Part shown: piece by piece, positions 1 to 39,786 of the stretch | Layout: every line of letters starts with the position of its first letter | Numbering within the stretch: the first letter of the stretch is position 1 | IMG/VR virus record: IMGVR_UViG_3300039098_000100 | Location: 1 to 39,786 of that record | Source of the DNA: a virus | DNA length: 39,786 nucleotides | Strand: one strand, 5' to 3' | Translations under genes and position numbers: made by a program | The notes under the pieces: generated by a model | What the model was told of the DNA's origin: nothing | Databases searched by the model: none | What the model saw: the letters and a program-made list of their open reading frames with translations, nothing else

Positions 1-1
1 A

Positions 2-3000
2 CCTGGCGATCAATATCACGGAGATTTTAAATTGCGTAAATTCAGCGACCCTAAAGTTAAAGAGTTTAGAGATGAAGTGTTAAAATATCTTGATGATAAG
101 GGCATAACTAATCATTATACTGCATATGTTAGAAGCGAACAATCTCAATTGTGGTGGAAAAATAAAATTGAGGCGGGCATTGATAACCCTAGAGCAATGA
201 TGAATTATATTGACGGTGAAAAAAAAGACGATCCTGGCTTTGATAGATTTATTAAAAAAGAATTAAATAACCAAATAGCGTGGGAAAAAGAAGCGAAAAA
301 AATTATGGAACCTTATAGCAGAAAATATAAAGAGGTTAAAAAAGTTACTGAAGAAATAGAAAAAACTAAAATTAAAAAAACTAAAGTTGCAGAAGTTAAA
401 AAAGCCGAAGTTAAAAAAACTGAATCTAAAAAAGATATAAAAGAAACTGAAATAAAAACCGAAAAAGAATACGATTTAAAAGAATATAAACCAACTAAAG
501 TTACTCCTGCTAAGTTTATACCTATAAAAAAGAGCACTAAAATTGGGTATAATCTTGATAAAAAAGGGAATGTTGAATATTTAGTGATAGATGGTCACAC
601 TTTGCTTTACCCTAAAAAAGTTAATAATTATTTATCAGAAAGATTAAACAAACTTTATGAACAACAAAAAGATTATAAAAAAGGCGCCGGTCCCACAATT
701 GGAAGCGGTGAATTTAATATGAATAAAATTTTAGATCCAATTATTCAAGAAAATAAGTATATCGATAATAAAAAACGTGATGAAATTACTTTAAGACCTA
801 TCGGAGAAACTACAAGTTTGTTATCACAAGATGATAAAACCGAAAGTAAAGTTGTAGTTTTGGAAAATGACAAAGGTTATGTTAAAGCTGTTAGAAAAAG
901 CTCGTTTGATTATTTAGATTCTCATGGATTAAAGTTAACTTCACCACAAGAAACTTCCGACATACTTAATATAATAGACAAATCTGGCGAATTCGTAGGC
1001 ATTACAATGAGAGTTAGAATAGAAAAAAGTAAAAAAGTTAAAAAAGAACAAATCGACTCTTTTCTAAGTCCGCAAAAAAGCTATGAACCTGGAATAAGCA
1101 ACCCTAATATTTATAAACGCGGAAGTTTGAAGAATTTGAATCTTAAAGCAGCTCATCAAATTATAGATGATATAAGAAAAAGATTCAAAGTAAGTGTTAG
1201 TTCTAAGCGTTTTTCTGGCAATAGAAAAGCATTAGCATATTATCAGGCAGTGCCAGGCGCAATATCTACTAGTATAAGTACTGATTTAGCAGTCATAGGT
1301 CATGAATTAGGTCATCATTTAGATCATAGATATGGATTTAGCACTAATACAAAATATAAACCGGCCATTAGTAAGATGATTACTGAAATGGACCCTAATT
1401 TTAAAGTTGCTTATAATGACAAACAATTACCTGCAGAAGCAATTGCCGAATTCATAAGAATGTATTTAATCAATTCAAATTTATTTGATGAATATGCTGG
1501 ATCATTTAAGAGAATCTTCTTTGATACTATTAGTAAAAAAGATTTTGATAATTTAGAGAAAACTAGAAAAGACGTAACGGATTGGTATGATGCTAGTCTT
1601 TCAGAACAAATACACTCTCATATAATTTCAAGATTAGATAAAAAATCTTTTAAAGAAACTATTGATAATTTTGAGGAGAAAATTTCAGAATATAGATTAA
1701 AAGGTTATATGTATTTTGTAGACACTTTAGAACCATTAAAAAGATTAATGAATTTAATGGAAAAAAGAACAGGCAAAAAAATAAGCGATAAAGATAATTT
1801 TTATTTAGCTGCCGAAAGTGCAAAACATTCATCTATGATGGCTAATAGAATTTCAGTAAATGAACTTATTACACCTGATAGAATTCCTATCGGAAAAGGT
1901 TTTAACAGTATATTTGAACCTATTTCAAAAGATGAGTTCCCCGAATTTCAAAATTATCTTGTAATCAAAAGGTCAATCGATTATATGAATAGAGGAAAAA
2001 GAGTATTTAATCAGGATATAAATCTAGAGTTTTTAAAACAAGAACTTGAAGCGTTAGATTTAATTTATCCGCATTTTGAAAAAACTTCTGAAAACTTATA
2101 CGAGTGGTGGCGAAGTTTTACTGGTGCGTGGTTAGTCGATACCGGTTTATTAGATCGAGAAGCTTATAATAAAATGATTAAATTAGAACCACATTATGTG
2201 CCATTCTTTAGAGATTCAAAACAATACACTTTAAATAAAAGTGGTAAAGTTGTAGAAGCTGCCAAAAGAGGTTTTACAGATCATAGAGCGCCAATAAAGA
2301 AATCAAGTTTAAAAGGTTCGGCCGACCCTATATTGAACCCAATAGAAAGCATGCTTATTCAAATAGAAGAATACGTTACAACTGTCAATAGGCGTAATGT
2401 AATGCTTAAAATTCATGAAATGTATATTAATAATTCAAGCGAAGATACTGGATTGGGTTATTTAATGAAAAAAGTGGCTCCGGCCATGCAAGCTGAATCG
2501 GTTGACGTTTCGGATAAAAAAATAGATTTAGTATGGAGAATGCTTGTTGACTTATCAGTTCAATCAAATAGCAAAACATTAAAAGAAGCTATAAAAAATA
2601 AAGATTATAATAAAGCGTACAATATAGCTAAAACTTTAGGATTTACAGCTGATAGACATGTGGATGAAGTTTTTCAAGACGTAATCACGGATTTTCAAGC
2701 CTTAAGCATGGATAAAGAAAGTAATATAATATCCGTAAAAGATGATAAAGGTAAAATACATCATTATGAAATATTCGACGTATATTTATTAGAGGCTCTA
2801 TTAAGTATGGATACTACTAATATAGATGCTGTTACTAGACAGGTCCAAGCTTTCAGAAGAGCGTTCCAATCTATAATAACAACATTAAATCCATTATTTT
2901 GGGCTAGAAATATTGCGCGTGACTTTTTTCAAGGAATTGTCGCTAGTGATATATCATTGCATAAATATCCAAAAGCACTGGCTCAAGCTTTTTATGATGA

Positions 3001-4354
3001 AGTTAAAAAAGGCGAATGGTCTGAAATGTACAGACAAGAGGGTGGTGGATATGCCTCTCCTGTTGGCGCTGATCGTAACGCATTAGAAGAGAGTATGTTT
3101 GAAATAATACCTGGTTTAAGAGAAAAGCATAAAGGTAGAGCAGCAATGGAAGCAATCGAAAAGTTTTCTGACGCAATAGAGCAAGCACCTAGAATAGCAG
3201 AATTTAGAAACTATATCGAAAAATACGGCGACTCTCCAGGTTCTAGAGCAAGGGCTTTATATGAAGCGCAAGACGTTACTGTAAATTTTAGTAGAAAAGG
3301 TCAAATTATGCAACGTTGGTATGGGGCGTGGATACCGTTTTTAAACGCTTCCATACAGGGTATTGATAAATTCGCTAGATTGCATAGTAAAGAAAATAGA
3401 GTAAAGACGGCGACAAGGGCTATGAGTACTATTATGTTGTTACAAGCATTGCAAATGGCAATATTTAGAGATGATCCTGAATACGATAAAATTTCAGATT
3501 ATATAAAAGATAATTATTGGATATTACCTTATAAGGATGTTAAAGGTAAATACGTAAGAATACCAAAGCCACGTGAATTAGCTATTCTTTACGGTTCTGC
3601 ATTTGAAAGAGCTTTTAATTCGATTGTTAAAAAAGAAGGTCCAGAAGCTTGGAATAATTTTTCCGATGCTTTAATATCTAATTTTGTACCACAACTTAGA
3701 AGCATTGCAGCGCCTATATTAGACATTGAAAAAAATAAAACGTGGTATGGCGGCGAAATTGTACCGTATAAATATAGAAGATTACAAACAGATGAACAAT
3801 ATACTTCTAAAACTTCAAGTATTGCAAAAAATATCGCTAAAGTAATATCAGATGAAAGCAAATTTTCTTCTCCAATGGCAATAGATTATATTATTAATCA
3901 ATACTCTGGGTTTTTGGGTAAAATAATAATACCAGCAACCGATGATTTAAGGGGCAATGCTTTCGACTTTTTAGGAAGGGCTTTTACAACTGATACTGCA
4001 TATTCGAATAATATCGTAAGCGAATTTTATGATACACTTGAAGAAATGGATAAGCAAAAAACAACTTACACCAGCAACAGAAAAGTTAAGGGTTATTATA
4101 GTTCTGAACTTCATGAAAAATTTAAAGATTCAGCTGAAAAAATGAAAGGTTTATACAATATTAAAGATGAACTTGTTTTATTAGACCAAAAGAAAGGCGA
4201 AGAGCGTGAAAAAGCTATAAAAGAATTTAAAAAGAAATACGGAATACCAGCGTCGGAAGAGTTTGAAATTGACACCTTTGGCAGAATTATACAATTCAAC
4301 ATAAGGACACAAGCTGAATTAGCGAATAAAGAATATGACAAATTAGTAAAATAA
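2..4354 (+). CDS. Giant virion polyvalent protein, 3' part (zincin metallopeptidase + LPD38-like region)
   Basis: The frame is open from base 2, so the gene enters from outside the window; the TTG at 32 has no convincing RBS and is probably internal. About 1450 residues are visible. Counting from that TTG as residue 1: a Lys/Glu-rich linker at about 110-165; a zinc metallopeptidase motif HELGHH at about 424-429 with Glu residues 40-50 further on (AEAIAEF), as in gluzincins; and near 935-985 a segment with LNPLFWARNIARD, which resembles the LPD38 domain of phage polyvalent proteins. Such proteins are packaged in the virion and ejected with the DNA; the peptidase could act on host wall or host proteins (inference). 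It sits at the end of the late operon, just before endolysin and holin. It is probably the C-terminal part of the gene leaving the window at the right edge. Confidence 0.75.
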   Translation, partial: PGDQYHGDFKLRKFSDPKVKEFRDEVLKYLDDKGITNHYTAYVRSEQSQLWWKNKIEAGIDNPRAMMNYIDGEKKDDPGFDRFIKKELNNQIAWEKEAKKIMEPYSRKYKEVKKVTEEIEKTKIKKTKVAEVKKAEVKKTESKKDIKETEIKTEKEYDLKEYKPTKVTPAKFIPIKKSTKIGYNLDKKGNVEYLVIDGHTLLYPKKVNNYLSERLNKLYEQQKDYKKGAGPTIGSGEFNMNKILDPIIQENKYIDNKKRDEITLRPIGETTSLLSQDDKTESKVVVLENDKGYVKAVRKSSFDYLDSHGLKLTSPQETSDILNIIDKSGEFVGITMRVRIEKSKKVKKEQIDSFLSPQKSYEPGISNPNIYKRGSLKNLNLKAAHQIIDDIRKRFKVSVSSKRFSGNRKALAYYQAVPGAISTSISTDLAVIGHELGHHLDHRYGFSTNTKYKPAISKMITEMDPNFKVAYNDKQLPAEAIAEFIRMYLINSNLFDEYAGSFKRIFFDTISKKDFDNLEKTRKDVTDWYDASLSEQIHSHIISRLDKKSFKETIDNFEEKISEYRLKGYMYFVDTLEPLKRLMNLMEKRTGKKISDKDNFYLAAESAKHSSMMANRISVNELITPDRIPIGKGFNSIFEPISKDEFPEFQNYLVIKRSIDYMNRGKRVFNQDINLEFLKQELEALDLIYPHFEKTSENLYEWWRSFTGAWLVDTGLLDREAYNKMIKLEPHYVPFFRDSKQYTLNKSGKVVEAAKRGFTDHRAPIKKSSLKGSADPILNPIESMLIQIEEYVTTVNRRNVMLKIHEMYINNSSEDTGLGYLMKKVAPAMQAESVDVSDKKIDLVWRMLVDLSVQSNSKTLKEAIKNKDYNKAYNIAKTLGFTADRHVDEVFQDVITDFQALSMDKESNIISVKDDKGKIHHYEIFDVYLLEALLSMDTTNIDAVTRQVQAFRRAFQSIITTLNPLFWARNIARDFFQGIVASDISLHKYPKALAQAFYDEVKKGEWSEMYRQEGGGYASPVGADRNALEESMFEIIPGLREKHKGRAAMEAIEKFSDAIEQAPRIAEFRNYIEKYGDSPGSRARALYEAQDVTVNFSRKGQIMQRWYGAWIPFLNASIQGIDKFARLHSKENRVKTATRAMSTIMLLQALQMAIFRDDPEYDKISDYIKDNYWILPYKDVKGKYVRIPKPRELAILYGSAFERAFNSIVKKEGPEAWNNFSDALISNFVPQLRSIAAPILDIEKNKTWYGGEIVPYKYRRLQTDEQYTSKTSSIAKNIAKVISDESKFSSPMAIDYIINQYSGFLGKIIIPATDDLRGNAFDFLGRAFTTDTAYSNNIVSEFYDTLEEMDKQKTTYTSNRKVKGYYSSELHEKFKDSAEKMKGLYNIKDELVLLDQKKGEEREKAIKEFKKKYGIPASEEFEIDTFGRIIQFNIRTQAELANKEYDKLVK

Positions 4355-4364
4355 ATGTTATAAT
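4335..4364 (+). promoter_or_regulatory. Promoter for the lysis genes
   Basis: ATGACA (4335-4340), an 18-base spacer and TATAAT (4359-4364) preceded by TG at -14/-15 (extended -10). It lies at the end of the polyvalent gene, just before endolysin and holin, and could give lysis genes extra transcription. Confidence 0.5.
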
Positions 4365-4384
4365 TAAAATAAATGGGAGGTAAT

Positions 4385-5089
4385 ATGGAATATATTGATT
4401 TTTTAAAAAGAGAAGGTTTAGTTATTGAAAAAATATTAGATGCTAGAATATATATAGATCCAGGACACGGCGGTGATGATCCAGGGGCGGTGAGTGGTGA
4501 TTTTGTAGAAAGGGATATAAATTTGGTTATGGCTCTTTCTTTAGCTGGTTTCTTAAAGTTTTTAGGCGCTGATATCAAATTGTCAAGAAAAAATAATTTG
4601 GTAAGTAAAAATATAACGATGCGATGTAATGAAGCGATAAAATGGAAAGCCGATTTAATAATATCGGTTCATAACAATGCTGGCAATGGTGATGGTTTTG
4701 AAATTATTCACACCATTTTTACCGAAAATAGTATCGGTGATGAAGTAGCGAAATCTATTGCCGATGCCGTGATTAAATATACTGACCAAAATTTTAGAAG
4801 ATATATTCAGGAAAAAAATAGTCGCGACGAAGATTATTTTGGTATTAATAGATTATCCGGAAGTATACCTTCGCTTATAACCGAATTTGCTTTTTTAGAT
4901 AATGTAGAAGATAGAAAGATTATTGATAGTATTCCGGAACAGGAGAATGCAGGAGTTGTATTGGGTGTTGGAATTGCTAAATATTACGGAGTTTTAAAGG
5001 ATGTTGAAATTAAAAAAACTACTTCAATTTCTAGCGATATTGAACAAATTATTAATTCGTTGATAAGGCTTAAAGATAAGCTTGATTAA
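4385..5089 (+). CDS. Endolysin, N-acetylmuramoyl-L-alanine amidase (Amidase_3)
   Basis: A 234-residue zinc amidase that would cut the bond between MurNAc and L-Ala of peptidoglycan at lysis. The Amidase_3 metal and catalytic residues are visible: DPGHGG with His28, Glu42 in VERDIN, His96 in SVHNNA, and Glu167 in TEFAFLDN. No signal peptide is seen, so export would depend on the holin. The catalytic domain fills most of the protein; the C-terminal 40 residues are a short helical tail rather than a recognisable wall-binding domain. An upstream in-frame ATG at 4373 is part of the GGGAGG ribosome binding site, so the ATG at 4385 is the better start. The holin follows after 13 bases. Confidence 0.92.
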   Translation: MEYIDFLKREGLVIEKILDARIYIDPGHGGDDPGAVSGDFVERDINLVMALSLAGFLKFLGADIKLSRKNNLVSKNITMRCNEAIKWKADLIISVHNNAGNGDGFEIIHTIFTENSIGDEVAKSIADAVIKYTDQNFRRYIQEKNSRDEDYFGINRLSGSIPSLITEFAFLDNVEDRKIIDSIPEQENAGVVLGVGIAKYYGVLKDVEIKKTTSISSDIEQIINSLIRLKDKLD

Positions 5090-5102
5090 AAGGAGGTAAA
5101 AT

Positions 5103-5384
5103 ATGGACCTAATGAAATTTATATCGGAGCAGTATTTAATTATTGCGGCTTTCATTTGGGTATTCGGGAGAGTATTAAAAATGATACCTTTCGTGCTAAA
5201 TAAGTTTATACCATTGATTTTGTTTGTTATTGGTATGATGATTGGATTGTTACTTCATTATTACGAAGTGGTAACTATCGTTATTTTAAACGGCGGTATA
5301 GCTGCGGGAGTCGCCATGTTCGTTTATGACGCTATAAGTGATAAGACTAAAATTAAAATACAAAAAAAAGAAGCGGCTGATTAG
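5103..5384 (+). CDS. Holin, Phage_holin_5_2-like
   Basis: A 93-residue membrane protein preceded by AAAGGAGG. Hydrophobic segments lie at about residues 8-24, 35-52 and 57-76, followed by a charged tail rich in Lys. The core pattern (KFIPLILFVIGMMIGLL, then ILNGGIAAGVAMFVYD) resembles the Phage_holin_5_2 family. Its position directly after the endolysin supports a role in membrane permeabilisation. It is the last plus-strand gene before the convergent terminase and ends at a terminator. Confidence 0.8.
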   Translation: MDLMKFISEQYLIIAAFIWVFGRVLKMIPFVLNKFIPLILFVIGMMIGLLLHYYEVVTIVILNGGIAAGVAMFVYDAISDKTKIKIQKKEAAD

Positions 5385-5396
5385 TCGCTTTTTTAT
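5371..5396. terminator. Bidirectional terminator between holin and terminase
   Basis: An 8-bp stem AAGCGGCT/AGTCGCTT (one G-T wobble) with loop GATT, flanked by an A run on the left and TTTTTT on the right. It can terminate both the late transcript and the convergent minus-strand terminase transcript. It overlaps the 3' ends of both genes. Confidence 0.85.
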
Positions 5397-6793
5397 ATGT
5401 TTAAAAATATAGTTTCGCCAGATACTGGAACTGTGTCTGCATTTAATGGATTGTATGGCTTAATTTCAATTTCATTATTTCTAGGTGCTATTGGATTCAG
5501 CATACAAAGATATCGCACTTCATCATAGATATGGTCCTCTTTGGTTGTATCTATATCTTCAATATCCCTTTCAGCTGTTTGCAATATAGGGAATGTTCTT
5601 ATTGTATCTGTACAATTATTGAAAATATACATCATAGGTATACCGCGGTCGTCAAACGCTAATCGGTAATGAATTTGCATTTTACCAGGTATCCTCTTGT
5701 TATCTCCTTTTTCAAAATAAATTCCGTAGTTTTCAAAAGTTTCGGCTATACTTACGCCTCTGCTTTCATCCCAAATAGACGGGTCCGCAACTCCTAATAT
5801 TCTACGATCGCCATAATATTTATCTTCAATTTCTTTTATTTTTTTAGCTTGTTTATTAGGCGTCCATTTCAAGCCGACGTTTGGTTCTCCATTTGATCCG
5901 TAAAATTCCCTTATTCTATACAATCTGCCTTGAGTATCGACAGCCCACCAACCTACCGAAAATGGTCTACTATACCCAAAATCGTAACTTCGATATATTT
6001 TCCATGTATCTGGAATTCTAAATGACTCAATTACATGTGTAAACATTCTAGTTTTGTAATTGGCAATATCGTTTCTCCACTCCGCGAATGCTTGACCTTC
6101 GAATATATCCCAATCTCCATACAGGAAAGCTCGTTTTTGCATTTCCGGTAAGTTTTCTAATCTTTTTACATAATTAGGATCGTTCTTCATCAATATATCG
6201 TTGTCATAAACTGACGCCGGAATAAATTGTATTATATCATCTGTAACAGGATCTACTATTATATTCTTACCGTATGTTGTAGCTGAAATAAAATCATTTT
6301 TTACCCAGTTATGGCCAATTCCACCAGGATTACAAGTTCCTCTAAACCTAGTTGGAAATCCTGACGGAGAACGCAAACACGAAAGCAATACTTGTATGGT
6401 AGCTTTTTCATGTTTAGTAAGTTCATCTACTCCCACCCAATCCATAGATCTGCCTTGATATCCTTCTGCATCGGAGAAATTTCTAATATATCTAAATTTA
6501 ATAACAGTTCCATTAATTAAAGTTGCAATATGCTTACTTCCGTTATATTTATATAATTCTTTCGGTATATTATCTTTGAACGTTTTTATAATATTTGCTT
6601 CCAGATCGTCGTATGTCTCTCTAAATAAATATATACTAGCACCAACATGTTCAAAACCATACGCTACAGCTTCCATAACTAAAGCGTGAGATTTTCCACC
6701 ACCTTTAGCTCCGCCGTATACAACTTGGTCCGCTGATGATGCGTGAAATAAATTTTGTTTTGAATTAGGTTGATAAGTTATTTCTACATTCAT
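5393..6793 (-). CDS. terL: Terminase large subunit (TerL)
   Basis: A 466-residue DNA-packaging motor with ATPase and nuclease domains. Walker A is GGAKGGGKS (27-35) and Walker B plus catalytic Glu is VGVDEL (120-125). The RNase H-like nuclease acidic residues are Asp271 in RSYDFGYS, an Asp in GVADPSIWD and one near EDHIYDEVRY. The start is supported by AGGAAG upstream. Unlike most phages it is not next to the small subunit (22841-23404), and it is transcribed against the flanking late and early operons from its own promoter. It ends inside the bidirectional terminator shared with the holin gene. Confidence 0.95.
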   Translation of the reverse strand: MNVEITYQPNSKQNLFHASSADQVVYGGAKGGGKSHALVMEAVAYGFEHVGASIYLFRETYDDLEANIIKTFKDNIPKELYKYNGSKHIATLINGTVIKFRYIRNFSDAEGYQGRSMDWVGVDELTKHEKATIQVLLSCLRSPSGFPTRFRGTCNPGGIGHNWVKNDFISATTYGKNIIVDPVTDDIIQFIPASVYDNDILMKNDPNYVKRLENLPEMQKRAFLYGDWDIFEGQAFAEWRNDIANYKTRMFTHVIESFRIPDTWKIYRSYDFGYSRPFSVGWWAVDTQGRLYRIREFYGSNGEPNVGLKWTPNKQAKKIKEIEDKYYGDRRILGVADPSIWDESRGVSIAETFENYGIYFEKGDNKRIPGKMQIHYRLAFDDRGIPMMYIFNNCTDTIRTFPILQTAERDIEDIDTTKEDHIYDEVRYLCMLNPIAPRNNEIEIKPYNPLNADTVPVSGETIFLNI

Positions 6794-6825
6794 AAAACCA
6801 CTTCCTTTAATATTTTGTTATTTCT

Positions 6826-6834
6826 ATTATATCA
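6826..6834 (-). promoter_or_regulatory. Minus-strand promoter for terL
   Basis: On the minus strand this reads TGATATAAT, an extended -10 box (TGnTATAAT), about 32 bases before the terL start. The -35 position is only a T-rich stretch, so the extended -10 would carry most of the activity. Confidence 0.5.
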
Positions 6835-6857
6835 TATTTTTGTTTTTTAAAAAATAC

Positions 6858-6885
6858 TTGACTTATTATACAAAGGGCATATAAT
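6858..6885 (+). promoter_or_regulatory. Early promoter
   Basis: TTGACT (6858-6863), a 16-base spacer and TATAAT (6880-6885), followed by a leader of about 55 bases before the first HTH gene. It is divergent from the terL promoter and would drive the recombination operon from 6947. Confidence 0.75.
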
Positions 6886-6946
6886 ATTATATATACCACA
6901 TATAAAAATATAAGGTGGCCGAGAAATAAGGGAACGGGGGTGAGTA

Positions 6947-7147
6947 ATGAAAAGTATAAAAAATTTAAGATTTAATCTTAAAGATTTAAGAATCCGAAAA
7001 GATTTAACGCAATTGGAATTAGCAGAAGAATTGAAAGTGAGCCACCAAACAATCAGTAATAGAGAAAACGGACAAGTTCCACCATTGAAAGAATTAATTA
7101 AAATTGCTGAATTTTTTAAAGTGAGTATTGATGATTTGTTAATGTAA
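6947..7147 (+). CDS. XRE/Cro-type HTH regulator, first early gene
   Basis: A 66-residue protein that is nearly all one Cro/C1-type helix-turn-helix: LTQLELAEELKVSHQTISNREN is the helix-turn-helix region (about 20-41) and FFKVSIDDLLM the final helix. No oligomerisation or protease domain follows, so it is Cro-like in size rather than CI-like. It is the first gene after the early promoter at 6858 and 16 bases before the Rad52-like gene, so it may regulate this operon and the divergent terL promoter (inference). One of four HTH proteins in the window. Confidence 0.88.
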   Translation: MKSIKNLRFNLKDLRIRKDLTQLELAEELKVSHQTISNRENGQVPPLKELIKIAEFFKVSIDDLLM

Positions 7148-7162
7148 AAGTGAGGTGAAAAA

Positions 7163-7693
7163 ATGGGTTTAAATTTCAGAAAGTTAAAAGCGCACGAGAT
7201 TAAAGTTAGAATTCAGAGTGTTAAAAAAAATGGATTGATATTGTTAATCTACAAAGATGCTAGAGTTGATATGAATATACTAGATGAAACGGTAGGGCCG
7301 GAAAATTGGCAAAGAAAACACGAGTTAATTAATACTAATTTATTTTGCAACGTTGAAATCTGGGACGACACAAAAAACCAATGGGTATCTAAAAGTGATG
7401 TAGGTGTTGAAAGTAACGCTGAAAAGGAAAAGGGTCAAGCTTCTGATAGTTTTAAAAGAGCTTGCTTCAACTGGGGTATTGGAAGAGAGTTGTATGAATC
7501 TCCGTTCATTTGGGTGAAAGAAGAGAAATGCAACATTAAAGAATACAACAAAAAGCTTACTTGTAGTGATAAATTCAACGTTGAAAAAATAACATATACT
7601 AAATTGGGAAACGTAGACGGATTGGCTATAATCAACAGCAAAACAAAAGGAAGAGTCTTTGTTAAAAAACCTTCCGAGTCTAAAGAAATTTAA
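7163..7693 (+). CDS. Rad52-family single-strand annealing protein (Sak-like)
   Basis: A 176-residue protein. The central part has the Rad52/Rad22 superfamily pattern: a beta-strand region (LFCNVEIWDD), then GVESNAEKEKGQASDSFKRA followed by CFNWGIGRELYE (about 82-114), in which a charged/glycine turn leads into the KRA-Ala helix. Such proteins anneal complementary single strands during phage recombination and repair. The start ATG follows GTGAGGTG. It is followed by an SbcC-like ATPase and an MBL-fold hydrolase, which together look like a recombination cassette. I am confident of the superfamily, less so of the subfamily. Confidence 0.75.
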   Translation: MGLNFRKLKAHEIKVRIQSVKKNGLILLIYKDARVDMNILDETVGPENWQRKHELINTNLFCNVEIWDDTKNQWVSKSDVGVESNAEKEKGQASDSFKRACFNWGIGRELYESPFIWVKEEKCNIKEYNKKLTCSDKFNVEKITYTKLGNVDGLAIINSKTKGRVFVKKPSESKEI

Positions 7694-7726
7694 TTGATTT
7701 GAAAATTAAAAAGGGAGAATAAAAAT

Positions 7727-9817
7727 ATGAAAAAAATTATATTAAAAGAAATGAGAATAAGAAACTTCAAGGGGATTAGAGATTTCAGTTTAAAATTAAA
7801 CAATAAAAATAATAAGATTTATGGGAAAAATGGAGTTGGAAAAACAACGTTGTACGATGCATTTGTATGGTGCTTATTCGGAAAAGATTCAACTGGTAGA
7901 TCTCAATTCGGGATAAAACCAGTAGATGAATTTAATCAAGTAATAGATCAATTAAACAATGAAGTAAAAATGATTATAGATATAGAGGGTAAAGAAATGT
8001 CAATAATGAGAACAAATTTAGAAAAATGGGTAACTAGAAGAGGAACCGGCGAAAAGGTATTTGATGGGAATGAAACTAAATACGAATTTGATCAGGTACC
8101 TGTTACTAAAAAAGAATTTCAAAAAAGAATTGAAAGCGAAATAATAAACGAAAACTCTTTCAAATTATTGACAAACTTAAAAGAATTTAATAATTTAGGC
8201 TGGAAAAAAAGAAGAGATATATTGTTTGAAATAGCCGGCAATTTAGATGACGAAATAATAACACAATCAAATCCGAAATTAGAAGATTTTATTGATATGT
8301 TGCAGGGAAGATCGTTCGATGATTTTAAAGCAATGACAAGTTTGAAAATATCTAAAATAAAAAAAGAAAAAAATGGTATACCTATAAGATTAGACGAGCA
8401 TTCTAGAAAATTAAAAGAAAAACCTCTTGTTGAAAAAGAAGCTGCTGATATAAAAATTAAAGAAATTAAAAGCAGTATTGCTAAAATTGATAAAAAAATT
8501 AATGGAGTTATAGAGAAAAATAAATCTAATAACGAAATTATAAGCAAAATAAGCGAATTAAAATTCAAATTATCAGATATAGAAGTTTCCGAAAAAATAA
8601 AGTTGAATAAAAATAAAAATAAATTAAAAAATGATTTAGAAGTACTTATTATTAATATGGCTGCTCAAAATAGAAAAATTGACAGTATAGTTAAGAACAA
8701 TGTTGAAAATGAAAACAGTATTACTAAATTTAAAAAAATCAATGAAGAAAAAAGAATTGAATATGCTGAAATTGGTAAAAAAACTTTTGAAGAACCCAAT
8801 AGAGAAGATTTTAAATGTCCTTGTTGTAAACAATCGTTACCATCGGACAACATCGATGAAAAGATTAATGAATTAAAGATTAATTTCAATAAGGAAATAA
8901 AGTCGCAAAAAATAACAATTAATACTATTGGTAAAAGTAATAATTTAAAAATTAAAAATTATACAACGGAAATCAAAGTTTCAAGTGAAGAACTGGAAAA
9001 AATAAATAATTCCTTGCTTGAAATGGATGAAAGAAAAAAAGAAATTGAAGAAGAAATTAAATTAGAAGTTTTTGATCTTCAAGTAGAAATACATGAAAAC
9101 GAAGAATATCAAAATGTTTTAAAAGAAATTGAAAAACTTGAAAAAACAATCAAAGAAAACCAAGATACAAAAACATTATTAGATACAAGAGATGAATTGC
9201 AAGAAGAAATTAAAGAATTTAAGAATATATTAAAAGTGTATTTAGAAATAGAAGAAAACGAAATTAGAAGAAATGAAATATTAACAGAAGAGCAAAAGTT
9301 AATTGATGAATTAGTAGAATTAGAAAATGAAGAGTTTAAATGCGAAGAATTTATCAGAACTAAAGTTGAATTAACAGAAAGTAAAATGAATTCATTATTC
9401 TCATTTGTAAAATTTAAAATGTTTGAAAAGCAAGTTAACGGAGCAATGGCAGAAACTTGCAAAGCAATGGTAAACACGAACGGAAAGAGTTTAGTAGTAT
9501 TCGATGACGCCAACACAGCCGGACAAATAAACGCTGGAATAGATATTGTTAACACTCTTTCTAACTTCTATGAAATAAGCGCTCCAATTTTTATTGATCA
9601 CAACGAATCAATAATTAAAACATTAAAAACTGACTCCCAACTCATAGGATTATATGTTTCTGACGACCATGAAGGATTACATCACGAATTCGATGAAAAA
9701 GAACAAATAACTGAAGAAGTAAAAGAAATAAAAGAAATAAAAGAAGTAAAAGTTAAAGAATTGTTTGAAGAAAATGAAGATATATCTGAAGAAGTTGAAG
9801 ATGGAATCGAATTTTAA
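7727..9817 (+). CDS. SbcC/Rad50-like SMC ATPase
   Basis: A 696-residue SMC-like protein. Walker A is GKNGVGKT (33-40) near the N-terminus, preceded by the usual RIRNFKGI. A long Lys/Glu-rich coiled coil runs from about 200 to 560 with a zinc-hook-like CPCC motif at 364-367 in its middle. A C-terminal ATPase lobe has a Walker B/D-loop-like APIFIDHNES segment near 625. It likely organises or unwinds DNA ends for the neighbouring nuclease and annealing protein. The order differs from SbcCD, because the partner nuclease downstream is of the MBL fold rather than Mre11-like. The Lys/Glu-rich tail after 650 is acidic and low in complexity. Confidence 0.85.
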   Translation: MKKIILKEMRIRNFKGIRDFSLKLNNKNNKIYGKNGVGKTTLYDAFVWCLFGKDSTGRSQFGIKPVDEFNQVIDQLNNEVKMIIDIEGKEMSIMRTNLEKWVTRRGTGEKVFDGNETKYEFDQVPVTKKEFQKRIESEIINENSFKLLTNLKEFNNLGWKKRRDILFEIAGNLDDEIITQSNPKLEDFIDMLQGRSFDDFKAMTSLKISKIKKEKNGIPIRLDEHSRKLKEKPLVEKEAADIKIKEIKSSIAKIDKKINGVIEKNKSNNEIISKISELKFKLSDIEVSEKIKLNKNKNKLKNDLEVLIINMAAQNRKIDSIVKNNVENENSITKFKKINEEKRIEYAEIGKKTFEEPNREDFKCPCCKQSLPSDNIDEKINELKINFNKEIKSQKITINTIGKSNNLKIKNYTTEIKVSSEELEKINNSLLEMDERKKEIEEEIKLEVFDLQVEIHENEEYQNVLKEIEKLEKTIKENQDTKTLLDTRDELQEEIKEFKNILKVYLEIEENEIRRNEILTEEQKLIDELVELENEEFKCEEFIRTKVELTESKMNSLFSFVKFKMFEKQVNGAMAETCKAMVNTNGKSLVVFDDANTAGQINAGIDIVNTLSNFYEISAPIFIDHNESIIKTLKTDSQLIGLYVSDDHEGLHHEFDEKEQITEEVKEIKEIKEVKVKELFEENEDISEEVEDGIEF

Positions 9818-9826
9818 GGGGTGAAT

Positions 9827-10570
9827 ATGAAAATTAAAGTTTATAGCAGTGGTTCGCATGGTAATTTTTATACGATTGAAGATACTAAAAATGGCGAAAA
9901 ACAAATTTTATTACTTGAAGCAGGTATGAATATAAAAGAGATTAAAAAAGCCTTAAACTTTAATTTTAAGCAAGTTGTGGGGTGTGTGGTTTCACACTCT
10001 CACAACGATCACGCTCAAAGTTTGAGAAAATTACTTGAAATCGGAATTCCCGTTGCTTCAAATCCATATGTGATGAAAGATATTGATCACCATAAAAAAT
10101 TTGTTTTACAAGAAAAAAAGTCTGTTAAAATTGGCGATTATAAAATAGTTCCTTTTAAATTGTTTCATGATGTTTTAAATTATGGTTTTTTTATTAAAAC
10201 ACCATCCGGAAAAAGAATAATGTTTGCAACCGATACACAATTTATTAGGACATTTATAAAAGACATTGATGTTTACATGGTTGAATGTAACTTCGACGAA
10301 CATTCTATGCGAAAGGCTATTAAATCTGGCCGGATTGATCCATCTATTTTAATTAGAGTTTCAGGCACTCACATGTCGCTTGAAACATTAGAAAACTATT
10401 TTGAATCTGCTGATTTAAAAAACACAAAGAAAATAATGTTGATTCATCTTTCTAATGAAAATTCGAACGAAATAAAATATATTAATAAAATAGAAAAATT
10501 AACCGGGATTGAAACTGTAGTTGCTGATAAAGGTATTGAAATAAAATTAGAAGATGGACCAGATTTTTAA
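9827..10570 (+). CDS. MBL-fold metallo-hydrolase (probable nuclease)
   Basis: A 247-residue metallo-beta-lactamase-fold protein. The metal-binding HxHxDH motif is at His57-His62 (SHSHNDHA), with a later His in LFHD, an Asp in FATDTQF and a His in IHLSNEN as further ligands. It resembles YycJ/WalJ-like and phage recombination-associated MBL hydrolases, so single- or double-strand DNA is a likely substrate (inference). An in-frame GTG at 9821 overlaps the AAGGGGTG ribosome binding site, so ATG 9827 is preferred. The gene begins 9 bases after the SbcC-like gene, so the two are probably translated together. Confidence 0.8.
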   Translation: MKIKVYSSGSHGNFYTIEDTKNGEKQILLLEAGMNIKEIKKALNFNFKQVVGCVVSHSHNDHAQSLRKLLEIGIPVASNPYVMKDIDHHKKFVLQEKKSVKIGDYKIVPFKLFHDVLNYGFFIKTPSGKRIMFATDTQFIRTFIKDIDVYMVECNFDEHSMRKAIKSGRIDPSILIRVSGTHMSLETLENYFESADLKNTKKIMLIHLSNENSNEIKYINKIEKLTGIETVVADKGIEIKLEDGPDF

Positions 10571-10602
10571 TTAAATTGATTTAAAAAATTATAAAGGAGA
10601 GA

Positions 10603-10740
10603 ATGATCATAATGTTAATCAACACTAAAAATTTAAAATATGTTAAAGACGTGGGAGAAAAAACAGTTGCAAAAATAGAAAAACATTTTGAAAATAAGAG
10701 TTTTATACAAAGAGTGATGAAAAATAACGAGATGAAATAA
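10603..10740 (+). CDS. Small hypothetical protein
   Basis: A 45-residue Lys-rich protein (start MIIMLINTKNL) preceded by AAGGAGAG. A second in-frame ATG at 10612 has looser spacing. No family is recognised. Its TAA overlaps the next start as TAATG, which points to translational coupling. Confidence 0.55.
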   Translation: MIIMLINTKNLKYVKDVGEKTVAKIEKHFENKSFIQRVMKNNEMK

Positions 10741-10913
10741 TGATATTAAAAATAGTAGAACAATTTAAACGTGATAGTGATTGGAATATCAAAAACGGTT
10801 ATAAATCATTAAGTTATTTAGATTTGGATAAAAGACTAACTAACGCTGGTTGTGTAGTTGAAACAAAAGAAATTAAAAGAATTGCATTAGAAATTGAAAA
10901 AGAGGTGAAATAA
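10740..10913 (+). CDS. Small hypothetical protein
   Basis: A 57-residue soluble protein starting in the TAATG overlap with the previous gene. The sequence (SDWNIKNGYKSLSYLDLD, then an amphipathic C-terminal helix) is coding-like but not recognised. GAGGTGAAATAATATG at its end supplies the ribosome binding site for the next gene. Confidence 0.55.
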   Translation: MILKIVEQFKRDSDWNIKNGYKSLSYLDLDKRLTNAGCVVETKEIKRIALEIEKEVK

Positions 10914-10914
10914 T

Positions 10915-11370
10915 ATGTATGTAATAATAACAGGAGAATATTCTGATTGGGATATAGTCGGATATTTTGGAAAAGAAGAAGACGCTAAAAAATATTGTTT
11001 AATTAATAATGATCCGCATGATGATTATTATTATATAGAAATCAAAAAGTTAGATTTAACAAAAAAACAACGCGAAGTGAAATTGTATTGTCGCCATAAA
11101 GTTGTGTTCGATTTAGGAAGAGATGGTTATTTTGAAATGAGAGAAGAATCAGAGGAATGTGATTATGATTTAAAAGAATACACAAATGAACCGGCAAAAT
11201 ATAACCTATCGGATAATTATGATAGCGGTTGGATATCTTATAAAATTAATTGTAGCGATAGAAAGAAAGCTGAAAAAATAGCACAGGATAAATTAACTAA
11301 ATTACAAGGATTGATGTTAGATTTAAGTTTTAAGCAAGCATTGATAGCGTTAGGGTATGAAAAAAGATGA
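10915..11370 (+). CDS. Hypothetical phage protein
   Basis: A 151-residue soluble protein. The N-terminus (MYVIITGEYSDWDIVGYF, then EEDAKKYC) has the look of a common small phage family in which a beta-hairpin is followed by an EEDA helix; the middle is acidic and the C-terminus is helical. I cannot assign a function. It lies in the early operon downstream of the recombination genes with coupled spacing. Confidence 0.65.
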   Translation: MYVIITGEYSDWDIVGYFGKEEDAKKYCLINNDPHDDYYYIEIKKLDLTKKQREVKLYCRHKVVFDLGRDGYFEMREESEECDYDLKEYTNEPAKYNLSDNYDSGWISYKINCSDRKKAEKIAQDKLTKLQGLMLDLSFKQALIALGYEKR

Positions 11371-11409
11371 TAATTTTAAATGTTAAAAGGTTAATTAAAG
11401 GAGGAACAT

Positions 11410-11619
11410 ATGGAAAATATAAGATTTGTTGTAGCACCATACGCATTATTTGATACATTAAGAGCGTTTGAGAACGATAAGAGTTCAGGGCATTATTTGA
11501 AATACGCAGTAACTATGGAAGATGGTGAGTTAGTAGTATGTGCAGAAAAAAAATATCACCCAGTATCAATACCGGCACAAGAGAGTGCTTGTGGTTCAAT
11601 ACCAAAATACACAAAATAA
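11410..11619 (+). CDS. Small hypothetical protein
   Basis: A 69-residue protein with a very strong RBS (AAAGGAGGAAC). The first 45 residues (MENIRFVVAPYALFDTLRAF and on) look like a folded alpha/beta unit. The last 20 are encoded in a region where a second frame is also open (from the ATG at 11538), so the true C-terminus is uncertain. No family is recognised. Confidence 0.55.
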   Translation: MENIRFVVAPYALFDTLRAFENDKSSGHYLKYAVTMEDGELVVCAEKKYHPVSIPAQESACGSIPKYTK

Positions 11620-11626
11620 TTATCAA

Positions 11627-11737
11627 ACTACCTTCGGGTAGTATACATAGGTTTGAATACCAACAACAGCAGGCGTGCTGACAGCGACCTAAAAACGCAA
11701 TTGTAGAAGCACTTCTATTTGATACTGCTATCGCTGT
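11627..11737 (+). other. Structured region, candidate RNA element
   Basis: Richer in GC than its surroundings and able to form several perfect helices: ACTACC-TTCG-GGTAGT (11627-11642, a C(UUCG)G tetraloop); CAGCA-GGCG-TGCTG (11667-11680); and ACAGCGA (11681-11687) pairing with TCGCTGT (11731-11737) around TAGAA-GCAC-TTCTA (11704-11717). There is no U tract, so it is not a normal terminator. Two frames also look partly coding, one broken by a TGA, so a decayed gene is the alternative. Confidence 0.4.
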
Positions 11738-11804
11738 AAAAATCAAAGAAAAGGGGTGAAAAGATAATTTATTAACTTAGTGTAAAATTAAAAGTGAGGT
11801 TAAA

Positions 11805-12272
11805 ATGAAAAAATATTTAGGTGTTAAGTTAATTGAAGCTAAACCAATGATTTTAGGATTATATAATGATTTTAGGGGTTGGAGTATGCCTACAGATGAA
11901 GATGCTAAAGAATCTGGGTATTTAGTGAAATATGAAGATGGTTATATTAGTTGGTCACCAAAGAAACAGTTTGATGAAGCATATAGAGAAATTGAAGATT
12001 TAACGTTTGGCTTAGCAATTGAAGCAGTTAAAAAAGGTTTAAAAATTGCAAGAAAAGGTTGGAACGGTAAGAATATGTTTGTTGTTTATCAAAAGGGTTA
12101 TCCTGATGGAATACCAAGCAATAGGCAAACAGCAGAAGCGCGGGGAATAAATGAAGGTGATTTATTTATAGTTAGACCGTATCTACAATTAAAAACAGCA
12201 GATGGATCACACGCAATGTGGAGTCCGTCAACTAGCGATTGTTTAGCAGAAGATTGGGTAATAGTAGAATAA
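11805..12272 (+). CDS. Tad2-like protein (DUF2829), putative anti-Thoeris sponge
   Basis: A 155-residue two-part protein. The N-terminal 60 residues (KYLGVKLIEAKPM, then GYLVKYEDGYISWSPK) are a module often joined to this family. Residues 66-155 match DUF2829: FGLAIEAVKKGLKIARKGWNGK, a variable middle, and the closing MWSPSTSDCLAEDW. DUF2829 is the family of Tad2, which binds and sequesters signalling cyclic nucleotides of Thoeris and some other defence systems. That this protein does so is inferred from family membership. It has its own GTGAGG RBS, and a terminator at 12312 follows it. It lies among early genes, as expected for an anti-defence protein. Confidence 0.75.
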   Translation: MKKYLGVKLIEAKPMILGLYNDFRGWSMPTDEDAKESGYLVKYEDGYISWSPKKQFDEAYREIEDLTFGLAIEAVKKGLKIARKGWNGKNMFVVYQKGYPDGIPSNRQTAEARGINEGDLFIVRPYLQLKTADGSHAMWSPSTSDCLAEDWVIVE

Positions 12273-12311
12273 TATAAGTTGTAAATAAATAAAAAGTAGT
12301 AAATAGGGCTT

Positions 12312-12341
12312 GAGCAGACTTAGTAAACCTGCTCTTTTTTT
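12312..12341 (+). terminator. Rho-independent terminator closing the first early block
   Basis: Stem GAGCAG/CTGCTC with an 11-base loop, followed by TTTTTTT. It lies 40 bases after the Tad2-like gene and just before the promoter of the next HTH gene. Confidence 0.85.
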
Positions 12342-12351
12342 AAAGTAACAC

Positions 12352-12380
12352 TTGAATTATTAAATTCATTATGATAAAAT
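12352..12380 (+). promoter_or_regulatory. Promoter of the second early block
   Basis: TTGAAT (12352-12357), a 17-base spacer and TAAAAT (12375-12380) with TG one base upstream (extended -10). It lies directly after the terminator and 25 bases before the HTH gene. Confidence 0.65.
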
Positions 12381-12404
12381 ATAAATACAAAGTGAGGTGA
12401 TAAA

Positions 12405-12596
12405 ATGTTGATGATTGAATTTTTAAGAAGAAAGCAAGGTTTAAATCAAACTGAATTAGGTAAGTTAATTGGAGTTACAACTCAAACTATTAGTAATTGG
12501 GAAACCGAAAAACTAGATCCACCCGTTAGTCGTTATAAACAATTAGCAAAAGTATTTGAATTAGAAAATTGGACTGAATTAACTAAAGAAGTATAG
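12405..12596 (+). CDS. XRE/Cro-type HTH regulator
   Basis: A 63-residue protein made of one Cro/C1-type HTH domain: LNQTELGKLIGVTTQTISNW is the recognition unit (about 14-33), followed by the usual PPVSRYKQLAKVF helix. RBS GTGAGGTG. It is the first gene of the sub-operon that leads to the candidate RNA and the PAPS-reductase-like gene. It probably controls its own promoter (inference). It is not a close copy of the HTH proteins at 6947 or 17703. Confidence 0.85.
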   Translation: MLMIEFLRRKQGLNQTELGKLIGVTTQTISNWETEKLDPPVSRYKQLAKVFELENWTELTKEV

Positions 12597-12604
12597 TAGG
12601 CAAT

Positions 12605-12658
12605 ATGAAAAAAATTAGTTTAAATGTAGAATTAACAGGTAAAAACTTTAAATTATAA
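12605..12658 (+). other. Micro-ORF, possibly interrupted
   Basis: ATG 12605 encodes MKKISLNVELTGKNFKL and then TAA; the same frame continues with IELGSGK to a TGA at 12680-12682. The sequence on both sides of the TAA fits one short beta-rich peptide, so this may be a 25-codon gene with a nonsense change. The RBS is weak. Confidence 0.3.
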
Positions 12659-12711
12659 ATCGAATTAGGAAGTGGTAAATGATGAAAAATAGGAAAAATA
12701 TTTATAATGTC

Positions 12712-12890
12712 CATACCCTGCGATAAGTAGGTTGCGAATGGTGTGAGAGTGCGGCATTTGGCTCAAGAAGTTTATCAAACTTGCGAAAGCACACCGATAA
12801 GGCGAATATAAGAGTGTAAAATTAAATCTAGTAGCGCGAAAGGTTGATTACCGATTAGCATGGGAAACCATTTTAATTATCTAATCTGAA
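12712..12890 (+). ncRNA. Candidate structured RNA of unknown family
   Basis: Fills most of a gene-free stretch of about 324 bases between the HTH gene and the PAPS-reductase-like gene; all frames have stops. It is clearly less AT-rich than its neighbours. Helices: GGTGTG (12740-12745) with CACACC (12790-12795), enclosing hairpin AAGTTT-ATC-AAACTT (12768-12782); and GATTAG (12853-12858) with CTAATC (12881-12886), enclosing ATGG-GAAA-CCAT (12860-12871, a GNRA tetraloop). A TATAAT (12703-12708) just upstream could be a -10 box, though its -35 is poor. It does not look like a tRNA, and I could not match it to a known RNA family. It could also act as a leader of the downstream gene. Confidence 0.5.
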
Positions 12891-12920
12891 AATGATATAT
12901 ATTTCAGAGAGGATTATAAA

Positions 12921-13703
12921 ATGGACATTATAAGCTTTAGCGGAGGCAAAGATAGCACAGCAGTAGTATTAAAAATGCATGAAATGGATCAACTAAAAGA
13001 TAAAATTATATTGCATATATCAATGCAAGAATGGGAACACCCGCAAATGAACGAACATATTAAAAAAGTTAGAAAATATATTAATCAAGAAATAATAATA
13101 ATAAACGCATTTAAAAATGGTCCAACTAAAAAAATGCTTAATCATGTAGTTAATAAACGTGATAATACAACTCAAAACGGTTACTGGTGGTGTGGAAAGT
13201 CCAGATGGGGTACAACTTATAAGATGCAAGCAATAAAACGTTTCTACAAGCAATTTGACGAAGTAGTAGAGTATATAGGTTATGCAACAGATGAAAAATC
13301 ACCAAGTAGACAACTATTAATTGAACAACATAAGAAAGGAGAGTTAAAAAATATAGTATATCCATTGGTTGATTGGGATATGACAGAACAAGATGCTTTA
13401 AAATATTGTTATGATAAAGGTTTCGATTGGGGCGGACTGTATGAATTATATAATAGAGTAAGTTGCTGGTGTTGTCAAAATAACAATTTGAAAGAATTAA
13501 GAAATATGTATGAATATGAACCTGAAAAGTGGGAAAAGTTAAAGCAACTAGATAAAGAAGTTGAGAAAAGAGTTATTGAAAAACACGGCGAATATAAAAA
13601 AGAATTTAGATATAAAGCAAATTATTCATTTGAAGAATTAGAAGAAAAATTTAAAGAAAGACAACTGAATCTATTCGGTAAAATTAACGAGGTGAAAAAA
13701 TGA
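12921..13703 (+). CDS. PAPS-reductase-family (PP-loop) enzyme
   Basis: A 260-residue protein of the PP-loop ATP-pyrophosphatase superfamily. The PP-loop is SGGKDST (7-13). Cys91 in WWCGKSRW and a CxCC cluster at 182-185 (CWCCQN) resemble the Fe-S or nucleophile cysteines of PAPS-reductase/DndC-like proteins. Phage members are widespread but their reaction is not settled: sulfur transfer to nucleic acid, nucleotide chemistry and anti-defence roles have all been considered. It follows the candidate RNA with RBS GAGAGG and shares an ATGA overlap with the next gene. Confidence 0.8.
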   Translation: MDIISFSGGKDSTAVVLKMHEMDQLKDKIILHISMQEWEHPQMNEHIKKVRKYINQEIIIINAFKNGPTKKMLNHVVNKRDNTTQNGYWWCGKSRWGTTYKMQAIKRFYKQFDEVVEYIGYATDEKSPSRQLLIEQHKKGELKNIVYPLVDWDMTEQDALKYCYDKGFDWGGLYELYNRVSCWCCQNNNLKELRNMYEYEPEKWEKLKQLDKEVEKRVIEKHGEYKKEFRYKANYSFEELEEKFKERQLNLFGKINEVKK

Positions 13704-14029
13704 GAGAAATAAAAATGATAATCAACGAATTGAAGTATCTAGAAAAGAAGTTTGAAAAAAAAGAAGATAAGATATCAAAAATTTTTGAATTAGCAAGATT
13801 TCTATCGGAAGCAAACAAACCGGCATTTATAGAATATCACGGAATGAACAAACAATTTGATATAAGTATTTACGCTTCTGGTTGGAATTTATCAGGAAAC
13901 GGAGTAAAAAAATTTAGTTGGTACGAAGATGAAGAATGCGAAGATAAAGTTAATGATTGCTTAAATTTTTTAGAAGGTTTAGCAACTGCATCGGCAAAAA
14001 AATATCGAGAGGTGAAAGATGCAAAATAA
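13700..14029 (+). CDS. Hypothetical protein
   Basis: A 109-residue protein, translationally coupled to the upstream PAPS-reductase-like gene by an ATGA overlap and preceded by GAGGTG. The N-terminal 40 residues are a Lys/Glu-rich helix; the middle (AFIEYHGMNKQFDISIYASGW) looks like a small beta-sheet. No family is recognised. Confidence 0.65.
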   Translation: MREIKMIINELKYLEKKFEKKEDKISKIFELARFLSEANKPAFIEYHGMNKQFDISIYASGWNLSGNGVKKFSWYEDEECEDKVNDCLNFLEGLATASAKKYREVKDAK

Positions 14030-14246
14030 ACTTACAGATCTAAACAATCATCTATTTGCACAACTGGAAAGATTAAGCGATGAAGATATAACAAGCGATA
14101 AATTAGAAATGGAAATTAAAAGAACAAAAGCTATTGGATTGATAGCTGAAAACATAATAAATAATGGTGATTTGGTGGTAAAAGCTATTAAAGCAGTAGA
14201 CGGAAGTTTTAATGCAGATAGAAAATTACCAAAAATGTTGGAGTGA
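14019..14246 (+). CDS. Small hypothetical protein
   Basis: A 75-residue helical protein overlapping the previous gene by 11 bases, with RBS GAGGTG. The pattern (LNNHLFAQLERL, then KRTKAIGLIAENIINNG) is common in small proteins found next to phage HNH genes, which fits its neighbour. Function unknown. Confidence 0.65.
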   Translation: MQNKLTDLNNHLFAQLERLSDEDITSDKLEMEIKRTKAIGLIAENIINNGDLVVKAIKAVDGSFNADRKLPKMLE

Positions 14247-14250
14247 TAAT

Positions 14251-14847
14251 ATGGCGTATAAATATACTGATGAACAGAAAAAATTTATAAAAAATAACAT
14301 TAAAGGAAATTTACTTGTTGATCTAGTTAAAATATTTAACAAGAAGTTTGATGAAAAATTGGAGTACTCCCAAATGAGAGGTTATGTAAGAAATCATAAA
14401 TTAACTAGTGGAATAAACACTAAATTTAAAAAAGGAAATAAACCTCTATATAGTTTTAAAAAAGGCAATCAAATAGGCAAAAAAACTAGATTTAAAAAAG
14501 GCAATAAACCTCATAATACCGACAATATAGGAACTGAAAAATTAACGACAGATGGTTATTTAAAGATAAAGATTGCAGAACCGAACGTGTGGAAGTATAA
14601 ACATAAGCTTGTATATGAAAAATATAAAGGCAAAATATCTGAAGGAAATGTAGTAATATTTGGAGATTCAAATAAATCGAATTGTAGTATTGAAAATTTA
14701 ATTTGTATTTCTAGAGAAGAATTATTAATATTAAATAAAAATGGATTAATAAAAGAAAATGTAGAATTGACAAAAACAGGAATAATAATTTCTAAAATAT
14801 ATCAAAAAATGAATGAAAAGATTAAAGGAGATGAAAAAAATGAATAA
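14251..14847 (+). CDS. HNH endonuclease, homing-type
   Basis: A 198-residue protein. The N-terminal 60 residues form a DNA-binding helical unit (YTDEQKKFIKNNIKG...), followed by two KFKKGNKP-like repeats (at about 60-67 and 87-94), then the HNH fold: KHKLVYEKYKG, then VVIFGDSNKSNCSIENL. This phage subfamily often has Phe where the classical second His stands (VIF-D-N-N), so activity cannot be judged from that change. The C-terminus (LTKTGIIISKIYQKMNE) is also typical of the subfamily. The ATG at 14251 is preferred over upstream in-frame starts because of GGAGTG. It may be a free-standing mobile endonuclease. Confidence 0.8.
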   Translation: MAYKYTDEQKKFIKNNIKGNLLVDLVKIFNKKFDEKLEYSQMRGYVRNHKLTSGINTKFKKGNKPLYSFKKGNQIGKKTRFKKGNKPHNTDNIGTEKLTTDGYLKIKIAEPNVWKYKHKLVYEKYKGKISEGNVVIFGDSNKSNCSIENLICISREELLILNKNGLIKENVELTKTGIIISKIYQKMNEKIKGDEKNE

Positions 14848-15265
14848 ACCAAAATATATTTTATTAGTATCGCAATATTATTACAGTTATCACACATTTA
14901 TAATAGATACAGAAAATTTAAACGAAGAAAATTATCGTATTAAAGCAATAAATTTAATAAGAGAATTATTTAAATATAAAAGAGAAGAAAATAGTCAAAG
15001 AGGCGAATATTTAGGGGATTTTGAAGAAGGATATTATAAAGGTTTTAAAAGAAGGAGATACAATTTCAATGATGTTGGAGATATTTATTTTATCAGTTGT
15101 TATGGTTTGAATGATTTGATGTATGAAATTGGAGAATTTAAAGAAAGAAGTTCAACTAATAAGAGAGGGCGCAAAGATTCAAAGGTTAGTAAATATATAG
15201 AAGATCATCACGATTACAATAAAATTTTAAAAATGGTAGAAAAAAATTTTGAAATAGCTAAATAA
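14840..15265 (+). CDS. Hypothetical protein
   Basis: A 141-residue protein overlapping the HNH gene by 8 bases; AAGGAG at 14825-14830 sets the start at ATG 14840 rather than 14831. It is rich in Tyr, Lys and Glu, with an N-terminal beta-strand (KYILLVSQYYYSYHTFII) and a helical C-terminus. No family is recognised. Confidence 0.65.
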   Translation: MNKPKYILLVSQYYYSYHTFIIDTENLNEENYRIKAINLIRELFKYKREENSQRGEYLGDFEEGYYKGFKRRRYNFNDVGDIYFISCYGLNDLMYEIGEFKERSSTNKRGRKDSKVSKYIEDHHDYNKILKMVEKNFEIAK

Positions 15266-15274
15266 GGGGGAAAA

Positions 15275-15661
15275 ATGAGAATTACACCAGAGGAAATTTA
15301 TGCATTAAAAGGGTTAAAAATAGGGGATAAAGTGAATGTTAAACATTTCAAAATCAATCCGCATATTGTAACAGAAGATTGTTTAATTGATAGAAAAGGT
15401 TACCATCGCTCAGTATCATTGTTGATAAATAATGACTTTGAAAAAGTTGAAAGAAAGATATGGGGTATTGATGAGATAAAAGAAGGAAATTTATATTGGT
15501 TTGTAGGCAGTAACGGGATTTTATATAATGAGTGTTACGACGGATTTGCTCATGAAAAAAATATTATTAATAGTATTGCTTTCAAAAAAGAAAAATATGC
15601 AGAAGAATATAAACAAAAATTGATTGCGTTTAATAAGGAATATAAAAAGGGGTGTGAATAA
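15275..15661 (+). CDS. Hypothetical protein
   Basis: A 128-residue protein with RBS AAGGGGG. The N-terminus (PEEIYALKGLKIGDKVNVK) looks like a small barrel or DNA-binding strand region, and WGIDEIKEGNLYWFVG follows as a second unit. Its stop overlaps the next start (TAATG). Function unknown. Confidence 0.65.
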   Translation: MRITPEEIYALKGLKIGDKVNVKHFKINPHIVTEDCLIDRKGYHRSVSLLINNDFEKVERKIWGIDEIKEGNLYWFVGSNGILYNECYDGFAHEKNIINSIAFKKEKYAEEYKQKLIAFNKEYKKGCE

Positions 15662-15954
15662 TGAAACAACATATAACAGTTGAACAGTTAAACGAAGTTA
15701 ATACAATTGATTTAATACGAGTTTTAAAGCATACATTAGCCGGTGATGAAAGATGGGCTGAAAGTATAACTATTGGTAAAATGATTGAAATATTAAATCA
15801 AAATTTTAATTGGTTTAGAATTGAAAAAGAACACAATGATGAAGATAGAACAGTTTTTTGGGTAAATATTGGTCCAACAAGAGAATACGCAAATTACAAA
15901 TTAGTAGACGTTTTATGGGAAGCAGTTAAAGATTTGATTGAGGGGTGTGAGTAA
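15661..15954 (+). CDS. Hypothetical protein
   Basis: A 97-residue acidic protein coupled to both neighbours through TAATG overlaps. The layout (EQLNEV...LTIGKMIEIL-like helix, then a W-rich strand region and ELVDVLWEAVKDLI-like helix) is seen in a common group of small Bacillota phage proteins with no known function. Confidence 0.65.
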   Translation: MKQHITVEQLNEVNTIDLIRVLKHTLAGDERWAESITIGKMIEILNQNFNWFRIEKEHNDEDRTVFWVNIGPTREYANYKLVDVLWEAVKDLIEGCE

Positions 15955-16148
15955 TGAAATATAAAGTTATTGGTCAACAAACTTTTGATACTTATCCAGA
16001 CGGAGAGTTTGATAATAAAATATTTAGCAGCAAAGAAGAAGCTTTAGAATACATCAAAAATAATAGTGGTAAAACAGGTAATGTAAAAGGTAGATACAAA
16101 GTTAGTAGGCATTATTATATAAAAGAAATAAAGGATGGTGAACGATGA
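15954..16148 (+). CDS. Small hypothetical protein
   Basis: A 64-residue protein coupled to the gene before it (TAATG) and overlapping the next by 4 bases (ATGA). Basic, with a SSKEEALEYIKNN helix between beta-strands. Function unknown. Confidence 0.6.
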   Translation: MKYKVIGQQTFDTYPDGEFDNKIFSSKEEALEYIKNNSGKTGNVKGRYKVSRHYYIKEIKDGER

Positions 16149-16360
16149 AGTATAAACATCCTAAAAGTTATGATGGTATACCAAATACTATTTATCATCA
16201 AACGAGAATTAAGTATCGAGTTGAGAATTATTGTTTAAAATGTTCAAATTTTTTAGGAGCGGAACACGATTTTGAAGAATGTAAAACAAAAGGCAAATTT
16301 ACACAATGGCCTAAAAATTCAATATGTGTAGTTCCGGTTGAAGTGGGGAGATGTGATTAA
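16145..16360 (+). CDS. Small Cys-containing hypothetical protein
   Basis: A 71-residue protein with an ATGA start overlap. It has Cys residues in YCLKCSNF (CxxC), in FEECKTKG, in SICVV and at the C-terminus (GRCD), which could form a small zinc site. Function unknown. Confidence 0.6.
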   Translation: MKYKHPKSYDGIPNTIYHQTRIKYRVENYCLKCSNFLGAEHDFEECKTKGKFTQWPKNSICVVPVEVGRCD

Positions 16361-16362
16361 AA

Positions 16363-16539
16363 ATGGAAATTTTAATATTATTTGGAATATTTATAATGGC
16401 ATATGCAGTTGGCACAAATAGAAATAAAATTTCTTTGCTGATAAGAGTACATGAACTACAAGATAAATTTATGTATAAATCAAGGCGTAAAATTGAAATA
16501 TTAGAGAATGAAATTGAAAAGTTGAAAAAGGCGGTGTAA
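16363..16539 (+). CDS. Small membrane protein with coiled coil
   Basis: A 58-residue protein that starts 3 bases after the previous stop. One hydrophobic segment (MEILILFGIFIMAYAVG) is followed by a basic coiled coil (about 25-58). It ends directly against the next start. Probably anchored in the host membrane during infection (inference). Confidence 0.6.
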   Translation: MEILILFGIFIMAYAVGTNRNKISLLIRVHELQDKFMYKSRRKIEILENEIEKLKKAV

Positions 16540-16851
16540 ATGGTGAATAAAAAACAGAAAAAAAGAAAAATGAAGCAAGTTAAATTTCATCAATTACCAC
16601 TAAAAAAACGCTATCCAACTGCGACATTGATTACCGAATGGAAGGGATTAGTAGGGCTAGAAAATAAGGATTATTATTTAAACATAGAATTAAATCATTA
16701 TTCTGGTTATATAGAAGCCCGAAAAGAGAAAGATGGTTGTCGATTGATGTATTATCTATCGACACATACATTTTATAAAAGCCAATTTAAACAATCAACA
16801 CATATGTTACAAAAATATGGATTTAATGTAATCTTAGCTAATTGGGATTAA
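16540..16851 (+). CDS. Hypothetical protein
   Basis: A 103-residue basic protein with a Lys-rich N-terminus (NKKQKKRKMKQVK). RBS AAGGCGGTG. The rest is mixed beta (YYLNIELNHYSGYIEA). Function unknown. Confidence 0.6.
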   Translation: MVNKKQKKRKMKQVKFHQLPLKKRYPTATLITEWKGLVGLENKDYYLNIELNHYSGYIEARKEKDGCRLMYYLSTHTFYKSQFKQSTHMLQKYGFNVILANWD

Positions 16852-16878
16852 TAAAAAATAAAAAGGGGTGTGAATAAA

Positions 16879-17073
16879 TTGAAGGTATCAAAAAGGATTA
16901 TGGAAAGTCATATAATATGCGATAATTGCGGAAAAGATTCAGCGGACGTTATTGTTTATTCAGTTATTGAAATGAGCGAGTTAGAAAAAGAACTTAAAAA
17001 ATTAGACTGGCATATAACTGATCACGAGCAATTTTGTCCGGAATGTTTAATTTTAGTGTTGGAAGATATTTAA
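16879..17073 (+). CDS. Small zinc-ribbon-like protein
   Basis: A 64-residue protein with CDNCG near the N-terminus and CPEC near the C-terminus, the two halves of a likely zinc ribbon. AAGGGGTG at 16863-16870 fits TTG 16879 as start; an in-frame GTG at 16870 sits inside the RBS. It could bind DNA, RNA or a host protein. Confidence 0.6.
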   Translation: MKVSKRIMESHIICDNCGKDSADVIVYSVIEMSELEKELKKLDWHITDHEQFCPECLILVLEDI

Positions 17074-17087
17074 TAAGAGGTGAAAGA

Positions 17088-17222
17088 ATGAAAGACTTAA
17101 AAAAATCAAATCGGGCTGCAACTGATCACGAACAAGAAAGAAAAGAAAAACCTTATTGGAATAAATTAAAGAAAAAAGTTTTTGATGGTATTAAAAAAAG
17201 GCGGTTAGAAAATGAAAAATAA
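17088..17222 (+). CDS. Small basic hypothetical protein
   Basis: A 44-residue, very basic protein with RBS AAGAGGTG and ATG at 17088. It overlaps the next gene by 11 bases. The TDHEQ stretch repeats one in the previous gene at DNA level (aactgatcacga at 17016 and 17120), hinting at a local duplication. Confidence 0.5.
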   Translation: MKDLKKSNRAATDHEQERKEKPYWNKLKKKVFDGIKKRRLENEK

Positions 17223-17526
17223 ATTATTAAAGTTAATGCAACAGTACCCGGATGCAGAGATAATACCAATGGTAGATTGGGAAAGTAATGATGGAGAATA
17301 TAGTACATCTACAAGCGAAATAACTAACGTTAATTATTCTGAATATGTCATGATAGATAATTTTATATATGATGATAAAGAGAGTGCTATCGATAGATTA
17401 TGGGATGATAAATATCATAGTGATATTTTATTTAAAGATATGGACAGAAAGAAACAAGATAAATATTTAGAAGATGAATATAACAAATTACAATTAGAAA
17501 AAGCAATATTCATTTATATTGGATAA
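17212..17526 (+). CDS. Hypothetical protein
   Basis: A 104-residue acidic protein starting inside the previous gene (RBS AAAAGGCGG). The sequence (LLKLMQQYPDAEIIPMVDWE, then EYVMIDNFIYDDKE) matches the pattern of a small phage family in which an EIIPMV strand is followed by a W-E turn; I know no function for it. Confidence 0.65.
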   Translation: MKNKLLKLMQQYPDAEIIPMVDWESNDGEYSTSTSEITNVNYSEYVMIDNFIYDDKESAIDRLWDDKYHSDILFKDMDRKKQDKYLEDEYNKLQLEKAIFIYIG

Positions 17527-17537
17527 GGGGTGATTAA

Positions 17538-17630
17538 ATGATATTATTTATGCGAATTTGTACATCAATTGTAATATTGGAAATTGCAATGGTGTTTGTA
17601 ATAGGAATTTCGATTAGAATTAGGGGGTAA
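17538..17630 (+). CDS. Very small membrane peptide
   Basis: A 30-residue, almost wholly hydrophobic peptide with Arg at both ends of the membrane segment and RBS AAGGGGTG. It is the last gene before the promoter of the next sub-operon. Function unknown. Confidence 0.45.
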   Translation: MILFMRICTSIVILEIAMVFVIGISIRIRG

Positions 17631-17653
17631 AGATGATTAAAGTTTAGAAATGG

Positions 17654-17682
17654 TTTGTTTTAATATTAGTTTATGTTATAAT
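17654..17682 (+). promoter_or_regulatory. Promoter of the replication block
   Basis: TATAAT at 17677-17682 with TG one base upstream (TGTTATAAT, extended -10) and TTTGTT at the -35 position. The HTH gene starts 20 bases downstream. Confidence 0.6.
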
Positions 17683-17702
17683 ATATGCAAAGGGGGTTCA
17701 TA

Positions 17703-17888
17703 ATGTTTAATTTAATGGTAGCAAGAAAAAGAAAAAAATTAACACAAGAACAGTTGGCTAAACTTTTGAAAGTTGATAGAATTACAATTTCACGTTGGGA
17801 ACGCGGCGAAGTAAAACCCAATATTTACAAACTTAAAAGAATAGCCGAATTATTAGAAGTGACCACTGATAATTTATTAGAAGAGTAG
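17703..17888 (+). CDS. XRE/Cro-type HTH regulator
   Basis: A 61-residue one-domain HTH protein: KLTQEQLAKLLKVDRITISR is the recognition unit (about 12-31), followed by LKRIAELLEVTTDNLLEE. The upstream in-frame ATG at 17685 lies within 3 bases of the -10 box; AAAGGGGG points to ATG 17703. It heads the block containing the DnaD-like protein, SSB and DUF2303 protein and probably regulates it. Confidence 0.85.
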   Translation: MFNLMVARKRKKLTQEQLAKLLKVDRITISRWERGEVKPNIYKLKRIAELLEVTTDNLLEE

Positions 17889-17896
17889 GGGTAAAA

Positions 17897-18799
17897 ATGG
17901 CGAAGTATAGACAATTGCATATAACATTTTGGCAAGATCCTTTTGTCGAAGAATTAGAATCGTTAGAAAAATTTTTTTATATTTATTTAATGACTAATAG
18001 TAAAACAACACAATGCGGTTGTTATGAAATTAGTATGAAATTAATTAAATATGAAACGGGGTTAGAAGAATCTCAAATATTAAAATTTATTCAGGTGTTA
18101 GAGGATAACAAAAAGATTATATTCAATAAAGAAAATATGGAGTTTTTAATACTAAATTGGTTAAAACATAACTCTTTTAAAAGCCCTAAAGTGTTAAAAT
18201 GTATTCAAAATGAAAATGAGTTGGTTAAAACGTTGGTATTTAAAGACTATATAAACAGTATGCTGGATATAAACACCGCTATGGATAGTCTATCTATAGT
18301 CTATGGTAAGTCTATAGATACTGGTCCGCAACAAGAACAAGAACAAGAACAAAAACAAGAAGAAGAAAAAGAAGAAGAAAAAGAAGATAATAATAATAAT
18401 AATAATAATAATAAACTTAAAAAATCAAATTCAAAAACTGATGATTATTCAGATGAATATTTAAATCTTTATAATTCCTATCCAAAACATGAAGGTAAGA
18501 GACAAGGATTTATTAATTATAGTAAAAGATTAAAAACACATAATTCAGTTTTATTAAGTAAAAGTGTTTTAAATTACAAAAAACAAATTGATGAATCTGA
18601 AACTGAAAATAAATATATTATAAAGATTTCAAATTTCTTTGGGGAAAAAGCTAGTTTTGAAGATTATTTAGATGATAATTTTAAATTACGGTTAAAATCT
18701 AAAAAGAAGAATATTAATAAAAATAAGTTTCATAATTTTGATGATAATAAAAAAAGTTATACTGAAACTGAATTAATGAAAAAATTAGGGTTAGAATAA
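17897..18799 (+). CDS. DnaD-like replication protein (replisome organiser)
   Basis: A 300-residue protein. The N-terminal 110 residues (MAKYRQLHITFWQDPFVEEL, then YIYLMTNSKTTQCGCYEIS) are the conserved winged-helix start of Bacillota phage replication initiators and DnaD-like proteins, which load the host helicase at the phage origin. A low-complexity Gln/Glu then Glu/Lys then Asn tract (about 145-172) separates it from a C-terminal helical region with YPKHEGKRQGFINYSKRL, common in these proteins. It begins 8 bases after the HTH gene. No phage helicase or polymerase was seen, so host replication proteins must be recruited (inference). The repeat-rich tract could also lie at the origin. Confidence 0.75.
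   Translation: MAKYRQLHITFWQDPFVEELESLEKFFYIYLMTNSKTTQCGCYEISMKLIKYETGLEESQILKFIQVLEDNKKIIFNKENMEFLILNWLKHNSFKSPKVLKCIQNENELVKTLVFKDYINSMLDINTAMDSLSIVYGKSIDTGPQQEQEQEQKQEEEKEEEKEDNNNNNNNNKLKKSNSKTDDYSDEYLNLYNSYPKHEGKRQGFINYSKRLKTHNSVLLSKSVLNYKKQIDESETENKYIIKISNFFGEKASFEDYLDDNFKLRLKSKKKNINKNKFHNFDDNKKSYTETELMKKLGLE
18330..18413 (+). repeat. Low-complexity coding repeat in the replication gene
   Basis: Runs of CAAGAA, then GAAGAAAAA, then about nine AAT triplets, coding for Gln/Glu, Glu/Lys and Asn. It forms the linker of the DnaD-like protein and is likely to vary in length between related phages through slippage. Confidence 0.8.
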
Positions 18800-18814
18800 T
18801 AAGGGAGTGAATCG

Positions 18815-19006
18815 ATGGGAAAAAACAAATTTACAATTGAAATTGGTGGACGAAGAAACGGAAAAACTTATAAAATGTTAGAAACTATTAAAAACACGAC
18901 TATTTATGAATTGAATAAATTGTACAAATATTCGAGAATAGCAATACCCTGCGCTAACGGTCAACCAATCAAATTAATAGCCGAAATAAGAAAAGGGACT
19001 AGGTGA
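18815..19006 (+). CDS. Small P-loop-like protein
   Basis: A 63-residue protein with RBS AAGGGAG. The N-terminus has a Walker-A-like GGRRNGKT (11-18) after a hydrophobic strand, then a short helix, and then it stops: no Walker B is present, so it cannot be a complete ATPase. It may be a decayed or minimal relative of a helicase-loader-type protein, or the motif may be fortuitous. Confidence 0.55.
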   Translation: MGKNKFTIEIGGRRNGKTYKMLETIKNTTIYELNKLYKYSRIAIPCANGQPIKLIAEIRKGTR

Positions 19007-19010
19007 TCTG

Positions 19011-19334
19011 ATGAAAAAAGGAAGAGTTATAATAAAAATAATAATTGTGTGCATAGTATTTGTATTGATGTGGTTCGTCACTCTATATGGAATCGAAACA
19101 ATGAATGGTAAGACTGCATTAGAACTGGAAAATCAATTTTTAAAAGAACAGGTAGCAAGACGATACGAAATAGAAGTGGACCACAAAGAACAAATAAATT
19201 TAATGATCGAAGTGATAACGGAACAAGATAATATTATAGAGGTGCAAGATGAAGTAATTCTAAGACTTAGCGATAATAACGCAATGCTGGAAGTTAATAT
19301 TAGAATTTTAGAAAATAAATTAGTGGGAGAGTGA
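19011..19334 (+). CDS. Membrane protein with coiled coil
   Basis: A 107-residue protein with one membrane segment at about residues 7-27 (IIKIIIVCIVFVLMWFV), followed by a long coiled coil to the C-terminus. Its ATG follows GTGATCTG with poor SD match, and it starts 5 bases after the upstream gene, so it is probably coupled. It sits in the replication block; a membrane anchor for replication is possible but untested. Confidence 0.55.
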   Translation: MKKGRVIIKIIIVCIVFVLMWFVTLYGIETMNGKTALELENQFLKEQVARRYEIEVDHKEQINLMIEVITEQDNIIEVQDEVILRLSDNNAMLEVNIRILENKLVGE

Positions 19335-19336
19335 CA

Positions 19337-19759
19337 ATGAGTGAATATATAGAGCTTATAAAAAAGAAAAATAATTTAATTGATCATGAAGAATTTAATA
19401 TAGTTAACAACGTGGAATGCATAACGTTTGAAAATGGTCCTTATAAATTTAATGATGGATTTTTATTAAATAAAGATGATGAAGAAAGCTATGAAGAATT
19501 AGGAAGTATAATCTGCGGCGTTAGTGTAATTGATAAGATTTATTTTGTACCTGAAGTTGGAGAAAAATTTTATTATATAGATAAAACAATGCAAAAAGGT
19601 TATAATTGCGGTGAAAGAGGTTCAAGTGAAAAAGCGTATTACAATTGGTTTATTTCAAGAGGAGTTGAAATCTATAAAAATGAATCAAGAATAATAGAAA
19701 GAATCAAAAATTTAGGGTGGATAAAAAAAGAATTGGGAGTGGTTGAAAATGACAGATAG
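19337..19759 (+). CDS. Hypothetical protein
   Basis: A 140-residue acidic protein. GGGAGAG points to ATG 19337; the GTG at 19331 lies within it. The middle (IDKIYFVPEVGEKFYYIDK, then CGERGSSEKAYYNWF) is recognisable as coding and partly like other small Bacillota phage proteins, but no function is known. It overlaps the next gene by 11 bases. Confidence 0.6.
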   Translation: MSEYIELIKKKNNLIDHEEFNIVNNVECITFENGPYKFNDGFLLNKDDEESYEELGSIICGVSVIDKIYFVPEVGEKFYYIDKTMQKGYNCGERGSSEKAYYNWFISRGVEIYKNESRIIERIKNLGWIKKELGVVENDR

Positions 19760-19916
19760 AGAATGGTTAAAATCAATACTTAATGATTGCGATGTTAAAA
19801 TAAGAAACGAAGGAATTAACAGACGAATATATTTAGCACGAGTGGAAGGAAGAATTGAGGTTTTGACAAATGTTAAAAATTCAATAGAAAAACAATTGGG
19901 GGAAACAAATGAATAA
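19749..19916 (+). CDS. Small hypothetical protein
   Basis: A 55-residue helical protein overlapping both neighbours (11 bases upstream, 8 bases into ssb). RBS GGGAGTGG. Too short for the usual length filter but clearly coding by its overlap with ssb's RBS (GGGGGAAACAAATG). Confidence 0.55.
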   Translation: MTDREWLKSILNDCDVKIRNEGINRRIYLARVEGRIEVLTNVKNSIEKQLGETNE

Positions 19917-20328
19917 TGTAAATTTGATTGGTAGATTAACAAGAGATCCAGAATTAAAATATTTGCCAGGTAGTGGAACTGCAATTGCAAATTTTACATT
20001 AGCAGTTGATAGAGGTTTATCCAAAGCTAAAAAAGAAGAGTTGAAAGAACAGGGAAAACCTACTGCAGACTTTATTAGAATAGTGGCATGGGGCAAACTA
20101 GCTGAAAACTGTGCTAACTATTTAGCAAAAGGTAGACTTACAGGAGTTACCGGTTCGATAAGAACAAGCAATTCAAAAGATGATGATGGCAATATTCATT
20201 ATTTTACTGATGTCAACGCATTCAATGTTGAATTTTTAGAATGGGGAGATAAGAGCGATAAAAACAAAGACGATATCAACACTGATGATTTTACAAGTGT
20301 GGAAGATGATGATGATATACCGTTCTGA
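19909..20328 (+). CDS. ssb: Single-stranded DNA-binding protein
   Basis: A 139-residue SSB. The OB-fold occupies about residues 1-110, with the standard start MNNVNLIGRLTRDPELKY and FIRIVAWGKLAENCANYLAKG. The C-terminus is acidic and ends DDDDIPF, the conserved tip through which SSB recruits repair and replication proteins. The length between the fold and the tip is short, as usual for phage SSB. The RBS GGGGG is strong and the gene overlaps the previous one by 8 bases. Confidence 0.95.
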   Translation: MNNVNLIGRLTRDPELKYLPGSGTAIANFTLAVDRGLSKAKKEELKEQGKPTADFIRIVAWGKLAENCANYLAKGRLTGVTGSIRTSNSKDDDGNIHYFTDVNAFNVEFLEWGDKSDKNKDDINTDDFTSVEDDDDIPF

Positions 20329-20468
20329 TACCTATATTAATATATTGTGGAATAAGGAATTAGATTAGTAAATAACAAGGTTTTATAGTTTTCTAGTGAC
20401 TAATAGTAAACATAAATACCGTTTTAATTAACATATTGGGTTGATTTAAAATATAAAGGGTGGTAAAA

Positions 20469-20843
20469 TTGCAATTAAAAATTGATGAAATGTTAGATGG
20501 GGCATTAAGAGATTTAAGTGAAGTTGAGTTAGAAAAGGTTATTGAAAACATTTTGGATCTAAACACCGATTCGAAAAAAAGAGAAATAAAAATAGAAATA
20601 ATAATAACACCGACTAGCGATCGTGATGGCGCAGTTTTAGAAATGAAAGTGTCGTCGAAACTAAGACCTAGAAATGGAATCGATACTACAATAGCGCTAG
20701 GAAAAGTTAATGATATATTTGATGCGGTAGAAACTAACAATCAACTTCAAGGGCAATTATCGGTTGATGGTGGAACTGGAGAAATTAAAGAAGTTGGTAA
20801 ATTAGGAAATAATAGCAAACTAACTGTTATTGGGATGAAATAA
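20469..20843 (+). CDS. Replication-terminator-like phage protein
   Basis: A 124-residue protein beginning with TTG after AAAGGGTGG. The pattern EKVIENILDLNTDSKKREIKI then a long beta-hairpin (LEMKVSSKLRPRNGID) matches a frequent Bacillota phage protein that databases often label 'replication terminator protein'; that name is not backed by a known activity here. It is commonly next to a DUF2303 gene, as it is here. Confidence 0.6.
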   Translation: MQLKIDEMLDGALRDLSEVELEKVIENILDLNTDSKKREIKIEIIITPTSDRDGAVLEMKVSSKLRPRNGIDTTIALGKVNDIFDAVETNNQLQGQLSVDGGTGEIKEVGKLGNNSKLTVIGMK

Positions 20844-20858
20844 AGAGAGGGTGACGAT

Positions 20859-21563
20859 ATGTTAAGAGAATTTGTTGAAAAAATTATTGAATTGAAAAAA
20901 CCGGAATTGATTTCTGATTCGTTAGAAAGAGAATATATTTCTGGTAATTACAAAATGTTAAAAAACAACGTCTTTCCAACGTTAGAATCAACAACGTTAA
21001 GAAGTATTGTTGATTTTATAAAAGAAAACAAAGAAAATTATAAATCATTTATTATACATGTGATAAATCAACGAGAAGTTAAATTAATTTCTAAGGAATT
21101 TGGAATTACAAGACAAAGGGATGTTTATATTCATGCGATTGCTAATATTCCTAAAATTGATTTTAATTATTACAACGACCAGGAAAACTTTATTATTTCA
21201 CTATTGAGTAATTTCGAAGATGGAAACGGAAGAGAATATGTTTTAAACATTGCATCTAATATTGTTGATGGTAAAGAAATAGCGATATCGGATAACGGAA
21301 TATCTCAAAAAATAAACATAAAACAAGGATTAAATCTCAAAGAAGAAAATATTAATCCTTTTGTACTGCTTAAACCTAACAGAACTTTTTTAGAAGTGAA
21401 TCAACCTGAAAGTATATTTTTATTGAGAATGAAAACAGGTGGTAGTATTGCGATATTTGACACAGATGGTGGTTCTTGGATAAATCAAGCTACTGAAAAT
21501 ATAGCAAATTATTTTAAAGAACAACTGAAAGATGTCGATGTTGAATATAATACTTTGTATTAA
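20859..21563 (+). CDS. DUF2303 (YfdQ-like) protein
   Basis: A 234-residue protein. The family pattern is clear: an N-terminal helix (VEKIIELKKPEL), a conserved TTLRSIVDFIKEN, NDQENFIISLLSNF, and the core FVLLKPNRTFLEVNQPES with FDTDGGSW near the C-terminus. DUF2303 proteins are usual in phage early regions near recombination or SSB genes; the function is unknown. RBS AGAGAGGGTG, 15 bases after the previous gene. Confidence 0.8.
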   Translation: MLREFVEKIIELKKPELISDSLEREYISGNYKMLKNNVFPTLESTTLRSIVDFIKENKENYKSFIIHVINQREVKLISKEFGITRQRDVYIHAIANIPKIDFNYYNDQENFIISLLSNFEDGNGREYVLNIASNIVDGKEIAISDNGISQKINIKQGLNLKEENINPFVLLKPNRTFLEVNQPESIFLLRMKTGGSIAIFDTDGGSWINQATENIANYFKEQLKDVDVEYNTLY

Positions 21564-21582
21564 TAAGGCGGGTGAGTAAAAT

Positions 21583-21900
21583 ATGAAAAAAATAAAAGAA
21601 AAGAAAACATTAGAACAATCAAGCAAAAGAGATTTAATAAGATTAGTTAAAGATCAGCATAAGTATATTAAAACTTTAAATTCGAATAACGAATATTTAA
21701 ACGGAGTACTCAAAGCAAACAAATTTCAAACTATGGCCATAATGTTTATCAACAAAATTAAAAAATGTACTTTAACAACAAAAAATTATGACGAAGTTAT
21801 AAATAATTATGTGTTGAAATGGGAAAGAAACGAAGAAACTAAAGATATGACATTTGAAATGGTAAAACGCGAAGATATTGACAGCGAAATAAAACAATGA
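21583..21900 (+). CDS. Hypothetical coiled-coil protein
   Basis: A 105-residue basic, mostly helical protein (LIRLVKDQHKYIKTLNSNN). RBS GGCGGGTG. It is the last plus-strand gene of the early region, followed by a terminator. No family is recognised. Confidence 0.6.
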   Translation: MKKIKEKKTLEQSSKRDLIRLVKDQHKYIKTLNSNNEYLNGVLKANKFQTMAIMFINKIKKCTLTTKNYDEVINNYVLKWERNEETKDMTFEMVKREDIDSEIKQ

Positions 21901-21972
21901 TAAAATATAATAGTTGATTCCCATCAATTCATTTTCTTTATTTTAATTTTAGATTTCAATTTAAGTTTTAAT

Positions 21973-22006
21973 AAAAAAGGACCTATAAATTATAAGTCCT
22001 TTTTTT
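21973..22006. terminator. Bidirectional terminator at the end of the early region
   Basis: A-run, GGAC, an AU-rich inner helix, GTCC, then a run of seven T. With A on the left and T on the right it can serve both the early plus-strand transcript and the convergent minus-strand regulator transcript. Confidence 0.8.
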
Positions 22007-22007
22007 A

Positions 22008-22133
22008 TTATTCACTATCTAGTACCCATTTGAGCGTCCAGGCTCTACTTAGTAATAATGCTTTTTTAGTTGAATTCTCAAGTGTTTTTATTTCTTTTTC
22101 AATTCTCTTTATTTCGATTTTTATTTCGTTTTC
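22008..22133 (-). pseudogene. Possible frameshifted tail of the HTH protein
   Basis: Directly after the stop of the minus-strand HTH gene, another frame is open for 41 codons with no ATG, GTG or TTG start. Its translation is coding-like (helical IEIKRIEKEIKTLEN, then KKALLLSRAWTLKWVLDSE). A single A fewer in the A run just before the HTH stop, or a +1 shift at AAA-TGA, would join it to the HTH protein. It could be a natural frameshift, a programmed one or a sequence error. Confidence 0.4.
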
Positions 22134-22473
22134 ATTTTTCCTCTCTAATTAAATTAATTGGGTCTGCATTTAAAGCAATTGCAAGTTTTTCTATAATTGC
22201 TAAAGACGTTGATTGTTTTATAATTCTAATATTGCTAATCTTATTTTTAGAAACTCCTGATATTTTAGATAATTCAACAATTGTTACTTTTTGATATTTC
22301 ATTTCCTTTTTTAAATTTCTTGATAGATTAACGTCTAAACTCATTGTTTTCCTTCCTTCCTTTCTTTCTTCTCTCCATTCTGCTAATGCCAATATACAAA
22401 TCAATATAAACATTATATCGAAATACCATAAACATTTTATAAAATAAATAAATGTTTCAAACCACTCTTGCAT
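22132..22473 (-). CDS. HTH regulator with N-terminal membrane segment
   Basis: The frame gives a 113-residue protein: a hydrophobic segment at about 6-33 (FIYFIKCLWYFDIMFILICILAL), a charged linker, and a Cro/C1-type HTH from about residue 44 (VTIVELSKISGVSKNKISNI is the recognition unit). A second ATG at 22344 is preceded by an exceptionally strong GGAAGGAAGG and would make a 70-residue HTH protein without the anchor. So two products are possible: a membrane-bound and a free regulator. It sits in the only minus-strand regulatory block, next to the operator repeats and the late promoter. A frameshifted tail may follow. Confidence 0.7.
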   Translation of the reverse strand: MQEWFETFIYFIKCLWYFDIMFILICILALAEWREERKEGRKTMSLDVNLSRNLKKEMKYQKVTIVELSKISGVSKNKISNIRIIKQSTSLAIIEKLAIALNADPINLIREEK

Positions 22474-22487
22474 TATTTCACACCCTT

Positions 22488-22670
22488 TCAGTCTAAACAA
22501 ATTAATATTTTCGAATTTGTTGATTCTCTTTTAGAAATACGTTTCTTGTGAGCTTTGCTATTGTAAAACAAAACTGTTTCTCTTTTTATATTTTCATGTA
22601 TTGCTATTTCACTAATGGATCCAATACACAATATTTCTTCGCCTTTGTATAATGCATATTCTTTTTTCAT
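22488..22670 (-). CDS. Small conserved phage protein
   Basis: A 60-residue protein with RBS AAGGAGG. MKKEYALYKGEEILCIGSISEIA, then IKRETVLFYNSKAHKKRI, fits a common small Bacillota phage family in which a strand pair is followed by an HTH-like helix and a basic tail. No function is established. First gene of the minus-strand block, just below the operator repeats, so it is probably made together with the HTH regulator. Confidence 0.7.
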   Translation of the reverse strand: MKKEYALYKGEEILCIGSISEIAIHENIKRETVLFYNSKAHKKRISKRESTNSKILICLD

Positions 22671-22696
22671 ATTTAACCTCCTTGTAATTTAATTTC

Positions 22697-22725
22697 ATAC
22701 TAACACATTATAATAGGTGTGTCAA
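22697..22725 (-). promoter_or_regulatory. Minus-strand regulator promoter
   Basis: On the minus strand TTGACA (22725-22720), a 17-base spacer and TAGTAT (22702-22697), preceded by TG (TGTTAGTAT, extended -10). The spacer contains one copy of the 13-bp repeat, so a protein bound there would block this promoter. Confidence 0.6.
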
Positions 22726-22747
22726 TATAGTTTTCACATTATAATAG
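22704..22747. promoter_or_regulatory. Operator-like direct repeats
   Basis: CACATTATAATAG occurs at 22704-22716 and again at 22735-22747, 31 bases apart (about three helical turns, so on one face of the DNA). Each copy has the 8-bp palindrome ATTATAAT at its core. They lie between the regulator promoter and the late promoter. Likely operators of one of the HTH proteins. Confidence 0.6.
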
Positions 22748-22786
22748 TTTTTATGTTTTTGAAATGGATATAGAAGCGGCAATAAA

Positions 22787-22815
22787 TTAACAGAAGTATA
22801 AAAATGTGATATAAT
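22787..22815 (+). promoter_or_regulatory. Late promoter before terS
   Basis: TTAACA (22787-22792), a 17-base spacer and TATAAT (22810-22815) preceded by TG (TGATATAAT). This is the best promoter in the window and reads into the structural operon. The flanking GTG...CAC forms a small inverted repeat around the -10. Confidence 0.75.
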
Positions 22816-22840
22816 GCACCAAAAGAGAGAGGTGAAGACG

Positions 22841-23404
22841 ATGGCAAAATTAGAAATTAAAAGACAAGAAATGTTTTGCCGACATTACATTACAGAAATT
22901 GACGGAGAAAAATTTAACGCAACTAAGACTGCAATTAAGGCTGGATATGCAAAGAAAGGAGCAACACAAACAGCTTCTAGGTTGTTAACATATGTTCATA
23001 TACAACAAAGGATAGCGGAATTGCAAGAAGAATCCTTTAAACGATGTGAGTTAGATGCAGATTATGTGCTAAATAAATTTAAGAAAATCGCTGAAGATGA
23101 TATAAGAAATTATTTATCATTTGGTAGCAAGGAAATTTTCTTTAAAGATGATGAAGGTAATCAAGATTTTTATAATAAAATAAATATTGTTTTAAAAGAT
23201 TCTGAAACCATCGACACTTGGAATGTTTCGGAGATTACGCTCGGGAAAGACGGACAATTTAAATTTAAACTTCACGATAAAAGCGATGCATTAGTTAATT
23301 TGGGAAGACATTTAAAATTATTTACCGATAAAATTAAAATAGAAGAAGATAGCGAAATAAATGTTGTGTTCAAAAACATGGATAGACCTAAAATAGAAGA
23401 ATAG
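22841..23404 (+). CDS. terS: Terminase small subunit
   Basis: A 187-residue terminase_2-family protein. The N-terminal DNA-binding helices are typical (EIKRQEMFCRHYI, then FNATKTAIKAGYAKKGATQ, then ASRLLTYVHIQQRIAELQEE); the central part is the oligomerisation region and the C-terminus is acidic. The ATG at 22814 lies in the -10 box; GAGAGGTG points to ATG 22841. It would recognise the packaging site and present DNA to TerL, which is 16 kb away on the other strand. Confidence 0.88.
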   Translation: MAKLEIKRQEMFCRHYITEIDGEKFNATKTAIKAGYAKKGATQTASRLLTYVHIQQRIAELQEESFKRCELDADYVLNKFKKIAEDDIRNYLSFGSKEIFFKDDEGNQDFYNKINIVLKDSETIDTWNVSEITLGKDGQFKFKLHDKSDALVNLGRHLKLFTDKIKIEEDSEINVVFKNMDRPKIEE

Positions 23405-23436
23405 TTATCAACATGTTATTAACAGATTGTGGAAAA
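23405..23436. promoter_or_regulatory. Two DnaA-box-like sites between terS and portal
   Basis: TTATCAACA (23405-23413, one mismatch to TTATCCACA) and TGTGGAAAA (23428-23436; reverse complement TTTTCCACA, also a near match) face each other across the short gap, with the near-palindrome TGTTATTAACA between them. They may be a host DnaA contact or chance. Confidence 0.35.
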
Positions 23437-23445
23437 GGGGGAAAT

Positions 23446-25317
23446 ATGAAGAAAACAGCACGTGAAAAAGTATTGAACGATGCAGAATTTGGTCAGAGAG
23501 TGAAAAAAAATGAAAACGAAACAAGTAATACTCTTAGTGAAACAGCAGAATATGACAAATATATCGAAATAATGAAAGGTTATCAATCTGCAAAGCAACC
23601 ATTAGAAGAAAATATTATCGCAAATGAAAAGTGGTACAAATCAAATCATTGGGATCTAATTCGTGGAAAAGGTAAAACAAATAAGACTGATGCACGTCCG
23701 GAACCAGTAACTGCTTATTTATTTAGTATTTTGAGTAATAAGCATGCAGATGCAATCGATAATTTCCCAGCACCTAATATCTTAGAACGAGAAGATTCGG
23801 ATAAAGAAACGGCGTTAGAACTTACTGAAATTATTCCTGTTATATTAGAAAGAAATGAGTTCCGCGAAACGTGGGATCACGTGTGGTGGTACAAATTAAA
23901 GCAAGGCACAGGCGTATATGGTGTCTTTTGGGATAACGAAGCAGGCGATGGGCTTGGAGATATTGCAATTAAGAAATTAGATCTACTTAATATCTATTGG
24001 GAACCGCGCATAGAAAAAATAGACGAAAGTAGATACTTATTCGTTACGAAAATGATGGATTTAGATTTAGTTAAGAAAGAATATCCTGAAAAAGCAACAA
24101 AATTAAAAATAGACAGTAATTTTAAACCGCTTAATTACGAAGGGAATCAAGAAGATAGCGAAAACCAAATATTAATAATAGACGTTTATCACCGCGAAAA
24201 TGGACGCCTGGACTTAGTTAAGATAGCGGGGGGCTGTGTGTTGGAAAGCACAGAAGATAACTCGGAATATCCAGACGGCCTGTACAAGCATGGTAAATAT
24301 CCGATTATATTTGATCCGTTATTCCCAATGGAAGATTACCCGGTCGGTTTCGGTTTCATCGATATAGTCAAAAGTCCTCAAATTTACGTCGATAAGTTGG
24401 ACCAAATAATATCTGAAAATGCTTTAGAATCGGGTAGAGTTAGACATTTGGTATCAAAAGGATTGGGCGTTAACATCGAAGACTTCAACGACATGAGTAA
24501 GAGAGTCGTTGAATGTGAAGGTAGTATTACGCAAGAAAAATATCAACAATTACAATCAAAACCTTTAGATGCTTTTATAGTTAATCATCGCGAAAACAAA
24601 ATACAGGAAATGAAAGAGATTGCAGCAGATAACCAATTTAGCAGAGGCGAAGGTGGAAAAGGTATAACAGCAGCGTCCGCGATACAAGCGCTACAAGAAG
24701 CAGCTTCTAAAGTGTCGCGTGATATGATTTCTAGTTCGTATCGAAGTTACACGCAAATTATTTATCGTGTAATGTCTATAATTTCAACTAATTACACAGA
24801 AGAAAGAAAATTTAGGATTACAAACAAATTCGGAAAGCCAGATTATAAAACGTTTGGCAACGAAAAGTTATTGGCGCAGAAATTGCCGAAAGCTTTTGAG
24901 AACGAGGGAATGATGGAAGACGAAACCGGCGTAATGATAGATGATCCAGATTATCAACAAGCCGAAAGAATTCCTGTTTTTGATATTACTGTAATGCCTG
25001 AAAAGGATAATCCATTCTCAAGAACTGCAATGAATGAGTTTGCTAAGAATATGTTTCAGATTGGAATGTTTAATCCGGAGTTAACTCAACAAGCATTGAT
25101 CACGCTGGAAATGATGCACTTTGAAGGTAGAGAAAAGGTTATGGAGCAAATCAAAGAACAAGGGGATATGTTCCAACAAATGCAAAAAATGAAAGAGACA
25201 ATGGATAAAATGGCCCAAATAATAGAACATTTTCAAGGAAAGGGAAGTGGTGATGGTCAAGGTTTAGGAAATGGTCAAGGAAGAGGTGCGACGATTGATA
25301 GAAATTTACAAGAATAA
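23446..25317 (+). CDS. Portal protein, P22-like
   Basis: A 623-residue portal, the ring at the capsid vertex through which DNA passes. The sequence fits the P22-type portal family: an N-terminal NEKWYKSNHWD, RPEPVTAYLFSILSNKHADAI, WDHVWWYKLKQGTGVYGVFW, PIIFDPLFPMEDYPVGFGFID, and a long helical stem and barrel with FSRGEGGKGITAASAIQALQ. The C-terminus is Gly/Gln-rich (GKGSGDGQGLGNGQGRGAT), as often seen after the barrel. GAAAAGGGGG points to ATG 23446. Its end overlaps the protease gene. Together with gp4- and gp10-like genes downstream it indicates a P22-like tail machine. Confidence 0.85.
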   Translation: MKKTAREKVLNDAEFGQRVKKNENETSNTLSETAEYDKYIEIMKGYQSAKQPLEENIIANEKWYKSNHWDLIRGKGKTNKTDARPEPVTAYLFSILSNKHADAIDNFPAPNILEREDSDKETALELTEIIPVILERNEFRETWDHVWWYKLKQGTGVYGVFWDNEAGDGLGDIAIKKLDLLNIYWEPRIEKIDESRYLFVTKMMDLDLVKKEYPEKATKLKIDSNFKPLNYEGNQEDSENQILIIDVYHRENGRLDLVKIAGGCVLESTEDNSEYPDGLYKHGKYPIIFDPLFPMEDYPVGFGFIDIVKSPQIYVDKLDQIISENALESGRVRHLVSKGLGVNIEDFNDMSKRVVECEGSITQEKYQQLQSKPLDAFIVNHRENKIQEMKEIAADNQFSRGEGGKGITAASAIQALQEAASKVSRDMISSSYRSYTQIIYRVMSIISTNYTEERKFRITNKFGKPDYKTFGNEKLLAQKLPKAFENEGMMEDETGVMIDDPDYQQAERIPVFDITVMPEKDNPFSRTAMNEFAKNMFQIGMFNPELTQQALITLEMMHFEGREKVMEQIKEQGDMFQQMQKMKETMDKMAQIIEHFQGKGSGDGQGLGNGQGRGATIDRNLQE

Positions 25318-25594
25318 CAATTCTGTAATCATAAAAGGCCATGCAAATTACAATCCTGGCAATGATATAGTGTGTAGTGCTGTTTCAACGCTGACATTCA
25401 CCTTAATTGGATCGTTGACAGAATTTAATATCAAACACGAAACATCGCTGGATGTTAAGGGAGTTAGCACAATACAAATATTTGAGAAGAATAAAACTGA
25501 AAAAATGCAAAAGGATATAATTCTAAAGATTGTATTTAATGGTTTGCAACAAATTGCAGACAAATATCCTTTAAATGTAAAAATATTGTCATAA
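25295..25594 (+). CDS. Prp-type cysteine protease (YsxB-like), putative capsid maturation protease
   Basis: A 99-residue homologue of Prp, the ribosomal-processing cysteine protease. The family's two motifs are present: GHANY with the catalytic His16, and GNDIVCSAVS with the catalytic Cys27. A TTG start at 25295, just after AAGAGGTG at 25281, gives a start (MIEIYKNNN) that fits the family length; the ATG at 25271 lies inside the portal gene. In Bacillota, Prp removes the N-terminal extension of ribosomal protein L27 at a LNLQxFA motif, and staphylococcal phage scaffold and capsid proteins are cut at the same motif by host Prp. Here the gene sits between portal and scaffold, and both scaffold and capsid carry matching motifs (inference: they are its substrates). 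Confidence 0.85.
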   Translation: MIEIYKNNNSVIIKGHANYNPGNDIVCSAVSTLTFTLIGSLTEFNIKHETSLDVKGVSTIQIFEKNKTEKMQKDIILKIVFNGLQQIADKYPLNVKILS

Positions 25595-25597
25595 AAT

Positions 25598-25626
25598 TTG
25601 TGCTTTCGATTCAATGAGAGTATAAT
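25598..25626 (+). promoter_or_regulatory. Possible promoter for scaffold and capsid
   Basis: TTGTGC (25598-25603), a 17-base spacer and TATAAT (25621-25626) in the 130-base gap before the scaffold. The leader that follows contains a small hairpin CACTA-TATG-TAGTG and a purine-rich, less AT-rich stretch. It could raise capsid gene transcription. Confidence 0.45.
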
Positions 25627-25724
25627 TAGTGTATAAAATATAAATGTATCACTATATGTAGTGGTTGACGCACCGGAAAGACGGTAGAAAGACGCGCTGG
25701 ACAGACAGCAGGAAGGAGAAACAA

Positions 25725-26660
25725 ATGAAAAAAGTTGATATGCTAGATCTAAGACTATTTGACGAAGAGGGAGATGGTGGAACGCAAACTTCCAATCTAA
25801 CAGATGGCGGGTCTGGAAATGGCGAAGAACCTGGTGACGCTAGCCAGAATCAACCACCCGAAGCACCCGAAACAATCGTTTATGGTAAACAATCTGACGG
25901 TGATCAATCCGCAGAAGAAAATAAAACTGGAGACGATGGGAAAGGCGAAGAGGGAAACAAACAAGAATACGACCTCGAAACTTTGCTAGGTGATGAAAAC
26001 TTTAAGAAGCAATATGACGAACGTGTTCAAGGAATTATTAAAGATAGATTTAAGAATACGAGCAAAAAAGTGGAAACTGCAGATAAATTCCAACCAACTA
26101 TGGATTTGTTAATGGAACGATACGGAATCGGAAATATGGACGAATTGATTTCTAAACTGGAAAATGAATCATTCGAAGAAATGGCGTATGCGGAGAACGT
26201 TGATGTTGATACTTACAAGAATACCCAAAAGCTTCAGCGCGAAAATAAAGCGTTAAAAGGTAGACTTGATTCAGAAAAAGCACAAAAGAATATTGATAAT
26301 AGAGTTCAAGGTTGGTTTGCAGAAGCGAAAGAGATACAAAAGGAATTCCCTGATTTCGATTTAAAAGAAGCATCTAAGGACCCAGGATTTTCGAAACTAC
26401 TTAACGCCGGAATAAGTGTAGACGCTGCATTCAAAGCAACTAATTTCGAGAAAATTCTTAATAACCGTGTGACTTCTGCAGCAAAGAAAGCCACTGAAAA
26501 TACGATTAATAACGTAAAAAATAGGAATTCGAAAATAAAAGAGAATGGATCTAAAAACACACCCGGCACAATTTATAAGACTAATGCAAAAAGTTTGTCG
26601 AAAAAAGATCGTGCAGAAATAGCAAGACGGGTGAGTAACGGAGAAACGATCAAATTTTAG
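25725..26660 (+). CDS. Scaffold protein with N-terminal Prp-type cleavage motif
   Basis: A 311-residue protein in the scaffold position. The N-terminus MKKVDMLDLRLFDEEG contains LDLRLFD (7-13), like the L27 Prp site. Residues 15-80 are an acidic Gly/Asn/Pro-rich disordered stretch; the remainder is helical and coiled coil with a Lys/Arg-rich C-terminus, a usual scaffold layout in which the basic end contacts the capsid. RBS GGAAGGAG, ATG 25725. An upstream in-frame TTG at 25665 would add 20 basic residues but lacks an RBS. Confidence 0.75.
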   Translation: MKKVDMLDLRLFDEEGDGGTQTSNLTDGGSGNGEEPGDASQNQPPEAPETIVYGKQSDGDQSAEENKTGDDGKGEEGNKQEYDLETLLGDENFKKQYDERVQGIIKDRFKNTSKKVETADKFQPTMDLLMERYGIGNMDELISKLENESFEEMAYAENVDVDTYKNTQKLQRENKALKGRLDSEKAQKNIDNRVQGWFAEAKEIQKEFPDFDLKEASKDPGFSKLLNAGISVDAAFKATNFEKILNNRVTSAAKKATENTINNVKNRNSKIKENGSKNTPGTIYKTNAKSLSKKDRAEIARRVSNGETIKF

Positions 26661-26690
26661 AATTCCACCTATAAAAAAAGGGGGAAACAA

Positions 26691-27911
26691 ATGCCAAAAT
26701 ATATATTAAACTTAAGATTATTCGATACACAAACTACTGAAACACCTGGTTTGTCTGATGAAATGAAAACGTACTATGATGATTATATGATAGATAATGC
26801 TGTTCCGAATTTAATTCATGACCAATTCGGCCAGGAAAGACCGATTCCAAAGGGAAAAGGTAAAACGGTTGAGTATAGAAAATATGCTCCATTGGCAAAA
26901 GCTACTACACCATTGGTTGAGGGTGTTACTCCATCGGGAAATAGCTTAAATGTATCTACTGTAACTGCAACTGTTAAACAATATGGTGACTTTATTGAGT
27001 TATCTGATGTATTAATTTTAACAGCTATTGACAACAACTTGGTGGAAGCAACTGTTTTATTAGGTGATCAAGCTGGCCAGACATTAGACACAATCGTTAG
27101 AGAAATCATTAACGCTGGAACTAATGTACAGTATGGCGCAAATGCTGTATTAGCAAGATATTTATTGACTGGTGGTGTTGGTGACACAACAGACAACTAC
27201 TTAAATGTCAAAACTGTTAAATATGGAGCTAGAAACTTAAAAAATAACTTAGCTAAAAAGATTAATGGTAATTATGCAGCAATCATTCATCCGGATGTAG
27301 CTTTCGACTTAACGGAAGATGATAGATGGTTAGATCCTCATACTTATCAAGATACTAGCAATATTTATGAAGGTGAAATCGGAAAAATTGAAGGCGTTAG
27401 ATTTGTTGAAACAACAGAAGCTAAAATATTCCATGCAGAAGATTTATCGGAATCAGCTAGAAATTTAACAGTTGCTTCATATGCAACAAAAGTAATTACT
27501 ATTTCCGAAACACTTACAAGTGCGGACCAAACTGCATTGATAGGAAGATCTATAATTGTAGACGGATACAAGTATACAATTGCTAGTGCTACTTCGGACA
27601 CTATCACTATATCTGAATCACCTACACATGATCCTGCTGGGTCTGATGTTGTGTATCCAGGTGAAGCGGGAGCTGCTGGAAGAGATGTATATTCTACATT
27701 GATTATTGGCGCAAATGCCTACGGAACGACTAAGGTTACCGGTGGTGGGTTACAAACTATCGTGAAACAATTAGGTTCTGCCGGCACATCCGACCCGTTG
27801 AATCAAAGGGCGACTGTTGGCTGGAAAGCAATTAAAACTGCTGTCATTTTAGTCAACGAGTATATGGTAAGAGTTGAAACTACTTCTGAATTTGAAAGTG
27901 GTTCGAATTAA
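26691..27911 (+). CDS. Major capsid protein, N4-gp56 family
   Basis: A 406-residue HK97-fold capsid protein of the N4-gp56 family. Supporting parts: TVEYRKYAPLAKATTPLVEG, YGDFIELSDVL (about 98-109), YAAIIHPDVAFDLTED (195-210), and GWKAIKTAVILVNEYMVRVE at the end. The N-terminus MPKYILNLRLFDTQT carries LNLRLFD (6-12), which matches the L27 Prp site better than the scaffold does. Residues of about 250-325 (VITISETLTSADQTALIGR...) look like an inserted beta-rich domain that could decorate the capsid surface. RBS AAAGGGGG. 30 bases after the scaffold. Confidence 0.9.
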   Translation: MPKYILNLRLFDTQTTETPGLSDEMKTYYDDYMIDNAVPNLIHDQFGQERPIPKGKGKTVEYRKYAPLAKATTPLVEGVTPSGNSLNVSTVTATVKQYGDFIELSDVLILTAIDNNLVEATVLLGDQAGQTLDTIVREIINAGTNVQYGANAVLARYLLTGGVGDTTDNYLNVKTVKYGARNLKNNLAKKINGNYAAIIHPDVAFDLTEDDRWLDPHTYQDTSNIYEGEIGKIEGVRFVETTEAKIFHAEDLSESARNLTVASYATKVITISETLTSADQTALIGRSIIVDGYKYTIASATSDTITISESPTHDPAGSDVVYPGEAGAAGRDVYSTLIIGANAYGTTKVTGGGLQTIVKQLGSAGTSDPLNQRATVGWKAIKTAVILVNEYMVRVETTSEFESGSN

Positions 27912-27937
27912 AAAGACTCCTTATTAATTTTCATATT

Positions 27938-27960
27938 GAGGGAGGAGAAAATCCTCTCTC
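27938..27960 (+). other. Stem-loop after the capsid gene
   Basis: GAGGGAGGA and TCCTCTCTC form a 9-bp stem (one G-T) around loop GAAAA. No T run follows, so it is a weak or partial terminator, or a 3' mRNA stabiliser for the abundant capsid transcript. Confidence 0.5.
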
Positions 27961-27992
27961 TATAAAAACAATTTAAAATAAAAGGAAGGTGA

Positions 27993-28427
27993 ATGATGAA
28001 ACAATTAACATATAAAGGGGTAACTTATAACATTTTGGAAGTAAAGCACGGCAGATATTATTTAGAAGATGAAGACGGCAACAAAAAAGATTTAGCACAA
28101 TCAACTATTGAGAAGGAAGCTGTTTTCTCAGAAGATGATCATGAAGAAAAACCATCAAAATTACCAAAGGTGGAAAAGAAGACGGAAGCACAAAAAGAAA
28201 AAGAGAGAAACGATTATTTAAATGAAAAAGTAAGTTTTATGGCAATGCGTGATGATGACAAGTACGTTGATGATATTACTGTTACGGTGAATGGAAAAAA
28301 TTTCGTAATTAAAAGAGGCGTGCAAGTTTCGCTTCCTAGATATGTTTTTAACATCCTTGAGGCGCAACAAAGGCAGATTATCCAGGCGACAAACACATCC
28401 GACAGATATATCGACAAAAGCAAATAA
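27993..28427 (+). CDS. Head-associated structural protein
   Basis: A 144-residue protein following the capsid gene. The N-terminal 50 residues are beta-rich (TYKGVTYNILEVKHGRYYLE), the middle is a charged disordered linker (about 55-75), and the C-terminus VTVNGKNFVIKRGVQVSLPR, then VFNILEAQQ, matches a conserved motif (VNG...RGV.V..P..V..IL) of small proteins beside podovirus capsid genes. Role not known; a decoration or head-completion protein is possible. RBS AAGGAAGG serves either ATG at 27993 or 27996. Confidence 0.65.
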   Translation: MMKQLTYKGVTYNILEVKHGRYYLEDEDGNKKDLAQSTIEKEAVFSEDDHEEKPSKLPKVEKKTEAQKEKERNDYLNEKVSFMAMRDDDKYVDDITVTVNGKNFVIKRGVQVSLPRYVFNILEAQQRQIIQATNTSDRYIDKSK

Positions 28428-28443
28428 AAATTGTGTTTGAATG

Positions 28444-28471
28444 AGAGCGGGGTTATCCTTGCTCTTTTTTT
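28444..28471 (+). terminator. Terminator after the head genes
   Basis: Stem AGAGCGGGG/CCTTGCTCT with loop TTAT, followed by seven T. It separates head genes from the fibre gene, which starts 28 bases later without a clear promoter of its own, so it probably attenuates rather than stops the late transcript. Confidence 0.8.
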
Positions 28472-28498
28472 ATAAGTTTATAAGAAAGTAGGTGAAGA

Positions 28499-31400
28499 AT
28501 GATACAAAAGAAATTTGCTGTTGAAATTGATATGATGGATCAGAAGACAAAACACATCGGAAGATTGGTAAGAAATGATTTTGGCGGAAATATTTTAAAT
28601 ATCAGATTAACTAAATATGGCAAAAAAATAGATTTAACTGATGCCGAAACTGTAACTGTATACGTAAGATATAACGGGCAATATTTATCTACTATATTAG
28701 CAACTGTAATAGAACCATTGTTAGGACATGTACAAGTGCTATTAACAGATGCATGTGTAGGATATACCGGTTTGTATGAAATAGAAGTAGAAATCACATC
28801 ATCTACAAGCACAACAACTTCTGCTGTTGTAACTTATGATACCAGGTCAGATTTAGCAGAAGGATCAGATCCATCAGTCGACCCGGAATATCCAATTTTA
28901 ATACAATTAATACAAGAAGTAAACGATTTAAACGATACAGTAACGGCAGCGGAAGAAATAAGAGAAGACAACGAAGATATAAGAATAATTGACGAAAATG
29001 GCAGAATATCTAACGAAAATACTAGAATATCTAACGAAAACGGCAGAAATAGCGCAGAAACGATTAGGGTTAGTTCGGAGAATACAAGAATATCTAATGA
29101 AGACGCAAGATTGGGGAACGAAGTTATTAGAGAACAATTTGAATTTTTAGGAGAATACAACACTTTAACTAATTATGTTGTTAATAACGTTGTTAGATTT
29201 TATAATTCATCTTATGTTTGCATTGTTGATAGCGTAGGACAACAACCTAATAATATAAATTATTGGACTTTGGTTGCTTTAAAAGGCGATGACGGTGGTG
29301 GAGTAATAGGGAAATTTTTATCGAGCGGAGTAACAATTTCGCCTAGCAAAACAGATAATGGCAACGGATCTATAACAGTTGGTATAGGAACATACAGATT
29401 TTATCCATCAGATGATTTCACAGGTGCATTAGTTGAGTTCGAAATTGCAGGTAACACATTCACATTAACAAATAACACTATAAATTATATAGTTGCTAAT
29501 TACAATTCGGGAACACCTATTTTAGAAGTAGTAACTGACGTATCATTAATTAATACAAGCAATGTTATTCCTATTTTAACTATTTCAAGAATGGATAATG
29601 ATTTAGTAATATTGGATTGGAATACTGCCGGTAATGGTTTATCCAATAAGAATACTGATAAATCTGTAAAATTACACAGATTTGAAATAGAAAATGGATT
29701 ATCGCTAAGTACAAACGCTTTGAAATTATTGGTTACTGCCGGTAAAGTATGGTATGGTTCAAAAAATATTTTATTGTCAGAAGTTGATACAACATTGGCA
29801 AATGATGATATTTGGTTATTCGAAAATACCAATGGTACATGGACACGCACGGTAGTCAGCGATTTGGATAATTTGCAATATAACAATCCAATAACTGGTT
29901 TTCAGCCTCTTTCTAATCAAAAATACGGTGTCAGCTGGGTATTTAGAACGGTTGACGAGAACAAAACTAGATTAGGAATAGTGCTAGGGATAGGAAATTA
30001 TTCGATAAGTGAGGCTCAAAGTTCAGTGATGCCGGAACTCCCAAATCAAATGATGGCTATGGGCGTGTTTATCGGAAGAATTATAATTAAAAAAAGCGAT
30101 ACAACTGCTCACAGCGTGGAGCAAGTGCAGAATGTACATTTAGCATATTCTCAAGTATCTGATCATAACAATTTGGTTGGTTTGCAAGGTGGCACAGCGG
30201 GGGAATATTATCATCTTACAAGCGATGAATTAGCAGACCTAAACGCACCCGACTACACGCCAACCCTCACAAATTACGCTTCAATATACGCAGTAGGGCA
30301 AGGTGATGAGGGTAATTATGTAGCTGAAGATGGTAAAGTTAAGGAAATGAGAGAGTACGGCATGACGCTTGTTAATGAATTAGATAATACAACTTATGAT
30401 AAAGGAACTGTTACTGATAATATATTAGAATACACACCGACTGCACAATATGACGGAGTCAAATTTTTAACACCTAATGTAGCAAGTACAAATGATGTAA
30501 TATTTTTATATGGAAGTATGTATGGCGAAAGTATTACAGATAAATTTATTATAGGGGATGATGTTAATTTTACAACTACAATTGCAACACATGGGGGCGG
30601 AAGTGCGTTTGAAGCTTTATATAGGACGCTGACACTAGGCACAACTGATTCTAATAATTTATATGTAAAATTTGCATCTTTTGCATCGTCTGGTTTTACT
30701 CCATTAAAAATAGATTTAAACAAAAGTATTCAATTTATTAACAAAACAGCACTAGGCTTAGAAGCATTATCAGAAGCAAATATGCTATATCTAATTGAAA
30801 ACGGATATATCGATGGTATGCAAAGTGTAGGAGATAAAAAGATTACAAGTAGGGGTAAGAATAAGTTTGATAAGAGAATGATAACAAAAGGCAAATATTT
30901 ATCAGGCACAGGAACTTTACTTGTTGACTCAACAGTTTTTACAAGTGATTATATACATGTTAAAAAAGATGTAGAATATTATAAAAATTCATCGGCTACT
31001 AATTCAAGAACGAGATATGAATTATATGATTCAAATAAAAACTTTACAGGAGAATCTGATACCACAAAAACTTTCACACCAACTATTGATGGTTATGTTA
31101 GAATAGGAGATTATAATACACAACTTGATATACTTCAACTCGAGGAGGGAGCTGTTGTAACAGACTACGAAGCCTACAAAGAAGATTACTCTTATCTTCC
31201 TAATTTAAGACGTGTACCGACAATTGCAGATGAAAATGACTTAGTTAATCGAAAGTTTACGCAAGATGTTGAGGAGTACGCTTTAGTGAGTGGGGATATA
31301 ACGCAATTAGAAAATTTGACAACGGTACAACGAGTTAGAATTGATAAACAATCTAATTATATATTAGATGGCACAACATCTACAATAACAGGCTCGATGT

Positions 31401-32005
31401 TAATGGCTGAATATGTAGAGAAAGCGTTTGCTACCTCTGATGATGTGGCTAATGAAAATAAATATAGTAATAATGTTTCGAGTGGGTTTACGGCGTTAAT
31501 CGTACCATTAGGAACTTATGCAGATTTATCGGCGGCACAAACAGCCTTAGCGGGTACAATTATTCAATATCAATTAGCAACACCTATCATTCACAATGTC
31601 AACACCCACGTTTTAGATGTTAAAACAGACGGTGACATCATAAGAGAAAACAAATTCCCTGTAATTGAAATATATGGCACAGGAATAGATGTTGCTAGTA
31701 AGGGATATTCGGACGTAACAGTAACAAAAGCATTATTATTCGACCACGACACAGGACAACAAACTGTATTAGATGTTGCAGATTTCACGGTAACAGGTAC
31801 TGTTATTACTAATTCTAACTTAGCAAGTACAGATTTGATATGGTTAGAGATTGAATATAGTGATGGTAGAACAATTGGGAAAAATGAAACTGTTTATCCT
31901 GCGAATTTCAGGGCAACAAGCGAAACGTTGAACACAACAGTTACAGAACAATCGAAAATGATTGCGATGTTAGAAGCTAGAATGAGCGCATTAGAGGGAG
32001 CATAA
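28499..32005 (+). CDS. Tail fibre / receptor-binding protein with BppU N-terminal domain
   Basis: A 1168-residue fibre. Residues 1-125 match BppU_N (baseplate upper protein; anchors fibres to the virion), including VEIDMMDQKTKHIGRLVRND. Then come a coiled coil with repeated RISNEN units (about 145-210), a small W/Y-rich carbohydrate-binding-like unit (YNSSYVCIVD, to about 260) and a Gly-rich turn. Middle and distal parts (about 600-980) have segments typical of Bacillota phage adhesins, including GKNKFDK...DILQLEEGAVVTDYEAY. The C-terminus (from about 1140) is a coiled coil (SKMIAMLEARMSALEGA). Base composition becomes less AT-rich in parts after about 30.2 kb, suggesting mosaic exchange. Probably the host range determinant. 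Confidence 0.8.
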   Translation: MIQKKFAVEIDMMDQKTKHIGRLVRNDFGGNILNIRLTKYGKKIDLTDAETVTVYVRYNGQYLSTILATVIEPLLGHVQVLLTDACVGYTGLYEIEVEITSSTSTTTSAVVTYDTRSDLAEGSDPSVDPEYPILIQLIQEVNDLNDTVTAAEEIREDNEDIRIIDENGRISNENTRISNENGRNSAETIRVSSENTRISNEDARLGNEVIREQFEFLGEYNTLTNYVVNNVVRFYNSSYVCIVDSVGQQPNNINYWTLVALKGDDGGGVIGKFLSSGVTISPSKTDNGNGSITVGIGTYRFYPSDDFTGALVEFEIAGNTFTLTNNTINYIVANYNSGTPILEVVTDVSLINTSNVIPILTISRMDNDLVILDWNTAGNGLSNKNTDKSVKLHRFEIENGLSLSTNALKLLVTAGKVWYGSKNILLSEVDTTLANDDIWLFENTNGTWTRTVVSDLDNLQYNNPITGFQPLSNQKYGVSWVFRTVDENKTRLGIVLGIGNYSISEAQSSVMPELPNQMMAMGVFIGRIIIKKSDTTAHSVEQVQNVHLAYSQVSDHNNLVGLQGGTAGEYYHLTSDELADLNAPDYTPTLTNYASIYAVGQGDEGNYVAEDGKVKEMREYGMTLVNELDNTTYDKGTVTDNILEYTPTAQYDGVKFLTPNVASTNDVIFLYGSMYGESITDKFIIGDDVNFTTTIATHGGGSAFEALYRTLTLGTTDSNNLYVKFASFASSGFTPLKIDLNKSIQFINKTALGLEALSEANMLYLIENGYIDGMQSVGDKKITSRGKNKFDKRMITKGKYLSGTGTLLVDSTVFTSDYIHVKKDVEYYKNSSATNSRTRYELYDSNKNFTGESDTTKTFTPTIDGYVRIGDYNTQLDILQLEEGAVVTDYEAYKEDYSYLPNLRRVPTIADENDLVNRKFTQDVEEYALVSGDITQLENLTTVQRVRIDKQSNYILDGTTSTITGSMLMAEYVEKAFATSDDVANENKYSNNVSSGFTALIVPLGTYADLSAAQTALAGTIIQYQLATPIIHNVNTHVLDVKTDGDIIRENKFPVIEIYGTGIDVASKGYSDVTVTKALLFDHDTGQQTVLDVADFTVTGTVITNSNLASTDLIWLEIEYSDGRTIGKNETVYPANFRATSETLNTTVTEQSKMIAMLEARMSALEGA
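28955..29130 (+). repeat. Coding repeats of the fibre coiled coil
   Basis: Imperfect repeats of the RISNEN/NGR type (GAATATCTAACGAAAA-like units), in frame with the fibre gene. They extend the coiled-coil stalk and are candidates for length variation. Confidence 0.7.
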
Positions 32006-32007
32006 AA

Positions 32008-32295
32008 ATGGAGTGGATATTACAGTATTGGTTACAGTTAGTGTTTGCTTGTATGGCGAGCACAGTAGTATTAGAATATGGAAAACTAAAGGCTATAAAG
32101 CTTGGTATGAGGGCGTTATTAAGGGATAGGATATATCAAGCTCATGACCATTACAGCCAAAAAGGTCACTTACCGATTTACGCTAGAGAGAATATAGAGC
32201 TTATGTATGTTCCTTACAAAGCTCTTGGGGGCAACGGTACAGCGAAAAAGTTGGTTGAGGAAATGCTGGAGTTGCCGACAGATATTAAGGAGTGA
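32008..32295 (+). CDS. Holin-like one-membrane-span protein
   Basis: A 95-residue protein: an N-terminal membrane segment (WILQYWLQLVFACMASTVVLEY), then a basic helical region GMRALLRDRIYQAHDHYSQKG, and YKALGGNGTAKKLVEEM. This conserved layout belongs to a frequent Bacillota phage family usually labelled holin-like and found at the end of tail modules. Start 3 bases after the fibre gene, whose end supplies GAGGGAG. The window also has a different holin at 5103, so this protein may have another role. Confidence 0.65.
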   Translation: MEWILQYWLQLVFACMASTVVLEYGKLKAIKLGMRALLRDRIYQAHDHYSQKGHLPIYARENIELMYVPYKALGGNGTAKKLVEEMLELPTDIKE

Positions 32296-32299
32296 TAAC

Positions 32300-33052
32300 A
32301 TGGCGATGGACTACTTCGAACAAGCGGACAAACAAATAACTAAAGCTATTCAAAAAGCTACAGAAGCAGTACCGGATGGGTATTTCGGGCAACAAGCACT
32401 ACTCAATTTATTCCTAAAGCTGGTAGATTACAAAAGCATGCTTCCCTTTTCTTATCAGATGTATGGGGGGTATGCTCTGTTCGGTAACCCGAAAGAGATA
32501 GATTTAGAGGAATGTAAAAACAAAGCTGTTAGAAGCTATAAAATGGCAGGTTCGGGAGCGTTTCAGTGGAAGAATAGCGTTGTAAGTTTGCTAGTAAATA
32601 ATGGGGCGGTAATCAACAACACTACTTCTAAGACATGGGCAAACAAGCGGGTATCAACCCTGTTTTATACCTTTGATGGTAAGTTCGGTTTAAGAAAAGT
32701 GCTATATGCTTCTGAATTACCTAAAAATACAAAATGGGCGATAAGTGGTGTAGGGCTTGTAAGCAATGTGCCTAACTTCTATCATCCAGATTGGGAGGGT
32801 TTTGTAGGAAAATTCGCAGATGTATTAGAAACCAGAAATCATGCGGTATTTGGTTTTAAAGAAGATGGCACAGTTGTGTATTTTCTACAGCCCAGCTGTT
32901 CTATGAAAAAGTTAATGTGGCTGGCTAAAGAGGTTTATGGCTTAAAATTCGCAATAAGTTTGGATGGTGGCCATATCCCAGCAATCCAGTCAGATAAGTT
33001 TAGTTTCAACAAAAGCCAAATACAAAATAACGTAGTGATATTTAGGAGATGA
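32300..33052 (+). CDS. NAGPA-like (phosphodiester glycosidase) domain protein
   Basis: A 250-residue protein. The C-terminal half follows the NAGPA/phosphodiester-glycosidase fold: TRNHAVFGFKEDGTVVYFLQ, a helix (KKLMWLAKEVYG) and the signature LDGGHIPAI (in most relatives LDGGGS). The family cuts sugar-phosphodiester bonds. On a phage it could act on wall teichoic acid or surface polymers (inference). The ATG at 32300 follows AAGGAGTG; no signal peptide is seen. It lies after the holin-like gene. Confidence 0.65.
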   Translation: MAMDYFEQADKQITKAIQKATEAVPDGYFGQQALLNLFLKLVDYKSMLPFSYQMYGGYALFGNPKEIDLEECKNKAVRSYKMAGSGAFQWKNSVVSLLVNNGAVINNTTSKTWANKRVSTLFYTFDGKFGLRKVLYASELPKNTKWAISGVGLVSNVPNFYHPDWEGFVGKFADVLETRNHAVFGFKEDGTVVYFLQPSCSMKKLMWLAKEVYGLKFAISLDGGHIPAIQSDKFSFNKSQIQNNVVIFRR

Positions 33053-33056
33053 AAAA

Positions 33057-33248
33057 ATGGAAAATATATTTAAATATAAATCAATAAATGCAAAACAAAA
33101 ACAAGAAATAGAAAGTTGTAAGGAAAGTGCTTCTGCTCTATTCAGCACAATTGAAGATAATTGTCCTAGTTGTAAAGAAAGTGAGTTAGCGATTATCAAA
33201 TTAGAAGAATGTGTGATGTGGTTATCGAAAGCTATAAGTCATAATTAA
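33057..33248 (+). CDS. Acb2/Tad1-like helical hairpin protein, putative cyclic-nucleotide sponge
   Basis: A 63-residue, almost purely helical protein. It matches the Acb2/Tad1 hairpin family: FKYKSINAKQKQEIESCKES, CPSCKESELAIIKLEECVMW, then AIS. In known members the LAxxKLEEAxMWA pattern lines the pocket that binds cyclic di- and trinucleotides, so the protein sequesters signals of CBASS and related defences. The residues here are conserved except for the usual Ala after Trp, which is Leu. RBS AGGAG. It lies in the late operon, in contrast to the Tad2-like protein among the early genes. Confidence 0.75.
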   Translation: MENIFKYKSINAKQKQEIESCKESASALFSTIEDNCPSCKESELAIIKLEECVMWLSKAISHN

Positions 33249-33265
33249 TACAAAAAGGGGGAAAT

Positions 33266-33862
33266 ATGACACTACAAGACGTTTTAAATAGAGTTCATGA
33301 ATTAATGGATAATACGCTTAGTGATGAAATGTTGACTTCGTTTGTTAACCAGGCGGAATCTAGCAATCTAAAACTTGTTGATATTCCTAAAAATTTCTAC
33401 GAATTTAAAAGATTGGCTGATACTAGCGAATATATATTACCGATAGCTGTTAAGTTTAAAAATATATCAGAAGTAATATTAAAAGAAAACTATTTTATTT
33501 CAAAAGTTGGGTTTGATCACGATGAAGATTTACCAGGTTATAGAGAAAGTGTTGACGGAAACTTTCAATTATTCCCTGTAGCAACTGTTGATGATACTGA
33601 AAATACAGTAAAAATAGTGTATAAAATAGCTAATGAAAATTTAAACTATGAAACCGACAAAGATTTAGAATTAATAGCAGAAGCACCGTTCGACGAAATG
33701 TATGAGTTATATACAATGGCAAAGATTGCTTTTTTTAATCAAGATTACGGCGTTTATAATAATTTAATTGATCAATACAATCAACTATATAACGATTACA
33801 AAATTTTTATAATTAGAAAAGAACCTTCCAATAACAATTATGAAATAAAGAATTTATGGTAG
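33266..33862 (+). CDS. Head-tail adaptor, P22 gp4-like
   Basis: A 198-residue protein. The N-terminal helices (LQDVLNRVHELMDNTLSDEM), a middle beta-rich sheet (SEVILKENYFISKVGFD...NFQLFPVATVDDT), and the C-terminal helices (APFDEMYELYTMAKIAFFNQDYG) agree with phage adaptors of the P22 gp4 type, which ring the bottom of the portal. RBS AAAGGGGG. It is followed by the gp10-like hub, the usual order. Confidence 0.7.
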   Translation: MTLQDVLNRVHELMDNTLSDEMLTSFVNQAESSNLKLVDIPKNFYEFKRLADTSEYILPIAVKFKNISEVILKENYFISKVGFDHDEDLPGYRESVDGNFQLFPVATVDDTENTVKIVYKIANENLNYETDKDLELIAEAPFDEMYELYTMAKIAFFNQDYGVYNNLIDQYNQLYNDYKIFIIRKEPSNNNYEIKNLW

Positions 33863-33872
33863 GGGGTTAAAG

Positions 33873-35156
33873 ATGAATAGACCAAAAGCAAGATATTCAA
33901 AATTCAAAAGTAAAGTAGATACATTTTCATTCGAAGGATTTAACAACACTGAAAATCATAAAGAAAATCAATTACTGGATATGAAAAATATATCTAGTAA
34001 TAAGTTTCCTTTTGTGACAAACAGGCCCTCTAGAGAAATTGTTGAAACATTGACAAGCGGTAAATATCTATTTGCTTCAGATAAATTGTGCTGGGTGGAT
34101 GGAGTTAATTTTTATTACGACGGAGTAAGCAAAGGCGTTTTGACGGCCGATCCTACTTCAATAGTAGAAATGAATGACTTTATAATATTTTTTCCTAGTG
34201 AACAATATTACGATAAAGTTGGAGATGCTTTTGGCAGTTTTACAAGTGGTTATATTATTAATTATGCTGCTGTTAATGATAATAGAATGTTTGCTGTTTC
34301 CGGAAATCAGTTGCTAGCATCTAAACAAGGCGATTTTAAAGTATGGGATAGTTTTCAAGGAATAAGCACCGATAGTTTCGTGGCCGATGTATCTACTCAA
34401 GGTGATTTTATAGGTTTGATAGTTTATCAAGACCACGTGACGGCATTTAAAGAACAATACCTTCATGAGTTATATGGGAATATACCATCTAACTATAGTA
34501 TTCCGGAAGTAATAAAAAAAGGTTGTGTTGATCAAGCAAGTCTAGTTGAATTAGACGGAACATTATTTTTCATGTCGCAAGATGGGGTTTATAAATACAG
34601 CGGTGGGTTACCCAGAAAAATCAGTATGAATATTAACGAAAATTTTGTATCTGGTCCGGCTATAGGTTTTGACAATAAATATTACGTTAATTTATACAAC
34701 GGTTCTGAATATCAACTGTTCATATACAACTCTATATATAACGATTGGTATAAAGAAGACAATATAGAAGTTTCGCATTTTGCTATATTCGAAAACTCAC
34801 TATACATTTTAACAACTGATAATAAGATCATAAAATTTAACAGCGGAACCGAAAAAGTTGAATGGGAAATCTTTTCACATGAATTTGACCAATTGTTGTT
34901 TGAAAATAAGAATTATAGAAAATTATTAATCAATTTAGAGCTTGATTATGGTTCTTCTGCCGCGTTTTATGTATCTAAGGACAATAAGCCTTATGACATG
35001 ATAAAAAACATCACAGAAGTTACACATCGTCATTTTAGGATACCGTTAGATTTAAGAAATTGTAATACCTTTAAAATAAAAATAACCGGCAGAGGGGAAT
35101 TTATTTTAAAAAATATCCAAAGAACTTTTGATGTTGGGGGTGCGATTAATGGCTAA
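33873..35156 (+). CDS. Tail hub / stabilisation protein, P22 gp10-like
   Basis: A 427-residue, beta-rich protein with repeated propeller-like blades (FASDKLCWVDGVNFYYDG, FMSQDGVYKYSGG, LFIYNSIYNDWYKED, LYILTTDNKIIKFNSG) and a closing beta-domain (RNCNTFKIKITGRGEF) that ends VGGAING. This fits the P22 gp10 hub or nozzle that plugs the tail machine. RBS AGGGG. It overlaps the next gene by 8 bases. Confidence 0.7.
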   Translation: MNRPKARYSKFKSKVDTFSFEGFNNTENHKENQLLDMKNISSNKFPFVTNRPSREIVETLTSGKYLFASDKLCWVDGVNFYYDGVSKGVLTADPTSIVEMNDFIIFFPSEQYYDKVGDAFGSFTSGYIINYAAVNDNRMFAVSGNQLLASKQGDFKVWDSFQGISTDSFVADVSTQGDFIGLIVYQDHVTAFKEQYLHELYGNIPSNYSIPEVIKKGCVDQASLVELDGTLFFMSQDGVYKYSGGLPRKISMNINENFVSGPAIGFDNKYYVNLYNGSEYQLFIYNSIYNDWYKEDNIEVSHFAIFENSLYILTTDNKIIKFNSGTEKVEWEIFSHEFDQLLFENKNYRKLLINLELDYGSSAAFYVSKDNKPYDMIKNITEVTHRHFRIPLDLRNCNTFKIKITGRGEFILKNIQRTFDVGGAING

Positions 35157-36063
35157 TGTTAATATACCGGCTCCAACTGGACAAGAAAAAGTTGAGGACC
35201 TTATCGATTTAATGATAAGATATAAAAAAGAGTTAGATTTTTTATTGCTTAACTTAAACGGTCAAAATGTTCCTATTATTGATTCGTTAGTAGAAGATAT
35301 AGATGGTAATTCAACACAAATAACACAAAATTCAGAACAAATATCATTAAACGCCAATGACATTTCGGGTAATGCTTCAGATATTGTATTAAACGCTAAT
35401 CAAATATCGCTTAACGTTAGTGATATTGATGGCAATAGTTCAGCCATCACTTTGAATTCAAACAATATTAATTTAAGAGTTGAAAAAGATGATGTTATTA
35501 ATCAAATTAATATTAGTACAGAAGGAATAGTTATATCAGCTAATCAGATAGATTTAGATGGAATAGTAAGAGTTGCTGATGTTATTCAAATAGGAAAAGA
35601 TTCTGAAACTGGAGTTATTAATTTTCCTAAAAGTAATGATCCTTATAATTCATTTATATCGTCAGATAATATTACTTACGGATTATATATTCATTCAAAA
35701 GGTGATATGATGGCAAGTTCATATGATGATTTGTTTTTAAGTGGGCAAGATAAAATAGAATTAGAATCTCAAAGTTCTCCAACTAACGGAGTGTCAATTA
35801 TTTTGAATAGCGGGGTGGGAATAGATATTTATTCACCTTATGGAGTTGATTTTAATAGTTGTAATATTACAAATGTTGCTGATATAACAGCAGATGATTG
35901 CACATTCGACACATTACAAGTGGAAAACGGAGCTAATACAACAAACACTTATGTTACAACTCCATATTACGCGGCGAATTTCTGTTATGTCGATGGCGGA
36001 TCAGGTGCTTTAGTTATTAGAAATAGTAGTGGAAGTGAATTAGGAACGATAACTTATGATTAA
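35149..36063 (+). CDS. Tail needle/fibre protein with coiled-coil stalk
   Basis: A 304-residue fibrous protein. After a short N-terminal anchor (about 1-45), residues 45-115 are 10-14-residue repeats (SEQISLNANDISGN and relatives), which make an elongated trimeric stalk; then QINISTEGIVISANQIDLDG and a beta-rich C-terminus. Such repeats occur in Gp58-like and needle/fibre proteins. GGGGGTG points to ATG 35149. Position after the hub suggests the tail tip or needle (inference). Confidence 0.6.
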   Translation: MANVNIPAPTGQEKVEDLIDLMIRYKKELDFLLLNLNGQNVPIIDSLVEDIDGNSTQITQNSEQISLNANDISGNASDIVLNANQISLNVSDIDGNSSAITLNSNNINLRVEKDDVINQINISTEGIVISANQIDLDGIVRVADVIQIGKDSETGVINFPKSNDPYNSFISSDNITYGLYIHSKGDMMASSYDDLFLSGQDKIELESQSSPTNGVSIILNSGVGIDIYSPYGVDFNSCNITNVADITADDCTFDTLQVENGANTTNTYVTTPYYAANFCYVDGGSGALVIRNSSGSELGTITYD

Positions 36064-36077
36064 GAGAGGGTGATGAA

Positions 36078-36251
36078 ATGGTAATAGAAATGAATGAAGA
36101 AATGATTAAAAACTCAAAAATATTTTTAGACAGGGTAACGATAAAAGGAATTGTTGAAGCGACCGCATATTTACAAATTGTACAGGCGATTGACAATGCT
36201 AAGAAAATTGAAAAAACCATAGTTGAAAAGAAATCAAAAAATGATAAGTGA
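36078..36251 (+). CDS. Small hypothetical virion-operon protein
   Basis: A 57-residue helical protein with RBS AGAGGGTG and a charged C-terminal tail. It lies between needle and internal protein genes. Function unknown; it might be a tail or ejection chaperone. Confidence 0.55.
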   Translation: MVIEMNEEMIKNSKIFLDRVTIKGIVEATAYLQIVQAIDNAKKIEKTIVEKKSKNDK

Positions 36252-36276
36252 TTAAAACGCTGAAAGGGGTGGACGA

Positions 36277-37626
36277 ATGGCTATAAATAGATTTGATGAA
36301 GATGACGAAAGAAAAGAACTTGTAAAAATTAGAGATACTATAAATAAGTACGGCGGTGAAAAGTACGGTATTGATGATGCAATGATAGGTTGGGAAAAAA
36401 ACTTATCTGACCCAGCAAGTGGGACTGTTCAAATAGGTGGGGAAAGTTTAATGGATGTATCAAAAGAAAATATTTTTGATGAAAGAAGTTATGCACCGGA
36501 AACTGATATAAGAACTGCTATCGATACGTACGCAACTAAAAATAAACTCGCTCAACTTTCACCTATAGCACAATCAGTAGGAATTGAAATAGAGCCTGCA
36601 TTAAATACTGGCTATGAGGATCCATATTCAGCACAAGTAGATAAATTAATGAAACAAATTCAAAATAGGGAAGAGTTTACTTTCAATTTACAATCTGACC
36701 CTAGTTTTAAAGCGTTACAACAACAATATGAAGTTCAAGGCAGTAGAGCGATGGAAGACGTAATGGGTGCTGCATCACAAATGACGGGCGGACGTCCGAG
36801 TTCGTGGAGTGAAACAGTTGCCGGTCAAACTAAATCAAGGTTCGACGAAGCTTTATTAGGTCAAGTTCCACAGCTTGAACAAGCGGCGTATAACAAATAT
36901 TTGCAAGAAGGACAATCAGAACAACAAGCGTTACAAAATTTAATGAGTGAAAGAAGTTATGAACGTAGCACTTATGAAGCTGATAGAAATTATGATCGTA
37001 TTAAATTAGAGTCTAATAGATTGTACAATAGAGGTATATTGGAATCTGATAGAATGTATAATCAGAATATTAAAGATAGCAAAGAAGCATCTGCACGTTG
37101 GGAAAAAGAATTCGATTATGGCGTTACTCGTGACCAGGTTAATGATAAAAATTGGTTAGACCAATTCGATTACGGAAAACAACAAGATGCTATTCAAAAC
37201 GCCTATAGAAATAAACAGTTGTCAATACAAGAAGCTGAAAGAGCACTTAATCTAGTGCGCGAAGCTGATAATAATGATAGAAATGAAATATCGAATTATA
37301 TGAGTTATGCTATCAATCAATTAGAAGCCGGGAAAAGCGAAGAAGAAATTAAAACTTATTTAAAAGGGCTTAATACTGATAAGCAAATTTCAGATGCAGT
37401 ATTTAAAGAAGTCAATAACAGATTCCCTTCACTTAAAAAATACGAAGAAGAAAGCGGAACTAACGCTCTTTCTATACTTTATGGAGAAATGATGTCTTCG
37501 CCAGATCCAAAACAATGGTTGATAGAAAGTTCTACTTTTATTGAACCGGAAGAATTAAAAACATTAGAAAAAATGCTTCCTGGTAGTGAAGGGCCGAGCA
37601 TTGTAATAAATACAAAAGATTATTAA
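36277..37626 (+). CDS. Internal virion (ejection) protein
   Basis: A 449-residue, mostly helical protein. DPSFKALQQQYEVQGSRAMED, then MTGGRPSSWSETVAGQ (about 140-190), matches internal virion proteins of podoviruses, in which a small-residue-rich helix pair is followed by a long charged coiled coil. The coiled coil (about 210-300) carries Tyr/Arg/Asp-rich repeats of the SNRLYNRGILESDRMYN type. RBS AAAGGGGTG. It probably travels with the DNA into the host, together with the giant protein downstream. Confidence 0.6.
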   Translation: MAINRFDEDDERKELVKIRDTINKYGGEKYGIDDAMIGWEKNLSDPASGTVQIGGESLMDVSKENIFDERSYAPETDIRTAIDTYATKNKLAQLSPIAQSVGIEIEPALNTGYEDPYSAQVDKLMKQIQNREEFTFNLQSDPSFKALQQQYEVQGSRAMEDVMGAASQMTGGRPSSWSETVAGQTKSRFDEALLGQVPQLEQAAYNKYLQEGQSEQQALQNLMSERSYERSTYEADRNYDRIKLESNRLYNRGILESDRMYNQNIKDSKEASARWEKEFDYGVTRDQVNDKNWLDQFDYGKQQDAIQNAYRNKQLSIQEAERALNLVREADNNDRNEISNYMSYAINQLEAGKSEEEIKTYLKGLNTDKQISDAVFKEVNNRFPSLKKYEEESGTNALSILYGEMMSSPDPKQWLIESSTFIEPEELKTLEKMLPGSEGPSIVINTKDY

Positions 37627-37643
37627 TCAAAAAGGGGGACGAA

Positions 37644-39786
37644 ATGAAAAGGTATACTTCAATTGATGAAATAAAAGCCGATAGAGAAAAACGTACGTAT
37701 AAAAGCGTTCTCGACATTAAAAAAGATAGAGGTTATAAATTAGAACCTAAAGATTATTATGACAAAACATTTAAGCCTGAACTTCAATCAATGGCTACCG
37801 GAAGATTGACAGGCGAAGAACAAACAAGGCAAGAATCAAGAAATCTTGAATTGGGCAAAATTTTAGAAACTCCGGCCATGAAATTATTTGTTAATAAAAA
37901 CCCTGATTATTCAATTTCTAAATCGTTCCCCGGATTTGAAAAAGGTTCGACATTTAGATCCTTTGCGCAAATACAAAAAGAATATGATTACGAACCTAAA
38001 TATGATATGCAATTTGATTTAGGCGAAACTCAATTAGAACAATATAAGCCTAAACTTTCGGATGAAATCGGTAAAATAGGACGGCCAACTCTTACAAAAG
38101 AACGAGAAGAAATGTTTAGAAAACAAGAATTGCTAAATATCCCTATGGATTATAACATGGAATCTCAAGCGGATTTTATGAAAGCGAAGTTTAGACTAGG
38201 GGAATTAGGAGATTTATCTGGATTAGAATACACAAAATTAGCAGGTGGCAAAGAAAATATCGCTTTAGACGTTGATAAAGCGATTAATCAATTGATTGAA
38301 AGATACCCTAAATTAATAGAAGGTGACAAAGGTTGGATTAAAGAAGGACTTGGCGGAGTTGCTGAAATGGCACCTACTCAAATCAAAGCTCAAATAGAAG
38401 GTGCTAAACTCGGAATACCCGCTGCCGGAACTGCTGCTGCCGGCGCTTTGTGGTTAGGACAAGCTGGACCTCAAATTGCAATCCCAGAAGAAATAATCAC
38501 CGTTCCCGCTGCTGCTGGAGCTGCCTATAAATTTGCTAGTGGTGCCGGCGCTGCGCAACATATGTATGCAGTAGAAAAGGGGAATGCTTACAAAAACATG
38601 ATTGAAAAAGGCGTTGACCCAGATAGAGCTAATATGTTTTCTACTGGCGTAGGACTACTTAACGCTGGAGTTGAAATGGTACAAATAGACAAATTTATAA
38701 AATCAGTAAAAGGTGCTAAGGCTATAATTGAAAACCCTTTATTTAAGGATCAGTTAAGTAAAAAAGGCGTTAAATTACTTGCTGAATATGTTAAAAATGT
38801 CGGTTCCGAAACATTGCAAGAAGTAGGTCAAGAAGCTATTTCTATAGCAGGAGAGTCTTTGGCGGCAAAAGAAGATATAATTACACGAGAAAATTTTGAT
38901 CGTGTAGCAGATACCTTTGTCGATTCGTTAAGGACATTTTCCGTTATGATGGGAGCCACTGGTGGAGCTACTGCGATAAGTACTCAATCTAAATTATCTT
39001 ATCAGGAATTTAAAAACAGAACTGAATATTACGATAAAGTGGTAAATAAATTAGAAAAAACGGATAAAGAAAATGTAAATAAAGAAAAAATAGCAAAAAT
39101 GCAAAGTGTTTTAACCGATATCACTGTTAATTCTACAAACCCACAAGCTAAAAAATGGGCGGACGAAACTTATCAAAGATTATCAAATATAGAGCACATC
39201 GCTGAAGCTGATGAAAATAAATTTTATCCAACTAAAGAAAGTTTTAAAAGTGAATTATTAGAGAAAAACGCTAATTTAACAGATAAATATTTTAAAAGTG
39301 CGATATTTGATAATCATTTCAATAATGATATTAGGAAAAAATATTTTGCTGGTGAATTAACTGAAAAATTCTTAAAAGATAACCCAAAATTAACAAAAAC
39401 CTTTGAAAAAGAACAAAAAGACATAAAAGTAACCGAAGAAAAACGTATTAAAGCTGTTGAAATAGAAAAAGTAAGATTAGAAAAAATAGAAAAAGAGAAA
39501 GTTATTTCTACAAAAATAGAAAAAGATAAAAAAGAAATCGAAGAAAAAATAAAAGAATCAGAAAAAGTAATTGATAACACATATCTTAAAACTAAAGATG
39601 AATATGTAACGTATAAAAAAGGTGCTGCAAAAGGATTGCAAGAATACGAACACAAACAAGCTGTAGAAAAAGCTTTAAAAGAGGGTAAGGAAGTTCCGGA
39701 AGTGGTATTAAAAGATTATCCGGAATTAATTCAAACTAAAAAAGAAATTAAAACTTCTAAAACTTCTAAAATTATAAACGTTAAAA
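37644..39786 (+). CDS. Giant internal virion protein, 5' part
   Basis: The gene starts at ATG 37644 (RBS AAAAAGGGGG) and is open at the window end; 714 residues are visible. After a charged N-terminus it has a Gly/Ala-rich hydrophobic region at about 235-305 (GAKLGIPAAGTAAAGAL, then TVPAAAGAAYKFASGAGAA) that could insert in the host membrane. From about 560 a long Lys/Glu coiled coil follows. The last visible part (LKEGKEVPEVVLKDYPEL) is a motif of polyvalent proteins. Together this suggests a pore-forming, multi-enzyme ejection protein. It probably continues as the gene entering at the left edge of the window. Confidence 0.7.
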   Translation, partial: MKRYTSIDEIKADREKRTYKSVLDIKKDRGYKLEPKDYYDKTFKPELQSMATGRLTGEEQTRQESRNLELGKILETPAMKLFVNKNPDYSISKSFPGFEKGSTFRSFAQIQKEYDYEPKYDMQFDLGETQLEQYKPKLSDEIGKIGRPTLTKEREEMFRKQELLNIPMDYNMESQADFMKAKFRLGELGDLSGLEYTKLAGGKENIALDVDKAINQLIERYPKLIEGDKGWIKEGLGGVAEMAPTQIKAQIEGAKLGIPAAGTAAAGALWLGQAGPQIAIPEEIITVPAAAGAAYKFASGAGAAQHMYAVEKGNAYKNMIEKGVDPDRANMFSTGVGLLNAGVEMVQIDKFIKSVKGAKAIIENPLFKDQLSKKGVKLLAEYVKNVGSETLQEVGQEAISIAGESLAAKEDIITRENFDRVADTFVDSLRTFSVMMGATGGATAISTQSKLSYQEFKNRTEYYDKVVNKLEKTDKENVNKEKIAKMQSVLTDITVNSTNPQAKKWADETYQRLSNIEHIAEADENKFYPTKESFKSELLEKNANLTDKYFKSAIFDNHFNNDIRKKYFAGELTEKFLKDNPKLTKTFEKEQKDIKVTEEKRIKAVEIEKVRLEKIEKEKVISTKIEKDKKEIEEKIKESEKVIDNTYLKTKDEYVTYKKGAAKGLQEYEHKQAVEKALKEGKEVPEVVLKDYPELIQTKKEIKTSKTSKIINVK

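Follow-up and report, generated by a model that had tools for sequence, protein, structure and literature searches.

Does a phage that encodes a Prp-type cysteine protease process its own head proteins with it? According to previous descriptions, phages whose heads are trimmed by Prp borrow an essential host enzyme for this purpose. The window analysed here, which represents a complete virus record (39,786 bases), suggests another arrangement. The initial annotation, made from the sequence alone, had proposed that its phage brings both the enzyme and two substrates, a scaffold and a capsid protein with matching motifs at their N-termini.

The protease gene and its product

The protease gene (25295..25594, + strand) encodes a protein of 99 residues. 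Its reading frame starts with TTG, and an alternative ATG at 25271 would give a product of 107 residues. Directly upstream lies a gene for a P22-type portal protein (23446..25317, + strand; PF16510, E 3e-19), the 3' end of which is overlapped by the 5' end of the protease frame.

The protein matches the Pfam profile Peptidase_Prp (PF04327) with an E-value of 2.8e-16 and 60 bits, above the curated cut-off of 27, and it also matches phrog_4478 ("peptidase") of the PHROGs collection. The AF2 model has a mean pLDDT of 93.3 and a strand-strand-helix-strand-strand-helix-strand (E E H E E H E) fold, which is the order of the C108 family (PMC9405229). All 12 PDB matches of this model at E ≤0.001 are Prp-family structures, the best being 7KLD (TM-score 0.78) and 7JVS, both of Staphylococcus aureus Prp with substrate. 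A profile of 64 phage Prp sequences matches S. aureus Prp with an E-value of 7.2e-17. The reading frame contains the segment GHANYNPGNDIVCSAVS, in which the codons at 25340-25342 and 25373-25375 specify His16 and Cys27, respectively. His16, Asp24, Cys27 and Ser31 align with His22, Asp31, Cys34 and Ser38 of S. aureus Prp, and Gly15 and Gly22 are the counterparts of its Gly21 and Gly29; the roles of Gly21, Gly29, Asp31, Ser38 and the catalytic His and Cys are taken from PMC9405229. The active-site loop from His16 to Cys27 (25340..25375, + strand), with a spacing of 11 residues, was delimited by this alignment to His22/Cys34, by the invariance of both residues in 64 divergent phage Prps, and by the spacing statistics given below.

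By all sequence and fold features tried, the protein belongs to the Prp family (MEROPS C108), and proteolytic activity is predicted for it. Profile, predicted fold and catalytic residues thus agree with the initial annotation, which had placed a Prp-type protease with His and Cys motifs before the scaffold gene. The protein is not the housekeeping Prp that processes ribosomal protein L27: its gene sits between portal and scaffold genes, not between rplU and rpmA, and its His-Cys spacing is 11, not 12.

Putative cleavage sites in the scaffold and capsid proteins

The next gene (25725..26660, + strand; ATG at 25725) encodes a protein of 311 residues that matches phrog_13908 (function unknown); its position between the portal and protease genes and the capsid gene suggests that it is the scaffold. 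The major capsid protein of 406 residues is encoded at 26691..27911 (+ strand; phrog_1357, E 6.5e-83; PF25209). A motif search found an N-terminal Prp-type site in both proteins. In the scaffold it reads LDLRLF↓D (25743..25763, + strand; the arrow marks the predicted scissile bond), with the predicted cut after Phe12 of the N-terminus MKKVDMLDLRLF↓DEEGD. In the capsid protein it reads LNLRLF↓D (26706..26726, + strand), with the predicted cut after Phe11 of the N-terminus MPKYILNLRLF↓DTQTT. Both have Arg at P3 and Asp at P1', as against Gln and Ala in sites of the type found in phage 80alpha.

The two motifs named in the initial annotation are the only ones of their kind in the window. A DNA pattern for this motif type gave exactly two matches in the 39.8 kb, i.e., the scaffold and capsid sites, where 0.08 were expected, and two matches were obtained in 0/100 shuffles. 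The two 21-base stretches differ at seven bases, which affect five codons synonymously and one D/N codon, so that it is the peptide that has been conserved, rather than the DNA that has recently been copied.

Scans of the whole window with Rfam and for tRNAs gave no matches, and a scan for promoters and terminators around the cassette found no more than in shuffles. Elsewhere in the window, the large terminase gene (5396-6793, - strand) lies on the opposite strand, with ~16 kb between it and the small terminase gene, and 12921-13703 contains a phosphoadenosine phosphosulfate reductase-like gene, possibly an auxiliary metabolic gene.

Distribution and origin of the cassette

A tblastn search in named phages yielded two Prp relatives only, and IMG/VR was therefore scanned instead. 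Scans with smaller Prp alignments produced 157 phage Prp loci (designated here by L numbers), 110 of which remained after removal of those that were >90% identical. With an untrained regular expression, 45/103 first and 39/88 second downstream genes were seen to have the motif close to their start, as compared with 4/336 for the four upstream genes. When a position matrix, for which the downstream genes had served as the training set, was applied to all positions, an N-terminal LxLQxFA-type motif was found in 84/106 first and 68/100 second downstream genes and in 5/378 upstream genes, counts that are inflated by kinship among the loci. The consensus of the matrix is [LFM][ND]LQ[LM]F↓A, and P1 is Phe in 144/148 cases. 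When the proteins at the capsid position were clustered by BLAST without their first 35 residues, seven clusters contained at least three loci, and the motif was present on 7/7. It is, therefore, not merely one inherited start region.

Thus, protease and motif co-occur in related IMG/VR loci, and the cassette is a widespread arrangement that is not particular to the phage of the window. The proposal that the phage brings its own enzyme and two substrates is supported by these loci, in which cleavage is predicted, but the arrangement is no peculiarity of this phage, and phage Cp-1 offers a precedent (see below).

The motif is also found on later structural genes, perhaps encoding tail proteins (L116, at 9763; the fourth gene after Prp in L061, L065 and L080), for which a counterpart was reported in phage phi13. 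One contig binned as Heimdallarchaeota (L166) carries a close relative of the Clostridia-type cassette, which is probably a binning error.

When 154 Prps from phages and 26 L27-linked Prps from hosts were placed in one tree, a single branch separated the two groups (support 93/90). Recent capture of a host enzyme is not favoured by this tree, in which, with an alignment of 108 columns, inner forks are poorly resolved and few of them are settled.

In 17 of the 110 representatives (L099-L103, L105-L111, L114, L115, L135, L013, and L018), the Prp domain is in frame with the scaffold without a stop codon in between. In each of the 17, an LQxF[A/G] site follows the Prp domain at a distance of 7-22 residues, and in L018 and L100 another site occurs ~47 residues later. 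In most fusions, an ATG just before the site makes separate initiation possible. However, L114 has no start codon within 20 codons upstream of the site, and L111 has only a GTG, 13 codons before it. The layout would fit an enzyme that releases the scaffold from itself through cleavage at the motif.

Covariation of putative cleavage sites and active-site loop

The sites of the two substrates change together. P1' is identical in scaffold and capsid protein in 109/148 pairs, where 58.2 were expected (5000 permutations, largest value 77), P3 in 92/148 (59.7 expected) and P2 in 92/148 (66.7 expected); since shared ancestry inflates the pair counts, these permutation values are descriptive. Matched pairs include VNLRLFD/VNLRLFD (L248), SLLTLFS/NILTLFS (L190), NFIQLFA/DFIQLFA (L302), and KKLHTHMFD/KKLHTQMFD (L011). 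P1 Phe is replaced in both proteins by His in L314 (LDLHLHD/MDLHIHD), by Leu or Met in L118 (FNLQLLA/INLQLMS), and by Leu in L127 (LNIQLLA/LNIQLLA).

In the S. aureus enzyme, the P3 Gln is contacted by Gly29 and Asp31 of the loop that extends from His22 to Cys34, and the P1' pocket accommodates small residues only (PMC9405229). The length of this loop varies with the type of site. The His-Cys spacing is 12 in all 75 parsed phages with F↓A in both proteins (A/A), in 5/5 phages with Ser at P1' in both (S/S), and in 24/26 hosts. Among phages with F↓D in both proteins (D/D), it differs from 12 in 25/28 and equals 12 in 3/28 (Fisher p 6e-21 for A/A versus D/D); after clustering at 70%, the ratio of spacing 12 to other spacings was 56:0 in A/A and 3:22 in D/D phages. 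The D/D group comprises 14 cases with spacing 11, mostly with NPGND and including the window, eight with spacing 8 (GHATGxxxVC), and one each with spacings of 6, 13 and 15. Their sites mostly lack the P3 Gln. As three phages (L094, L098, and L163) combine F↓D sites with an unchanged spacing of 12, the loop change is not strictly required.

Thus, the enzyme loop, the scaffold site and the capsid site appear to form one co-evolving set, and bacterial Prp and the phage enzyme have probably diverged through drift of the latter. From the covariation of loop and site, the enzyme of the window would be expected to favour the LRLF↓D sites of its own substrates, with host L27 not a natural substrate. 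The question raised in the initial annotation, whether the enzyme acts on host L27, is answered by this prediction only. The earlier suggestion that Asp in place of Ala marks recognition by the phage enzyme gains support from the same covariation.

Hosts with and without Prp

A scan with a capsid alignment located prophages in 80 genome records, almost all of which are bins of Clostridia. Of 60 genomes that were searched for L27, 58 contained it; these host genomes are mostly metagenome bins, and single cases are open to contamination or gaps. A long L27 with [LIFM]QxFAHKKG is present in 41 hosts ([LIFM]QxFA in 41/41), with a Prp gene usually adjoining, and 17 hosts have a short L27 starting with MAHKKG or MASKKG.

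Among the short-L27 hosts, the capsid motif is present in 7/7 with a cassette Prp and in 0/10 without. In five of them (L168, L171, L175, L187, and L210), the Prp of the prophage is the only one in the genome. The capsid motifs in these five, scored more loosely than by the position matrix, are ISLAVFD, LNLRLFS and MLLQLFA, and, slightly further in, VLWLFD in L168. In L172 and L185, the Prp has no Pfam match, but a Prp-like reading frame lies at the same place (hhalign probabilities of 97 and 92%, respectively) and the motifs are present. These two loci, the former of the same type as L272, had been considered as D-type phages without Prp, which was rejected when re-examination revealed a divergent Prp. 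L179 and L312 were not counted as exceptions, their upstream regions being without recognisable phage genes.

Of the ten motif-less hosts without cassette Prp, nine have no Prp genome-wide and one (L206) has a Prp elsewhere. L204 and L221 retain portal, scaffold and capsid genes, L194 retains portal and capsid genes, six have scaffold and capsid genes without a recognisable upstream portal gene, and the locus of L191 is incomplete. Motif-less capsid proteins of such Prp-less relatives start near the predicted mature N-terminus (MSNTQTTHLTAEN..., L204). Among the 17 short-L27 hosts, no case was found in which the motif is present while both phage and host lack Prp. A phage-borne Prp would explain why a short L27 and the lack of a Prp in the host are no obstacle to such phages.

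The portal-less scaffold and capsid homologues in L193, L197, L201, L202, L205, and L206 (at about 4500-6200) are possibly remnants or a domesticated pair; in L202, they come after an EF-Tu gene.

Proposed mechanism and alternatives

Together, these observations make it very probable that the phage of the window uses its own C108 Prp during head assembly to make a single cut close to the N-terminus of both the scaffold and the major capsid protein. That the enzyme acts on both sites is suggested by their co-occurrence, by covariation, by the gene fusions and by the Prp-less hosts. It would cut after the Phe of xLRLF↓D, the bond being deduced from the F↓A bond cut in phage 80alpha and in L27, and would remove 12 residues from the scaffold and 11 from the capsid protein, presumably while the head is assembled. 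The enzyme lineage has probably changed its recognition loop along with the sites, with P3 Gln lost, P1' Ala replaced by Asp, and the spacing reduced from 12 to 11, and it would thus be largely separate from host L27 processing.

Alternatively, the housekeeping Prp of the host could make the cuts, as it does in 80alpha, with the phage Prp being redundant or a back-up. Most hosts of related prophages do have a long L27 with Prp beside it, and host-like LQxFA motifs occur in a small number of loci in which no phage Prp was detected (L173, L209, L211, L218, and L224). However, some hosts of Prp-bearing prophages have a short L27 and no other Prp. Moreover, the sites of the window lack the P3 Gln and have Asp at P1', in contrast to the [LIFM]QxFA of host L27 in all long-L27 hosts, and a size limit on P1' has been described for S. 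aureus Prp (PMC9405229). We therefore regard this explanation as improbable.

Even less probable is that the motif has been kept as a peptide for assembly or chaperone docking, to which Prp binds without cutting being the point. In 80alpha, variants with uncleavable scaffold and capsid proteins are viable, and pre-cleaved scaffold yields no capsids (PMC5744158). Docking alone would, however, not account for the invariant His and Cys of the 64 phage Prps, for the position of the site between protease and scaffold in the fusions, or for the motif-less capsid proteins of Prp-less relatives, which begin close to the predicted mature N-terminus. That the matching motifs are due to chance or to a copied start region, unrelated to the Prp gene, is hardly credible. 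It is easy to read too much into short motifs, and start regions could be shared between adjacent head genes, but the enrichment over upstream genes, the presence of the motif on unrelated capsid clusters, the conserved peptide over diverged DNA, and the coupling to loop length all speak against it. As the source of the twin motifs in the window, chance or recent DNA duplication was rejected, given the 0.08 matches expected, the synonymous differences and the seven clusters.

Many Clostridia phages bring a Prp of their own, and enzyme and both substrates appear to evolve together. On balance, we also lean towards the existence of phage Prp specificity classes, in which an altered His-Cys loop and F↓D sites without P3 Gln would act independently of host L27 and serve Prp-less hosts, and, in some phages, Prp and scaffold would form a self-cutting polyprotein. 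Such phages offer a series of natural variants from which the contributions of P3, P1' and the mobile loop to Prp specificity could be worked out. As Prp has been proposed as a target for antibiotics, natural loop variants with changed sites may also be useful for inhibitor work.

Comparison with known systems

Prp of S. aureus (YsxB; 4PEO, 7KLD, 7JVS) shares with the enzyme of the window the fold, the His/Asp/Cys/Ser active site and the recognition of hydrophobic-x-L-x-x-F, but it is encoded by a housekeeping gene between rplU and rpmA, has L27 as a substrate and a His-Cys spacing of 12. In a literature search that had Wall (2015, 2017) outside its scope, no description was found of a phage Prp beside scaffold and capsid genes with matching sites, nor of Prp-scaffold fusions or of covariation between loop and site. 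The head and tail reading frames of the window that were scanned gave no match to a serine-type prohead protease in PHROGs.

Streptococcus phage Cp-1 provides an earlier example of a maturation protease of the C108 family that is encoded by a phage. According to PMC12445089, which cites Martin (1998), gp13 of this phage is its own C108 protease and is needed for maturation; it removes 48 residues from the N-terminus of the major head protein. As in the window, where trimming of the head protein is predicted, the enzyme is encoded by the phage. However, Cp-1 gp13 is very divergent (PF04327, E 0.0024, below the cut-off), its gene is not beside that of the scaffold, and an LxLQxF motif was looked for at the start of the Cp-1 head protein and found to be absent. 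The Dorea phage DO134P1 (OP172779.1), the nearest isolate detected, shares the gene order of the window, with Prp followed by a scaffold (NLQLFA) and a capsid protein (LGLQVFT), but its capsid protein is unrelated, its sites are F↓A or F↓T and the His-Cys spacing is 12. Its Prp gene (L007, 5013-5306) has a non-ATG start and is unannotated in the GenBank record.

In staphylococcal phage 80alpha, scaffold and capsid protein are cut by the host Prp between F and A; the intact N-terminus of the scaffold is needed, and cleavage is dispensable (PMC5744158). The window shares with 80alpha the two substrates, the N-terminal LxLQxF↓A-type site in both, and an enzyme of the Prp family. Whereas the enzyme is that of the host in 80alpha, in the window it is encoded by the phage beside its substrates, with LRLF↓D sites and a loop that is one residue shorter. 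By analogy, the system of the window would work like that of 80alpha, except that the phage supplies the enzyme and the sites are altered.
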